DNA of 64,000 nt from Nitzschia sp. DOCU1 (lineage: Eukaryota; Bacillariophyta; Bacillariophyceae; Bacillariales; Bacillariaceae): contig OX595986.1 of NCBI GenBank assembly GCA_951394045.1, positions 2,695,534-2,759,533 of the forward strand. The letters run 5' to 3'. The notes beneath the pieces are model-generated. The model was not told the DNA's origin. It saw only the letters and a program-made list of their open reading frames with translations, and ran no database searches. Positions within the stretch are counted from its first letter, which is position 1. Every line of letters starts with the position of its first letter. Made by a program: the position numbers and the translations under genes. Positions 1 through 64,000 of this stretch are shown in pieces.

Positions 1-1
1 T

Positions 2-1180
2 GTGGGAGGATTGACAGTCCCCTTTGACATTCTTGCTGAATGCATTCCTTCAAATTCGAGAGGGAAAAATTTACTGATTATCGAGTACTTTTGGACCATC
101 GGCGTCCTATTTGTCGTAATCATTGCATACTTTTCGCTGGGCGACGGAATGGACGGGCACGGCAGCTGGCGTTTATTTGTCGTGATTTGCTCGCTTCCCT
201 GTTTTCTTTCCGTGCTACTTGGATACTTCGTTGTCCCAGAAAGTCCTCGCTGGCTATGCACCGTCGGTCGTTGTGAAGAGGCACTGGTGATTTTGAGACG
301 AGCGGCAGGGGCCAATGGCTTTGATCCTGAATTCGTCTTTCCAGAAGGAACCGAACTTTTGATGGAACATGAAGAAGAGGCCGATTTTTGTGAACTATTT
401 AGTCCCCGATGGCGTTGGACGACAGTGAAGCTGTGGGGAGCATGGGGTAAGTCAACACCATGATAGGAGGAAGATTCGCCCGAAAATGTTGACTAATTGC
501 GCGGGTCTCTAGCTGCATTTGCGTTTGGATACTATGGAACCATCATGGTCATTACCGAAATCTTCGACACGACCGTTGACGGTACCGCCCAGTCGGACGG
601 ACAACCTGAACGAAACTACGATTTTGATTACGCGGCCATATTTGTAAGTAGCTCGGCCGAGCTGGTGGGCACGACCATTGCAATTTTTTCGGTGGATCGG
701 CTAGGAAGAATACCTTTGCAGATTATGTCTTATGCTTTGGCTGGACTATGTGTATGTTCCCTTTGCGTCTTGGCATCGCATGGTGGGCATCGATGGACAT
801 TGATCTCCCTGGGATTTGCTGCTCGAATCTTTGAAATGTCGGGAAGCTGCGTTTCTTGGGTAAGCACCGCTGAGATTCTCACCACTGAAGTCCGAACCAC
901 GGGTCACAGTGCGGCGAATGCTGTGGCAAGGATTGGTTCGCTCTCCGCGCCCTTTCTAATAGAGGGTGACAGCTCGCTAACCAAGAAAGGTTTTGTCATG
1001 TTGGTGATTCATTTCATTACAGTCGCTTGCGTTTCGCAGCTCCCCGAAACCACGGGAGCACACTTGGGGGCTTCGACTAGTCCTGAAGATTTGGGGCTAA
1101 TTGAAGAGGATGCTAACGCGAACGGGTGCGAGACCCAAGAAGGGAGTGGCACATTGGACGACGAACATGTCATTTCCTAA
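2..1180 (+). CDS. MFS transporter, SV2/SVOP-like (5' partial)
   Basis: Major facilitator superfamily permease of the sugar-porter/SV2-SVOP type, predicted to move an organic solute or ion across a membrane; the substrate cannot be read from sequence. Exons are 2-446 and 513-1180. The 66 bp intron starts GTAAG and ends CTCTAG, and the split codon (g|ct) restores the frame. The 370 residues visible begin inside the N-terminal half; the frame is open to the window edge, so the start lies outside. Family marks are the loop motif VPESPRWL after an early hydrophobic helix, and the second-half motif DRLGRIP, which matches the D-R-x-G-R loop repeated in MFS proteins. The hydrophilic tail ends in acidic residues. 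The gene converges on the minus-strand gene ending at 1517. The SVOP-like call rests on the IPSNSRGKNL segment near the visible start and is less certain than the MFS call. Confidence 0.85.
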
Positions 1181-1516
1181 TTCATGTGCTCCAACTCTCT
1201 CGATGGCTAGGTTCACCCTGCAGCACGACACAACTGTTTGCACTAGAGTAGCAGCTGGACCCTTTTAACGGGTCCTCGCTCGGGGTCGCCTGTCGTTGGA
1301 GCCGACGATGACGCGTAGGATCGATCCCCGCTGTCAGCAGACAACCGCAACACGGAGACATGAGACAGTTTTCACCAGGCAGGATGTCGGACGGCATGGT
1401 TGCTGCAGTACCGGGTTGCCATAAAAAGCTGTTGGATTCCGGCAGAAAATCACTTCCACTCTAAAATCTTGTGTGGATCCATAACGGCTGTCTCTTTCAC
1501 CCCATTTGCATCTTGC
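1181..1516. other. Convergent 3' intergenic region
   Basis: Lies between the 3' ends of two converging genes and should hold both 3' UTRs and poly(A) sites. Short open frames here have no protein-like composition. No repeat or RNA gene was seen. Confidence 0.6.
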
Positions 1517-2450
1517 TCAATTATCACCATCGTCCTGTCCCATCTTTTGACGCTTCGAACCGTCATCTTCACGATTATCAGCCCCGCGTTTCAAACCTCC
1601 CGTGCCGGCCCCACCAGCCATCGCCGCGCCATTTCCAAAGCCCATGGATCCTCGTTGACCCATAGCGCTTCCCAAACTAGCACCCAGGCCTAACGAGCCT
1701 CGTGATCCCATAGGCATACCTAGTGATCCACGTCGGCTTCCGTAGAGAGCGTCCATTCCGTTGCCCATACTTCCCTGCCGCTGCGCCATCATTCCGCCGA
1801 GTTGATCGTTCTGGGCATGTTGAAGTCTCATCTGCTCCTGTTGCAGCTGTTGTTGCTGGTACATGTTCATCATCATGGTCGTTTCATGAAGTTCCTGAAG
1901 CAAGTTCATATGGTGCAACTTCAGCATCTCATAATGCCTATAAACGTGTGCAAAGAGGAGGATTCAAATATGAACACAATAATCCATCTCGTCCTTATGG
2001 GCACTGCAGCACATAAACTTACTGGTTGACCTGCTGCCCAGAAGAAGCTGGTGGCATCCCCCCTAGACTACCTCCACTACCCATTGCACTGGCCATTCCT
2101 CCGTTGGAATCTCTTTGCGGTCGGTCCTGGGAGGCCATCATATCCATGCCTCCGCCCATGGCAAAATTACCTGCACCGCTTGCACCGCCACTTGGCCGAT
2201 CATCCCCGTCTTCATCATCGGCTTTCCTTCCTAGCTTTCCGCTCACAATTCGAACGCCAAGGCGCTCAAGCTCGTTCATCACCCAATCTCTTGAGGGTTT
2301 TGGCCGCATCGTCGAGCGCCATGCTCGAGTCAGTGCTTTGGCGCGAGCACACTTCTCATCGGCTTCCGCCGATGGAAAGGTTCCAAGTGCAATGGTCTTG
2401 CCTGCCCATTTTACATGCACCGCCTTTTTCGATCCAAGATCTTCACTCAT
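1517..2450 (-). CDS. AP2-like N-terminal domain, Gln/Met/Gly-rich protein
   Basis: Protein of 282 residues from two exons, 2450-2023 and 1937-1517. The intron has GTAAGT/TATAG borders on the minus strand and splits a Gln codon. Residues 10-70 (KWAGKTIALGTF, then an Ala/Glu-rich helix) resemble one AP2/ERF-type DNA-binding fold: short beta strands ending in LGTF followed by an amphipathic helix. The rest is Gly/Met/Ser-rich, with a central helical Gln/Met-rich stretch (residues about 145-185) and repeated GSRGSLG-like units at the C-terminus. A role as a transcription factor or RNA-binding regulator is inference; the AP2 resemblance is weak. It is divergent from the glycosyltransferase-like gene starting at 2940. 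Confidence 0.7.
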
Positions 2451-2939
2451 TCTAAACTACGTGTTGGTATGAATTTGTTGGTTTGAATCTGTCTATGGCA
2501 ATCCTCGAGATCTCTCTCGTTCGTAGGTTGCAGTGAAGATACGAGATCGGAGGGATTGTCCTCCTGGTGGGTGGTATGAAATTGTTGCTATCTCGGCCGA
2601 AACCTTTTGTTGTTGTGTCGTTTAGTCTGGCTTTTTTCAGGTATGTAGGAACATCCATGTCGAAATGACCGAAGTGTGACTTTACGTGTAGAATGTACGC
2701 AGTGCGCTACGGGGGGCAATCATAGTCAAATGACTTTTTTGAAGATAGGAGTCACAAATCCTATTACGCCGCGCGCCGGTCGGCGAGCCGTTCACACTCA
2801 CATTCTTTTGGCGACCTCAAGTCATTCTTGTTGTTCTCCTTTCTCACAACACCTCGAACCTTGACCAGAGGCATTGCACTACGATACATTACAAGGACTC
2901 AATGCAAGCAAAGTGACAACAGACCAGACCCATGACGAT
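2451..2939. promoter_or_regulatory. Divergent promoter region
   Basis: About 490 bp separating two oppositely oriented start codons. It should contain both promoters and 5' UTRs. No strong TATA box or repeat was recognised. Confidence 0.45.
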
Positions 2940-4253
2940 ATGAAAAGGTCCCTTCGGCTTCGAGCTACAGGCCATTCCTCTGAAGACGGCCCGGTACTAC
3001 CGACAACAAATCAACCAGCAACTCATCGTCGGCGACGCCAGCGACGGCCGTACACTTCATCGATCCGCTCGGATTCGGGTGCCCTCGTAGCTATTTTTGT
3101 GGTAATCTTCTTGATTATTATTGCGGGATACAAATATCTTTCCGGGAATTCTCCCGACGAAGAATATTTCCTTCCCGATCCATCGGTACCCTTGGCGCCG
3201 AGATTTCCCAGTTTTGGTAACCACGACTTCCAGAAGCGATGTCCTTGGATAATTTCAAGCAGCAACGTTCAATCGGAAGGAACAATATACGTCACAATGA
3301 TCCCAAGAAATAACGAAGGTCTGGCTGAATGGGTGTCGGGTATTGGAACTGGACTTTTGTTAGCAGAGCTCCTTCATTCAAGAATCTTTATTGATTACGG
3401 TTTCAATGTCGATGTGCATGCTATTATGGAACCGGTACGAGAAGATAGAAATTGGACTCTTACATCCAATTTTAGTTGTCAAGAGGATAGTAACTGCAGG
3501 AAAGTTTATGGTATTCAACCTGAAGGAAATTCGAGATCCTTCCAGCACCAACCCTTGCCCAAGGTCCCTGTCTATCGACACGGATCTAAAGGCATCGACA
3601 AGTATGGTTTGCTTGAGAACGATTTTGATCCTCTGCGACAAATAGTTCCAGGTTATCGACTCGCAGATGGCTTTGCTTGTGCCTTCCAAAGTTTGGTCCG
3701 CCTGTCGCCAAGGGCTACACACTATCAACCGGACCTCTTCTCCAAACTACTCCCTGCACTATCCGACCCATCAGCGCTGGTCTTGTCTCTATACATACGA
3801 ACTGGCTACACCGATAAAATTGTGAAAGCCGAAGAGGCGGGGCTTGACTGGCCTGAGCCAAATTTGAATGCCCGAACTCCACCCAATGGTGTTATCGATT
3901 GTGCGTTGGAGCTTGAAAGATTAGGAACAGGCGGCGGCAAAATTGTATGGATGGTCATTTCGGACTCATTGGCTGTGAAGGAAGCTATGGTCTCAACGTA
4001 TACCACTGAGAAGAGACAGGTGCTGACAACCAATGCCAGAGGGAAGCATACGAAACCGCTGAGCAACCCTAATACCAAGGATTTTGCCGAGGCCTTCTTG
4101 GACTGGTATCTGATCGGAGAGTCCAACGCAGTCATCACGAGTAACCCGTGGTACAGTTACGGCTTCATGGGAGCCATTCGAACGTCACGACCAATTTATA
4201 GCGGAGTGAAACACAACGGGACAAGTTGCAGACGGGAAGAATGGGCACACTAG
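2940..4253 (+). CDS. Type II membrane protein, fucosyltransferase-like
   Basis: Single-exon protein of 437 residues. The reading frame is open further upstream, but the first true ATG is at 2940. Residues 1-47 are basic and cytosolic-looking; residues about 48-66 form one hydrophobic anchor; the rest would be lumenal. This is the plan of a Golgi type II glycosyltransferase. In the C-terminal half the segments LYIRTGYTD, VWMVISDS and DWYLIGES-N-AVITSNPWYSYG resemble, in order, the R-x-G nucleotide-sugar motif, the SD strand and the final helix of GT-B fucosyltransferase-like families. Donor and acceptor are not identifiable, and the classical H-x-R-x-G-D motif is altered to Y-x-R-x-G-Y. Several N-x-S/T sites lie in the lumenal part. 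Confidence 0.65.
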   Translation: MKRSLRLRATGHSSEDGPVLPTTNQPATHRRRRQRRPYTSSIRSDSGALVAIFVVIFLIIIAGYKYLSGNSPDEEYFLPDPSVPLAPRFPSFGNHDFQKRCPWIISSSNVQSEGTIYVTMIPRNNEGLAEWVSGIGTGLLLAELLHSRIFIDYGFNVDVHAIMEPVREDRNWTLTSNFSCQEDSNCRKVYGIQPEGNSRSFQHQPLPKVPVYRHGSKGIDKYGLLENDFDPLRQIVPGYRLADGFACAFQSLVRLSPRATHYQPDLFSKLLPALSDPSALVLSLYIRTGYTDKIVKAEEAGLDWPEPNLNARTPPNGVIDCALELERLGTGGGKIVWMVISDSLAVKEAMVSTYTTEKRQVLTTNARGKHTKPLSNPNTKDFAEAFLDWYLIGESNAVITSNPWYSYGFMGAIRTSRPIYSGVKHNGTSCRREEWAH

Positions 4254-4726
4254 AGTTGATCGAGTAGCATCAAGACCATGTGCAATGGGGAGTGTAGGTT
4301 TACGATTCGTCCATTAGCAGCTGGTCGTTGCAACTTCTTGGATTTCTATTTGGCAGTAAAGTCGGGGGATAATGACTTCACCCCGGAGCTTATTCCTTCT
4401 TCGATCGTCATTAAGCAATGGATGATGGCCTTTGGTGCTATGTATTGAAAATGTTCTGTCGTCCGTACGAGCGGCGCTGAACATGCTTCGATCCACCCGA
4501 TTCCTTGCTTGACGCGCTCAAAGTTTCCGTTGGTCGCGCGTTGGCATGAAATATTGCCCCATTTGCGTTCCCGTAACTGTTCTCAAAACCATTGGATTGG
4601 ATGATGCAAGTGCGTCGTGACACCACCTTGTGAAGCCTCCCATCGACGAAGCCCCAATCGTTGTTGTAAACAGACGGTTCTGGCAGGAAGAGATCATTCT
4701 TTAAAGAATCTTTTTATAAAATACAA
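4254..4726 (+). promoter_or_regulatory. Intergenic region upstream of the GH35 gene
   Basis: Contains no credible gene. An AT-rich stretch (TTTATAAAATAC, about 4712-4723) lies just before the ATG at 4727 and could be a TATA-like or leader sequence. Confidence 0.4.
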
Positions 4727-7465
4727 ATGTCATATCATCATTTGGATGTTAAGATGGATAGCGAAAGGAGACTTCTCCTTGAGCACAAGCTCTCGCTCCA
4801 TTCCCCGAGCGTGCGACAACGGCAGAGGCAACGAGCGGAACTGAGTCAGCTGCTGAAAATAGCATTGTTTCTCCTTGTTGTGGGGGGCGCGATTTGGGGT
4901 ATTTTTATTGTATCGGGTCCACCTTCAGTCCCCACTGTTTCGGAAGAGATGGATCTACGGCTGGGGAATCTTGCCACGACCGACATTCCTACTTGCACGT
5001 CCGGTCCCTGTTTTACGCCAGCAAAAATCAGAGTTTCCACGGACAAAGAAGGATTTCCTTCCTTTTGGAAGTACGCCAACAGGGGTCCTATTCAAGTCAC
5101 CTACGACAGTCGGGCCATCAAACTCAATGGTGAGCGAGCTTTCTTCGTTGGAGGCAGCTTTCACCCGTCCCGAGCTACAAAAATGACTTGGAATTATGCG
5201 TTGGACGAGGCCGTCCGGAACGGGCTCAATTTGGTCACTATTTATGTCATGTGGTCAGCACATCAAGTCCTTCCGAATTCCCATATGGATTGGGGCTTTC
5301 CAGGTAGTAATGCAGTGGATTGCAGCGATGGCCTCTCGTCTGATAGCTCTTGTGGTTGGAACCTCGCGTCTGCCATCCGAGCAGCCGCAGATCGCGGCTT
5401 GTTCGTCCATCTTCGCCTTGGTCCGTATGATTGTGCAGAGTACAACTACGGTGGTATTCCAGAGTGGTTATCGTTGCACAAGCCTAGGTTGGAGATGCGA
5501 CGACCGAATCGAGAATGGTTGGACGTGATGGAGAGATTCGTGACTCAACTCGTGACATATGTGACAGAACAGCAACTTTGGGCCCACCAAGGCGGAAATA
5601 TCATAATGGCACAGATAGAGAACGAGCTTGGAGAAAAGGGTGACTTTGAAAGTCCTGAAAATCGCTTGTTGGTGGACGACAAGGGGAATTTCGTAGATCC
5701 TCCTGGCCACGGTGGGAAACTGAGAAATGCAACCATTCAGGACTACGCTGATTGGTGCGGTGCGATCGCGGAACAGCTGGCACCCGATGTCACCTGGACG
5801 ATGTGTAATGGATTGTATGCCGCTAATACGATCCTGACCTGCAACGCAAAGGACAATGGCCATGCTTGGCTTGAGAAGAACGGCGGGAATGGGCGCATTC
5901 AAGTCGACCAGCCTGCCTTATTCACAGAGTTCGAAGGTGGCTTTCAGACATGGGGAAGTACGGCTGAAAAGCCACTTGACTACTTTTGGGGCCGCACTGC
6001 GCGGGACATGGCCCGCGATGCGATGAAATGGTTTGCGCGTGGAGGATGCCATCTAAACTACTACATGTTTTGGGGCGGATATAATCGACAGCGAGCGGCT
6101 GCTGCTGGTATCACAAATATGTACGCCAGTGATGTTCCACTCTGTCCTTCTGGTCAACGAAGACAGCCGAAGTTTGGTCATTTCGAGGCGCTTCACGGAG
6201 CTATAACTGGAATTGCACCGACGTTACTTGCCGCCGAAACGGCACTTGGGAAAGAGCAACTTCTTCGTTTCCAAGACGACGATGGTAACTGGAAGCAAGG
6301 TACAGATCAACGAGCCTTTGACTATAAAGTGGTTGGTGATGGTTCCTACAAGCATGTCATGTTCCTGGAAAATGATTCGCATCAGGATGTCATTGTAGAA
6401 TTGCCCACGGATAACGTCGCGACCAACACAAGATTTGTGAGTATGAATGCACTCTCCGCCATTCTGCTGGTAGACGGAATGGTTGAGTTTGACAGCTCTT
6501 CGATCGACCCTCGAATCATGTCCGTTGAAAGAAAGTATGCCGAAAAGGATACTTTACCCCTTCTTCTTGATTGGACTTCCTGGGAAGAACCGATAGGCGC
6601 ACACTCTGGTGATGCTGCCACGTGGACGAGGTCGGCCCCAGTGGAGCAAACAAAGCTCAATGCAGATTCTGGTATCTCAAGTGACTACGCTTGGTATTCT
6701 ACGTCATTTGAGTTGGACACAGCCGTAGCTCAGGCGCGGTTATACATCGACACTCAAATGGCAAATGCACTTGTTGTATTTGTTGATGACAACTATGTCG
6801 GTGAGGTTGACCATCATCTCAAACAAGAAGGAAATATTACGCTCTCCGTCGAACTGGGACCAATCACAAGTGGTCGGCATAAGTTACACTTGCTCTCAGA
6901 GTCCCTTGGTTATCTTAATTTAATTGGACGCTGGGGTGGGAGTACGATGAAGAAGCTAAAGGGCATCACAGGTGATGTCAAGCTGTCATTTGACTCAAAG
7001 AACGTCAGCCTTGTTGATGGTCGTGACTGGAGATCTTATCCAGGTCTGCATGGTGAAAGTTCCAGTCCAGATGGGATGAAAATGTCGAACCTGATGAGGA
7101 ATTTAGATATGGGGTCATCCAACCGGCCAACTTGGTCGTCGGCATTATTTGATACGCCTCGATATGATCCAACTCTTCAGGCCTTCTTTGTGAAAATCAC
7201 GAGTGGACGTGGCCACGTCTTTGTGAATGGTAGGGACTTGGGTCGGTTTTGGAACATCACAAGGGGAGAGACAAGCAAATACTCGCAGGAATACTACTTC
7301 TTCCCGGACGATTTCCTTTATACAGATGGACGACTCAACGAATTGATCCTTTTCAATGCATTTGGAGAGACTCGAGGCTCAGTGGAATTCGAGCTGAGCT
7401 GGATTGCTTCTTCCGACACAAACTACTTTGAAGATGAAGTCGACTACATTGATGCCTGCATATGA
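4727..7465 (+). CDS. Beta-galactosidase, glycoside hydrolase family 35
   Basis: Single-exon GH35 enzyme of 912 residues, which hydrolyses terminal beta-galactosyl residues of glycans. Residues about 43-62 form one hydrophobic segment after a basic N-terminus, predicting a type II membrane protein with the enzyme on the lumenal or outer side. The catalytic barrel begins near residue 120 (VTYDSRAIKLNGE, GGSFHPSR), which is the classic GH35 entry. Clan GH-A signatures are present: the acid/base Glu in QIENELG (about residue 300) and the nucleophile Glu in LFTEFEGGF (about 401), followed by YYMFWGGYN. C-terminal beta-rich domains follow (residues about 620-900), with the galactose-binding-like motif VFVNGRDLGRFW. 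Length fits plant-type enzymes. Substrate is unknown; cell-surface or Golgi glycan trimming is an inference from the anchor. Confidence 0.93.
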   Translation: MSYHHLDVKMDSERRLLLEHKLSLHSPSVRQRQRQRAELSQLLKIALFLLVVGGAIWGIFIVSGPPSVPTVSEEMDLRLGNLATTDIPTCTSGPCFTPAKIRVSTDKEGFPSFWKYANRGPIQVTYDSRAIKLNGERAFFVGGSFHPSRATKMTWNYALDEAVRNGLNLVTIYVMWSAHQVLPNSHMDWGFPGSNAVDCSDGLSSDSSCGWNLASAIRAAADRGLFVHLRLGPYDCAEYNYGGIPEWLSLHKPRLEMRRPNREWLDVMERFVTQLVTYVTEQQLWAHQGGNIIMAQIENELGEKGDFESPENRLLVDDKGNFVDPPGHGGKLRNATIQDYADWCGAIAEQLAPDVTWTMCNGLYAANTILTCNAKDNGHAWLEKNGGNGRIQVDQPALFTEFEGGFQTWGSTAEKPLDYFWGRTARDMARDAMKWFARGGCHLNYYMFWGGYNRQRAAAAGITNMYASDVPLCPSGQRRQPKFGHFEALHGAITGIAPTLLAAETALGKEQLLRFQDDDGNWKQGTDQRAFDYKVVGDGSYKHVMFLENDSHQDVIVELPTDNVATNTRFVSMNALSAILLVDGMVEFDSSSIDPRIMSVERKYAEKDTLPLLLDWTSWEEPIGAHSGDAATWTRSAPVEQTKLNADSGISSDYAWYSTSFELDTAVAQARLYIDTQMANALVVFVDDNYVGEVDHHLKQEGNITLSVELGPITSGRHKLHLLSESLGYLNLIGRWGGSTMKKLKGITGDVKLSFDSKNVSLVDGRDWRSYPGLHGESSSPDGMKMSNLMRNLDMGSSNRPTWSSALFDTPRYDPTLQAFFVKITSGRGHVFVNGRDLGRFWNITRGETSKYSQEYYFFPDDFLYTDGRLNELILFNAFGETRGSVEFELSWIASSDTNYFEDEVDYIDACI

Positions 7466-7510
7466 TAGAGCAATTAATACTCCTAAGGCCAACACTTAGC
7501 CTTCCATACG

Positions 7511-8886
7511 TTATTTACCTCCGCCAAGTCCCAAGTAGGCTGTGACTGTCTTCAGCTTTCCGTTCAAGACGTTCTGCTCAATTACGATTGGCTCGCTATA
7601 GCCTGCTTTGAGAGTACTACTAGCGAAAGCAACCCCATTGATATTCTTTGGGAGAAAGTAGGCGATGCACTTGTGTCCCAACGCCTCGGCAGCGCATTTG
7701 AGCAACCATTCACCATCGAACTGTTTCGAATCGCCACCGTCTAGCTTGATGCATGTCAAGTCAAATCCGTCTTTGCCCACATTGCCATAGTCAATACCGC
7801 CCCAAGGCGGAGAAAGGAAAACGACATCGATCGATTGTGGAAGCGAGGTGCTCTTGCCGGTTTCTTGCGGGGGCTCTGATTCCATCAGCTTTCCATTGCG
7901 GTAACGGTTCATGACATCGAGCGCATTTCCGTGAATCAAGAACAACTTCTTTTCGACACCGTAGATGCATGCATTATGGTAAGCCATCTCCAGCTTTGCA
8001 ACATCCAAGTCAACGCAGATAACTGTTTGCACTTCAGGTTGAGATGCGAAAGCAATAGCGTTGCCGCCGCAGCCACAAAATGGATCCAGCACGACGACGT
8101 TCTCTCTGCCATTCACGAGATGACGAGCAATATGATTGGCAATCACTTCTGGTGTCACGCTGTACCAACTCTCTTTATCGAGACGGATCCCTTTGTCGAA
8201 AAGTGTGAAGAGTCGACGACGCTGAGACCAATACTTATCGGGTACTTGGTCCTTTGGGTGGGGGTTGACAATGCCGTCACCGCAGTCTCCGTTAGGGAGT
8301 GGCTTGAAGTTGTCCACATAATCGTAAACCTAATGTTTTCACGTAAGGACACGAGTGCGAAACAAACAAAATATCGAAGCAAAATTCGATTTACCTTTGT
8401 CACTGGTCGTTTGGCGCTGTTGGATATCTTGATGCCGATTCTCGGTGGACTAGATTTGTCGCCCGGATCCACCACCTCTTTTGGCAGGTCATCATCCGTT
8501 GGCAAAAAGTTTCCAAGAGTTACAATCAAAGGAGTGCTCTTCGATGCCTCATTAGGACATGCAACTTCTTCGTTCGAATCTTTCGTCGATAGAGAAATGT
8601 CCACCGCCGTCGAGGGGCTCGTCTTGTTAGGATCGTCTTCATTCGTTGCAGTAGCCGTGGACGGGACCCGAATGAAGTAGTCATCCGTCAGTTCTGTTCG
8701 TGTGACAAGAACCTCAATGTCGTAGGGCTCGCCGTCCGACGGTGGCTGCGTGTCTCGACAGCCCTGGATCCAAAACGATGGCATCTTTCTTCGTTTCTTT
8801 TGCGGCCTGCTGGACCCTTGCTGCTGCTGGCGGCTGGCGTTCTTTCGCTTGTTCTTCTTCGAACGTCCCATTGTAAGCGAAATCAA
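7511..8886 (-). CDS. TGS1: Trimethylguanosine synthase (RNA cap hypermethylase)
   Basis: Converts the m7G cap of snRNAs/snoRNAs to 2,2,7-trimethylguanosine using SAM. Exons are 8886-8395 and 8329-7511, with a 65 bp intron (GTAAAT/ATTAG) in phase 0, giving 436 residues. An internal ATG at 8871 (MGRSKKNK) is an alternative start. The N-terminal 160 residues are basic then Ser/Asp-rich, probably a nuclear tether. The catalytic half carries the TGS1 signature KYWSQRRRLFTLFDKGI (about 196-212) with SVTPE, SAM motif I DPFCGCGGN (about 246-254) and the guanine-stacking motif SPPWGG (337-342). All are hallmarks of the family. It converges closely on the GH35 gene, only 45 bp away. Confidence 0.93.
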
Positions 8887-9962
8887 GCTCGTCTTGTTTT
8901 TGGAGGTGAAATTGTTAAGGTTTTAACTGAACGGAATGCTCTCTACTACTAGAGAATGCGAGACAAAAAAAGTTGGATGGTTGGCGGCAAAAATCGAAAT
9001 GAAAGATTTCATCCGCCGGCCATCGTCTTTGTCGGCGAAATTTTCAACCAGTAGAAATCGGCGCGTAAAAGAACGGTCGAGTTAGTCATTGACCAATCAA
9101 AAGCAAGCATGCCGCAAGCCGCGCTCGGAGCCGACATGCTCACGGGTCCCGCGGGATCGAAAGGGCTCGGCAACGCATGCATGCACATGGCAGCTATGAC
9201 TGACAAGAGGCTACTCGTAGTCAACCCCCTAACTAAGGTACACAAAACAGTTGCGCAGTAGACTATTATTACAGACAAAATGATCCAGGTTCAGCCAGCA
9301 GCACTAAAGCAATGTGACTGGCATGCACGGCTTGAGACGACAAATTTTGCAATATCTGAACAAGATGACGATTCCGTGGGTTCTTTTGTTCCACCCCGTT
9401 TTCTTGACTATTGTAACAGACAAATCTTGGCTAATTTCGTCCCAAATATCACAATCAGCTTTCTAGAAGCAATGTCCTCTCCTGAAAATTTGTGGACACT
9501 ATGAATCTATATAGCAAGGGAAATGGCGACCATTGGCCTCCAAAAGTTATGATGGGTTTTTCCATGTATGTCTATTATGCATGAAGCGTTGTTGCATTCT
9601 ATCCCTTCTTTCACATGAATGCACGTATGTGGGACGCCTCTCAATGCATACTCAGATTTTGATGGAACCCTCGGTGTACCGCGATTACTCCGCCACCGCG
9701 GTCTCACTCAACGCAAGGTTGGTGTCGCTATTGATCGCTGTTGCCCTACAAGAAGATTTCTTCACATGGTTCAAACGGCAGACTTTCACAGCAAGAACGT
9801 TTTCTCACGCAGTATCGGGCGGATACGTCTCTATTTTAGGAATCATCCTTCTTCGATCATTTTTCCATCTCAACGGCTACATTGCACTCTGGAGAAGCAA
9901 GGCGATCCCTCGCGCTAATTTCAGATCATTGCTCGCACTCACAAAAGTACGATCCTTTAGCC
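8887..9962. promoter_or_regulatory. Divergent intergenic region
   Basis: About 1.1 kb between the TGS1 start and the start of the orphan at 9963. Short open frames occur on both strands, but none has protein-like composition or recognisable motifs. No repeats or RNA genes were identified. Confidence 0.4.
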
Positions 9963-10922
9963 ATGGAGATTGCTCTGTCCACAACGCAATGGCTCGATCG
10001 AGCCGCTGATATGCTTCTGGTTAGTTTGCCATCCTGGGGAGACCCCATCCTGCCACAAACTTGGCGGCACTCGGAAGAAGAAATCAGAGCAAGCTTCACT
10101 TGGCCTCGAGAGAGAATCGATTCGATCGACAGAGATTGTATTCCAATGATCATGTCAGATCCATTGATGGATAGAGAAATGACCTCGCTGCTGCGTGGCT
10201 CGTACGATAGCGAAGATCCCTCCGAGTATAGTAGCAACGACGATGATTCGCAGGCCATGAATCGAACCGACGACGATGTCTCCCAGCAACGTGGCGATCA
10301 TGATGAATCATCCCGATACTCTGTTGTCGCCAGCTCACGATCAGATCCAAGACGGGACTCCTCTGACTCGTCGTTCTCTTGCCAATCGGACTCCAGCATG
10401 GATAGTGAGGCGGAACGAGAGACACTGTGCCCCGTGGAACCGGAAGAGTCCCCCGAAAAGTGGTCGGTGGAAGCCTATTACAACCACAACTTGCTATGCT
10501 TCAAACTCCGAACGAATGGTGGTGCCTACATGCAGCTCATGGCCAATGAGGTTCTCCCAAGTCTCCAAGTACTTTTGGAAGATTCCATGGACCCGGTAGT
10601 CTTTTGTGTTCAGCGCACTGACGGGCAAATGATGGCTGTCGACAATCGCATGATCCTCCCGGTAGTTTCGCAGATTTTGACCAGCCAGCCGCATATTATT
10701 ACGCCAACACCAGTGGTCGAGGAACGAGATGGACCAGAGGATCTTCGTGACGACAATGACGTTCATGTGACTATGGCACGCAAGTCGCTCAAAGTACCGG
10801 CGCGTGCTTGTGAGAAGGACAATGTTTCAGGAAAAAAACGAAAGAACCGCATTGGCTCTGCTTTGCGAGCACTGTCAGGACGGGCCAAGATTCGACCACG
10901 CCCTGTAATCTCTGTCGAGTAG
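9963..10922 (+). CDS. Hypothetical acidic/Ser-rich protein
   Basis: Not recognised. The frame is open from 9882, but the likely start is the ATG at 9963, giving 319 residues. Residues 1-65 are mixed and Trp-containing; residues about 70-150 are low-complexity Ser/Asp/Glu; residues about 155-245 look like a folded domain (YYNHNLLCFKLRTNGGAY, then a hydrophobic stretch VVFCVQRTDGQMMAV). The C-terminus is basic (KKRKNR, a possible nuclear signal). No enzyme motif is visible. It converges on the LCMT1-like gene with a 91 bp gap. Confidence 0.65.
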   Translation: MEIALSTTQWLDRAADMLLVSLPSWGDPILPQTWRHSEEEIRASFTWPRERIDSIDRDCIPMIMSDPLMDREMTSLLRGSYDSEDPSEYSSNDDDSQAMNRTDDDVSQQRGDHDESSRYSVVASSRSDPRRDSSDSSFSCQSDSSMDSEAERETLCPVEPEESPEKWSVEAYYNHNLLCFKLRTNGGAYMQLMANEVLPSLQVLLEDSMDPVVFCVQRTDGQMMAVDNRMILPVVSQILTSQPHIITPTPVVEERDGPEDLRDDNDVHVTMARKSLKVPARACEKDNVSGKKRKNRIGSALRALSGRAKIRPRPVISVE

Positions 10923-11013
10923 ATTATCTTGTACCTTTGTCCGCTAAGAACGATGTATACGTTCACCCACTCATAATGATAGATAGACGATGGATCCCTC
11001 TGTCGTTCCGATA

Positions 11014-12090
11014 CTAGAGCTCTTTTTCCATGACTTGACACTTGCCCTGAATGAATCCAAGCTTGGAGTCACGTCCAATCTCGGTAAGACAATCATCCTT
11101 AGCAGTCGTCGCTACAAGGAAGCAGTAGTGCCGCATAATCAGCATCCATTCTTCCACTTCATCGAGAAATTCGGCTCGATTGGCGAGTTGACGTTGTTCG
11201 GAAGTCACAATGGATTCGTAAGCGGCCCACATGTCACAGCCTACAGCACGGGCAAAGCCTGCGTGTATCAACTGTTCGAGTTGAGCTTGCAAACTGCGCG
11301 TTTGCAACAAACAACAATCCGGACTAGCGACTCGAGCCTGAACCAGATTTTGTTCCATCATGTTCCCAAAGACGTCGGAGCCAAGTATGGGTTCATAGAG
11401 AGCAATCCATGTATCGGCAGTACCTTGTTTGGCAGTCGCCAAATGTTCCACCAAGGACCGAGTCGATTCGGCTGGTAGGTACATAAAGACACATTCCAGT
11501 AGAAATAAAGTGGGCAACTTTGGATTCAATCCAAGACTTTGCAATAGTTCTTGAGGAGAATCTCTCAGGTCGGCCGCTACTAGATGATATTGAGAACTTT
11601 TACTGCAAAAGCCAGTGGGCGTTGGTGTAAACTTTGGACAACACTGAGACAGCATGGGCGATTCTTGAATCGTCTTGGCTTTTTCCTGAATGACACTGGA
11701 ATGATCTACTTCATACCAGTGCACACTGGGCAAGTGAAGTTTCTGATCCTTGATAAAGTCTTCCATGCCCATGAGACTCTTGGTGATGAATCGAAAATAC
11801 GAAGTGTCCTTTCCCGCGCCCAGTACGACAATTTCACATCCTGCACTTGCGACTGGGGACTTGAGAAAGCTTGTAATGGCACGATCCATGCAACAAACTC
11901 GGGCATGAGTACCACGCTTGATGATGGGTTGAAAGTGTCGACGCTGCTGTGGTTGTCGAATGCTGGCAGCATGAGCAAAGGCATCCACAAAGGGATCGCG
12001 ATAGTACTTGGCCTTGGCGGTCGCATCCTTGGCCAAGATGGCATCTTCGGCGGTGGCAATGATTCGGAAATCAGTATTTGGATCCTTCAT
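11014..12090 (-). CDS. LCMT1: Leucine carboxyl methyltransferase (PP2A C-subunit)
   Basis: SAM-dependent enzyme that methylates the C-terminal Leu of the PP2A catalytic subunit, controlling PP2A holoenzyme assembly. Single exon, 358 residues, close to the usual size. Family features are KYYRDPFVDAF near residue 30 (substrate lid), RGTHAR, the SAM-binding strand VVLGAGKDTSYFR (the family consensus has LGAG-x-DT), the acidic strand WYEVDHS, and LFLLECVFMYLP, the classic LCMT segment. The start at 12090 is a clean ATG with no better upstream choice. It is divergent from the UFD1/UBX gene. Confidence 0.92.
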   Translation of the reverse strand: MKDPNTDFRIIATAEDAILAKDATAKAKYYRDPFVDAFAHAASIRQPQQRRHFQPIIKRGTHARVCCMDRAITSFLKSPVASAGCEIVVLGAGKDTSYFRFITKSLMGMEDFIKDQKLHLPSVHWYEVDHSSVIQEKAKTIQESPMLSQCCPKFTPTPTGFCSKSSQYHLVAADLRDSPQELLQSLGLNPKLPTLFLLECVFMYLPAESTRSLVEHLATAKQGTADTWIALYEPILGSDVFGNMMEQNLVQARVASPDCCLLQTRSLQAQLEQLIHAGFARAVGCDMWAAYESIVTSEQRQLANRAEFLDEVEEWMLIMRHYCFLVATTAKDDCLTEIGRDSKLGFIQGKCQVMEKEL

Positions 12091-12491
12091 GCTGATGCGA
12101 GTCTATTAAATGTTATGATTGTAGTAGTCGAGTAGCGTAGCTAAGACGACAGCAGGATGACCAGAAGTGGGAAATGAAGACTATGCTGGTGCTCCTCCAC
12201 ATCATCATCCCCATCGTGGTCTTCCGAAAAAGCCTCTTCTCTTTTTTTTGCGGTTCCCGAAATCTTTGCCGTTCGGTGGCCAGACCACTTGTTGAAGTCG
12301 AAAGGGTCATAAATATGATGACGTCATCCACCCACGAAGCATCTCGAAGCCCATCGATTTCGCGCGCAAAATCAACGGCCGGCTTCTTTCGACGGGGAAT
12401 CATTTTCCCACAAAAGAAGGAAAAGGCTTTTCGAACACGATTACAACCATCCTTCCACAACAAAGTAACAACAACACTAATATCTATAACC
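12091..12491. promoter_or_regulatory. Divergent promoter region, LCMT1 / UFD1-UBX
   Basis: About 400 bp between two start codons. The UFD1-UBX frame stays open back to 12174, but that part has leader-like composition, so it is treated as 5' UTR. It contains one perfect cAMP-response-type palindrome (listed separately). Confidence 0.5.
12319..12326. promoter_or_regulatory. CRE palindrome TGACGTCA
   Basis: Exact TGACGTCA, 166 bp upstream of the ATG at 12492. Such elements bind CREB/ATF-type bZIP factors and are known as CO2/cAMP-responsive elements in P. tricornutum promoters. Function here is inferred from position only. Confidence 0.5.
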
Positions 12492-13973
12492 ATGATGAAC
12501 TTTGATGACGCCGCTCAGCGGCTAGCCCGTGATCAGCAAAAAATCCGAGGCCGCAAACCGGTCGTCGTCTCACAAAAAGCCAAACAGCAAGCCGAATTTC
12601 AACGCAAGCAGCGCGCTCAAATGCAAGCCGAACGAGAGCGACAACGACGGGTGACAGACTATCAAACTCAATATTTAAAGGGATGTGAACGAGCCCTACA
12701 TGTCAAGAGTCTTGGTGCTTCATTATTGCAACCCACGTCCATTTATGGAACGGGCGATAAAATCTCATTACCGCCGTCCGTGTTGGAGACGTTGACGGCA
12801 GAACTGGGAAATTCAGCATCGACAGGAAATCCATGGACGTTTCGAATCGGAATTCAAAATCCAGATTATCAATTTCCAGCCTCACCCTTGATTCAGACAT
12901 TGAAACCCCCGTCTGAACTCACGGACGACCACGACGACATGATGGATAGTGACGACGACGATAATGATGATCGACTACCGTATTTGGACGAAATGGCACA
13001 CAAATATATTGCCTACACGCATTGTACAGTGGTGGAATTTACGCAAGACGAAGGCCATGTCGGTATTCCTCAGCATATTGCGACGGCATTGTTGGATCCC
13101 AAAAATCGATTGCCAGCCTTTTGCACAAAGGACATTCCAGTCACACGTACCGTCGACCCTGCAAAATCAGGAGCAACAGAAACCGAAGAAGACACAAATA
13201 TGGAAGTAATGGAAGATCCATCTTCGGCTACCCCTGGTCACGTGGCGTATGGTGCATTTGACATTCCAAATGTCCCACTCGAAATTTCTCTAGTAAAATT
13301 GCCCAAGGGAAAAGGCTGCACACTGGTGCCTACCAAGGAAGCCATACGGCGTGGCTTTTATGGTCTCAAGGATGTCAAGCTGGTTTTGGAGCAGTCGTTG
13401 ATTCGTACTAGAGCGACATTGTCCAAAGGAGACGTTGTCAGCACTTGGCATCGAGGAGTTCAATTTGATTTAATAGTCACGCAGGTACTTCCTTCGGCAT
13501 TTGGAGCTGTCACATGTATCAATACTGATATTGAAGTCGACATTGGTGAAACAACTACAGAGACCGATCAATTGAATACAGGGCACTCTTCCTCCGGGGC
13601 CAAGGGCTACACATTGGGGACTGGACAAACGCTTGGGTCGGCGCCAACACCGGCAGCCTCGTCTTCTACTTCTCCAATGACTCCTCCAACAGCTACACTT
13701 TTACCAGAACCGCCCGTGGATCAGACGGAAAATGTAGTGAGTGTGCAGATACGGTTCAGTGGAGGAACTGGAAGGCGACGATTCGACGTGTCCAAGGCTA
13801 CCGTTCGGGACTTGTTGGATTTTGCAGCGTCGCTGCTCCAACAACAAGAAGATAACTTTCGCTTGGTGACGAGATTTCCTCGTCGGGTATTAGAAGCAGC
13901 TTCCGCCGCGTCAAAACTGGTGGAAGTAGGCATCCATCCGGGGCAAGAGCTCTTTCTTGTCGAAATGATATAA
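12492..13973 (+). CDS. UFD1-domain protein with C-terminal UBX domain
   Basis: Probable CDC48/p97 cofactor in ubiquitin-dependent protein extraction. The chosen start at 12492 (MMNFDDAAQRL) gives 493 residues; 106 in-frame codons upstream look like leader. After an Arg/Gln-rich coiled coil (about 10-60), residues about 75-350 match the UFD1 fold: LPPSVLETLTAEL (N-terminal barrel), VGIPQHI, LPKGKGCTLVP and the closing strand CINTDIEVDIGE. A Ser/Thr/Pro linker leads to residues about 410-493, where IRFSGGTGRRRFD and FRLVTRFPRRVL are UBX-type, including the FPRR turn that contacts CDC48. UFD1 plus UBX in one chain is unusual, since UFD1 normally uses SHP motifs. No plastid targeting sequence, so it is not the plastid SELMA copy. 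Confidence 0.85.
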   Translation: MMNFDDAAQRLARDQQKIRGRKPVVVSQKAKQQAEFQRKQRAQMQAERERQRRVTDYQTQYLKGCERALHVKSLGASLLQPTSIYGTGDKISLPPSVLETLTAELGNSASTGNPWTFRIGIQNPDYQFPASPLIQTLKPPSELTDDHDDMMDSDDDDNDDRLPYLDEMAHKYIAYTHCTVVEFTQDEGHVGIPQHIATALLDPKNRLPAFCTKDIPVTRTVDPAKSGATETEEDTNMEVMEDPSSATPGHVAYGAFDIPNVPLEISLVKLPKGKGCTLVPTKEAIRRGFYGLKDVKLVLEQSLIRTRATLSKGDVVSTWHRGVQFDLIVTQVLPSAFGAVTCINTDIEVDIGETTTETDQLNTGHSSSGAKGYTLGTGQTLGSAPTPAASSSTSPMTPPTATLLPEPPVDQTENVVSVQIRFSGGTGRRRFDVSKATVRDLLDFAASLLQQQEDNFRLVTRFPRRVLEAASAASKLVEVGIHPGQELFLVEMI

Positions 13974-14165
13974 CGTGAATAAAAAGCGGACGAGCAACGG
14001 TAGTAGTAGTAGAAAGTTTTGTTTCGAAGCCTACTAGTCAAACTAGTACGTGTTGACTGGCTACTATTGTGCACGAGGCGTGAGAGTAGTTGAAACGTTT
14101 CTAGAAATTCGTTCTCTAGAGTAATAGTTACTAGTTTTTCAGCGTGAGAGGCTTGGATGAATTAT

Positions 14166-14966
14166 TTACCGAATGTGCATGTGGTCATCAAAGCTCTCGA
14201 CGGGTTCCATCCATTCCCCGGGGGAAGGACGTCTGTTACGCCAAGGAGACTTGTATTCATCATCCGTTTCGCTATCAGAAGCATCCTCCACAATAATGGT
14301 AACGCGCTTCTTTGCCTTTTTCTTGTTTTTGCCATTATTTTTTGCTGTCGTTTCGGCTTGCACAGGATTGCGCTCCTCAGTCTCCATGGCGTTTATAGTA
14401 TGTGATGTCGAAGAGGATGTTCGGATCGGCACCTTTTTCGAAACGTTTGGTTTGGGAAGAACCTTTTCTTCTTCCATATCTTCGTCCTCTGATGGTGTGC
14501 GGGCCGCCGACGGCTTTCGAGTAGTAGATGTTCCTACTTGGACTCGATAAATGCGTCCATCGGGGCCACGCATTAGTCGATACACGGGCTCTTCTACTGC
14601 CTCTTCAAAAACATCATCGAGCTCATCCTCGTCGTCGTCGGAATAGTCGCCCCTCAAATATCGCAAAGCACGAAGACGCTCCTTTCGCTCGGCTTCTTCT
14701 TGTGCTGCACGTCTGCGGCGAAGCTCCTTTTCATAAGCTTCCTGCTCCTCCATTAACTGTTGTTGACGAAGGCGTCTCGCGTATTCCTGACGACGACGTA
14801 ATCGTTCTTGTTCCTCCATTTCCTTCAATCGGTAATAGCGTTCCAGCTCAGCACGTCGCCGGGCTTCTTCCGCTGCTCGTCGCCTTTGCTGCTCATAGTA
14901 GGAACGGGGGCGATGGTAATAGTAGCCATCATCGAAATCGGAAAAGAATGGACTTCCCAACATCAT
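14166..14966 (-). CDS. Hypothetical coiled-coil protein
   Basis: Not recognised. Single exon, 266 residues, starting with two adjacent ATGs. Residues about 20-105 are a highly charged Arg/Glu/Gln helix that should form a long coiled coil or single alpha-helix. Then come an acidic block (DDDEDELDD), a short ordered segment YRLMRGPDGRIYRVQV (about 128-143), a Ser/Thr linker and a Lys-rich region (about 210-225). The PDGRIYRV segment is the only part that looks like a conserved motif. It converges with the UFD1-UBX gene (192 bp between stops). Confidence 0.7.
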   Translation of the reverse strand: MMLGSPFFSDFDDGYYYHRPRSYYEQQRRRAAEEARRRAELERYYRLKEMEEQERLRRRQEYARRLRQQQLMEEQEAYEKELRRRRAAQEEAERKERLRALRYLRGDYSDDDEDELDDVFEEAVEEPVYRLMRGPDGRIYRVQVGTSTTRKPSAARTPSEDEDMEEEKVLPKPNVSKKVPIRTSSSTSHTINAMETEERNPVQAETTAKNNGKNKKKAKKRVTIIVEDASDSETDDEYKSPWRNRRPSPGEWMEPVESFDDHMHIR

Positions 14967-15360
14967 CTTGGTGGAATCAATCGTAAAGAAGGTATATGCG
15001 GTTGTGTTTTGTCAAATTTGGAAATTATGAGCTCATGTTGACTCCGAGAGGCCTGTGACATTTTCCTGTCATTTTTCCTTCGAATTCGATGAAAGTCAAT
15101 GGTGCACGACTGACTGTACTTTTCTCGTGCAGATTTGCCGAAATGACACTTTCAATCGTGCAAAGAGGACTAAATCTGAGCCTTTGTCGATACGATAGAT
15201 CGAGGGGGTCGAATCACCAACGTCATCATCATGCATCCAAGCGCGAAATGTGAGCAAAAAAGAAAAAAAGGAGAGGGGGGATTTTCATCACATCATCATC
15301 AGAGTGATATGGCATCAGACGATCTCAACAAATCCATGCATATCCAGTAGGTTTGGGTGT
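14967..15360. promoter_or_regulatory. Divergent promoter region
   Basis: About 390 bp between the starts of the coiled-coil gene and the DUF6816-like gene. It contains a purine-rich run near 15255-15285. No other structure was seen. Confidence 0.4.
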
Positions 15361-16209
15361 ATGATCATAGGAGTGTTCAATCGGTCAACCATGGTCACAG
15401 CGAGTTGCCGGGTCAAATTCGCCTTCATCCATCTGTTCCTTTGCATCAGTCGGTCCAGGGGCTTGTCCGCGCAAATAACCAAGACAGCGACGCCAACTGG
15501 CGGCGAAGGGCCCGACTTCCAAATATGTTGGATTCGACGAGGCTTCTTGAGCGCTCCCGCATTGATGTTAAAGCCTTCTGCTGCTTTGGCAATACCGCCT
15601 GTAGCACGAGACGTTGATGTGGGCGGTGGATTCGACCTACTGGGACGCCCGCGACTTTCAGCCCGTGATGTCACGTATCCAATCTCCATGGAGGGTCCGT
15701 GGATTTGTAGCCTTGTGGCAACGCTGGTGGAGGGTGACTTCTTTCAAGCCGAGTCAGCATGGAGGGCCCTGGGGGGTGGAGATCTAGCTGTGAACAAAGT
15801 TGAATCCTTCACCACAAGGTTCATCCGATCGGATCTTGCTGGCGATGGCGTCGTCAACGACCGAGGCTACGAGCTGTCTTCGCGAAAGAAAGTCCCAACA
15901 GTCACTTGGAGTGTTGACAATCCAGACGTTCTAGAGTACGACAAGATCCGGATAACCGTAGTGAAACGAGGGGTGGAGCCACCTTCGGACCAAGGTTTCG
16001 GCTTTGATGAACTTTACCGTATTGATGATGGGCTTGTCACGCGAGCAGTGCAAGTCAAAAGACGTTATCGAAGGTCTTTCGATGCTAGCGGAAACCGCGT
16101 AGTGGAGGGATTGGAAATTATGAAAACGTTTCGAGTGCTGGATGGCGTAGCTGGGACGGAACTTCCTACTTCCACTACCAAAGCACAGCTACGACTAACT
16201 AGGTCATGA
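15361..16209 (+). CDS. DUF6816-like plastid protein
   Basis: Resembles a family of uncharacterised proteins of cyanobacteria and plastids (DUF6816). The ATG at 15361 gives 282 residues; 15391 is an alternative. The N-terminus has a basic start and a hydrophobic core (FAFIHLFLCI) followed by an Ala/Pro-rich stretch, consistent with organelle targeting. Residues about 95-270 carry the family pattern: YPISMEGPWICSLVATL (the M-E-G-x-W strand), then FTTRFI, DRGYELSSR, and a second beta half with the basic stretch QVKRRYRR. Function unknown. Its stop codon abuts the stop codon of the opposite-strand gene at 16210 with no base between them. Confidence 0.68.
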   Translation: MIIGVFNRSTMVTASCRVKFAFIHLFLCISRSRGLSAQITKTATPTGGEGPDFQICWIRRGFLSAPALMLKPSAALAIPPVARDVDVGGGFDLLGRPRLSARDVTYPISMEGPWICSLVATLVEGDFFQAESAWRALGGGDLAVNKVESFTTRFIRSDLAGDGVVNDRGYELSSRKKVPTVTWSVDNPDVLEYDKIRITVVKRGVEPPSDQGFGFDELYRIDDGLVTRAVQVKRRYRRSFDASGNRVVEGLEIMKTFRVLDGVAGTELPTSTTKAQLRLTRS

Positions 16210-17798
16210 TTACGACATTACGGCGCTTCTTCTACCACCCCACACTTCGTCGAGAGAAAGTTCAACAGTTCCATCCACTTCGGTGGTGTGTGCACCAATA
16301 CTTGCCAGCGAGAGAACCGCGGCAGCATCGTCTCCTCCATCAATCGCTTCTTCGGGAAACCAAACACCGGGTTCCACACGGTTGGATAAGAGGGCGCAAC
16401 AAAAGGCAACCACACACTCCCCGACGCACGGTTCTAGATTCTCATGGGCATAGATAGCAGTTGCACGAGCCTTGGGATTCTTGGCAGCAGTGACATCCAC
16501 TCGCATCGCGTTAGTTGCCCCAGCAAAATAGTCTACAACTCGAACGATTGGCAATGAAAACAGAGCAAGCTTCGTCATGATGTCTTCATTCGCCAGTAAC
16601 GACGGCGGAAGCTGGGCCATCACCCCCAAAAGCGTGTTCCAAAAGCCCGGTGCCGTACCGAAAAGTGCCTTGACGTTACCAACCCCGAGGACGTCGTGAC
16701 TACGCGTTCGTGAGATGGAAATCCCGTAAAGGTAGTAGTGTTGAATCAAACAATATGCAATCCAATCACTTACATCGAGGCTGTTTCAAGCAAATTCAGA
16801 TGAGCGATTGGTTTGTCGCCGACGATTGGTCCAAAGTTCACTGTAGTGTATTCCTTCATAGCCTTGACAGGTTTCCGCCGTCCATTTACAATGGTAAGTG
16901 CCTCCTCTGCAAGAATCAAAAACGTCGCCACCAGTAATGTAGATCCAGCACCCCCCGAACCTGGTGTTGGAAGGCCAAGCGAAATCATCGGTCAGCAACG
17001 CTAAGAAATCAGACATTCCTTCTCCCTCTACGTACCCGCAGTGAAGAAACCGAAGTCTACTGTGAGATCTTCCGGGACCAGGGACTTATCACTCGCGAGA
17101 ACTTTTCGGGTCAACTGCTTCGCCATTAGACTAGATACACCAGGCTGCCGACGAGAAATTTAAAGTGAGCTTGACCACGATTTCGTTGCACGAAAACTAG
17201 CGCAACTCACCCAGCATCCAGTGCTAATAATGGAAGGAACTTTTGAGTCCTTAGCCTTTTGGAAATATTTGGTCTTGGCCGCACTTGCTGTACAGTAGTC
17301 GTCACAGACATCAGCATACGGAACCCCATTGGAAACAGCCGCCTCGATGACCCCATTCGGTGTTGTTGCTTTGCCTTGAAAGGGACCGGCTGTGTGTACC
17401 ACCAGATCAAACACTTTCGAGTTCAGCACGGAAGAGACGGAGTCTACGCGTTCGCGATCTATCTTTGCAAATTCAATTGCAGTGGTGTCGATCGCAGGGA
17501 AATTTTCTATCCATCGTTTCTTTGAACTTTCGTAGGATTCGACGCGTGTTCCCCCGACTGTCACTTTTGCGCCCCTCTTGAGGAGTTGAGTGACAACAGA
17601 CCCTCCGACTCTGCCGCTACCCCCGACAACAAGTACTTGTTTGCCGCGGAGAACATCAAAACTTATTTCCGATACCGCCGAAGTCTGTGCCGACAATGCT
17701 AAGGAAAATGGCGTCGGGTGGAGATTCGCCACATGGCTTTGCAGAAAGGCCCAGCTTTCCGCCAAAAATGATAACAGCAACAAACGTAGAAAGAACAT
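16210..17798 (-). CDS. Saccharopine-dehydrogenase-like NAD(P)-binding plastid protein
   Basis: Predicted NAD(P)-binding oxidoreductase of the saccharopine dehydrogenase-like/SDR superfamily; substrate unknown. Four exons: 17798-17211, 17144-17036, 16960-16774 and 16699-16210 (457 residues). All introns are 65-75 bp with GT-AG borders, and the phases agree. The N-terminus MFFLRLLLLSFLAESWAFLQ is a signal peptide ending at Ala-Phe, the diatom plastid import motif. Residues about 54-70 hold the Rossmann turn VVGGSGRVGGS; HTAGPFQG, YADVCDDY and the spliced STGCWPGVSSLMA match the family. The last exon restores DVLGVGNVKALFGTAPGFWN-like sequence. Membrane-like hydrophobic residues follow in exon 3. 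Two CRE-type sites lie about 155-170 bp upstream. Confidence 0.85.
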
Positions 17799-18099
17799 CG
17801 CTGTCGAAGGTTCCCAGCAATGTTCCTCCCGGGATAGCACACAAAGGGACAAACCCCGAACCACCGACCTCTGAGATAGTCCGGCATCATGGTCATGGGG
17901 TGTTGCGATCTTTCCCTCGATTTTGTCGAGGGCGAAAAGGATGATGAAGCTGACGCGGCATTATGACGTCATCTACCAGATACATATTTGACTACGTAGT
18001 ACATCACGTACGATAGAATCATACGCTGAGTAGCACTCAATAATACACAATGAGTAGCTATCATATCGTAGCTATCAAGGAGTAGTGGGACCCAATCGC
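17799..18099. other. Intergenic region upstream of the plastid oxidoreductase gene
   Basis: Between the start of the oxidoreductase gene and the 3' end of cpSRP54 on the same strand. It holds the CRE-type pair and, near 18000-18080, AT-rich sequence with ACTACGTAGTAC-like palindromes. No gene. Confidence 0.45.
17951..17971. promoter_or_regulatory. Paired CRE-type sites TGACGC + TGACGTCA
   Basis: TGACGC at 17951-17956 and a perfect TGACGTCA at 17964-17971, 7 bp apart, about 155-170 bp upstream of the ATG at 17798. Paired TGACG-type boxes are the described form of CO2/cAMP-responsive elements in the diatom PtCA1 promoter. Regulation by CO2 here is inference. Confidence 0.5.
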
Positions 18100-19991
18100 T
18101 CATCCGAAACCACCTCCGAAGCCTTTTCCACCTTTGCCTTTCTTCTTGCTCGCTCGTCGCGATGCACGGTTGCCTGCCAATTGCATGTCTAAATTGTCGG
18201 CACCGGCCATTGCGGGATCCATCATCCCAGGATCCGCCCCACCTCCTGGCATCATCTTCGACATGCGACTCATCATTGTTCGCATTCGCTGGAACTCACT
18301 CATAAATGCAGAAGCATCTTGAAGCTTCATACCAGAACCCTTCGCAATTCGCTGGAGGCGTGATCGAGCGGTAGGAGAGGATATCAACAGATCAGGCCGC
18401 TTGCGTTCTTGCTTCGTCATGCTGCATATCATGGCTTCGTTCTTCTTCAACCTAGCCTCTGCCGCCCTAATCTGGTTGGTATCAATCTTCCCGGCCAATC
18501 CAGGCATCAATTTGGCCGCTCCGGCGAGGTTTCCCATGTTCGCCACCATTTTGGCTTGTTTCAGGAAATCATCAAAGTCGAAGCCAGCACTCATCATCTT
18601 CTGTTGCATCTCCATCGCCTCTTCTTCGGAAACCTGAGCGGCAGCCTTCTCCACGAGACTCACAACATCTCCCATGCCCAAGATGCGAGACGCCATACGA
18701 TCGGGGAAGAATGGTTCCAAGTCAGCAGTCTTTTCACCGGTTCCCACGAATTTGATTGGCTTTCCACTAACGCCTCGAACGCTGACAGCGGCACCACCAC
18801 GCGAATCACCATCCATCTTTGTCAAAATAGCACCAGTAAGCCCGACGGCAGAGTCAAAGGCAGCCGTAAGCGACGCCGCCTCCTGACCAGTCATCGCATC
18901 GACGACAAGAAGAGTCTCATCCGGATTCACTTTCGGCGCAGATGAGTACGACGATCTGTCACGCATGGCAACCCAGCAAGAATATGGCGCTCTTACCTGC
19001 TTTCTTGATATTTCGAAGCTCATTCATCAAATCCGTGTCGATAACCTGGCGACCCGCAGTATCGACGATGACTGTATCAAATCCTTCGGCCTTCGCCTTT
19101 GCGACCGCTTCCTTCGCAATGTCAACCGGGTTGGCATCCGTTCCCAGGGAAAATACTTCCACATCAATCGTCGCCCCAAGAACTTCCAATTGCTTTATGG
19201 CAGCTGGTCGATACACATCTGCGGCCGCTAGAAGAACCTTTCTGTTGCGTTTGGGAAGCTTTGTAGCTAGTACGCGCTGGTCGCCTTCCACTTCGGACGC
19301 CAGTGAATAATCCAGCTCTCGATCCTTCAAGTATAGGGCCAATTTTCCTGCCGCAGTTGTCTTACCCGCGCCCTGCAAACCTGCCAAGAGGACGACGGCT
19401 GGATCTTTTGCTGTTCCCACTGCAAGGGTCGCGGCGGGTGCGCTGTCCCCTCCACCCATGTCCGAATAAGATTGAACTGACGAGTCTCCTCCCATCATAT
19501 CCAAAAGCTCATCGTACATGGCTTTAATAAATTGTTGATCTGCTGTGACTCCTTTTATCACTTCCTCGCCCAAACTTCGCTTTTTGACTCCATCGATCAG
19601 AGCATCAGCCACATCAATGTTCACATCGGCATCCAGCAACGCCCGGCGAACTTCCCGCAAAGCTGGTTTGATGCTAGCTTCGGTAATTCTACAAGAGAAC
19701 CAAGATGAGTATTTCAGCAAGGTGTTGGTTGCATGTATCGGTTTGTCGAACTTACCGCTTCTTTGGGCCAAAATTCTTGGCGATTTCAGTCAGCGCATTT
19801 GTGAGCTGATCAAACATCATATTAAGCTGAACAGACCCCCTTGTCGACGAGGGTTGAGGCCGCATCGCAATATTCTGTGTGAACGAAGATGAAAGGGACC
19901 CAGTCGACCATCGCTGTAATGGGGAGAAGGCAGCCGAGCAGCCCACCCCAGCAAGAGCGACGAACGCCCATCGCCATCGGAATGGTAACAT
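18100..19991 (-). CDS. Chloroplast signal recognition particle GTPase (cpSRP54)
   Basis: SRP54/Ffh-type GTPase that directs proteins to the thylakoid membrane. Exons are 19991-19756, 19688-18997 and 18929-18100 (585 residues); introns of 67 bp each. The second acceptor was chosen at GAAAG|TG because it restores the conserved KKAVNPDETLLVVDAMTG. The N-terminus has a signal peptide (FVALAGVGC) and SAAFSP, a textbook ASAFAP plastid motif. The N-helical domain, P-loop LLAGLQGAGKTTAAGKLA (about 135-152), DTAG (G3), TKMDGDSRGGA (G4 region) and a Met-rich M domain (about 440-560) follow in order. The C-terminus is Lys/Gly-rich. A stretch rich in Gly/Asp/Ser just before the P-loop is longer than in bacterial Ffh. 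Confidence 0.94.
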
Positions 19992-20444
19992 AGTCGACCA
20001 AGTCAGGATTCACAACGCCAACAACGAGACTTTTCTATGATTGTTGGGTTATCTAACAGTGGTGGTGGCCCTTAGTGTCCTCGTATCCTGAACTATTATT
20101 CTACCGCCAGCAAACGACAATCTGTGGGTTTGGATCGATTGAAGCCTTGATGAATCATCTCATCATCGTGTCATGTCGTCGCTGCGCGGTGATGTGCGTA
20201 GAGGCAATCCGCCTTGTCCCCCGGACAAAGTACGTGGTTTCCTGTCGCGCGGTGTCGCGCGTGCAGCCATCCAAAAATTCACACCAACACGAGTCTTGCC
20301 ACGAATGAAATAGGCAACGTTGTTGGTCGACGATGACCCTCGCTGCTTTTGTACCTTTGACATACAAGGAACCGATAGCCATTCTTCTCCTTTAGAGAGC
20401 ACACAATAAGCTATGCAAACTTCCCAACAATTAACTTCGTAGAA
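19992..20444. promoter_or_regulatory. Divergent promoter region, cpSRP54 / NUDIX
   Basis: About 450 bp between two start codons. No repeats or RNA genes recognised. Confidence 0.4.
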
Positions 20445-21293
20445 ATGCGAAACAGAATGAATCACACTCATCCCCAAACGCCTGATTTCAAAGGTATTTC
20501 TCCGGCTGTTCCAAGGGCCATTGTGGCATCTCTGCGCTTTCAGCGAAACGCCTTGGCTCTTCTATGCACCGTCCTTGCAGGTTGGATTGCACTGTCTCCA
20601 AATGGGCTTGCGCTGCAGTCCTTGAGAGGCACGAGCGAATGTCGGTTCTACTTCGGGAAATATCGAGGGCCCAATTATTATAGCAAAGAGAGTGGCACGG
20701 TCGGGGAGCCGAAATGCCTGGTCGAATCCAAATGGCTCAAGCTGTCACAGCATTCGGTGCGATTTCCAGGAAGCATAACAACTTTTGATGACTGGATGTG
20801 GATTGACTACCATGATAGAATCAATGTGCTCGTCGAGGCCAAGAGAAATGATGACGGTGAAAGGCGATTTCTCGTATTTGAGCAATCCAAATACGCGCTG
20901 GAGGGCAGATCTTCCAAAGCAATTGTAGGTGGCATCATCGAACCAGGTGAAAGCCCTGAAGGTGCAGCAAGACGAGAAGTAGATGAAGAAATGAACGGGC
21001 TCAAATGTGAAAAATTCCATGCGCTTGGACGGTACCGAACTGATGTGAATCGTGGCATGGGCTGGCTTAACGCCTTTCTAGCTACGGATTGTGACCACGA
21101 TGCAGCGAAGGAAAATCGACATGTTGCACTTGCCGACGAAGTGGGAGTTGCCGATACCGAGAGACAACGTATCCAGTCCGTCACTCTAACAGAGCTGCGA
21201 GAAATGGCACGGAACGGCCGGTTTCTGGAAGTGCAGTGGACAGCAACTGTCGCCCTCGCGCTCTTGCACCTTGAACTAATAGAGACGCGGTAG
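20445..21293 (+). CDS. NUDIX hydrolase-like protein with N-terminal hydrophobic segment
   Basis: Single exon, 282 residues. The NUDIX box (GIIEPGE then seven residues, then REVDEEM, about residues 165-187) has the metal-binding Glu residues of a nucleoside-diphosphate-linked hydrolase. The usual Gly after EEx is shifted (EEMNG), a small deviation. Preceding strands (VLVEAKRNDDGERRFLVFEQ) fit the ADP-sugar pyrophosphatase-like fold. Residues about 30-55 are hydrophobic (ALALLCTVLAGWIALS) and could be a signal anchor or part of an organelle presequence. Substrate cannot be predicted. Confidence 0.85.
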   Translation: MRNRMNHTHPQTPDFKGISPAVPRAIVASLRFQRNALALLCTVLAGWIALSPNGLALQSLRGTSECRFYFGKYRGPNYYSKESGTVGEPKCLVESKWLKLSQHSVRFPGSITTFDDWMWIDYHDRINVLVEAKRNDDGERRFLVFEQSKYALEGRSSKAIVGGIIEPGESPEGAARREVDEEMNGLKCEKFHALGRYRTDVNRGMGWLNAFLATDCDHDAAKENRHVALADEVGVADTERQRIQSVTLTELREMARNGRFLEVQWTATVALALLHLELIETR

Positions 21294-21421
21294 CTGATAA
21301 CATGATACTGTAAGCAACGAGTTGGGTAGTAAGGAAATATTTAGATTAGACGCAAGCTGTTTAAGATTTCAAATAATAGAGCAAGTAGTAGTAGAGTAGT
21401 ATATAAGGGTCAGCGAAGAGC

Positions 21422-23775
21422 TCACGACCCGACCTTGAGGAGGGAGGCCGCAGTTGTTTCACGGACAATCACCAAGTCAATGAACTTCAAAAAATAGTCA
21501 CGATGTTGTTCGGGATCTACAGGACGGCGCATCTCGGTGCTTTCTTCCTCCGCGAATTTCTCGGAATGCGTCGACGACAAGGCAGAGTAACTCTGACTTC
21601 GCTTGATGGTTGGTTCGCTGCGAGGTATGGAAGGCGCCGACTGGCCTACATCGGAGTTGCTGTGCTTGTATTCGGGATGCGTGGCCAGACCTCTGTCTTC
21701 ACGTTCATGTTCATGACGAGGCTCTTCAGCGAAAGTCACCTTAGTCGGACTGCGGAAGTGCTTGAATAAGGATTCACCCACATCGTCCGGAGCCAGTGTC
21801 AACGAAGCTCTTCGAGATGCGTTGAACGGATTGTACGAGTTTCGCATAGCTGGTGCCGCCAAAACAAAAAAGCTTGACTCGCGAGGCGAATTCATTGGAC
21901 TCCAGCTGACAGACTCGTCATCGGAATCGTCAGGCGAATCAGAGGGTTTGGTGTACCAGAATCCTTCCCCTTCAGAATCGTTGGAACTGTCCGACTCGAT
22001 AGAGATCGACCTTGTCTTTGTACTCCTAGGGGGATGCGAGTTCTCCAGACTTACGTCAAGGATGAGATTAGCAGCCCATTCTTCACAGTCGTCACGGTCA
22101 GCCTCGCCGTTGTCTGAGCTAGAATCCGATGCCGATGATTGGATCATTCCAGGGACGCTTTCCTTCTTAGCATCGACCAGTGCGGACAAGCCTTCGGAGT
22201 AATGAGAGAGGTTGATCGCGGACATCGCCTTGTGAACCTTGTGCGGCGCTGGCGACAAAAGACTACCGCCTTGAGGAGCAAGTTGTTCTTCCAGGGCCCT
22301 CGACGCTGCAGCATGGTGCCATCGCCCGTTCTCAATCGCAGACTCTGCCAGTTCCGAAGCCATAGAGAAGAGCAGCTCTAGCTTCGACGGTTCTTCGCCC
22401 ATATTGTCATTACGGCAGCACATGATTGCAATATCATACAGGGACAATCCTGCACGTACACCAGCTTTTAGAATGCTGGAGGACGCGCAAAAGATGTCCA
22501 AGGCATCGCGAGAGATGTTAAGACGTTCCCTCAACAGACGGGCATCCTTTTCGATGTCCAGATTCAAGATATACTCCTTAGTCTTCTTACTCATGGGCTA
22601 TAATGCACAACACGAGGCAAGGTAAGGTACTGCATAACGACCACATGCTGCTCAACCCGTTTCATCCAACTCACCTGTTTCAACTGTGGCCAGTCTAGCC
22701 AGCACCAGTCCATCCACGATACGTCCGCAACTGATCTTAGACAAAAACCGTGGTCGATCGGCACCAACTCAATCGAGTTATCCGGTCGTCTTCGAATAAG
22801 AAGGTTCGCAGAGTTTCGATCGGCGTTCATAAGACGGATGTCCAAGATAGCAATCTTGTGGACTTCATCCACACTGACCATGCTCGGACTAATGTCGTCC
22901 ATAGAACACTCACATCGAACAAACTCTTGAAACGACCCCACCTTCTTCGTCACCGACGACGCATGAGAGTTTTCCAGGATCGAGTGGGCCCCGATCGAGG
23001 CTCCGCCCTCCGACACCTTCAAGCGGGCTCCGTTCGTATTGAACGATGGGTGGCGAGCTTCCACCAGAGTGGTCATGGGGACGCCACTGAAGCCACCGTG
23101 GTCCATCATAAACGCCGCGACTTCGCGGATACAAGCCTCACCAGGCACCACACCCTCCCGAAGGAACATGCTCTGACCGGCTTGCTGAAGATACCCCCTC
23201 GGGTTGTTCTCCGCATACGGCTCCTCATCCGCCGGCTTGAAGACGGCGATCTTAACTTTCCTTGCATCGTGAAGGAAGTAGGTGCCTCCAGAACCTTCCA
23301 GAACGAACTCCGGCTTGAGTCCAAGCGCCAGTGCCCTTCGAGCTCTCTGCACCAGCTGACGCAAAAGCTTAGGAGTAGCATCGAACACAGAAGATGAAAT
23401 GCAGACGTCACTTCTGGCTTCCTTCTGAAGAGCAAAAGCAGACATCACGGAAGAGAGAGACGACGAAGATCCCTTGATATCGAGAAGAATAGTCTCTCCG
23501 GAACGGTAGATCCCAGCATCATGCAGCGACCGATGATTTGGAAGCTCCTTCCCCGACGTCAGCAGAGGGCCGAAGAAGAGACGCTGAGAACTTGCTGGAA
23601 TATGAATTGCTTGCTGAATTGTGTCCTTGACATCCTTAATCGTAGACCATGATCGAACGGTGATGGGCCGTTTCCTCCCCTGGCGGTCCCTTACATCCCT
23701 GACAAAGAGCTTAAGATCGGCTCCTCGGACGGAAGACTGATTTTTCGCCAAAAAGGCCTTATCCATGGAAACCAT
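21422..23775 (-). CDS. Ubiquitin-like / phosphatidylinositol 4-kinase gamma-type protein
   Basis: Plant-type PI4K-gamma architecture: an N-terminal ubiquitin-like fold followed by a PI3/4-kinase-like catalytic domain. Exons are 23775-22675 and 22597-21422 (758 residues); the 77 bp intron has GTGAGT/TATAG borders and joins WPQLKQ to [11 protein letters not shown]. Residues about 18-100 form the ubiquitin-like domain ([11 protein letters not shown], then SSQRLFFGP). Kinase features are VAVFKP-like [20 protein letters not shown] (about 175-195), the [14 protein letters not shown] helix, the catalytic loop [17 protein letters not shown] (D-x-x-x-x-N, about 313-329) and the metal-binding PIDHGFCL. 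The C-terminal 350 residues are Ser/Asp-rich and probably disordered. In plants such proteins may act as protein kinases rather than lipid kinases, so lipid activity is not assured. Confidence 0.9.
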
Positions 23776-26700
23776 TATGAATCAATCACTTTCTTTTCAA
23801 TACGTATCAAAAGCTACCGGCGTGGCCGCCCGGACGAGGGCGGAGGCGGGGACTCCTCAAGCAACACTTGAGATGACACGGCGAAGCGAGGATTTTTACG
23901 ACGGTATGCTTCTAAATTCTGGATCGGTTTGAGCGTCTAATCCGATGTTTCTTCTCTATAACTTCGACTCGCGGCACAGAGCCGTCTGAGACAAAGAAGC
24001 AAGGAAACGAAAGGACCGGTAAAGACGACAGTGATGATGATAAGATCAAGGGTGAAGACGAAAGAGGCGCTTGGAGGATTGTGCAACAAGAGAGTTGCGT
24101 GCATAGCACGAGCTACTCGGTAGGTGAGCGATCCTCCATGTGCCACGAGAACGACGAGCGAGCGATCGTAAATAGGGCCTCGTAGAAATCAGTACTGAAA
24201 TGTAGGCAAGCAAGGCGATTGCTCACGACCGCGTCGCAGGTATGTCGGATCCCCGGGAATTTTAGCGGAAATGGTCATCAGTCGGGGCTGTCGTAGGATT
24301 TGTACTGCGTCGTACGAATAGATAGAAACGACGAAGTAAAATAAATACATAGAGAGAGAAATCACGAGTCAGAAAGCACGGAGAGTTCTGCCCTCTCCCA
24401 AAACGCGCAGTCCGCTGGCCGAATTCCGTTGGATCCGGTGTCGCATTCCAAGATCTCTTAGAAAGTGATTGGCTAAACAAGATCGCTGTGATGTCACGAG
24501 CAAGATGATGCGAGCCGGTGTCAATCCTCGTCAAAACTGCTGCCAAGATCCCGCGAATCAGAAAGTATGAGAAGAGGGTACGTGGTGTGGGATCCGAACA
24601 TGTGTAAAAGATACCCAAAAGATGTTCTCGAACAAAGCGAAAAATTCTCATTCGCCTTTGACAATCAATCCGATCTTTCTGGCGCCAGCTAGGCCTGTCA
24701 GGGAGGCGATCTTTGGATGGTGACGATAGGTGACGACAGCACTGATTGGTCCCAACTTCCAACTCTTTTCAAGAACGAAGGATGTTATTCCGACACCTTT
24801 TGGAAAAATTCGGTTCGCCCAAAGAACCATGCAAAGGAGCCGGCCTAAAGACGTTGGATCCTTTGTCGTCTCCAAAGAAGATCCATCCTATGGGAATGTA
24901 GATCACGGTCTCTTTCTCCAAACACCCCAAGCACGGGCCGTCTGTATTTTCCATGCGCCCAACATGACGATTCTCGGTCGTCGGCCACAACTGATGTTGC
25001 ATGAGGAGGTTGTGGAGGATTTCGGGAACGATGATTGCCCAAGCCAACAAGCAAGGTTTTGTCTTTGAGGGATTCTGAGGCCGGTACGTGTTGCTTGGAG
25101 GCACACGGAACAAATCATCAGGACCCAGCAAGAATCGTTGCACCGAGTCTTAGTCCAACACCCTCGAGACGGTGGGATTTTGCAAATGCAAGCTTGAGCG
25201 CCTTCTGCTCCGTGCAGACGGTGAATGTTTGCGAACATGTCCCGGCCGCCTCGCTTCCTCTAATCCTCTTGGTGGCAGCAGTAAGTTTCCCATGTTATAT
25301 CCTACATAGTTGTCAATCGCGCTGCTGGAATATCGAACGCTTTGGCAGCAAATCCAACAACATTGCCTCCTTTCTTGGGAACGAGCCGATGACAACAGTA
25401 GCTCCGCCGCTTCCAACCGATCGGGATAAGATGCAACTTCTGAACAATGTCATTAGTACAACTCCGTTTCCCCCACGCGTGTTTAGTCTTCCGTGAGTAG
25501 TTTGAACGGTGCTTCTTTGCTTTCAACTTGCCATTCTTGGTCGTCGCATTGGACTTTGCAAATTCCTTTCGCTCGCTTTACGGTGTATTAAGTGCCTTGA
25601 CGAGCCTAGTTGGAATCCGCATCTCTCCATCTGCTCCACAAACTCATCATCTGGTGGACCATACTACACCTTTTCATTCTTCAAAAAAGCCAAAGCAGGC
25701 AACTGCCATCGCCTGGGGAAGGTTCCACCACTGGCATACTTTCATAATCTCGATTGGAAAATCGGAATTCCCTGCGGAGAGACCACTCTTCCGTTCTATT
25801 TCGAGCCGTAGGTGTCTGGTCATGGCTCTCCACACTATCCCGCCGCTGCGACGACCTTTTCTTTCTACCACATGCTCGAGCTTCGTCGTCTTATTTCGGA
25901 AGACGACATCCACGGGCGGTATCTGGCGTGTAATCGTCATGCACAATATTGAAACCAGGAACTTCATTGTTTCATCGCCGTCGCTTTCCCGTATCCGAAA
26001 ATTTGTTGCGTTAAAAATAAGTCTTGGCCGCCGGCTTCAAATCCATTTCTTCCGCAGGGGTTTCAGGAGCAAGTGGGGTTTCTAGATCCGTCATGGTTGG
26101 AAGCGCCAAGTCGCCGCCATCATTATCGTCGTCGTCATCTGCATGCATGGAAAAGGCCGGTTCATCGTCCTCCTCCTCGGCGGGGTAGCAGGTCCTTCAT
26201 CGTTGAGAGCGCCAAGACGCCGCCACCGTCGTCGCCGTCATCCTCATGCATGACAAAACCGGGCTAGTCATCCTCCTCAGCGGGGTAGCAGGTCGTGTAT
26301 TCGTGACAAGAGAGTTGTGGATATTAACCTTTGTGGTAGAATGCATACAACGAGAAACCATTCACGCACTTGGTTGGCGGGTCTTCCATCACCGGCGGGT
26401 CTACTGCCAACGAGACAATCACATAAATAGGATCGCGGTTTCAACTTCAACTACAACTCTGGACGACTCATTCGACTTGCGATTGGCGGTCAGACGAAGG
26501 TGCGCGGTGCGTGGCCTCCTACTTTTGACTATGGGGACCAAAACCTACTCTATCCTAGCTAAAAGGACCAAAAACAGCTTCGCCTTTGGTTGCCTATGTG
26601 CATGCAGGGCATAGCTATGATAGGGTATTCCAAAGACTACTAGACTTTCGGATTTCTCTGGGCTGCTACTTGAACAAAAGCCTGCAGGTACTAGTAAACC

Positions 26701-26945
26701 TAGTTTATGATCTACACCCCACCGAAACCTCATATTTGTACTACATCCACTCTAAAGAGTCCGCGCGTTGTAATTTGCAGTTGGACAGACAATGCAATAG
26801 TCATCGCTGTCATAAAAGAACGTTCCACTCGACATGATCATCTTATTCCATACAGGCTCTAGCTAGTAATAGCACGGAAATCGTCTACCGTCACTTACAT
26901 GTCTACTACCATCAGGCTCCTTGCCTAAAAATTCTGTAGCGACGA
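23776..26945. other. Gene-poor region of 3.2 kb
   Basis: No credible gene was found. Open frames are short, lie in conflicting frames on both strands and carry no recognisable motif. The left edge should hold the promoter of the PI4K-like gene. A two-copy imperfect tandem repeat lies at 26101-26300. The stretch is anomalous in a window where genes otherwise sit every 1-2 kb; a decayed mobile element or a non-coding transcript is possible but not shown. Confidence 0.5.
26101..26300. repeat. Imperfect two-copy tandem repeat, about 100-106 bp
   Basis: Two copies begin at AGCGCCAAG (26102 and 26208) and both end in CGGGGTAGCAGGTC (26181 and 26281). Between these anchors each copy carries GCCGCC, a GTCGTC-rich stretch, CATGCATG and TCCTCCTC. 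The copies differ by substitutions and small indels. Confidence 0.75.
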
Positions 26946-28502
26946 CTATGAAAAGTCTCGACCGGGAAACAGTCTTGGCGCAATCAATATCCAAAGATAC
27001 AGCGCCAAAATGAACCATTGCGAGCCAACGATAATCCACATACTGGTTTGTCCCACCAAAGGATTGGCGGCGGTTCCGCCCGTTTGAATTGTGCCCCATC
27101 CTGTCAGAGCCATTGCAAACCAGCAGCTCACCGATGCCAAAACAAAGTTGAGTTTCCATGAATTCGAAAAGTTATTTGGAATATCCTTCTCCTCTCCGTC
27201 ATCGACTTCTTCGTCGGCAGTACCATAATCATTGGTGACAAGTCCTGTCACGCGACTTGTTTCCGGCTTTTGTTGACTTGTGGGTAGTTCGGTCTCAGGG
27301 TCTCTGTTAGTATAAAAAGCCATGGCGTGAAGCGAGGGAAAACTCATGAGACTTTTCAAGGCTCTACCCCTAGATTCATTTGCCACTCCAAACAAGATAC
27401 TCACCTGCGTGCGCTGAGTTTCTCGTCTGCCGTCGCAGACCAACCTGCGTATCCAAGCGTTACGACCGTCAAGCCCACACCGATAACGATACTAAGAACG
27501 TCGTCTTCTCCCAACGCCGGATTGCATTCCAAGTCATCGTTCTTTGTCACTGCGCTGTAGCAGAGCATTGTAGCATAGGCGGTGATTGTAGCACTGGACA
27601 AGAGACTTCCCTCTTCACCACTAAGCTGCGCCAGTGTAATAAAGACTGACATGAGGACCGTAATGGCGATAAATGTCGTGTTGGTGGGACAATGCCCAAA
27701 GTAAACAAAGAGAAGAATCCAGCCAATGATTGACACTAGAAACAAGAATAACGCCGAGACAAGTATGGCCTTCAGCCACTTGCTTCCCGACCCGGTTTCT
27801 TCTGCCTCTGCCTTGTTGGATTTCTCTACCCAGCTGTCATTCCAGTTCATCGCAATGTCTACAAAGACAATCTGCTGAAACAGAATAAAGATGACTCCTC
27901 CAATACGGGCCACATTCATGTGGACGGTCAGAAAGAGTGGCTCATTCGGAACAAAGCACATGGCCGCCACCAAGAAAAGAAACAAGACGTATTTGGCAGG
28001 CCACGCCTCTCGATTGGCTGTACGTTTGCAAGCGACAGCAATGCCAGCCAAGAGGAAAAAGATCACGGCACTAAATGAAACTCGATACACACCAGCGTTT
28101 CCAGCACAACGTTCCACCAGTTCAGGCGTCGCCAGATGGTCGCATCCATCCAGCCAAGCGTCTGAAAGTGGATTGTCCACTGGTGCATTGTAGTTGACAA
28201 TCGTAGGTCCTACCCAGTATTGAAAGCAAAACGCGATTCCGATGGCCAAGATGAGCAAAAGAACGGAACGCTTTCGCCCTGAAGCCGCCCCAGGGGAGAC
28301 CGTTGACGGTTTATCATTGCCACAGCAAGAGGCCAAAAGAGAGCCAGCTGCTGTGCAGAAACACCATACGGTTCCTGTGATGAGACAGGTTGCAAGGCTG
28401 GCCTGTCAATCAAATCAACGGCGGTGCAGAGTGAACGCTGTGAGGTTGTCCCAGCAATGTGGCATTCGTCGATTATTCAGAGGAGGCCCAGGAACTCACC
28501 AT
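26946..28502 (-). CDS. Serine incorporator (TDE1/SERINC) family membrane protein
   Basis: Multi-pass membrane protein of the SERINC/TDE1 family (lipid-scrambling or serine-incorporation role in other eukaryotes). Modelled exons: 28502-28500 (only the ATG), 28402-27405 and 27303-26946; 452 residues. The long exon is open back to an acceptor (ATTGACAG) at 28403. Before that, a lone ATG followed by GTGAGT at 28502 supplies a start in the right phase, giving MASLATCLITGTVWCF, which fits the family's Cys-rich first segment. About ten hydrophobic helices are visible. Conserved features include the Cys-rich N-terminal loop, MNVARIGG-like residues, ATITAYATMLCYSAV and the C-terminal helices FVLASVSCWFAMALTGWG and WFILALYLWILIAP. 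The single-codon first exon is inference. Confidence 0.85.
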
Positions 28503-29159
28503 ATTTTCTCAAAACGTCAAGCTGCTTTCTTTGTTGATGAATGGTCTTGGGAGTCTTCTGCACCTTTGGAAGATCTACAATTGCTTCTTTGTGACAAAAT
28601 GAAAACGCAAAGGGAGATTGAAAGGCCTGTCCTCTCTCGTCGTCGCGGCGCGTATCGTTGATATCGTGGTAGGCGCGAGGAAGGCAGTGGTTTTTGAAAT
28701 TGGAAATCCAGCGTTCGTAATTCACGAGTCGTGGATCTTCCAATACTTGGGCACGTACCTGGTACCAGTACAATTTGTCTGTAGGCGAGTCCGAACCCTT
28801 CGGAGGGCACCAACAGTGGTCGCAGTTTTATGTTATGTATCATCATAGCCATGCTATCGGCATAATAAAACACATCCTACCGTAGCATTCCCGCTACAAA
28901 GCCGTAAAAAAGCAGTGTTGTTAGACCTACCTGATAGTATCGTACAGTCTCTTATACATTGTACAGGTAGGAGATGCTACTAGCTAGAGATGGTAGACGC
29001 CAGAGGAGTACAATAGTCCGCCGATTTTGTTGCTAATGAACTTGTTGTGATGATGACTACGACGAAAGGCTAGAGGCACTGCCTTAAGCCATTGTTGCGA
29101 GTAGAAAACGAATTCACGCCACGATTTCAACTAGCCATTTCTTTAAAATACTTATACAC
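28503..29159. promoter_or_regulatory. Region upstream of the SERINC gene
   Basis: About 650 bp holding the SERINC promoter and 5' UTR and the 3' UTR of the bZIP-PAS gene on the same strand. Short open frames here lack family features. No repeats noticed. Confidence 0.4.
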
Positions 29160-31803
29160 TCACTGCTGAGACTTATTCATAAGCATCAAGGACTCGACGA
29201 CACTTTGCTCCGTTTCCATTACCTCTCCTTCCCCCTTCTTAGCTTTCTTCGGGTTCTTACCTACATCCTTCGACTTGGATCCCTCGTCCAAATGTCGTTT
29301 CTTGGGAGGTCGTTTGGGACTACCCTTGTCCACTGAGGAAGTGCTGTTCGACCCACTGGCATCGCCCGAAGTCTTCTCGGAACAACCCTTATCATGACTG
29401 TTGCTATCGTTGCCGCTACTTGAGACCATTGCATTTTCTGGCGAATCCTCTTCGGACGCCAATCGAGCTGCTACCAGCCGTAGAGATTCGTCGGCTTTCT
29501 TGTCTCCATCGCGCATTGGACGGAAGCAAAGGAGAAACTCATGGACTGGCTTCTTCTTGATGGGTTCCTCCTGCACGGAGCCATCGGCAGACTTTAGCGT
29601 CGCATACTCCAAGTCCAGGGCATCCTCTTCGACCACGCGATCCCGCATGGAAGAGGTAACTTCACACCAAATCGTAGTAAGGTCTGACCGGATGAGTAGC
29701 AGTCTGCACGTGGGGGCAACTGGCGTTCGGCGTTCTGAAAATCCACACATGCAAGCATTAGTAATGTCAAAATCGTGGGAAACCGGTATCAGAATGATGT
29801 ATGAATCAACTTACCCTTTGCATTAGAAGAATCGCTTCCGGACGAGGATGTTTCTTCTCTTGAATCATTCGACTCTCTGTAACCCGAGTCGTCCGATGTG
29901 TTGCCTACTTTCTTCTTTTCTTCCACTCCAGCTAGCATCGAATCATCGGACGACAATTGATCGTTCTCGTATCTGCTTGGGGGCTTCTCGATCTTCTTTG
30001 TCGGACTGGGGACATGCTTCAAGGAAGACAGCCTAGCCGACGCGTTGTTGGCCGTAACTGACGCGCCGGTCACGTCATCCTTTGGACCACTTTCAGAGGC
30101 AGTCTTTTGGCTCTCCCCCATCATGCGTTGATTGTGCCAGCGAACGTTGCGATCGAGATTATCGTTTGCAGTACGCATATTCTTGGCCTCGGAAGACAAA
30201 GAGGACGAGTCATCGCTGCTCTGTTGCTTGTCCGTCTTCTCTGTCTTTGCGCGCTTAGAGCCCTTTGAGTCGCCTTGAGCTCCATCGTCTTCTTCTGATG
30301 GAGATTCGACTGGAGACCCACTGAGTCCTGTACCATTGGACAACGATGAGACCTGCTGTTTGCCTGCGCTGTTGTTGCTTCCACTGATATTGCTCGTGGA
30401 GTTGTCCGAGTTCTCGTTGGAGTTAGCTTGATCTTCTCTACTCTTGACGTTATCTGGAGCGTCCTTGCGTCGGCTACCAGCGCGCTTGCTCTCCACTTCC
30501 ACGACCGATAAGGGAAAGGACTGTTCTGATATGATATTAGCAGCGGAATTGGTGGTACCTGTGTTGCCCGAATTGGCATCGCCAGATTGAGACGATCCCC
30601 TCCCGGCTACATTGCCGCCTTCCTTCCCTTGCACATCGTTCTTGCTATTCGTTGCCTCACCGGCATCCTTCTCTCCTTGTCGCCTTTTCGTCCCCCGTCT
30701 TCCCTGAGCTTGACGGGAACTTCTAGACTTGCCTGGATTCAGAAGTCTCTTGAACAATTTCTGGAGGATATCACGCGATGACGGGACGAGCAGTTTGTCT
30801 AGCTCCACACCCACCAGATCCTCTGCCTTGTGGCCCAATATCCGTTCTACCTGGGCATTGCAAAAGGTGATCTCTCCTTCCAATGAAGTGGCAAGTACTA
30901 AATCTGGAAGAAGGGAGAGAATGAGGGCTTGCCGCTTAAGACGAGCGTTAGTGCGTGTCATTTCCTCCACCAGCGCCTTTTTGCGCGCCCTGGAGGTACT
31001 AGCAGACTTTCGATTCGCAGCTCGTTTGGCTGTTTTCTTCTTCTCTTTGCGTTGCGCATCGGCCAGCAAAAGGGCAACCGATTGGGGTATCGGCTGATTC
31101 ATTTGGCGCAAAAGGCTGGTGTGTTTTTCTGAAAGGGGAAAAAATGAGCCGGTAAGTTGGATCAACGAAATTAACAATTCACCGAGATCTCCTTGGGGGT
31201 TCTCTTACCCAGTTGAGCTAGTGTCCACCCCTGCATGCCGGTGGGCATAGAAGAGCCTGTAACTCCCGACGTTATTGAAGAGGGAGCAGGCGGTGGATGG
31301 GCCTTGGCAGCCTCCACCTGGCTAAGTATTTGTTGGAGGCTGGCAGAAAGAGGTGGACCGGTGGTATTCTGTAGCTGTAGCCCATGTCGGCCACCTCCCC
31401 CTGCCCCGGCCAAAAGCGCCAAAAGCTGTGGCTGCAAAGAGGAACTCGAAATACTTTGCGATGCCGCGCCGCTTCTTAGCTGCGCCAATAGAGCTGGAGT
31501 CAGCGCTGAGATGCCTCTGTTGCCGTTAACAGAGGAGCCGGCCGATCCAGCGCCACTCTGATTCAATTGCTGCACCGCTGATGCAGCAACGGCTGCGATA
31601 GTAGCCGCGGCATTTGTCATCATCATTACATTCGGGTCAAGGAACGAGAGCTGGTTGCCCGAAAGCGATTGTAAGGCGCTAGCAGCAAACGGTGGCAGTT
31701 GCGCATTACCAGCTGCCCCAGAAGAATTCGAGTCCAGAACCGATAACAGTCCTGACGACTCCCCAGTTTCAGTCATCATCTTATCTTCGTCTTTGCGCGA
31801 CAT
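29160..31803 (-). CDS. bZIP-PAS transcription factor
   Basis: DNA-binding regulator of the diatom bZIP-PAS type. Exons are 31803-31209, 31128-29815 and 29734-29160 (827 residues); both introns are about 80 bp in phase 1. Residues 1-198 are Ala/Ser/Gln-rich. The basic region includes KRAANRKSASTSRARKK with the N-x7-R bZIP signature (about 235-251), followed by a leucine-type helix. A PAS fold begins at once: LPDLVLATSLEGEITFCN, then ILGHKAEDLVG (about 275-315). The chain then runs through about 320 residues of Ser/Asn/Lys low complexity before RSDLTTIWCEVTSSMRDR and HEFLLCFRPMRD, which look like the closing PAS strands. The LOV flavin motif NCRFLQ is absent, so it is not an aureochrome. Members of this group include P. 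tricornutum bZIP11, a CO2/cAMP regulator; orthology here is not established. Confidence 0.88.
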
Positions 31804-33219
31804 AGTGGATGACAGCGATGGATGTTTCAGTTGATGAACAAAATTCTCCTAGATCCAATGAACGTTCATTTAATACGAGTACGCTCCTTCCTCGGTGACA
31901 CTCGTTATCGTCTCTTCAATTATATCTGTTGTTGCGTATAATGCTGTCTTCCAACCTTCACTTGCGATGGAAGCTTTCCTTATCGTTGGCACTATCGTTG
32001 TTGTGATTGTGCTGTTTGTGGTCCTTTCTTGATGGATGGGGATGAGGCCGGGAAGAGTTTGACGCACATTCGCTTCTTCTATCGATCATATCGTATCGCT
32101 TCCAATAGTACCAGGTACGAAAATTCCCTTGGGATCGTTAGAACCGCTGGCGCGCATCAGTGATCCCCGCCAACAGGCGCCAGCTGGTCCCAGAACTTTG
32201 GCTACGAGTTTCTCCGTACAAATTGAACGGGAAACAAAAAGTTGAACCAGGCCATCTGCAACCGTGTCCCCTATATGTCACAGTGCAGTAAGACATAATT
32301 ATTTGATAAGCCCCCAGCCCCACGCGCACCTATTCCTTGAGCAAATGGCCCCTGGCGCCTGACGTAAGTGAGCCGGATTTGGACTGGATTTCCCGCTGCG
32401 CCTCCTGCCTCCAGCCAATCAGATCCCAAGAAGCGAGCAGCTGGACTGCATGGTCGGACGCTACATAAGATGCATGATGTCCATGTCATTCTTCCTCCAG
32501 ATTTCTCTTTTCAGACGTCATTTCAAGTCATCACGTAGTTTGATTACTGGTGTATTACCTGATGCAATGCGGTTCGGTTAGCCATTCTGTGTTCGTGTTT
32601 TCAGAGGGGCAAAGCAAAGCACGTTCACACCTTGCAGAAATCTATCGTACTTTGGACATTTACGGGCTCCCCTGCGACAGCTGGGTTGCGTCATAATTTT
32701 CGTGCACTTGTCACATCATCCTTGATTTTTTGTTTGGTGATGACAGTAGATATGACAAATTGCAGTACTTCAAGAACAGCTTGGGGATTGTATTACGTCA
32801 GCATATTGTTTAAAGTCACGCCCTGGCGCGGCCAGAATCCGGACGGAGCATGTAGAAAAGAAGCACGTGCGTTGTTCGTACTAGAACAACTATCATCCTA
32901 CCCAACAATGGATGCATCATACTCTGGTCAGTCTACGCAGATATCACAACAAACCGCCTTACACTACTATCCCTAAAATGAAGACCTGCTAGTAAAGGTT
33001 CTACTACTCTAGCGACAAAGGTGGCAATTCCCACTCCACTTGTACTCTAGAGACAGGGATTCTGCCACTATCATAGCTGCTTTCCAAGACGATTCAATTC
33101 AGCCGAATCCCCGCCACCAGCAATCCTGCGTGTACTACTCTTGTAGGAGTCTCCGCTAATACAGTTATAGTTTGTTGAATCCCTCTTTCTTCTTACCTAG
33201 CACCAATGTTTTCTTATAT
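31804..33219. promoter_or_regulatory. Long intergenic region upstream of the bZIP-PAS gene
   Basis: About 1.4 kb with no credible gene. The half nearest 31804 should be promoter and leader of the bZIP-PAS gene; the far end is 3' UTR of the M3 peptidase gene. A half-CRE (AGACGTCA) lies at 32513-32520. Regulator genes often have long upstream regions, which may explain the size. Confidence 0.45.
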
Positions 33220-35417
33220 CTAGGAGGCGCTAATTCTGGCCTTCACAAAGGACTCAAACGCTTTGCATGCTCCTAGAACGCCAGTCTCGCTCTTCGAAGA
33301 ATCGGCAATCAAGGTATCACCGTCTACGAACCGAATGGTCATGTTCAAGTAAGGATTCTCACAAGATTGCTCCTTTGCAGCCTCGGAGAGGGATTTGTCG
33401 TAATCCGCCTTTTCGCTCTTCAACCGATCCTCCACACTCTTGCTCAATTTGGCAACCCATGCCTCCCCCGAAAGTTCTTTGCCTGTCAGATCTTTAACAA
33501 GGTCGAGAAACGGCCTTGCGTTTCCATGCTCCCAGTATGCCTTGGTCAAAGTAGGACCGACGTTTGGGTTGTCAACGATGTACCCGTCCCGCTCCATGAA
33601 GAACGCACGAGTCTGATGGACACACATTTCTGCCAAAACGTAGCTGTGATAGTAACAGCTGGCTTCGTCGCTAATGATGTGTGGAACACTCAACAACGGT
33701 CTCGCCCCCAGTCCTCCTTGAATACGTTCCTCAATTTCATCAGCTAGTTCCTGAATGCGCTCAGTGGTTACCTCATTGTCCGGGAGCTCGTACAGTGCTT
33801 TTTCAAAGTATGGAACAGCAATCATTCCCCGAAGATTTCGGACCGCAAACGGATGAGTAGATTTGATCTCCTCTTCAATGATTTCAAAAGGAATGGGATC
33901 TCCGTCCAAATTCAGTGCGTACTTTGCTCGCCACGCCGCATCGTCTACCAAGGCGTCTAGAAACATACTTTGGCCTTCCGCCAAGGCAGCACTAAAGGGG
34001 GCTCGCTCCTGTCCAAAAAGAGGGCTTGGCTGTTTGATGTTCGCAAAGTGCTGTGGAGGAAAAATTGTGATAATATACGTGAGCTCCGAGGCCAACCCAG
34101 ACAACAGGTCAATGGCAAAACAAGAAAGAACTTACCGCTGCATGGCCCGCTTCGTGCATAAGAGTTGTGAGAGCCCTGTGCCCACTTCCAATCGCTTTGG
34201 GATTTGCCAGTGAGGTAAAGTTGGCTTCGGATGGCTGCCAACTTCCATCAGGTTTGGTCCATGCAACTTTTGGCCAGTGACAAAACCCGTTGCTGTATTT
34301 GTTCCGACGTTCCAACAAATCGAGGTTCATTGTTGACCCTTCGTATTTGATGCCGAGTTTTGCGTACGATTGGACATACATTTCTGGTGCCTTGGCAAAC
34401 GGAAAGTAGGGATCCTATCGGGCAGCCTTTCGGTGAGGACGAGAATGCCAGCAGCAGACAAAGCCACAATTCACCACGTCTTACCATCTTTTCTAGCACA
34501 CTGCCTGCCAACATGAAAGAAGTGTTCCAAGGTTTCAATGCCTCGGCGCCATGCCTTTTCTCCAATTCCTTGATGGACGCTTCCATGATTGGGCGAGTAT
34601 CCCTTTCCAATCCATCTAGAATTTCGAACAATTTATCTTTGCTCATCGCTTCCGCGTTGGTGACTTTGTAATCATAATAATCGGCAAACCCCAATGCCTT
34701 GGCGAGTTGGTTTCGCAATTTGATAATCTCCACGAACCCATTTTCGCACACAAATGGGCCAATGGTCCGAAGTCCCTCGTACGCCGATTTGCGAAGCGCC
34801 TCGTCCTTGTTCGTAGTCATCAAGTTGCGAAGGCCGACCGACGAGAGCTCTTCAAAAGTACCATCTGGTTTGGTGTGTCCAAGTTTCATTCGGTTTCGCT
34901 TCATCTCCAATTCGCTTTCCATTTTGCTCGTCGCTTCGCGGATCTCCTTGATTTTGGGGCTGGTGGCGTAGCATTTACAAGTTCGGATAATGACATCGAG
35001 GCATTTTATGAGATCCTTCGGTGCCACATCTGGAAGAGATTCACGAAGCTTTTCTGCCTTTTCAATAGTGCCATAGTCCGATAAGAGATTCTCCCTATAA
35101 AGCAAGAGCGATTGAGAAAACAGCCAACATACCACTGCCGCCCCACTCGATGATTGCTTTACCTACATTTCTGTCTTTGTCTTGGACAGATTCTCTGCTG
35201 AGAAAGTCAAATCTTCCGTGTCCGATAAGGCCATCTTTGTCCCCCAGAACTGCTGTTCAAATGCAAAATGCTTGACTTCGTAGGACTTGTTAAACTCGTC
35301 CACAAACGCCTGGGCAACCTCGATCGCCTTTGCCGCTTCGGATCCCATCGTTGCCGCACTAAACTCCAACGACACTGCTGCCAAATAATAACAAAATAGA
35401 CGGAAACCAAGACGCAT
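33220..35417 (-). CDS. M3 family zinc oligopeptidase (thimet/oligopeptidase F type)
   Basis: Zinc metallopeptidase that cleaves short peptides. Exons are 35417-35167, 35094-34485, 34414-34136 and 34050-33220 (656 residues). Introns of 70-85 bp are GT-AG; intron 1 uses GTAGGT and splits the Met codon before ENLLSDYG. The zinc-binding motif is split across the last junction: TTLMHEAGHAA | HFANI, with HEAGH as the H-E-x-x-H site. Downstream EGQSMFLDAL supplies the third ligand Glu region, and DEASCYYHSYVLAEM is the conserved C-terminal helix with its YYHSY motif. The N-terminus (LGFRLFCYYLAAVSLEFSAA) looks like a signal peptide, suggesting a secretory or organelle location. The helical lid domain fills residues 30-330. 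Confidence 0.92.
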
Positions 35418-35845
35418 AAAGAGCTTGGGTCAAGTCTTTTGATCTTCCTCTGGTGTACAGGGGACAAGTCAAGCCAAAGATGCGGTGTGGACATTGGCTG
35501 TCCTATTGCGACTACCGCGTTACTACCGGTAATCGACAGACAGTCAGTATTATTAGCCAACTGTCAACTGGGTGCGACTTCGCCATGGCTGCAAAACGCG
35601 CGCGAAACCACCTCTCGATTATGGCCCCCGCGCCGGCGACGACAGCTTCCCCCTAAAGTGAGTCACGCCGGGCGGCTCTTCCGATTTCGATCGTATCTTT
35701 CGTTTCCCGTCACTCTCCGATGCCTTCGATCCCTTCCCATTGACACCTTCCGGTTGCCGGGGCCGAGAAGGTTCTCAAACAAGCTTCCCGCATAAATCGA
35801 AGGAAAAAGAAATCAAACAAAGGCACCACCGAACGAAACAGCAAC
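35418..35845. promoter_or_regulatory. Divergent promoter region
   Basis: About 430 bp between the M3 peptidase and SBDS-like start codons. No repeats or RNA genes recognised. Confidence 0.4.
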
Positions 35846-36205
35846 ATGACTATTGAGCAACTGACTTTCACCACCGAAGATGGCTGCACCATGGTATGCT
35901 TGGTCGACGACGAGATGCTCGGCAAGTATCGCCAGCACGAAGAAGGAATCACAGCTAGCCACGTCGTGGACAGCTTTGACATCTTCAAGTTCGAGTCCGG
36001 GAAGCAAGGAGCCATGCTTCGCCCTTCCAAGGCGGAATTGAACTCGGTATTTGGAACTGCAAATAAGGATGATGCTATCGAGTTCATGCTTCAAAAGGGC
36101 CAGCTGCCTGTGCACCGTGCCAAGAAGAACAAAGGTGGCGATTCAGGCTCCAATGTCAACGCGAACTCTCGCTTTCATGTGGAACGATCGGGCCGTCCCC
36201 TTTAA
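35846..36205 (+). CDS. SBDS N-terminal (FYSH)-like small protein
   Basis: Single exon, 119 residues. The central part (VVDSFDIFKFESGKQG, SKAELNSVFGT, EFMLQKGQLP) matches the N-terminal fold of SBDS, and its size matches the single-domain relatives of yeast Rtc3/Yhr087w rather than full ribosome-maturation SBDS/Sdo1 (about 250 residues). It therefore lacks the C-terminal SBDS domains. A role in RNA metabolism is inferred from the yeast relative. The C-terminal tail is Gly/Ser/Asn-rich. A clean ATG in ACATG context at 35846. Confidence 0.82.
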   Translation: MTIEQLTFTTEDGCTMVCLVDDEMLGKYRQHEEGITASHVVDSFDIFKFESGKQGAMLRPSKAELNSVFGTANKDDAIEFMLQKGQLPVHRAKKNKGGDSGSNVNANSRFHVERSGRPL

Positions 36206-37025
36206 ATCACCCTATCATAGCTTCACTGTTTGTGGCTTGATGACGATACGAGGCAACGCTGTGCTGTTTCTGACGACGAGAACCAACTCGAGAATATGCT
36301 TGATGTAGTGACGGAAAATGGCAATAACAATAATTAGTGCATTGGCGTTGATATTGAATAATCATCAGATATGCATTTGGAAGATGGTGTAGTGCTTGTT
36401 CTTTCCTATTTTTTCGTGCTTTTGGAGAAGAGCTACTAGCGATACAGCTCGCGGTCGGTGTAGTTCTGTGGGTGGTCGACGCCATAAAAATGACGTCAAA
36501 ATGACGCTACCGATGTGTAGTTTGTCGATGGAATCCAAAATGCCAACAAAGTAATACGAATAGGCAACGAGAAATGGGTGACGAGCAGCTGACGATCCAC
36601 CATTCTTATTACGAGGACGACACGAGCGGTTAAGGCTAATACCATTGTCTCGAGCGTTCGTGTTCAATTTCTCCCCAAAGACAGTATGCTGCAGCAAACA
36701 ACCACTGGACTACTGAATGATTCTTTCCTTTTTTGTTGGAAGTGGTGTGGAGATGGCCCCAAAGGACTCTTGAAAGTGTTTTCGTGCAGTATTAAGAATT
36801 ACAAACGACGGCTCATATCAAAACAGGGACCAGCGTTTCGCAATCGTTGCCTCTAGAAGACCAGCCCAACAAGCAAACTAGAAAGTATTTCACGTCAAAA
36901 AGACATTGCCTCATTGATCGGCGATAACGAGCCAGTGCTAGGGTACAAAGAAAAATGATCTTTTGCCATGAAGTCACCGAAACACCGAAAACAACCAGGT
37001 ATTTCGTAGGTTTCAATGGTCGATT
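36206..37025. other. Convergent intergenic region
   Basis: About 820 bp between the 3' ends of the SBDS-like gene and TOM22. Small open frames only. It contains a CRE-type pair at 36491-36507, unusual for a region flanked by two gene ends. Confidence 0.45.
36491..36507. promoter_or_regulatory. Paired CRE-type sites TGACGTCA + TGACGC
   Basis: Perfect TGACGTCA at 36491-36498 and TGACGC at 36502-36507, 3 bp apart, the same pair of words as upstream of the plastid oxidoreductase gene. Neither flanking gene starts here, so this may be chance or mark an unannotated transcript. Confidence 0.3.
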
Positions 37026-37446
37026 TTACTTGGCTTTGTTAAGAGACGCAACCGGAGGGCTATGTAGTGATGCTTCGAGAAATCCCATTTCTTGTAGTTG
37101 TCGGTCACTGTGGCCTTGATTTCGTAGCTCGGCTACTTGCGTTCTCTCGGCCGCAATCATCTGAAGGACAAGATGCAACAAACAACGATCAGGACGGGTT
37201 TTGCATATTCACTACCATTCCAAAGTCAGATAAAATGCTTACCACTACTTCTCGGTTGATCTCAAATATAAGGGGCATCAAAATAACCATCGAAGTGGAC
37301 GCCAAGATCAGCCCAATTCGTCCTCCCTTTTGCGCAAGCCACCACGACCAATCTTTTGCAAGGATTCCACCGGCATAGAAAGAATTTCCCGCCTTGATGA
37401 AGAAGCCTTTGATCCCACCCACAGGCTTGTCTGAAGAAGACCCCAT
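37026..37446 (-). CDS. TOM22: Mitochondrial import receptor subunit TOM22-like
   Basis: Tail-anchored subunit of the outer-membrane TOM complex. Exons are 37446-37243 and 37160-37026 (112 residues); the 82 bp intron has GTAAGC/CTTCAG borders in phase 0. Without the splice the frame runs into unrelated residues and stops at 37189. With it, the transmembrane segment ILASTSMVILMPLIFEINREV is followed by a helical tail ending in LQEMGFLEASL. The pattern (transmembrane helix ending L-I-x-E-x-x-R-E, then an ASL tail) matches plant TOM22/TOM9. The cytosolic receptor domain is very short, as in plant TOM9, rather than the acidic domain of fungal Tom22. Divergent from DHFR. Confidence 0.8.
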
Positions 37447-37808
37447 ATTCTAATTCGTTTGATGAAATTCCCTTGGGAGTAGCAAGGAAAGTAAGTTGTG
37501 GCGGGGAAGTACCCGAAGAAAAAGACGGCTCCCGCCGCCACACCCGCCATCGTCGCCGCTCTTCATGTTTGGGACCACACAGACGGAAACCACTGCGCGG
37601 TCTCGCGAATGTGATTGGTGCGGACGAAGCCCAGACGAAAGATCCAAATCGCCAAAATATGCCGCAATTCACCTCCATTGTCTCACCTTCATTCTCGATG
37701 TCCAGTAGACTCTTTGCCACTAGAGGTGTTTGAGGCCACTGAATACACTGCTAAAGGAATGATTGAGGAGCATGTGTTGGAGCTTCTCAATACGTATCCG
37801 GATCCAAG
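37447..37808. other. Divergent region TOM22 / DHFR with an unassigned coding-like stretch
   Basis: Separates the two start codons. On the plus strand a frame through 37694-37812 reads like protein (a Glu-rich helix), but it ends in TGA before the DHFR frame and could not be joined convincingly to it. Confidence 0.35.
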
Positions 37809-38703
37809 ATGATTGTTATGTGCGCCTTTAGGTCTCTCAAGATCACGGGGAAACGAACATGGGCGAATGGGAGGAAATCTCAGTTTGCACCTACACAATC
37901 GTCTCCAACGTCCATGGTAAATACAACTTCCTCACTCGGTATCACTGCTAGACGGCTACTATCTTTGAAAGCTAAGGTAAGTTTAATGTATTGAATTGGC
38001 AAGAGGTTTGATGGCGTAAATATGATTGATTCGTCACGGACAATTTCTCATCGTGAATGCGCCGTTATTTGCCGATAAGTCTTCGCCGATCGATAGATTC
38101 GGGATCATCGCGGCCATGTCGAGAGATGGAGTCATTGGTATTAACGGCGATATCCCATGGAAGATTCCGCTCGATCGCAAGCTTTTCAAGCAAATCACCG
38201 ACAAAAGGATCATTATCGTTGGCAAACGAACATTCGCGGAACATCCGAAACTGGCACACATCAATCACACAAGGCATTGTATTGTCGTTTCAACTTCCAT
38301 GAAGACCATTGACGCAAATCCAAAGGACGCACCAGAGACTAGCATCCAACTGGCAAGATCATTTCCTGAAGCGCTTGCCATTGCGAGGGACTTGGAGTTT
38401 GGGGGTTTGGACAATAAGACGGCGGTGCGCGACGGCCCAAACTGCTGGGTCGCCGGCGGAGAACAACTGTACAAGGAGGCTTTGCAGCACGATTCAGCGG
38501 TTGAACTACATCTAAGTGTCGTTGACGTGGAAATCGACAAAGGAGCCCGAGGAGACATTGGTTATGTTTCAATGTTTCCATCTCGCAGTCTTTGGGCCGA
38601 CCAATACAAAGAATGGACGAAAGTGGAATATCCACGGGACCTCGACGCCCCAAGTTTTACATACTATGTCTACCGGCAAAAGAGGAATGGTTCTTGCTCC
38701 TGA
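37809..38703 (+). CDS. Dihydrofolate reductase, stand-alone
   Basis: NADPH-dependent reduction of dihydrofolate to tetrahydrofolate. Exons are 37809-37976 and 38080-38703; the 103 bp intron (GTAAGT/GATAAG) is in phase 0. It is needed because the long exon has no usable ATG before the core. Start 37809 gives 263 residues; 37914 (MVNTTSSLGITARRLLSLKA) gives 228 and an Arg-rich, acid-free N-terminus typical of mitochondrial import. The core shows FGIIAAMSRDGVIG, DIPWKIPLDRKLFK with the catalytic Asp, IIVGKRTFAEHP and the NADPH loop WVAGGEQLYKEAL, closing with FTYYVYRQ. No thymidylate synthase domain follows, unlike the fused DHFR-TS usual in diatoms and plants. Confidence 0.87.
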
Positions 38704-39104
38704 GGAATTGTTATGCACCAATCTCTACGGGCGAAAGAGGAAAGATTGCTCCTGACGAACACACTTTCCCACGGCTCTACCAACCAACAGTAGTGGTCAA
38801 TACTTTTCGAACTAGCTTAAAAGCGACAAAAAGGACCAATTTCTCAACCGTCGTCGTCCCCTTTTATGGCGTTGATCAGCCTCCGAATAGTCGAGGACGA
38901 GATTTCAAGGCGCAAAAACTGCCGGTCGCACTCTAGAGATTCGTCTACGATACATCTGGTTCCCGCAACAAATTCGCAACGGAAAGGAACGGCATGTACT
39001 ACTTTAGTATACTAGCTACTCGTGCAAATGAATAAATACATGGCCTCAAGCGCTCAGTGAACATTAGCAAGAGGTTCATCCCAATGAGCGCCGACATAGT
39101 ATTC
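38704..39104. other. Convergent 3' intergenic region
   Basis: About 400 bp between the DHFR stop and the stop of the Dabb gene. No gene or repeat recognised. Confidence 0.45.
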
Positions 39105-39521
39105 CTATGATTGCTTGAAATCCTTCCCTTCATATTGAATAGCTGAGCGTGATCCCGGCAGCACCACATTTTTCAGTTCTCGCAGAAACGCCAAGTGTGC
39201 CTCGTGCTCATCGTACTTTTGGTAGTCCTCGACCGAATCGAAGCATGCGGACCAAACAATCATCTTGTTTTTCCCTGCAGGATGATTTTGGCCGGCTTCT
39301 AGCTTTAAATCACATCCCAATTCGTACGACTTGATGCAAGGGATTTTCTTTGGAAGATCAAGGAGTCCGTTCTTGATCTTGTTGATTTCACCTTTGGAAA
39401 CCCCATCTTTGAAACTAAACATGACGGTGTGTTTCACAATAGCTCGGCCTGCTGCTGCTGTCGTGAATAGTCGGTACAACATGGTGACGATGGCAATCCA
39501 AAAGTTGTGTCTTGCATTCAT
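39105..39521 (-). CDS. Stress-responsive A/B-barrel (Dabb) domain protein
   Basis: Single exon, 138 residues. From residue about 30 it matches the dimeric alpha/beta barrel (Dabb) fold: IVKHTVMFSFKDGVS, then a helix, LPKKIPCIKSYELGCD, and the DYQKYDEHEAHLAFLRE helix. Dabb proteins form small dimers and are often stress-induced; catalytic function is unknown. The first 28 residues (IAIVTMLYRLFTTAAAGRA) could be a targeting peptide; METs at residues 1 and 14 are alternative starts. Its ATG overlaps the TGA of an upstream same-strand frame by four bases (ATGA). Confidence 0.87.
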   Translation of the reverse strand: MNARHNFWIAIVTMLYRLFTTAAAGRAIVKHTVMFSFKDGVSKGEINKIKNGLLDLPKKIPCIKSYELGCDLKLEAGQNHPAGKNKMIVWSACFDSVEDYQKYDEHEAHLAFLRELKNVVLPGSRSAIQYEGKDFKQS

Positions 39522-39895
39522 ACTGTTGTGGAAGGTGAAGTTTCTTCCGAAATGGATTCACTTTTGCTTCTACGTAGCGGTCCAAAGTTGCCAGCCCCAT
39601 CATCAACATCAACTCGCATGGAGAACTTTTTGACAAGCGTGATCCACGCATTCTCTGGCAAAAGATGTGTGACGTCCGTCGCAATCGGCTCGCGCGGGAA
39701 GCACATGAAAACCCGAGCGCGCTGGCTCTTTTCTTGGCCACTCCAAATTCGCGTCTTGACGTCGTCGGCAGAACTCATCGTCGCCAAATCACATGAGTCA
39801 CACACGCTATTGACTACTTTCTTCTGACCATGGCTTTTTGTGTTGTAAACTCTTGAAAGGGAGGTTCCAAACGCAATTGGCACAATTGCAACCAT
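39518..39895 (-). CDS. Possible small hypothetical protein
   Basis: Open frame of 125 residues from an ATG at 39895 (MVAIVPIAFGTSLSRVYN) with a short hydrophobic N-terminus and a central part (RVFMCFPREPIATDVTHLLP) that looks protein-like. It overlaps the start of the C2/U-box gene by two bases on the opposite strand, and the Dabb start by four on its own strand. The frame also continues upstream, antisense to the C2/U-box gene. It may be a gene, an upstream exon of the Dabb gene, or chance. Confidence 0.3.
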   Translation of the reverse strand: MVAIVPIAFGTSLSRVYNTKSHGQKKVVNSVCDSCDLATMSSADDVKTRIWSGQEKSQRARVFMCFPREPIATDVTHLLPENAWITLVKKFSMRVDVDDGAGNFGPLRRSKSESISEETSPSTTV

Positions 39896-41693
39896 GGCAA
39901 GCAATAGCGAAAGCGACACCCCAGCAGTTGCCGCCTTTCCCATTAGTTTGGAAGAGGATTCGACGCTCCTTCCCGACCCAGACGAAGATTTTCCTGATTT
40001 AGACCAGCAGGACTCGTCCGAAGACCCCACACAGTTCGTCAAACCTGGAAAGAAGGACGGTCTCGAAAAGGGAGGAAAAGATTCAACGACCGACTATGTT
40101 CCGCAGTATATTCTAGGCACTTTGGTGGTTCGTGTGGTGGCAGCGCGAGACTTGGAGCCGGTGCAAAAGGGGGGGCTGGGTTCGATCGTTTTTGGCAACG
40201 GAAAGCGTTCGGCTAGCAAGAATTCGGGAGGCGGAACCGCAAATCCATATGCCAGTGTCAAGTTTGGCAATAGCACGCAACGAAGCTCCGAAGTGTACGA
40301 TACCCTGGATCCAATCTGGCCGCGACAGGAAGCAATGTTTATGGACGTTTCGTTGCCGGCGGCTGAAGTTGCCCACGCCGATGCCACTGAGAGTACCTCG
40401 TCCTATGAGACAACCGAAACTCCCACGGAACAAAATAGCAAGGTGTATCAAAAGCCTTCGACAATATTGACTGTAGCCTTGTTTCATACGGCTGAGGTAG
40501 GGCGAGTGAACAAGGTTCCGAATAAGGGAATGTTCAGCGGTGATAGCAACGACATGTTCATGGGCATGGCTTCCATTGATTTGCAACGGCTCTTCACGGG
40601 AAGAGACCACACGTTTGACGGCTGGTTACGACTTTCTGGTACAGAAACCTCACGAGGTTCCGTCCGGATAGTTTGCGAGTACGAGCCCAGTGATCCACCG
40701 CCGCGCCCTGGTGATTACTGCCGATTCACACGATTTTGCAACCCTCGCGATTTATACCCCCTGCAATGCGGCCGACAGTTTCGAATCGCCGAGGTCGACG
40801 GGGACACTGTCCTCATTTCCTATACGACTCAGGAAGGCTGGGTTTGTACATTCCAAGCACACCGATTCATGCTAATTTGTGAAGAGCGCCATCATAGTAC
40901 AATAGAGGTCGCTCAGGACGAGATTGCTTCGATGCGGGAGCGACTTGCGCACTCCCCTCTGGTGCATTCCATTGCAGGAACAGTCGAACGCGTAGCAGCG
41001 GAAGGTCTATTAAGCGTCGGGGAAGAAGTCGTTCACGGAGGTCTCAGTTTATTCAATCGTTGGTTTTCGGGTGGCGTGGAAACAATAATCGAAGACGTGG
41101 CCAATGCCACAAACTGGGATGGGCGACACAACCCCGATGCTGCCGACGATCTGGATTTGCCAAACTTGAGATCTTCGGATGTCGATGACGATGGTGATGG
41201 CAACCATGTCAGCAGTGGTGGGTACAATGAGAAGATGGATTCCAAGCTGCCGGCTGTCAGTCAGGTTGCACTTCCATCGATGGAGCCAGAGCCTCTTCCG
41301 AACATGCCGTCTTGTCCCATCACTGGTTTTCCAATGATCGATCCTGTCGTGGCGGCGGATGGCCATACCTACGAACGCAGCGCTATTGCTCGATGGCTGA
41401 CAACCAGTAATAAGAGTCCTATGACGGGGTCGATCCTTCCACACAAGAATTTGGTGACGAACTATGGCCTCCTGTCCAGCGTTCAAGAAGCAGCCGCCCG
41501 TGCAAACAGTCAGAATTCCTGGAGACCAGATATTCCTACCAGGATTGAAATCGATGACTCGGCGTCGGTGGGACTAACCCTTGTTCCATCCATGGAAACT
41601 ATGGAAACCATATCCATGACACCGTTTGCGCCACAAGAGGTTCCCAATGCTGCTGCTGCGGCTGCACCTTCAACCGACGACGATTCCACATAG
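39894..41693 (+). CDS. C2-domain / U-box E3 ubiquitin ligase
   Basis: Single exon, 599 residues. Residues about 70-250 form a C2-like beta sandwich (TLVVRVVAARDLEP, NPYASVKFGNSTQRS, DTLDPIWP, closing SVRIVCEYEP), suggesting membrane or calcium-dependent lipid binding. Some Asp ligands appear missing, so calcium dependence is uncertain. Residues about 280-330 form a small beta barrel (RQFRIAEVDGDTVLIS). Residues about 473-545 are a U-box: CPITGFPMIDPVVAADGHTYER and AIARWL, then SPMTG and the closing helix. U-boxes bind E2 enzymes without zinc. The C-terminus is Ala-rich. The target is unknown. Confidence 0.88.
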   Translation: MASNSESDTPAVAAFPISLEEDSTLLPDPDEDFPDLDQQDSSEDPTQFVKPGKKDGLEKGGKDSTTDYVPQYILGTLVVRVVAARDLEPVQKGGLGSIVFGNGKRSASKNSGGGTANPYASVKFGNSTQRSSEVYDTLDPIWPRQEAMFMDVSLPAAEVAHADATESTSSYETTETPTEQNSKVYQKPSTILTVALFHTAEVGRVNKVPNKGMFSGDSNDMFMGMASIDLQRLFTGRDHTFDGWLRLSGTETSRGSVRIVCEYEPSDPPPRPGDYCRFTRFCNPRDLYPLQCGRQFRIAEVDGDTVLISYTTQEGWVCTFQAHRFMLICEERHHSTIEVAQDEIASMRERLAHSPLVHSIAGTVERVAAEGLLSVGEEVVHGGLSLFNRWFSGGVETIIEDVANATNWDGRHNPDAADDLDLPNLRSSDVDDDGDGNHVSSGGYNEKMDSKLPAVSQVALPSMEPEPLPNMPSCPITGFPMIDPVVAADGHTYERSAIARWLTTSNKSPMTGSILPHKNLVTNYGLLSSVQEAAARANSQNSWRPDIPTRIEIDDSASVGLTLVPSMETMETISMTPFAPQEVPNAAAAAAPSTDDDST

Positions 41694-41761
41694 ATCTCGA
41701 GGGCGCTATTTTAGAATTAGAACCAACAGAAGTTATAAAGTAGTGTCGATGATAGGTTGTC

Positions 41762-44700
41762 TCACGCAGTTCGTGCTACTCTCATCGACGCAAAACTTGA
41801 TGACAAATCTTGCGTAGCATCCGTCAACCCAATCACGCCTTCTGCGATAGGAGGTGGTACTGCCTCCACCAGTCCACACGAACATTGTGCCAGCTGAATG
41901 AGAAAGTGTCTGTCCATTTCGAGAACATGCCCAAGCAGTGAATCGGGGGACATAGACTCCTCGTTGAACTCATTACCATCGCTGGGCCAAATCAATGCCC
42001 GAACCAATGCTGCACAAGCAAGACGATGCTTGCTTGTCGTCCCCTTCTGGAATCCTAGGCGCCCGGCAAGCCATCGGCACATCCACTCTGAACCACTCCG
42101 CTTGCAAGAAAACGTGAGGCACAGCCATCCACGGAAAACGGAACGGGCAGCAAAGACGGGATCAACCCTGCCCCTTGCACGTTGTTCGGCCTCGAATTCT
42201 CCGTAGGTTCGAACGCACAGGACGTGCTCGTCAAGTAGCCAAAGTAGCTGTCGATGAGAATCGGTGAGCTCAAACCTGTCCGGCTGGAACTTGGATGATT
42301 CTTCAGTAAGGATTCTCGAAGTTTCGAGACTGTCATTCAAGAAGAAGGCTTCGGCATCCTCGATCGACACCTGAAGCTCCAACATCATTATGTCGCAGCA
42401 GTTCAATACGAAGCCATCCTTTCCGCCGATAAGACTTGCACCGGCTCGAACATTTCCACTTAATGCACACTGCTTCATTAACGCAGTTGCATCGAGCCCA
42501 AATCTGGGTTCTTCTGCGCCCGAAGCCGGGCGACCAGCTAGATAGCATGCGGCGTCGAGTAAGGACTGTGTGGGGACAAGACGTTCATCTCCTTTTCGCC
42601 AAGTTTCCTGCAGGCTTCGAAGCAGGAGCAACGACGCAATCAGTAGGTCAAGATCTAACCCACCGGATCCAGGGGCTGCTTCCAGTGCATTCCGAGTTTC
42701 CACAATTTCCAGTTTGTGCTGGTAGAGTCCATCTTCCCCATCCATCTCTATGTCAGCCCACAGTGTCGAATTTTCAGACCCAACAGAAATCATCGACATG
42801 TTAGTGGGGTCAAGGACGAAGTCCTTGAGGTCACAACCCGCGTTAAACAAGCATGCAGATGCAAGCTCCCGTAACCACTCTATGGAAATAGTCCACTTTG
42901 ATCCGTTGCTACCACTACTCAACAACTGATGCAGTCGTCCACGCGTCCACTCTCGGACTTCTTCTTGGAGCAACATTGGATACTTGTGCCGAATTTCAAT
43001 CAGAGCAAGCTCGTGTTGCGTTTCCTCGTCTAGTGATTCCCAATATGTGCGTGACGTTTGCTCCGTAGGAAGATCCAAAAGCAACATTGCCCCCGTACTA
43101 TCGCATGAAACAATCATCGTCACCATGGCCTTTGTCAGCTCCAGCGGCAAAGCCGTACCATCGCCTTGACGAGGTCTTCGACGTATTTCATCGCTGCAAG
43201 CTACGTTGAGCAGACTCAATGCCGTTTTCAGATAGTTGCGAGCGACTCCAATCTCCAGCAGGCATCGCAACGGCCAAAGAAGATCTGAGATTGAGTAATC
43301 GTTAATTGATCCAATTTTCGTCTCAGTGCTGCCCATCGCCAACGCAACTGATTCTTCGTGTCCGGATACAGCGCTGGTAATGGTCGCAACGAGCATAAGC
43401 GATGCGCGGGCAGGATCGTAGTCTCGATTTGTGTGCAGGAAGCGAATGAGTGTCTTGGACATCGCCAAGCCCCCCTTCACTAAACATCCTACTGTCATAT
43501 CTGCAAGCTGGGTCCATGTGGCGGGCTCGGGCGATCGAGCGGCGTGCTGATCACCTTCAATACTAATCGGAATGATACCGTCCAGTAATCCTCGCAACTT
43601 GGTTTGTTCGTCTTCCTCGTCAATCTTGTCGGCGTTCTTCCACAAGTGATAGAGCGTTTCTGCATCTCGAAGCAAGTCGAGGGCAATGCTCGCAGCGGTG
43701 AAATAGTCGCGCTTTTGGCTTAACCAACCAAGCACCTGCGAAAACGGAGACGCTGCTCCATTTTCGATGACAACTTGGCGCATATTGAGAACATTTAATT
43801 GCATCGATGAGTCATCCTCGCTAGATGCTATTGCAACGACTGGTGTTTGACGTGCAAGTAGTGATCGATTGACTTCTGTATCCTCTAACTGCGTCCAACT
43901 GGATAGATGCCGCAAGAGTCGTTCGCTCTTTTGCTGGTTTGACAACTGCGATATTTCAGTCGGTTCCTCTGGCGGGAGGGGGTTGACTCTTATAGGCATG
44001 TTTCCATCCATTCGGATCGACGAGATACTCTGCATGGCTTCCGCAACAATGTCGCCCGATTCGGGCCCCTCCTCAATTTGTTGATCAAAACGAATTTCTT
44101 CGTAAGATTCTGAGAACGGCAGCCGCACCGAAGCGTCCAGTGTACGAGATTGTGGATGTGCACTTGGTACCGGCAGCACACTAGCCACGGCGCGATGGGA
44201 CAACTTCCCTGATGGAGATCCCGGGAGTTCTTGCAAAAATGAGACGCCGCGATTTGAACTAGCCCCTTCCCAGCAAAGGAAATACGCAGAGTTTTCTGTT
44301 CCTACCAAAGACCAGCCTTGACCAAGGCACCCCCAAACGGAACGAAGCAATGATTTCTTCGACCCATGTCCTTCTTGCGCCGGAATCTGGGCCACGCGAC
44401 CGCCCTCTTGCGTTGAAGTTTTGATGGATCCATTCTCCGACACACCAGACAACGTCGGCATTACGAGCAGTCCTCTTTCCTCTTGTGACCGAATATCGAA
44501 CTCGGTGTAGAGTTGAAGTAACGACGGTGGAGTCGTTCCTGCTGCGCAGAGCACCCGTTGGTTCGTTTTCGTTCCGGTGTTGCTAACGACCGGCAAATGT
44601 ATCTCGACTGGAAGTATTTGGAAGCGATGAACTTGTATTGTGGGAATATGACTGAGATTGTGGCCCGAGTTGTTGGGATCGTTCTTCCCCAAGAAGGTCC

Positions 44701-46549
44701 GTAGTTCGTCATCTGAGCCCACCACCACAGGCAGCGCGGTACTATCCAATCGAATCGCAACGACCTTGTCATCACCGATGCAAAGTAAGAGCTCCATTCC
44801 ATGCCAGTGTTCCACGTGTGTCACGGAACGTGGCTCAAAATCCAAAAAGAGCGTTTTAGATTCCGCCCAAGATCCCATCGAACAAAAGGTCACAAACCCT
44901 CCGGCATGCAAGGACGGGTCATCATCTGAATCTATCGTGGTTGTCGACTTGGGAGACGGACTTTTCTTTGCAGGCTTTTTGCCATCTTCTTGGGTAAACG
45001 CGGATTCACTGCTGCCAGTTGCCCACCAATCATCAACTTGATCGTCACCAGACTGATCCTCCTTTTTGGTAGAGGAAGCAGAACTCCATTGAGTGGAATC
45101 TTTCCACCAATCCTTGCCCGGTTTCGCTTTTGACGGGGCGGCACCAGTTTCAACGGCATTATTTGGTTCGTTCAAAGACTGTCGTGTCTTTTGGCGGGAC
45201 TTTGTCGAGACGAACGGAGAGAAATGTGGGATCCCTCGGCCTAAAACGACGAGGTAGGGGAACGTCGGGCCTACAACATGGATGGAAGTTGCTTGGTTGT
45301 AAACCGTTCGTTGCGGCAACGTGGAAGGTTCAATCCAAGGATTCCAGGCAAGAAGGTTCGTCGAAGGCCTGGGAAGAGGTTGGATATCAGTGTTTGGAAT
45401 GGCGGCGTCGACGACCGCAGGAGGCTTGGCTTCTTCGTCACCGCCATACACGGAATCGCGCTTTTGCCGATTCCAGGTCTCATTAAGAATCGACAAGGAA
45501 ATCGTCGTTTTTGGTTGTGAGAGAGGCAGCCACGCAGACTCGAGCCTTTGAAAAAGCTCAGCCCCGAGCAACCATTCCGCCATGGCCCTTTCTTCGTCCC
45601 TTCCACGAGACGAGCTTGTTTCACTGTCTTGAGACGAATCCTCTCGCTTAGGCGCTTCCGACAATAACAGTTCCCATACGGAATAGATACAAATCAGACC
45701 ATGAGATGATATACAAGCCAGACAGAGGGGATGCTCCGTGGTCCCAAAGCTCGATTCTTCAGTCTCGGTTTGTCCAAGATCAGACGAACTTGAAGTGGAC
45801 TTGATATTCTTGGACGAAGTGCTGGTAAGTTTACTCCTTCCATCTTCGCTCATTTCCTCCAAGTTGCCAAGCGAGGGTCCCAGCCCGACCAGCATGGACG
45901 AAATGACTTCTAGCGCTTCTTCGCGTTGCGCTGCCTGCGTCAAGGGTTGCCGGCAAAGCGTCGCCGCCACGATTCCAGAATCACTAGGGACAGAGAGGGT
46001 TCGAGTAGAATCCTCCTCCTCCTCGGACTCTGGTACAGTATCTAATTTCAACCATGGCAAAAAGAGCTCTCCTAGACCCGTCCATACAGTTCGTTTTTGT
46101 GCGTTTATTCGTTGTCGAGTCGCACTGCGAATCGTCTCGGGCCACACCAGGGTTCGAACCAGAAGCGTTTCCTTTGTTTTGCAATGAGACAATGCCAGTG
46201 TCAGTTCCGTCGCCACTCCAGTACCATCCTCGCCAGAAGGATCCAACAAGGTGATGGTTAGTAGAAAGTGATGCTCATCAGTATTTCCATCCTCAAATGA
46301 TGATTTCCATATCGATGGACATTCCTTGGCAATTTCATTCGCCAAAACTTGAGCCGTGGAAAATCCCACAATCGTCTTGCGGTTAGAGGATGATGATTCT
46401 GGAGGAGATTGTGCCGTGGAATATTGTGCCCAGGTCGGATTCTTCCAATCCACTTGCCATGGAACCGACGAGGAGGAGCGATGGGAAGCGGGCGAGGATA
46501 TGGCGGCGGATGCTGTTGTGGATGAAGGAAGAGGGGTGGTGGAGCTCAT
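41762..46549 (-). CDS. Very large orphan protein (1,595 residues)
   Basis: One uninterrupted exon. The ATG at 46549 (MSSTTPLPSS) is preferred; an in-frame ATG at 46621 is possible. No known domain was recognised. The N-terminal half mixes Ser-rich disorder with beta-like strands (LCLACISSHGLICIYSVWELL, YLVVLGRGIPHFSPF, FLDFEPRSVTHVEHWHGMELLLCIGDD), reminiscent of a degenerate beta-propeller. The C-terminal half is almost entirely helical with regular hydrophobic spacing, like an alpha-solenoid. Propeller plus solenoid is the layout of nucleoporins, vesicle-coat and tethering subunits, so a scaffold role is a guess from layout alone. No membrane segment, catalytic motif or targeting peptide was seen. 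Confidence 0.8.
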   Translation of the reverse strand: MSSTTPLPSSTTASAAISSPASHRSSSSVPWQVDWKNPTWAQYSTAQSPPESSSSNRKTIVGFSTAQVLANEIAKECPSIWKSSFEDGNTDEHHFLLTITLLDPSGEDGTGVATELTLALSHCKTKETLLVRTLVWPETIRSATRQRINAQKRTVWTGLGELFLPWLKLDTVPESEEEEDSTRTLSVPSDSGIVAATLCRQPLTQAAQREEALEVISSMLVGLGPSLGNLEEMSEDGRSKLTSTSSKNIKSTSSSSDLGQTETEESSFGTTEHPLCLACISSHGLICIYSVWELLLSEAPKREDSSQDSETSSSRGRDEERAMAEWLLGAELFQRLESAWLPLSQPKTTISLSILNETWNRQKRDSVYGGDEEAKPPAVVDAAIPNTDIQPLPRPSTNLLAWNPWIEPSTLPQRTVYNQATSIHVVGPTFPYLVVLGRGIPHFSPFVSTKSRQKTRQSLNEPNNAVETGAAPSKAKPGKDWWKDSTQWSSASSTKKEDQSGDDQVDDWWATGSSESAFTQEDGKKPAKKSPSPKSTTTIDSDDDPSLHAGGFVTFCSMGSWAESKTLFLDFEPRSVTHVEHWHGMELLLCIGDDKVVAIRLDSTALPVVVGSDDELRTFLGKNDPNNSGHNLSHIPTIQVHRFQILPVEIHLPVVSNTGTKTNQRVLCAAGTTPPSLLQLYTEFDIRSQEERGLLVMPTLSGVSENGSIKTSTQEGGRVAQIPAQEGHGSKKSLLRSVWGCLGQGWSLVGTENSAYFLCWEGASSNRGVSFLQELPGSPSGKLSHRAVASVLPVPSAHPQSRTLDASVRLPFSESYEEIRFDQQIEEGPESGDIVAEAMQSISSIRMDGNMPIRVNPLPPEEPTEISQLSNQQKSERLLRHLSSWTQLEDTEVNRSLLARQTPVVAIASSEDDSSMQLNVLNMRQVVIENGAASPFSQVLGWLSQKRDYFTAASIALDLLRDAETLYHLWKNADKIDEEDEQTKLRGLLDGIIPISIEGDQHAARSPEPATWTQLADMTVGCLVKGGLAMSKTLIRFLHTNRDYDPARASLMLVATITSAVSGHEESVALAMGSTETKIGSINDYSISDLLWPLRCLLEIGVARNYLKTALSLLNVACSDEIRRRPRQGDGTALPLELTKAMVTMIVSCDSTGAMLLLDLPTEQTSRTYWESLDEETQHELALIEIRHKYPMLLQEEVREWTRGRLHQLLSSGSNGSKWTISIEWLRELASACLFNAGCDLKDFVLDPTNMSMISVGSENSTLWADIEMDGEDGLYQHKLEIVETRNALEAAPGSGGLDLDLLIASLLLLRSLQETWRKGDERLVPTQSLLDAACYLAGRPASGAEEPRFGLDATALMKQCALSGNVRAGASLIGGKDGFVLNCCDIMMLELQVSIEDAEAFFLNDSLETSRILTEESSKFQPDRFELTDSHRQLLWLLDEHVLCVRTYGEFEAEQRARGRVDPVFAARSVFRGWLCLTFSCKRSGSEWMCRWLAGRLGFQKGTTSKHRLACAALVRALIWPSDGNEFNEESMSPDSLLGHVLEMDRHFLIQLAQCSCGLVEAVPPPIAEGVIGLTDATQDLSSSFASMRVARTA

Positions 46550-47059
46550 TGTATCGCTTGGAGAGAATCGACAACCAATAATGCCTGAAAACTCTGACTG
46601 TGAGCTCTTTATATTCAGCATGCATCGACGGCACTGGTATCCATCGTTGCTTGTACTAATCTAATGTAATCAATAGAGATATGTGTAGCGCTAAAAGTTT
46701 GATGTCATGGTGGTGAATGAGATGGAGATATCGACGCGCCAAAAGAGTGTCGACGGGGAACCCCCCTCCTCGTTCCCCGCCCCTGCTTCACATCGCCCCC
46801 TCCTCGTTCACGTAAAATGTACGTTGAACAAAGTGTACCAAACGGAAGGAATCGAAGTGTTCAATTCGAGCGAGTCTCTCTAACTGCGATCGGTCTACAA
46901 TGGTAAGAATGGGAAAATAGAGGGCTCTGCCAGAGGCTGCATAGATCAATGTATTGGGGAATTGGAGACCGTTTGATAGCGTGAGCAAGGAGTAAGTTGA
47001 TTTGACAGGTTATAGCACTGTTTCAAATGATGATGTAGAATTTGAAAAGGCGGCTCGAC
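46550..47059. promoter_or_regulatory. Upstream region of the large orphan gene
   Basis: About 510 bp between the orphan start and the stop of the helicase-associated-domain gene on the same strand. It includes a C-rich run near 46760-46800. No gene. Confidence 0.4.
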
Positions 47060-48820
47060 CTAGTGATCGGCTAGAATCTTCTCCAAGGCCAGTAGACGAG
47101 GATCCAGTTTGGGTGCTGGCGAAGTCTTGTTGCCTTTGTCGGTCAAATCTCGCAAAAGTCTACGCTGCCGGCTGATCCAACGATAGAGTTCGCTGTGTTT
47201 GCTTGGGACACGAGTGTGGCCATGCTCCGCTTGAAACCGCACCAGCTGTTCGTACAAGACATCCCACCGAGCCGCTTGCCCTGTCCAAGCAAAACCAATC
47301 TCGTCCAGGGCCGCAATACGTTCAGCAGAAAGGCGGTTTCGTTTATAGGCAAAACGTTGGTGCTTGACCCACGACGCAAGAGTGTGATATTCTGGAGCAT
47401 TGAGAGGAATAGCAAAATGCCCGAATCGTTCCTTGAATTCACACAACTTGTGATACTGTTCCAACCACCGTTCATCTTGAACATCTACTGTAAATGTCAA
47501 GTCCCTCAATCGTTTGGCTCTTCCTTCGGCATCATCGGCGGCAATCGCCCAGTCAAAGTTGACTTTGTTGAGGGCTTCAATCTTTTCCGTGCTTTCCAAC
47601 GACAACTCGTGCTCTTCATCATTGGCTAGTTGGCGGAGCTTTCGTCTTTGTCGATCGACCCATTGCCACAGTGGTCCCGAGGAAACTGGGACACGCGTGT
47701 GACCATGTTCGGCATGAAAATCCACAAGCTCCTGGTAAAATTGATCCCACTTTTCTTCGTGAACGTCCCAAGCAAAGCCAATGGATTCCAAAGCAAGAAT
47801 GCGATCTTCTGATAACTCGTTATTGTGATAATGAGTTCGTTGTCGATTGACCCAAAAGCCCAAGGATGAGTCGTCTCCACCATGAGTTGGCGCGTTGGCA
47901 TGTCCATGGGCTTTGACAAAGTCACATAATCGTTGAAAATTTTGTTTCCATGCAGTTTCTTGCAAGTCAAAGATAAACCCCAGTTCTTTAAGTAAATTCA
48001 TACGAGTCTCTGACAATGTTCCTCCTCGATAGGCCTTGCGCTGTTGGTCCGACCACGTCCAGAGTTGCGGATCCACCTCCTGATCGACTTGCAACGTCCC
48101 GTACCGTTTTTGATAGGCTTCCAAACGATTGAACGAACGCTGCCATTGAGCTTCTCGTTCGGACCAAAGAAAGCCCATGGATTCAAGCACTAGAATACGA
48201 ATCTGATCCACTTCTGGAATTTGCTTGGTACGCCGAGAATGCAGGTGTGCGTAGCGTCGTCGTTGCAGTCCCACCCAAGCGGCAAGTTCGTCCGACACTT
48301 GTAACTTTTGACGCTCCGCCAAGGCAAACTTACTACTACCCGATGGCACGTGACAGTCGCCATGAATTTCCTTGTAACGAATCAGCTCATTGATCATTCG
48401 TTCGTCTTGAGGATCCAATCCTTGACGATCGACCGTCTCGGGTGCAGAAGTTACCGTAGTAGTTTTATCAGGAGCCTTTTGACTGTCACTGCTAAACGCC
48501 AGCCGACCGATCAAAGTTCTTCCCACAGTCCAGTCTTGCTGGATATCCCTCCACGAAGCTTGGAAGGAAGAGGAGTGTAAATGATTGTAGGAGTAGCGAC
48601 TGCATACTAGCAAAAATGGGGTGGTAGACTGCCACCGCTGTTGCTGCCAACTGCCCAAGGTGCGGGTGGTGGAACGCCATGAAACGTCCAGAGTTCGTCC
48701 CAAAACAACCCACGGGCGACCGACCACCCAGCTTGCCATTGGACTAGATATCTGGAAAGGTTCTTTTTGATGTCGTTGACAGCGACGACTCCAATATCTT
48801 GGCAACAGCTGGGTCTTCAT
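47060..48820 (-). CDS. Helicase-associated (HA) domain repeat protein
   Basis: Single exon, 586 residues from the ATG at 48820. Residues about 130-580 contain six tandem helicase-associated domains. Each has the pattern W-x3-F/Y-x2-L-x2-F/Y-x4-G-x3-V/P, then W-x2-x-QR-x-x-Y/L, and closes with a Leu-x-x-x-GF-x-W helix; examples are FHAEHGHTRVP, LASWVKHQRFAY and LDEIGFAWT. No helicase core is present. These repeats are strongly expanded in diatoms and thought to bind nucleic acid. The N-terminus (MKTQLLPRYWSRRCQRH) is Arg-rich without early acids, compatible with mitochondrial or plastid import. The last repeat is degenerate at the C-terminus. Confidence 0.88.
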   Translation of the reverse strand: MKTQLLPRYWSRRCQRHQKEPFQISSPMASWVVGRPWVVLGRTLDVSWRSTTRTLGSWQQQRWQSTTPFLLVCSRYSYNHLHSSSFQASWRDIQQDWTVGRTLIGRLAFSSDSQKAPDKTTTVTSAPETVDRQGLDPQDERMINELIRYKEIHGDCHVPSGSSKFALAERQKLQVSDELAAWVGLQRRRYAHLHSRRTKQIPEVDQIRILVLESMGFLWSEREAQWQRSFNRLEAYQKRYGTLQVDQEVDPQLWTWSDQQRKAYRGGTLSETRMNLLKELGFIFDLQETAWKQNFQRLCDFVKAHGHANAPTHGGDDSSLGFWVNRQRTHYHNNELSEDRILALESIGFAWDVHEEKWDQFYQELVDFHAEHGHTRVPVSSGPLWQWVDRQRRKLRQLANDEEHELSLESTEKIEALNKVNFDWAIAADDAEGRAKRLRDLTFTVDVQDERWLEQYHKLCEFKERFGHFAIPLNAPEYHTLASWVKHQRFAYKRNRLSAERIAALDEIGFAWTGQAARWDVLYEQLVRFQAEHGHTRVPSKHSELYRWISRQRRLLRDLTDKGNKTSPAPKLDPRLLALEKILADH

Positions 48821-49172
48821 CGGGCTGATGGATTCACCATCTCGTGTCCATGCACACACACACTCCACTCAAACTAGAGAGATAATATGCCACTGCCAGA
48901 TGCACCAGCCAACGTTAGAATGGCTTTATACCCCTGACGACATGCCGATTTCGAAGACAACTTTTTTCTGTCGCTTCATTTTCTTCTTTTGCCGTTTGGT
49001 TTGAGCACCAAAAGAGTCGAAGTGGTCGTTTTCAGAAAAAAGGGTTGAGAAAAGCTGGGCCGCACCCTTTTGGTGGTCGAAGTGGTCATCTCTCCCCTTA
49101 ATTTTTTCCGCGCTTGTCCGCCAACCACTCAAAAATTGCAGGAAAGCAGGCCCAAAAACGCAAGAAAAAGAA
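48821..49172. other. Flank between the HA-repeat gene and the retroelement
   Basis: About 350 bp. It holds the HA-gene promoter and host sequence up to the insertion. The word GTCGAAGTGGTC occurs twice here (about 49016 and 49076). No gene. Confidence 0.4.
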
Positions 49173-49365
49173 GACGCGCTCCACTTCGTTCCACGCGTCA
49201 CTCCGGAACGCGCTCCTTCGACGTTCGTCTTCGCGCGAGAACTAGGGATTGTAAGTCTTGATCGAATAGTAAAATAGATCAAGGGCAAGAACAACAAATA
49301 GTGGCAGAATCAGAGGTCTAAAAGCCCTTTGATTCAAGCTCCTCTTGATACGAGGGGCCTGATCC
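49173..49365 (-). repeat. Split direct repeat B2 (3' terminal)
   Basis: 193 bp, apparently identical to 49703-49895 (offset 530 bp). It forms the element's 3' end; its outermost bases are GACGCGCTCC on the plus strand. It contains a short inverted pair, CTTGATC/GATCAAG, around a 13 nt AT-rich loop. Confidence 0.92.
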
Positions 49366-49384
49366 CTAGGTGTGGGCGGGCGGG

Positions 49385-49702
49385 AAATTAGAAAAAAAGC
49401 TACGTCCGGATGGAGCAGCCCCAATTACTTGCAATTGTGAGCTGCTCCATCCCTTCTAGAAACGAGCAATCGTGCTCGAACCTCTCCGCTTGCACGGCAA
49501 AAACGACCGTTTCCGACGTAGAAACTTCCCCTTCACTCTTTGTTCGATTGCTCCATCGTTTGCAAATCGTTTGAGCACAGAGAGGGGAGAGGATTTTTCC
49601 GAAACGGCTCGACCGGCGTGGATGAGCGTGCCGGCGCTCCAAGGTTTGGAAGGGATGGAGGGCAGGCGGAGCCTCCCCTCTCCATACACTGCGTTCCGAC
49701 GC
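49385..49702 (-). repeat. Split direct repeat A2
   Basis: 318 bp, apparently identical to 56076-56393 (offset 6,691 bp). It abuts B1 with no spacer, giving the internal B-A junction. It contains 12 bp inverted arms GGATGGAGCAGC (49408-49419) and GCTGCTCCATCC (49441-49452). Confidence 0.92.
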
Positions 49703-49895
49703 GACGCGCTCCACTTCGTTCCACGCGTCACTCCGGAACGCGCTCCTTCGACGTTCGTCTTCGCGCGAGAACTAGGGATTGTAAGTCTTGATCGAATAGT
49801 AAAATAGATCAAGGGCAAGAACAACAAATAGTGGCAGAATCAGAGGTCTAAAAGCCCTTTGATTCAAGCTCCTCTTGATACGAGGGGCCTGATCC
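49703..49895 (-). repeat. Split direct repeat B1
   Basis: 193 bp internal copy of the B repeat, starting 53 bp beyond the recombinase stop codon in the coding direction. Confidence 0.92.
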
Positions 49896-49948
49896 ACCAC
49901 TTGACTTGAATGGAAGGTCCGAGGGTTGTTCTTGGTGGCTTCAATCTT

Positions 49949-51211
49949 CTAGAAATCCAGGCAGTGTGGGACTTCTGGGAGAGGGGCGACGGCTCCCCCA
50001 ACCATAGAAGAAGAGCGAAGAGACGGCGAGTCACCATGAGAACCCCAGGACGGCACGTGAAAGAAATGGTTAACGGAGACCATTTTCGAAGAAACTGATT
50101 GTGTAAACTGAAGCACCTGAGCTCGCAAGTAGGCCATGAACGCATCGGATTCCCAACGCCCGATCAGCATAATAGTGTGCACCGGAACACTAGCCAGATG
50201 CATGGCCATCGCGGCGCCAGAGCGGATTGAATGTGTCCCAACATCTTCGGGACCAAAGCCGAGACTGGCCCGCCCGAGAGCAGCGACGGAATGCCGGATG
50301 GCACCGATCAAGTCTTCAGCAGAGAGGGTAACCAGTTTCCCGGACGCTGCGACGGCATAGCAACACACCAAAGTGTCCTCGGTGGCTCCAGGGAGCCCCC
50401 GGACACGAGAAACAACGTCAGCCCACCGCTTCACGGGACAAAGGACCTCGTCATTGGTCCTATACATCGTCACTACCCCATGTCGACGATCAGTTTTCGA
50501 CCACCGGAAGCAGACTGATACGGCGTCGGCAGCGTGAAGATTGGGGTTGTCATGTAGAAGTTCAACCGAATTGGAGAAGAACTTGATATCTCCAAGCCTC
50601 AAAGGATCGGTCCGTCGCTCCCCTTGGACCTTCAGGTACTCACAGGAGCGCATCGCATGGAAGAATGCGCATATTGCTAACAACGCGAGGAAAGAGGACT
50701 TGGAACAGGGGCTCGAAGCATACATGTGCCTCAAGACTGAGGGAGTGATCGCTTTCTGGCCGGTTGTCGGTTCGTCCGAATTCGCGTATCCCCTGTATTG
50801 TTTGCGTAAAATCTCCGAAGTCCTTCCGGCGGCGTCGAGTCTGGGATCTGGACGTCCGGTCGCCAAGAAGGCCTGTGCCACTTTGCTGACATAGCGCTCG
50901 GTGGTGGCTGCCATAAGTGGGGTAGAACTGTCTCTACCGTTGGTGTAGAGTCCTTCCCTGATTGCTTGGGCAAATGCACATAAAATTCGGATTCTTGCTG
51001 GTGGACTGAGTCTGTCCATGTAAAGGTCTTCGCCGAGGTCAACCCCGGCACAGAAATCTTTCCAGCGCTCGAGAGCGCGATCTTTGACCGCGTGGGTGCT
51101 TTCGACGACTGCGGCATCCCTTTCCTGATCGGCAGCATTGAGTAAGCCCAGGAGGCAATCTTTTCCGGTACGGGACATAAATGAAAGTTCGGCGGAAGCT
51201 GCTCGGGACAA
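49949..51211 (-). CDS. Tyrosine recombinase of the retroelement
   Basis: Joins the circular DNA copy of the element into the genome in place of an integrase. 420 residues from 51211; residue 12 is an alternative start. Catalytic residues are all visible: Arg188 in FFHAMRSCEYL, Lys about 239 in FRWSKTDRRH, His327-x-x-Arg330 in GTHSIRSG, Trp353 in LIGRWES and Tyr361 in FMAYLRAQV. The preceding part resembles the core-binding domain of phage-type recombinases. It overlaps the 3' end of the RT/RNase H frame by 481 bp in another frame, so translation probably needs a separate message, reinitiation or frameshift. The tail (about residues 375-420) is low complexity. Confidence 0.92.
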   Translation of the reverse strand: MSRAASAELSFMSRTGKDCLLGLLNAADQERDAAVVESTHAVKDRALERWKDFCAGVDLGEDLYMDRLSPPARIRILCAFAQAIREGLYTNGRDSSTPLMAATTERYVSKVAQAFLATGRPDPRLDAAGRTSEILRKQYRGYANSDEPTTGQKAITPSVLRHMYASSPCSKSSFLALLAICAFFHAMRSCEYLKVQGERRTDPLRLGDIKFFSNSVELLHDNPNLHAADAVSVCFRWSKTDRRHGVVTMYRTNDEVLCPVKRWADVVSRVRGLPGATEDTLVCCYAVAASGKLVTLSAEDLIGAIRHSVAALGRASLGFGPEDVGTHSIRSGAAMAMHLASVPVHTIMLIGRWESDAFMAYLRAQVLQFTQSVSSKMVSVNHFFHVPSWGSHGDSPSLRSSSMVGGAVAPLPEVPHCLDF

Positions 51212-52707
51212 GCGAAACGCAAGAGAGAATCAAGGTCAGATAGTGATAAATATTGGTCGCGAGAAAGAGAATCAGCGACGTCATTCGCCTCTCCTGGGAA
51301 CCACTGGGAGTAGAGGCACAAGTCGTTCTCGATGATATACTCAGCAATCCACCGTGCGACTGCAAGCTTTTCGGGGTCAGAAACCACGTCATTGACGAAG
51401 TCGGCGGCAACTTCTTTCGTGCGGTGCAACCACCCCTCGGCATTAGTTGCATCCGTCTGAGCTAACAAGCAGGTCTCGGCCGGGAGGGGAGAGTGCATTT
51501 GGATCATCACGCCAATTGCCAGAAACTCCCCCATCCCTTGACCTTTCGTCTCCCACCTCTCGATCGGTACAGGCAACCTCCAAGCCAACCCACAGCCACA
51601 GTAGCACACCCCTCCCATGCCGTAGTAGCAAAAATCGGTGCGAAACATGACGTCAGGCCTGCGATGGACGAGATTGTTAATGCTGATCCCGTCCTTTGCC
51701 TTGTCAAGGATTCTTCGGCACGTCTTCAGGTCTTCAACCACCGTCTTTGGAATCTTGTATTCCACCTTGGTCTTGTTTGCCTTTCGTCGCTCCATGAAGG
51801 CCAAGTAACCCGAGACTCGGACGAGGAAATGTCTGGCCATCGGAATGATAGTGGCCGTGTGCTGTAGCCTCCCGTGTGTCGTCTCAAGATTTGAGAGAGT
51901 CGACCCGCCAGTGCAGATCAGCTGCAGGATCTGCTCTCTCCACTCAACAAACTTGTCAAAAGGGAGTGAGACGCGGAGCCGTCTGGTATCGATCAGCCAA
52001 CCCAAGACAACCTTCAGTTCTTCTGGTTGTCCTTCGGCCTCGTACTTGGATAGGGAAAGTGGATGGACTCGAGGCACCGGCTCGTTTGGGTGAACTGGCC
52101 GAGTCAACAAAGAGATTGTTAGTGGCATCAGGACCGAGAGTCTCCTGACCTTGTCCTCGTCTTCGTTTTGTAATTGGGGAACCATCCCAATTCCGTCGTC
52201 AAGAAAGTTGTCGGCCTGCCCGAAATCGTTTTCAGGGACGTCGACTGACAGGGCCCTTCCTCTGGCAAATGGGATTGAGTCAGGCAGTCTCTTCTTCATG
52301 GGGACCTCTACAGGAAGGAGGTTCAGAAGTTTTTCTGGATCGACACTTGTGCAGCGCTGAAGGGCATTGACTAGGTCGCAGCAGGCTTCCGCGAAGTCGC
52401 TAAACCTCGATGGATTCGGGCTTCCCCCGAAGGTCAGCCGGAGGGACAAAAGGAAAAACGTATTGGTCGCAAAGCAACTGCTCCCCGCCGCGTCCGGTGC
52501 TGAGGCATGGAGGCGGCGAAAGGCTTTGGACCAGTCGACTTTCATCAGGAAGATAGGAGCCGTTTCGTGCCTTAGCCTTGTTGAGACGATGAAATGGAAA
52601 ACTCTCGAAATGCAATGACCGAATCTGACCGGCGAGAGTTCTTCTTGAATTGTTCGTGAGTTTGGAGACTTTCCTGATGGGAAGTCCCAGGATAGGTCAT
52701 GGGTAAG
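50731..52707 (-). CDS. Reverse transcriptase (C-terminal part) and RNase H
   Basis: Continues the pol frame after the in-frame TGA at 52710-52708; 658 codons. It opens with LTHDLS, the end of a conserved RT strand, then motif A KVDWSKAF (Asp 57), LTFGGSPNP, and motif C NFLDDG (Asp 170-171), where Tyr of the usual Y-x-D-D is Phe-Leu. RNase H follows: RTDFCYYGMGG (first Asp), GEFLAIGVM (Glu), QTDATNAEGWL (Asp) and NDVADSLSRD. This RT-RH type lacks a connection to integrase and fits DIRS/Ngaro-group elements. The first ATG in this part is 52545; whether it is translated alone or by readthrough is unknown. The C-terminal 160 residues overlap the recombinase frame. Confidence 0.85.
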   Translation of the reverse strand, partial: LTHDLSWDFPSGKSPNSRTIQEELSPVRFGHCISRVFHFIVSTRLRHETAPIFLMKVDWSKAFRRLHASAPDAAGSSCFATNTFFLLSLRLTFGGSPNPSRFSDFAEACCDLVNALQRCTSVDPEKLLNLLPVEVPMKKRLPDSIPFARGRALSVDVPENDFGQADNFLDDGIGMVPQLQNEDEDKVRRLSVLMPLTISLLTRPVHPNEPVPRVHPLSLSKYEAEGQPEELKVVLGWLIDTRRLRVSLPFDKFVEWREQILQLICTGGSTLSNLETTHGRLQHTATIIPMARHFLVRVSGYLAFMERRKANKTKVEYKIPKTVVEDLKTCRRILDKAKDGISINNLVHRRPDVMFRTDFCYYGMGGVCYCGCGLAWRLPVPIERWETKGQGMGEFLAIGVMIQMHSPLPAETCLLAQTDATNAEGWLHRTKEVAADFVNDVVSDPEKLAVARWIAEYIIENDLCLYSQWFPGEANDVADSLSRDQYLSLSDLDSLLRFACPEQLPPNFHLCPVPEKIASWAYSMLPIRKGMPQSSKAPTRSKIALSSAGKISVPGLTSAKTFTWTDSVHQQESEFYVHLPKQSGKDSTPTVETVLPHLWQPPPSAMSAKWHRPSWRPDVQIPDSTPPEGLRRFYANNTGDTRIRTNRQPARKRSLPQS

Positions 52708-54018
52708 TCAGAACTTCGGGACTCTGTCTCCGTTTTCGTCGACCGTTGTTTGTGTTGCAATTCCTAACGGTGCGATCCAACAATCTGGAATATTCACAGC
52801 TTCTCTGACTGGCAAAGGTAAGCTGAAACCGTGCTTCCTTTCGTCTTCAAGCAGCTTTTCTAGTACCGCGGGATTCTCGGTCGCCGACTTGTGACTGCCT
52901 CGCTCCACAGCTTCGAGAACTGACCGTCTTCTTGCTTGCTCTGTCTGGTGTTTCAGGGGCGTCTGGACTCCCCTTGAGAGCCCTGATTCGATATTGTTCC
53001 AGAAGGGATGAAATCGAAGGAGCGGACGCAGCAAGCCGATCGGCTTGAACTCTGATCCGTAGGCCAGGCAGGTTCCCCCGGCTTCTTGAAAGGCGCGTTC
53101 AAGGTCCATGCTGTACTCTTGGAGGATAGAGAGGTTGTGTTCCGCGTCGTGGATAGTGAACCCAAATCGGAAACGACAATCAACCGGCTCAGGCTGTTCC
53201 CACTGAGCAACGGACTTGAGTGCCTCTAGAATTGAGACGCTTTCAAATTCTTCGACCGGCTGCGTTAGCTCGGGATGAATTTCTCGGGCGGCTTGGGCGA
53301 CAAGACGATCTCCGTCGGGCTGTTGCCCCGTCCCGTCAGTTGCCGGATGCGGTTCCGGACTTCGGCGGACTTGCAGCTTCTTGAGAGAGACCCCGGTGGA
53401 TCCCTCAAAGTTCGGTCCTTGGTTTGAATGTGGCTGTGGTCGGGCTTGCTGTTCTAGGGTTGTTGGAAGGTCCAACTCTGACGAACTCGGCTCCGGCGGA
53501 GGGAATTCCGGGTCTTGCCCCGGCTCTTTCGCATTCTCCCGTGGTTCCCTTGGGCTCCCCCTGGGTGAAATTGGCTTACCTATGAGTTTCTCGTTTTCTA
53601 GTCCAGCCTCGGCTAGACGTCGATCCTTCTTTCGAACTGTCAACGACATTCCGCTTTCGGTCCTACTCTTCTTGGAGGGGCTCCCTCCCAACGGCCTAGC
53701 TCCTCTTCCCGTCGAAGCCGGGTCCGGTTCTTGTCTTGTTCGCGCAACTTTGGGGGAATCAAACCTGAGTTGTGCTACCTTGGTTCCGAGCGACCGACTC
53801 GGGGACTGGTTTTCTGGGTCATCATTTTTCTTATCCTTGCTTGGGCTTGAAAACAATTGGGGAGGATTTGGCCACGGCGGTGGTAGGGCTGGCTTTCGCG
53901 GAGTGCCGACCTTTGGAGGGAGACTTGACCTTGGGCTGAGCCTTGGTGGTTCGAGCCTCAACTTTCTGGAAGTCTTCTTCTTCGGTGTGCCCCTTCCTTC
54001 GTCCTCCCCTTCTAGGAG
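52708..54018 (-). CDS. Pol N-terminal region, ending at an in-frame TGA inside the RT
   Basis: Same frame as gag and as the RT part downstream. It follows the gag stop (TGA, 54021-54019) directly; the first in-frame initiator-like codon is near 53961. The first 250 residues are Pro/Ser/Arg-rich and disordered. The remainder (FGFTIHDAEHNLS, YGSEFKPIGLLRPLLRFHPFW, then CWIAPLGIATQ) is the entry to the RT domain. The frame stops at GDRVPKF-TGA, where RTs of this group normally read R-L-x-x-D-L-S. A CGA (Arg) to TGA change would account for it. It is therefore either a nonsense mutation or a leaky stop. Confidence 0.75.
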   Translation of the reverse strand, partial: LLEGEDEGRGTPKKKTSRKLRLEPPRLSPRSSLPPKVGTPRKPALPPPWPNPPQLFSSPSKDKKNDDPENQSPSRSLGTKVAQLRFDSPKVARTRQEPDPASTGRGARPLGGSPSKKSRTESGMSLTVRKKDRRLAEAGLENEKLIGKPISPRGSPREPRENAKEPGQDPEFPPPEPSSSELDLPTTLEQQARPQPHSNQGPNFEGSTGVSLKKLQVRRSPEPHPATDGTGQQPDGDRLVAQAAREIHPELTQPVEEFESVSILEALKSVAQWEQPEPVDCRFRFGFTIHDAEHNLSILQEYSMDLERAFQEAGGTCLAYGSEFKPIGLLRPLLRFHPFWNNIESGLSRGVQTPLKHQTEQARRRSVLEAVERGSHKSATENPAVLEKLLEDERKHGFSLPLPVREAVNIPDCWIAPLGIATQTTVDENGDRVPKF

Positions 54019-56016
54019 TCAAAGCTCCCCTGTCAGGCAAAATCTTGTAAACTTCTTCAGACCTTTCACTGTCTCTTGATCAGGAGCCTTGTGGGACGAC
54101 GCTCTCAAGCAGTCGTCGCCGGCTTTGCAGAACCCACAGACGTGGTACCTGACGCAAGTGTCGTCTCGTGATCCGTTGAACTTGGGGACCTTGTCTCGGG
54201 GGACCTTCCCGTCGCAATGCAACTTCAAGAATTTGTCCCAGGTGTGATCATCCGGCATGATCACTCCTTGAATCGGCGATGGATTCTTGGCTCCTTTCTT
54301 CTTCTCGTCGGGTTTGGCTTTCTTGTTTGGACCGGGCCCTCGGGATCCACTCCCGTTTCCATTTTCGGATTCCCTCTTGGATCCCAGGAGATCAATGAGG
54401 CCTTTTGGAACTTGTCGTTTGAAAGCGTGGTTCTGAATCTCCCGCTGGATGGCGCTGATCGTGAATTCGAATTCGTCGAATCGAGTGTCGGCCATTTCCT
54501 TGGACTGTCGCACACTCAAGAACAGCGACTGGACGGCGAGATCGATTGCGTATACGACCTGGAGAGGAAAGGTCGGATCAGACTCGGCGCACGAATGATA
54601 TTGGTCCGAGCACATCTCCATATGCTCGACTTGGCACTGGAGGACCTGGGCTATCTTCGACTCTCCTCCAAAGAGGAAGCTGAAGAACTTATGCCCGTTC
54701 CGAATTTGTTCTTCAGCTCGGTCCATCGATGCCGGCATCGTCATCTTGGATGAGTCAAAGGCGGCTTTGATGTGGCGGTCTCCACTCTCCCTATCCATCG
54801 TGAAACCGGCTTCTAGCTCTCTTCCATTGGCGTTTCCGATTGACCCTCCGGTTGACTTTGAGAGGTGGAGGAGGGAGAAACATTGGTGACCGGGAAAGGC
54901 CCCTCCCGCCCACATGAGCTTCCCCTTTAGGGCTGCTCCTGCCACGGTTGCATTCGCGGCAAAGCTCCACCCGTGGATGTACTTCATCGAGTGGTTCAGG
55001 TCGTCTTGAGCTTCTTGAAGGGTCAAGTTGCTTTCCAAGAACTCCAGGATATCTTCTGGAGGAGAGTGTTTCTCGTCGGTTCCGTTGGTGGAGCAGAGTC
55101 TGCGGTAAGCAAGCTGGTCCTTTGGTCTCTTCTTATCGAACTTGTACTGGCTAACCTTCGGTCTTGATGCTGCTTGGTCTGAGAGAGAACGGATACTGGC
55201 AGCGATTCTATCCATCGCGTCCGAGTTTCTGGGTTCGTCTACGTCAACAGGATCGGGGTTATGGGGCTGGTCGACCGAATGGCGTCCCTTCTGCTGCTTG
55301 AACTCGAACCCATGAGGGGAGTTTCCATCGGTGCTGCAGATCGAAACGTTGACTCCAGGAATCTTCTCGTGCGCAACTAGGAACAGGAAAGTTAAAATAG
55401 CTCCCAGCTCTTCCATGCACCTTTCGTCTAGAATCTCGGTGGAATCTTCAATGAAGCTTGCGATCTCGCTTCTCATCTTGAGGAAACACTCGACTGGATC
55501 GTCCAAGGTCTTGTCGGAAGCCAGGGGCTCAGCCAAGAACGCCGGGATCAACTTGCAAGGTTTTCCAGTCCAGTCGATCCAGTTTCCTCCTCGTCTGGTT
55601 CCAGCCGGCTTCAATTCCATCAACTTCTTCTTGTCGTCGCATCCCAAGAGGGCCTTGACACAGTCCGTCTCGGGAACCTTGATCGATTCCCCATCAGCCG
55701 GACTGATTTCGGTGAAGAAATCCGACGGCTTGAAGGTAATCGGGTAGGAGTTGATCCCAAGCCCCAGTCCCAGGATCGCAAAGGGGATCGGCTCGGCTCC
55801 ACGACGGCCAATGTTCTTCACGTTATGGGCAGCCCGAAGCTTCCCATTAACCGGGTCGACGAAGGCGACGATGCAATCCTGCTCACTCGAGAGCGAGGCG
55901 AGGCAGTCGCCCGACGGCAAGTTGCTGAGGACGCCTTTGGCAGAGGCCAAGGCTTCGGCATGGAAGGAACCAAAGTTCGGGGTCTTTTTAAAAGCGCTGA
56001 ACCAGACAGGAGGCAT
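54019..56016 (-). CDS. Gag-like protein of the retroelement
   Basis: 665 residues from the ATG at 56016 (MPPVWFSAFKK), 60 bp inside the end of A1. Not matched to a known Gag by sequence, but position, size and ending fit. It has a helical middle (about 330-530), a Lys/Gly/Pro-rich basic stretch (about 550-590) and, near the C-terminus, a Cys/His cluster C-x5-C-x2-C-x5-C-x5-H (CVRYHVCGFCKAGDDC) that could be a nucleic-acid-binding zinc finger. It ends in TGA followed by CT, and the frame continues into pol without a shift. Confidence 0.78.
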   Translation of the reverse strand: MPPVWFSAFKKTPNFGSFHAEALASAKGVLSNLPSGDCLASLSSEQDCIVAFVDPVNGKLRAAHNVKNIGRRGAEPIPFAILGLGLGINSYPITFKPSDFFTEISPADGESIKVPETDCVKALLGCDDKKKLMELKPAGTRRGGNWIDWTGKPCKLIPAFLAEPLASDKTLDDPVECFLKMRSEIASFIEDSTEILDERCMEELGAILTFLFLVAHEKIPGVNVSICSTDGNSPHGFEFKQQKGRHSVDQPHNPDPVDVDEPRNSDAMDRIAASIRSLSDQAASRPKVSQYKFDKKRPKDQLAYRRLCSTNGTDEKHSPPEDILEFLESNLTLQEAQDDLNHSMKYIHGWSFAANATVAGAALKGKLMWAGGAFPGHQCFSLLHLSKSTGGSIGNANGRELEAGFTMDRESGDRHIKAAFDSSKMTMPASMDRAEEQIRNGHKFFSFLFGGESKIAQVLQCQVEHMEMCSDQYHSCAESDPTFPLQVVYAIDLAVQSLFLSVRQSKEMADTRFDEFEFTISAIQREIQNHAFKRQVPKGLIDLLGSKRESENGNGSGSRGPGPNKKAKPDEKKKGAKNPSPIQGVIMPDDHTWDKFLKLHCDGKVPRDKVPKFNGSRDDTCVRYHVCGFCKAGDDCLRASSHKAPDQETVKGLKKFTRFCLTGEL

Positions 56017-56075
56017 GGTGAAAGGCAAAAGAGGCGACGAGGGAAGCAAAAAACAACCAACAACAACTGAAAGTT

Positions 56076-56393
56076 AAATTAGAAAAAAAGCTACGTCCGG
56101 ATGGAGCAGCCCCAATTACTTGCAATTGTGAGCTGCTCCATCCCTTCTAGAAACGAGCAATCGTGCTCGAACCTCTCCGCTTGCACGGCAAAAACGACCG
56201 TTTCCGACGTAGAAACTTCCCCTTCACTCTTTGTTCGATTGCTCCATCGTTTGCAAATCGTTTGAGCACAGAGAGGGGAGAGGATTTTTCCGAAACGGCT
56301 CGACCGGCGTGGATGAGCGTGCCGGCGCTCCAAGGTTTGGAAGGGATGGAGGGCAGGCGGAGCCTCCCCTCTCCATACACTGCGTTCCGACGC
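56076..56393 (-). repeat. Split direct repeat A1 (5' terminal)
   Basis: 318 bp at the element's 5' end, apparently identical to A2. It should carry the element promoter and leader. The 12 bp inverted arms are at 56099-56110 and 56132-56143, about 85-130 nt before the gag ATG in the transcript. Confidence 0.92.
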
Positions 56394-56544
56394 ACCCCAC
56401 AAACTATTGTTGCTGCTGCGGTCCTGTTGACGACCTAATAGGACCTCATTGCTCGAGGCAAGGTATTATATTCGAGCTTTGGGACGCCCTTTGGATAATC
56501 GGAGATTGGCGTTACATTTGAAGGACGTGCTACTAGTGGAAACG

Positions 56545-58915
56545 ATGACGACTCCATCGTCGACCCAACAAAGCACGTCTGTCGCCTCCAGTCCCGATGT
56601 CTTGATGTTAGAAGAAGAATCAGCGGCACGAGCCAGTCTCGATAGCACCGTGGCAATATCGGCCATGCTCACACCGGATCAGGCACTAGATCGAAAGAAC
56701 TCGGTCAAAATTTTGGACTATACGCTTCCGAGATGTGCCATGCCTCCTCCATCGGAACTTTTGCCGGTCGAAACATTTGTGATGAACGCCATTCAATCAA
56801 AACACAACAACGACACAGACCCTACACATTCACAGGGCTATAAAGCTATTATTGATGCTCTCAAACGCCCCCTGGATCCACCCATGCTTCGAATGGTCTT
56901 GATTTCGTTACGCACCGCGGGCCAGGGAACGGTTTTGAACCTTTTGACGACACACGCCACTACTCATGCACAATTGATTCACTGGTTATTTCGATTTAAC
57001 GCTACAATGCGACCCAAGATCCCTCGTGATGAAAAGAGTGAGAGTATGTGCGAGGTATTTTACAACGGAAATCTTCTCGATGCGCATTTGCATCTCATCC
57101 TGGCCATGGTCTCGGCGAGGACCGTAAATCTCGTTCCAGCGTTGACAGCCGTCTGGAGAATGCTAGTGGAAAATATTGAACTGGAAGAAAGTTTGTAAGT
57201 ATTCAATTATTTCGTGAGAGTGGTCCGTTTATGCAGTCGTTATTTTTGCTCACTTTCGCCTCTATGCCATTTATGTGGTTAGTCAACATCGATTACATGC
57301 CATGCTTTGCACCATGATGCGATTAGTTCCCAAAGCCCGAACGGATCTGTTTCCAATCATTGCGTCTCGGTTTCCATTTTGGAAGGCTGAAAAGCGGATA
57401 TTGAAGTGGTACTGTATTCAGGCGCTGCGGGTATTGGACTATCTACCATCCATTCGAAAATCACTGCTTGAGTTGGTTATTGATAAGTGTCTTGAGATTG
57501 ATGTCAATATCAAAATTGACGAGAATGGAGAAGTTTCGATTGAAGAGGAGAAAGAAGAAAAAGACAAATCGATGGAAGCAAGCGAAACGGCGGAGGAGGA
57601 TTCACCAGCTCAAAAGGATGCGGTCGGAGAAAATGTGGATATTTTGTCGGACACGCTGGATTCGTTGCTGGCATTACTCTTCCGAACACTGAACGATGAA
57701 TCCAAGGATGGTCAGGGGGCAAGGGAATTATACTATGAAGTTCTTCCTGTCTTTGAATCAACAATCATTACGACACACAAGTCGAAATTTGTTCAATATT
57801 GCATGTTCCTGCTTTGTGGTTTGGAATCAGAGCGATTGACAGCCAACTCCGCTTTGAACGAACAGCACACCATTCTGCATAGAGATTTTGCCGCCAAGCT
57901 TCTTGAGTTAATTATGGACCCATATCGCGCTACGTTGACTCGACAGAGCGCAGCATGCTATTTGGCTTCCTTTGTCAGCAGAGCTTCCTACGTCGAAGCG
58001 GAGACTATCTGCGAAGCAGTGTCTGCGCTTTTACGGTGGGCTGAGGCATACATGGATTCTCTTGCTACCAACTCCATCCGAGCAGCCGATTCTAGGGAGC
58101 AAAGTGAGCTACACTCGCTCTTTTACACCGTTTGTCAGGCTGCTTTCTATATCATGTGCTTCCGTGGCGTTGAAGCTATTGCTTTTTACCAGGAAGCCCT
58201 TGCACACTACACCCAGAAGGAATCGAGTGAAAAAGCGGAAAAGATTCTCCTTCCAGACCCTAATGACATTGATCTCGGAGCTTCTCGGTGGACGAACATA
58301 TGCAACCATCAGCTGCAACCACTACGATTCTGCCTTGAGAGTGTTCGGAGCGAATTTTTGCATATTGCCCATGCCTACGAGTTGATCGATGAGCAAGACC
58401 TCGAGAAGTTGGTTGCGGACGCCAAGCGTATGTCCACTGGTAGAGTGAACAAAAGGGCGGCCTCTGCAATCACGACTGCAGCAACATTGGAAAAGCAACG
58501 TCGGAAGGGTGGTGTTGGTGGATTAGGACGGGGTTCAAATCCCTTAAGGTCGTTCTTTCCGTTTGATCCATTGTTACTGCGTCGATCGCACGCTTTCATT
58601 GAACCCTTCTACAAGCATTGGCAAGGCCCTGTTGAAGAAGAAGATGTTCTGGTTATTGATGAGGCACCTGAGGACAACGGGCAGATGTTTGACATGGAAG
58701 AAGATGGCCAAGACGCGGACGATTCGGATGACGACGAAGAAGAAGGGCCCGTCGTCGTCTCTGATCACGAGACCAAGGAGGACGACAGTGACAGCCACAG
58801 CGACGAAGATGCCTCATCTCATGCCATTATTAAAAAGAAGCAAGAGCAGAAAGAAGCGTGGGCTCAAACGCTGAAACGTCCAAGATCTCAGAGCATGGAA
58901 AACGGCAGTTGGTAG
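56545..58915 (+). CDS. RRN3: RNA polymerase I initiation factor RRN3 (TIF-IA)
   Basis: Bridges RNA polymerase I to the rDNA promoter complex. Exons are 56545-57194 and 57283-58915 (760 residues); the 88 bp intron (GTAAGT/GGTTAG) splits a Phe codon. The ATG at 56545 is the first true ATG in a frame open from 56449. It is an alpha-solenoid with RRN3 landmarks: LHLILAMVSARTVNLVPAL, QHRLHAMLCTMMRLVPKAR, FPFWKAEKRILKWYCIQALR, SLLELVIDKCLEIDVNIKID followed by an acidic loop, and FFPFDPLLLRRSHAFIEPFY near the C-terminus. The last 110 residues are acidic/Ser-rich. The YR retroelement ends 151 bp upstream, so the gene's promoter must lie largely within or beyond the element. Confidence 0.93.
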
Positions 58916-59021
58916 ATTATGGCTCTAAGTTATTGCCAGCGTTGACTATTTTCTTGGCCCGGAGAACTAGAATGATTTTCTTTGCTTTTACAGCGGAGGA
59001 CTAGCACGACCTTCTTTGTTT

Positions 59022-59585
59022 TTATGGTGGGGGGATGGAACTCTTCTTCAAGTAAATATCGTAGACAAGAGTCGACCCCGGCTTGACCAAACATTCTCCG
59101 CCTTCAAGACAAATTCCCTTGTCGCCAAACGCGAGCTCAGGAGGTATGATGGCTTGTACCTTTTGACCCACCCTCATTTCTGACACCATCTCGTTGATTC
59201 CAGGAATCACAGCTGTACTTCCTAGCTTGAATAGGAGCTCCTTTCCTCTGCCTTCGGCGTGCGTCGCATCAAAAATGACCCCGTTCGATAAATATCCAGT
59301 GTAGTCAATGGCAACAATGTCGCCCATCTGGGGATATCCCTTGTCCGAGTCCTTGGTAATCGCATATTTGATCCCAGAGTTCGTTTTGTAGATCGTGGGA
59401 GCTGCATTGGCCGGTTCAGTCCTCTGGGCCAGCGACGCGGCGAGGGAGGCTGTCACCACCGATCCGGCCGTTTTGATGAACGATCGACGGGACGAGTTCT
59501 CTGCGACCATGTTCAAAGAAAAGGCATCTGATTGACCGAGCGATGCGGCGAGAAGAGCAACGGAAGACAAGATTAAGGATCTCAT
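59022..59585 (-). CDS. FKBP-type peptidyl-prolyl isomerase, thylakoid lumen (Tat-type)
   Basis: Proline isomerase of the lumenal FKBP group; 187 residues from the ATG at 59585. The targeting sequence is tripartite: a signal peptide (LILSSVALLAASLGQ) ending in SDAFSL (plastid A-F motif), a twin-arginine motif SRRSFIKTAG with a hydrophobic stretch, and a cleavage site ANA-AP, together indicating Tat transport into the thylakoid lumen. The FKBP core (about 85-180) shows GDIVAIDYTGYLSNGVIFD, FKLGSTAVIPGINEMV and IIPPELAFGDKG. Some drug-pocket aromatic residues differ from human FKBP12, as in plant lumenal FKBPs; CLEGGEC near the end offers a possible disulfide. Confidence 0.92.
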   Translation of the reverse strand: MRSLILSSVALLAASLGQSDAFSLNMVAENSSRRSFIKTAGSVVTASLAASLAQRTEPANAAPTIYKTNSGIKYAITKDSDKGYPQMGDIVAIDYTGYLSNGVIFDATHAEGRGKELLFKLGSTAVIPGINEMVSEMRVGQKVQAIIPPELAFGDKGICLEGGECLVKPGSTLVYDIYLKKSSIPPP

Positions 59586-60075
59586 GTTGATTTGAAAACT
59601 TCGCGGTACCAAATTTGTGATCTGTTGCCGACACTCCGGCGAAGTTTGTTGTCGGGGTCTCGCTTTTGATTCAGCGAAACGATGTCAGAGGGATGATCTG
59701 ATGCCAACGAGTAGTGACGTGTTCGCACTTGGACAAAGCATCGCGAACTTTTTGGCGAAATTGACCAACACGACCCTACTTTCCGAGCCGTTTTTTCAAG
59801 ACCTCAGGAAAGGACTGTACTCATTGAGAGTAACCGTTTGATCCTCTCTGGCGATCAAGGGAGCTTTGTCATGTATTCGGCCGCTCTTCGCTGTTTTTAC
59901 CTTAGCATAGAATAGCTAGTAGCTAGTTAAAGCAATTGATGCTACAATCGTCGATGACAAAATGACTATAGACAAGAAGAATACTGTACTAGGGTCGAGA
60001 AACGCAAATCAATTCGGTCAGTTCTACTAGATCGCAATGGTACAGGGCCATTCTTGCTGATGGGATATCGCTAGT
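59586..60075. other. Intergenic region upstream of the FKBP gene
   Basis: About 490 bp with the FKBP promoter and the 3' UTR of the LarB-like gene (same strand). No gene or repeat recognised. Confidence 0.4.
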
Positions 60076-61071
60076 TTATGCTCTCCGCGTTGGAAGTACG
60101 CATTTATATGCCAAAGCGGCGGCACCGAAGCCATTGTCGATATTCACGACCCCAACCCCGGGTGCACAACTATTGAGCATCGTAAGCATCGCGCTGATGC
60201 CGCCAAGCGAAACCCCGTATCCAATACTCGTAGGAACGGCAATAACTGGAACCCTAGAGAGACCCCCGACAACACTTGGTAGTGCTCCATCCATTCCTGC
60301 GCACACAATGACACATCCGACGTTTGGGTCTTGTAGTCTAGGAAGGGCCTTGATGATTCTATGAAGCCCGGCAACGCCTACATCGGTAATTCTGTCCACC
60401 TCGCAACCGGCCGCCTCTAAAACAACTGCTGCCTCTTCTGCCACGGGTAGATCTGTCGTCCCCGCTGTTGCAACAACTACGCGTTTCATGTTGGACTTAC
60501 TATTCGACAAGTCGGTATCTTTCAACCCCGAAGCTGTCATTGAGATGACGCGCGCCACTTCATTATACTCAATGGATCCATGATGCAGCGAAAACTCCTT
60601 AATTGCTGCATATTGCTCTGCTGTAACTCTAGGACCAACAATTTGAACGTAAGCGCGGAATATCGACAAAATCGCCCCACCCCAAAACCAACTATCTTAC
60701 CTAGTCGCCAGAATCGCTCGTTGAGAATCCAACATCTCACCCTTCCGGATCGCTTCATTCACACTCCGTGCCATGTCATCCAAAATAATAGCAACTTGTT
60801 CTGGCGTCTTGCCGGCAGCGAATACAGCCTCTGGAAACCCAGTCCTTGAAGATCGGCTATGGTCCAGGTTGGCAAAAGCCTTTATGGCGTTCTCGGGAGA
60901 CGAATCTGACATGTTCTTGATCAGTGACTCGGCATCTGATATTGTGATTTTTCCACTCTGAACTTCTTCCAAGATTCTTAGTAGCGAAGGTGATTGGGAG
61001 GAGAAAAGGCCTCGTCCAACACTTCGCTTGACCAATGCCAAAGTGCCTCTACCAAGCAACCTGGGATTCAT
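60076..61071 (-). CDS. LarB-like / AIR-carboxylase family protein
   Basis: Resembles LarB, which carboxylates and hydrolyses nicotinic acid adenine dinucleotide in making the nickel-pincer cofactor of lactate racemase; the fold is shared with PurE. Exons are 61071-60701 and 60628-60076 (307 residues); the 72 bp intron splits an Arg codon (AG|A) and restores [10 protein letters not shown]. The N-terminal LarB signature reads [16 protein letters not shown] and [23 protein letters not shown]; the PurE-like core reads [47 protein letters not shown] and [33 protein letters not shown] is a likely mitochondrial presequence; the frame is also open upstream to 61350. No LarC, LarE or LarA gene lies nearby. 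Confidence 0.88.
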
Positions 61072-61505
61072 CGATTGATTGCTTCGACACGAAGTTCTCG
61101 TCTGAATATCGCAAGAAAACTTTCGGCTCGACCTGTGCAATAACGAATGATCGTGCAATAGGGCCCTCACATCCATCATAACGTCGCCTTGCTGCCTCTC
61201 TAATTCATTCGGTTTCTGATTTTCGATGGATCTGACACCCGCCTCGAAACAACGCTGACGCACCCCCAAAGTTTTTCGCGCCTTTTCTTCTTCGGCATGA
61301 ATTGGATTCATTCGACAAAAGCAAATGATGACGTGTCCATTCCCGCGCAAGCAATGCAGTCAGTCGTGGACTATTTCAATGACGCCGGGGTACGTTCTCA
61401 GGTCTCAAAACATGTGTGAGGTGTTCTTGTTCTCATCATTCTCGCAACAAAAGCACACCACCTTCTCTTTTGTTTTCATTATATTAATAAACCACAGCAG
61501 TGAAA
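61072..61505. promoter_or_regulatory. Divergent promoter region, LarB-like / adenylate kinase
   Basis: About 430 bp between two start codons. The minus-strand frame of the LarB-like gene stays open through part of it, so its start could lie further upstream (61350). Confidence 0.45.
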
Positions 61506-62522
61506 ATGCGGCTGCATTCATGTCCACGAAATATGAGCACGAGGCCAAGTCGATGCAACTATTGGGCTGGGTTCCTCATTGTTCTTCTCGTTGTATTCTC
61601 GGCGTTTTCAGTGCAAGCCTTTCAAGATGGTACGATTACCCGTTTGTTTGGATCAAAGAATCGGGTAGCTTTTACGGGGCATCATCCTAGAAGCGCATCT
61701 CTTGCAACGGAGGATGTCGGTATGAATAGTATTCCAGAACATTACCAAGTTCGCCTCAAAGTGAAAGACCCCGAGGATTCTGAGCTTGGGGCTGCACAGA
61801 GGATAGCAACTTCGAGAAGACGAGAGAGCGAGCCTACAAAAGCAAACGAAAGCCAGATATCAAGATTACAGCAACCACCACGGATAATCATTATCGGTGG
61901 GCCCGCCTCAGGTAAAGGGACCCAGTGCGAGTACATCGCCCGCAAATGCGGTGTTGTGCACCTCTCCACTGGGGACATCCTTCGGGAAGCAGTCCGGAAT
62001 GGAAGCCAGCTTGGCATAATGGCAAAATCATTCATGGATAGAGGCGACCTTGTACCCGATAACGTGATGATTCAGATAGTGAGTGAACGCCTGAACCAAG
62101 ACGATTGCCAGACTCGAGGCTGGTTGTTAGATGGTTTCCCCAGAACCAGAGCACAGGCAGAATTTTTAGAGAATACTGGAGTCGAAGCAGATGTAGTCCT
62201 CTTATTGGATGTTCCAGATATTATGATGATCGAGCGAGTTGTCGGGCGCCGTTTAGACCCTATCACTGGCAAAATCTACCACGTGACGTTTCGTCCTCCG
62301 CCGGCGAAGATTCGTCTTCGAATGGAGCAGCGAACTGACGATACAATCGAGAAGATCAAACAGCGGTTGGAGCAATTTCATTCCAATCTTTCGGAGATAC
62401 GACTTTACTTTGGCGAAAGAATCGTCAAGGTTGATGGACGAGGTTCACCAACTGATATTTCGAAAAGTATAGCCCACGTAATCGACCAGCACCGTCTCGA
62501 GAATCGTCGAGTACAAGCATAA
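61506..62522 (+). CDS. Adenylate kinase, plastid-targeted
   Basis: Catalyses ATP + AMP = 2 ADP. Single exon, 338 residues from the ATG at 61506. The N-terminus has a hydrophobic core (FLIVLLVVFSAFSVQAF) ending in QAF, consistent with a diatom plastid bipartite signal; about 125 residues precede the kinase. The core reads IIIIGGPASGKGTQ (P-loop, about 127-140; Ala replaces the usual Gly), HLSTGDILREAV, GDLVPDNVM, GWLLDGFPRT, VVLLLDVPD and a LID with GRRLDPITGKIYH, the long-LID form without zinc Cys residues. All AMP- and ATP-contacting motifs are present. Confidence 0.93.
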   Translation: MRLHSCPRNMSTRPSRCNYWAGFLIVLLVVFSAFSVQAFQDGTITRLFGSKNRVAFTGHHPRSASLATEDVGMNSIPEHYQVRLKVKDPEDSELGAAQRIATSRRRESEPTKANESQISRLQQPPRIIIIGGPASGKGTQCEYIARKCGVVHLSTGDILREAVRNGSQLGIMAKSFMDRGDLVPDNVMIQIVSERLNQDDCQTRGWLLDGFPRTRAQAEFLENTGVEADVVLLLDVPDIMMIERVVGRRLDPITGKIYHVTFRPPPAKIRLRMEQRTDDTIEKIKQRLEQFHSNLSEIRLYFGERIVKVDGRGSPTDISKSIAHVIDQHRLENRRVQA

Positions 62523-62622
62523 ACTAGAGAATTACCGGGTACACCAAACAGCCTTTTGCTTGCAGCCGAAATAATTGTGTCGGTCTGTACTGAGGGGTGC
62601 TTTCGAGAAACGATGGGTTTGC

Positions 62623-63453
62623 TTACTTGCTGTCGCGCTGGAATTTGAATCCTTTGGAATCGACTTCATTCATCTTTCGCATCCACAGGGGCTCGGGAAG
62701 TACTTCATTGATCTTCTTTTCAAGTTCTTCATAAGTTGGTCGGTCAGGTTGGGGATCTAGCAGCGCAATCTCTCTTCGTCCGAGGTCGGCATCTTCGTCG
62801 CAAATCACACAACTTTGCCAGCTGGGAAATTCAAAGGTTAGCTTGGTGTCTTCTCCCCTACAGGCGAATTCCTGGAAGGCGAAACCATAGGAGAAGCGAT
62901 CAAAAACAATCTTTTTGCACTTGTCTCCCTTTCCAAAGCCAAAATCAGCCGGTCTTTGAAACTGCTTGTTAAACAGTAAAAGGGTTCGTTCATTCCCAAC
63001 CATTTTGTCAATCTCATCAATCTTGTCAAGCTGGTCAACTCCCGGGAATAAAATCGCAGCAACATCTTCCTTTGCAGACGCTTGTGATTCTTGAATAAAT
63101 AATCCACAGCAATCGGGTTGACTTATAACTTGCGAGGAGCATGGACCCGACGACGGCTCTTCGACGACGCCTTTCAAGATTGCCTCGAGAATCTCGCTGG
63201 CGTAGGGATACATCTGAGCCAAACCACCCGGCCATGGATCGATGTCAGCAGCTTGGGTTTCAGGAGGCAAAGGGATAAGATAATCGACGTAGAAGCGACG
63301 CGGCCGGCCCGCTTCTCTGGCATCTTTAATTGCATTGGAAAGACTTCGGATGGCACGTCTGGTCTGCTCCTGGGGAGAAGCCGGTATGAGTGCGAATGCC
63401 CCCGAAAGCAAAAAACTGCAAGTGGCCACGATACCGAAAGCAATACACCTCAT
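62623..63453 (-). CDS. DUF1995-like plastid protein
   Basis: Single exon, 276 residues from the ATG at 63453; the frame is open further upstream but that part is not protein-like. The N-terminus MRCIAFGIVATCSFLLSGAFALIP is a signal peptide ending in GAFA, matching the diatom plastid motif. The mature part opens with RRFYVDYLIPLPPETQ and the helix YPYASEILEAIL, then DKCKKIVFDRFSYGFAFQEF, resembling the DUF1995 family of chloroplast proteins, some of which bind nucleotides or assist translation or lipid metabolism. Function unresolved. The C-terminus has a helical segment LEKKINEVLPEPLW. Confidence 0.75.
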   Translation of the reverse strand: MRCIAFGIVATCSFLLSGAFALIPASPQEQTRRAIRSLSNAIKDAREAGRPRRFYVDYLIPLPPETQAADIDPWPGGLAQMYPYASEILEAILKGVVEEPSSGPCSSQVISQPDCCGLFIQESQASAKEDVAAILFPGVDQLDKIDEIDKMVGNERTLLLFNKQFQRPADFGFGKGDKCKKIVFDRFSYGFAFQEFACRGEDTKLTFEFPSWQSCVICDEDADLGRREIALLDPQPDRPTYEELEKKINEVLPEPLWMRKMNEVDSKGFKFQRDSK

Positions 63454-63843
63454 GATCCAATATGAAATATTCACTTCCAAAATAAGTGGAGAAGTGAGTG
63501 GACCATGTTTTTGGATCAAGCCAACATGGCATTTGACCATAACATGTGGAGAAAGAGAGGTGGCAGCAAAAAAGCAAAGCTGCTGCTCCGAATCACGAAT
63601 GACGTGTTCTCGAGTCACGAGTTTTACTTAGAGCACGGAGTCAGTCTTAGTCACGCCAGCACCTCTCATCATGTAGTTTTAGGTAGCAGGAAAATGGTCT
63701 ACCTGATACCTACAATTTGTCTACTTTTAGTATCTAGATCAAACCGTACGCCCCCAATGTAAGTCTAATCGATGTACACGTGCACATCCCTTCAATGTGT
63801 CCAGCGCATCAGTCAAAGAATGCGTATTTCAAAAGCAAAGCGG
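63454..63843. promoter_or_regulatory. Region upstream of the DUF1995-like gene
   Basis: About 390 bp with the promoter of the DUF1995-like gene and the 3' UTR of the next minus-strand gene. No gene seen. Confidence 0.4.
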
Positions 63844-64000
63844 CTATTTGCATGATGGCTGAAACCTTTTCGTGAACAATTCTTTGGACAAGCCTGGATT
63901 TCCTGTGAGCATTTGAGGAACATACTTGATTGCGACGACGCTGGTAGCTCTGTAGAGCACGTAGAAACATCCACCGTGGCGTACTTCGCTCATTTCACAG
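63844..64000 (-). CDS. 3' end of an unidentified gene (partial)
   Basis: A minus-strand frame enters from the right edge and stops at 63846-63844 after about 51 codons. It reads RHGGCFYVLYRATSVVAIKY then a short helix and a basic tail; composition is protein-like but the family was not recognised. It may be the last exon, since a possible acceptor could lie at or beyond the edge. Confidence 0.4.
   Translation of the reverse strand, partial: CEMSEVRHGGCFYVLYRATSVVAIKYVPQMLTGNPGLSKELFTKRFQPSCK

Follow-up and report, generated by a model that had tools for sequence, protein, structure and literature searches.

A probable Ngaro-type tyrosine-recombinase retrotransposon with split direct repeats in the diatom Nitzschia sp. 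DOCU1

Ngaro retrotransposons are organised as A1-[ORFs]-B1A2B2, also written A-pol-B-A-B, and are without a methyltransferase (MT), as laid out in passages of PMC8547959, PMC4157794 and PMC3783388. PAT-like elements (Pat1, Toc3, Kangaroo) have split direct repeats like the element described here, and a zinc finger in the gag of Pat1 (PMC4157794), while DIRS1-like elements are likewise tyrosine recombinase (YR) retrotransposons with overlapping frames. For split-repeat YR retrotransposons the rebuilding of the element ends is a model proposed in the literature. Among stramenopiles, the Ngaro of Cafeteria burkhardae is presented in the main text of PMC8547959 with the order A1-[ORFs]-B1A2B2, a gag-like ORF1, an RT-RNase H frame and a YR with HxxR and the catalytic tyrosine, and the element reported here agrees with it in these respects. 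Ectocarpus is rich in DIRS-order elements, with 15 Ngaro and 5 PAT-like families according to the relevant section of PMC12477816, which by description makes it a stramenopile host similar to the present one. In the diatom Phaeodactylum tricornutum the Phatr3 annotation summarised in PMC5859163 includes DIRS with 14 copies and 18,118 bp and states no structure or family for them; they may or may not correspond to the lineage analysed here.

The element was found in a window of 64,000 nucleotides of the Nitzschia sp. DOCU1 genome, where it occupies 7,221 bp on the minus strand between two diatom genes (49173-56393). It is very probably an MT-less Ngaro-type YR retrotransposon of a diatom with split direct repeats, the named Ngaro elements having been compared by description. 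Its layout is A1-gag-pol(RT/RNase H)-YR-B1-A2-B2, and since the element lies on the minus strand (as do all features given below), the order on the plus strand is B2-A2-B1-YR-RT/RH-gag-A1. The 5′-terminal repeat A1 (56076..56393) and the internal copy A2 (49385..49702) are identical at 318 of 318 positions, 300 of which were recovered by a separate ungapped extension of the pair, and B1 (49703..49895) is identical to the 3′-terminal repeat B2 (49173..49365) at 193 of 193 positions. Chance cannot explain repeats of such length and identity. B1 adjoins A2 with no gap, and A2 is separated from B2 by a 19-bp spacer, CCCGCCCGCCCACACCTAG (49366..49384), which consists of a conserved C-rich motif and variable nucleotides. 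A sequence-only reading of the locus had proposed the order A1-gag-RT/RH-YR-B1A2-B2 with identical repeats; the order and the repeat identity were correct, and the spacer between A2 and B2 had been overlooked, as had a premature UGA in the RT region. No inverted repeat pair of at least 40 nt was detected in 48000-58000, and neither inverted terminal repeats, an internal complementary region nor an MT was found in the element, which distinguishes it from DIRS1-like elements. The presence of a YR instead of a DDE integrase, the split repeats and the lack of a target duplication separate it from the copia and gypsy LTR retrotransposons, and the presence of RT and RNase H from Cryptons, which have a YR only.

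Counted genome-wide, the family comprises at least five copies including that of the window (copy C2). The sister copy on contig C1 shares 99.8-99.9% nucleotide identity with the window copy over the parts compared. Exact termini are common to four copies at each end, namely the A1 5′ end GCGTCGGAACG in C2, C10, C8 and C1 and the B2 3′ end GGAGCGCGTC in C2, C10, C8 and C4, with unrelated flanks. Within copies A1 equals A2 (318/318 in C2, 321/321 in C10, 322/322 in C8) and B1 equals B2 (193/193, 205/205 and 205/205, respectively). The 37 variable columns of A showed agreement between A1 and A2 in all three copies that have both, and over the 20 variable columns of B the two repeats agreed in four copies except for one site in C4; a T run that is 2 nt longer in the window copy is so in A1 and A2 alike. 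That the repeats match within a copy yet differ between copies is evidence that every round of replication copies A and B anew, and shows that the element ends are recopied. In four of four copies tested the B1|A2 boundary joined the two termini exactly, C4 deviating by a single base at a distance of 22 nt. No target-site duplication was present in any of the three copies that have flanking sequence on both sides. Both flanks of the window copy are single-copy and no empty allele was found in the assembly. Solo A-B repeats were absent among the 12 matches listed, in contrast to C. burkhardae, for which isolated AB repeats are mentioned in PMC8547959. The near-identical sister copy and the homogenised repeats bear out the recent activity that had been proposed for the element.

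That the repeats might be an assembly duplication, or that an LTR element and a Crypton might have come together by chance, is refuted by these data and has a negligible probability: family loci on other contigs are arranged alike and have identical ends, their flanks are unrelated, and copy-specific variants of their own occur in both repeat copies. Moreover, of 27 further loci from other lineages, 18 have a direct-repeat pair at similar spacing on the downstream side of a YR of the same orientation, these 27 being among the matches listed, out of 47 YR matches.

The YR ORF, read from its first ATG, spans 49949..51178 and has a dN/dS of 0.06. The complete R-K-HxxR-W-Y set recognised by the sequence-only reading was recovered between 50129 and 50650 and consists of R194 (50648-50650), K245 (50495-50497), H333 (50231-50233), R336 (50222-50224), W359 (50153-50155) and Y367 (50129-50131), each invariant in alignments of 35 and 47 sequences. 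The protein is predicted to fold like Cre (Foldseek E 3e-8 for the model). At the sequence level the Phage_integrase match in Pfam was below threshold (E 0.014), a PDB search with the single YR sequence gave no match, and a PDB search with the YR profile gave only weak Cre matches (E 0.16 and above).

The pol ORF lies in the same direction as the YR and includes a proline-rich leader and the start of RT (52711..54018; leader dN/dS 0.43-0.48), followed by the RT catalytic core and RNase H (50731..52707, 658 aa, dN/dS 0.05). Between the two parts the window copy has a premature in-frame UGA (52708..52710) at a position that is open in the C1, C10 and C8 copies; it is thus structurally complete but not intact, so that the description of the element as complete holds for its structure and not for its pol. 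The RT motif FLDD (52195..52206) contains D170 and D171, which are invariant in 58 sequences. According to its AlphaFold model (mean pLDDT 79, with residues 546-594 and 629-658 under 50), pol is predicted to fold like a retroviral/Ty3 RT-RNase H, the best Foldseek matches being the RTs of XMRV, MMLV and Ty3 (E 7e-7 to 5e-5, with low TM-scores). Matches to RNase HI were weaker (E 3e-3 and above) and place this domain at approximately 51253..51660 (model residues 350-485), that is, behind the RT, as had been read from the sequence. In the intact C1 pol there was no Pfam RT match up to E = 1, and a PDB sequence search with the RT profile gave no relevant match. Given the missing RT and the sub-threshold YR match, the sequences are distant from the best-known families; this differs from the C. 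burkhardae Ngaro, for which PMC8547959 gives Pfam family assignments of RT and YR, a comparison made by description.

ORF1, read from its first ATG, encodes 665 aa (54019..56016, dN/dS 0.08 in comparisons with C8 and C10, based on 497-498 codons) and ends with a UGA at 54021-54019. No homologue was present among 7,997 scored protein-database candidates, and ORF1 is considered a putative gag on the basis of its position and a CCCH-like zinc-finger motif, C-x8-C-x5-C-x5-H, near the C-terminus (54091..54156). The motif is identical in the C1, C10 and C8 copies, and a comparable one, C-x8-C-x3-C-x5-H, occurs at the equivalent gag position in three lineage IIIb loci. A dN/dS of 0.6 for gag between C2 and C1 was left out as a presumed end-alignment artefact, because the two proteins are 100% identical. 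Judged from the ratios between subfamilies (gag 0.08, RT/RH 0.05, YR 0.06), the three coding regions are under strong purifying selection.

Ngaro elements are usually without ORF overlap, and a long pol-YR overlap is unusual for them (PMC3266345); here the YR ORF overlaps pol by 448 nt in a different frame (50731-51178). Separate frames are not an obligate feature, since YR ORFs can overlap other ORFs (PMC3783388). DIRS elements more typically have a long overlap of this kind (PMC3266345), and it is one of the observations that suit a rather unlikely alternative, a PAT-like element of the DIRS branch that has lost its MT and is Ngaro-like in appearance only. A Pat1 derivative of Caenorhabditis briggsae without MT resembles Ngaro by homoplasy, and a gag zinc finger is used to separate Pat1 from other PAT elements (PMC4157794); the window gag carries the CCCH-like motif. 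PAT elements carry an MT domain in pol, and none was found in the window element: no Pfam MT match was obtained for the C1 pol (up to E = 1) or for the lineage IIIb pol L025, a weak test as the RT too was missed or sub-threshold, and no folded domain follows RNase H in the pol model of the window lineage, the only one folded. Additionally, a repeat pair downstream of a co-oriented YR, as in the 18 loci mentioned above, is the Ngaro/VIPER position. VIPER itself has the layout A1...B1A2B2, independent origins of such elements are discussed (PMC6681497), and the RT described here is too distant for Pfam; nevertheless, it is improbable that the element is VIPER-like or represents another YR lineage that came to this layout independently, as VIPER is known only from Kinetoplastida (PMC3783388) and no tie between VIPER and the window element was found. 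The Ngaro-type assignment is supported by the internal repeat pair downstream of the YR (here with an additional 19-bp spacer), by pol and YR in one direction and by the lack of an MT, within the limits of the Pfam test and the pol model.

The gag-pol border was examined in 31 loci. In all 16 intact borders, which belong to four lineages, gag and pol are in one frame and separated by UGA (54019..54021 in the window copy), which implies readthrough of this stop and is possibly new. Alternatively, pol might be made by splicing, by an upstream frameshift or by internal initiation at a downstream AUG, which is less probable but deserves weight. The UGA context varies between lineages, UAG or UAA precedes the longest RT ORF in three loci set aside as broken, and pol starts with AUG right after the UGA in the lineage II locus C4_1773k and has its first AUG 15-62 codons in at other loci. 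In C10 and C8, on the other hand, the first AUG is located 306 codons in, past a leader under selection, and the constancy of frame and UGA in 16 of 16 borders speaks for readthrough. Folding of seven borders divided the lineages: the hairpin just after the UGA was strong in lineage II (z -2.4 and -4.6), which favours readthrough, weak in IIIa (z -1.9) and not significant in two lineage I copies and two IIIb loci (z 0.4, 0.3, 0.6 and -1.6), so that a hairpin as a constant companion of the UGA was rejected. UGA as a sense codon of the host was also rejected, as 5 of 14 long host ORFs found mechanically in the window end in UGA.

All 22 loci compared had the C-rich motif where B2 starts, against a background of 2,276 of 112,650 38-mers; it was defined post hoc, after the sequences had been seen. 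C1_3901k, in which repeats are nested, was omitted from the count, and a B1/B2 pair could not be resolved in 8 more of the 27. In the matching span around B1 a loose form of the motif was absent in 10 of the 22 loci; it was found in eight lineage II loci, in which B itself begins with the motif, and in four IIIa loci, which have C-rich sequence nearby. The motif is possibly a new mark of the B2 start. A spacer copied from the 3′ end of a tRNA was rejected for the acceptor stem GGGCGGG/CCCGCCC, to which a search allowing no mismatches gave no matches.

From this organisation a replication cycle may be proposed. A1 would act as promoter for an mRNA that starts close to the right end of A1 and stops close to the A2/B2 border; readthrough of the gag UGA would yield pol, and YR would come from its overlapping frame. 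In reverse transcription the internal B1A2 copy would serve to rebuild the untranscribed A and B, and the product would be a circle with a B|A junction equal to the sequence kept at B1|A2. The YR would recombine this junction into the chromosome without target duplication. Owing to the UGA since gained in RT, production of full-length pol by the window copy itself is no longer expected.

The B1-A2-B2 layout was found in at least five lineages of the host genome; the end of A2 is defined, through A1, in family I only. Relatives in the protein database numbered 89 for RT and 72 for YR, and viral contigs, searched with both protein alignments, gave none. One relative is named after the diatom Chaetoceros neogracile (P0043 in EukProt): its RT-RH is 36% identical, with 95% of the query aligned, and in a quick tree of host, protein-database and one Chaetoceros sequences it falls into the same large clade as the window element, on a distinct branch; this tree carries a warning about the long branches by which lineage III is attached. 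The suggestion that the element represents a notable lineage was overstated in view of the five or more lineages, the 89 RT and 72 YR relatives and the DIRS-order elements of Phaeodactylum and Ectocarpus. DIRS-order elements can thus form a diverse part of a diatom genome, next to copia and gypsy. We tentatively suggest, as a reading that may well prove wrong, that diatoms host a deep Ngaro-type radiation with programmed UGA readthrough of gag for pol expression, assisted in one lineage by a stimulatory hairpin, and a conserved C-rich A2/B2 signal for the RNA 3′ end or the start of reverse transcription. If so, both features would be unreported for YR retrotransposons within a limited literature search (the word readthrough is absent from the main text of PMC8547959), and the split-repeat replication model would gain a testable cis-signal. 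The UGA and the C-rich signals yield precise predictions for RNA ends and gag-pol expression, testable in the tractable laboratory hosts that exist among diatoms.

The host genome contained 63 light-harvesting matches and 18 silicon-transporter matches, the latter read as about ten genes, in agreement with the diatom origin that had been given for this DNA.

At positions 49173-56393 the window was found to hold a Ngaro-type tyrosine-recombinase (YR) retrotransposon on the minus strand, which is a real, structurally complete and recently active element with an interrupted pol gene. It spans 7,221 bp in total and has a GC content of about 54% vs about 49% in the surroundings. The split direct repeats lie where the sequence-only reading had placed them and are identical in each pair: A1 (56393-56076) and A2 (49702-49385) agree at 318/318 positions, B1 (49895-49703) and B2 (49365-49173) at 193/193, and a 19-bp spacer (49384-49366) separates A2 from B2. 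Between A1 and B1, likewise on the minus strand, gag (ATG at 56016, UGA at 54021-54019), pol (54018-50731) and the YR ORF (ATG at 51178, end at 49949) are located. The Ngaro layout is described in the available parts of PMC8547959, PMC3783388 and PMC4157794. The 5-nt sequence GCGTC (minus strand) is present at both termini, 49173-49177 and 56389-56393, and is possibly the crossover core of the recombinase; the B1|A2 joint reads GCGTCGCGTC. Both neighbouring host genes are transcribed away from the element: to the left an ORF with six stretches of helicase-associated (HA) domain (47060-48868, minus strand), which has the element about 300 bp upstream, and to the right RRN3 (57275-58915, plus strand), where the first ATG of the ORF lies about 150 bp from the element (56394-56545), again with the element upstream.

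The genome search was performed on the 52-Mb assembly of 63 contigs, in which the window lies on a 5.2-Mb contig. The genome-wide copy count that the sequence-only reading had proposed gave five YR DNA match sites for the family of the window element (family I), named here by contig: the window copy itself (C2), C4 (96%), C10 and C8 (86%) and C1. The 5′ end of the element is identical in C2, C10, C8 and C1 and the 3′ end in C2, C10, C8 and C4, while the flanks differ, and no target-site duplication was found in the three of three copies having both flanks. In 4/4 copies tested the two termini meet exactly at B1|A2, as expected if this border would store the junction of a circular intermediate. 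The A and B repeats differ between copies, and paired repeats match completely within C2, C10 and C8. In the three copies that have A1 and A2, these agree at all 37 variable columns; in the four copies that have B1 and B2, these agree at the 20 variable columns except for one site in C4. Since the repeats match within copies though the copies differ, these sequence comparisons point to recopying of A and B in the last replication cycle; the reverse-transcription model, in the available part of PMC6681497, needs near-identical repeats. The window copy has two additional T close to the right end of A, in A1 and A2 alike, and a start of the RNA to the right of the T run, i.e. at the right edge of A1, is suggested.

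The element had been called complete, which holds for its structure and fails for its coding capacity, as a UGA at 52710-52708 interrupts pol within the reverse transcriptase (RT). This frame is open in the C1, C10 and C8 copies (1,095-1,098 codons), and the YR frame of the window copy is open. The C10 copy has an internal UGA in gag, the C4 copy is split with its RT pieces 13 kb apart, and the 3′ part of the C1 copy enters a run of N. Over the parts compared, the C1 and window copies are 99.8-99.9% identical, and the recent activity proposed before was upheld. All internal stops in the RT and YR matches of YR elements in the assembly were UGA (17/17; 7 in RT, 10 in YR) and none UAA or UAG, which is in line with the decay of arginine codons at methylated CpG sites or with UGA being weakly selected against; in light-harvesting matches, which may span introns, the internal stops were of mixed kinds.

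Genome searches gave 27 RT and 47 YR matches, family I included, and 27 further loci were assembled from the matches listed. In 18/27 of these a repeat pair could be resolved 3′ of YR, with lengths of 56 to 517 bp and a spacing of 348-464 bp. In a quick RT tree of 85 rows the 28 host rows were split over three separate places. The window family has its closest relatives in the protein database, namely P0016 (63% identity, covering 40% of the query) and P0001 (48%), and not in the other host families, which show 24-36% identity to it, apart from one short 46% piece and one 33% piece. At least five host lineages are distinguished when subclades are counted: I (window), II, IIIa, IIIb and IIIc. 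In L060 (C1:4786453-4790391, lineage IIIa) a 517-bp direct repeat with 386-bp spacing corresponds to a tandem of three B and two A copies. L054 (C13:142667-146719) and L055 (159484-163536), lineage IIIb loci 17 kb apart, have identical RT rows and share the first 12 nt of the 3′ flank; they are perhaps a local segmental duplication and not two insertions.

At the gag-pol border the upstream ORF and pol were found in one frame, separated by a UGA, in 16/16 intact borders from lineages I, II, IIIa and IIIb (31 loci examined; nine were too near the edge of the sequence examined or without ORF and six were excluded as broken). UAG or UAA precedes the longest RT ORF in three of the six broken loci, and in two more the lineage II UGA border is present elsewhere in their sequence. 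The upstream frame of lineage II loci stays open to the edge of the sequence examined (63-92 codons). The first AUG of the C10 and C8 pol lies 306 codons in; the distance is shorter in other loci, and in one of them the AUG immediately follows the UGA. The host uses UGA as an ordinary stop, and programmed UGA readthrough would be the simplest reading of how pol is made. Lineage II loci (L017, L014 and others) have a strong hairpin behind the gag UGA (z -2.4 and -4.6), with a 12-bp stem after a 7-nt spacer kept in two subfamilies; by eye, these two differ at one pair on a single side and at another pair on both, and the lineage II locus C4_1773k has one broken pair.

A C-rich motif, CCCGCCC or CCCACC, occurs at B2 in 22/22 loci with a resolvable pair, the background of a loose C-rich motif being 2%. 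It immediately precedes B2, except in lineage II, where B2 begins with it, and in family I it is placed directly 3′ of A2. In four family I copies the 0-2 nt between CCT and GGGATC, on the B2 side of the motif (window 49366-49384), are variable, possibly untemplated additions at the strand-transfer point. As a guess that agrees with the repeat boundaries, the motif might signal the 3′ end of the RNA or its priming. The available parts of the literature place DIRS elements in Phaeodactylum (PMC5859163), report a Gypsy/DIRS1 class in Chaetoceros tenuissimus (PMC8613185) and list Ngaro and PAT-like families in Ectocarpus (PMC12477816); in the available part of Maumus 2009 (PMC2806351) DIRS elements are not listed for the two diatoms. 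Readthrough in DIRS/Ngaro elements was not found in titles or abstract openings of the openly readable papers that the searches listed, and the word "readthrough" has no occurrence in the main texts of the Ngaro papers checked. These two cross-lineage features, the UGA border and the C-rich motif, are possibly new and worth testing.

Comparison of subfamilies gave dN/dS values of 0.08 (gag, 497-498 codons), 0.05 (RT/RNase H), 0.06 (YR) and 0.43-0.48 (proline-rich leader of pol). Where pol and YR overlap, the pol frame has few synonymous changes (dS 0.10-0.12), a pattern to be expected where two frames are used. The full R-K-HxxR-W-Y set noticed before in the recombinase was borne out, being invariant in 35 aligned sequences (33 of the 72 homologues found and two host copies). 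The predicted YR model (mean pLDDT 85) has Cre as its best structural match (E 3e-8). The pol model, built with 57 of 89 homologues, best matches XMRV, MMLV and Ty3 RT (E 7e-7 to 5e-5) with low TM-scores of 0.16-0.40, and more weakly RNase HI; beyond RNase H no methyltransferase fold was found in this model and the region is largely disordered. Pfam gave no hit on the C1 pol and sub-threshold hits to RVT_1 on a lineage IIIb pol (E 0.23) and to Phage_integrase on YR. As Pfam detects almost nothing, the proteins are divergent sequences. Gag had no homologue in the protein database; close to its end it has a CCCH-like finger, similar to one in lineage IIIb.

The host is identified with high confidence as a diatom from its sequence matches to silicon transporters (18, all above the family cut-off and read as about ten genes) and light-harvesting proteins (63). 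Silicon transporters are found in some other silicified protists too. The silicon-transporter matches are located on contigs C2 and C12, several as close pairs.
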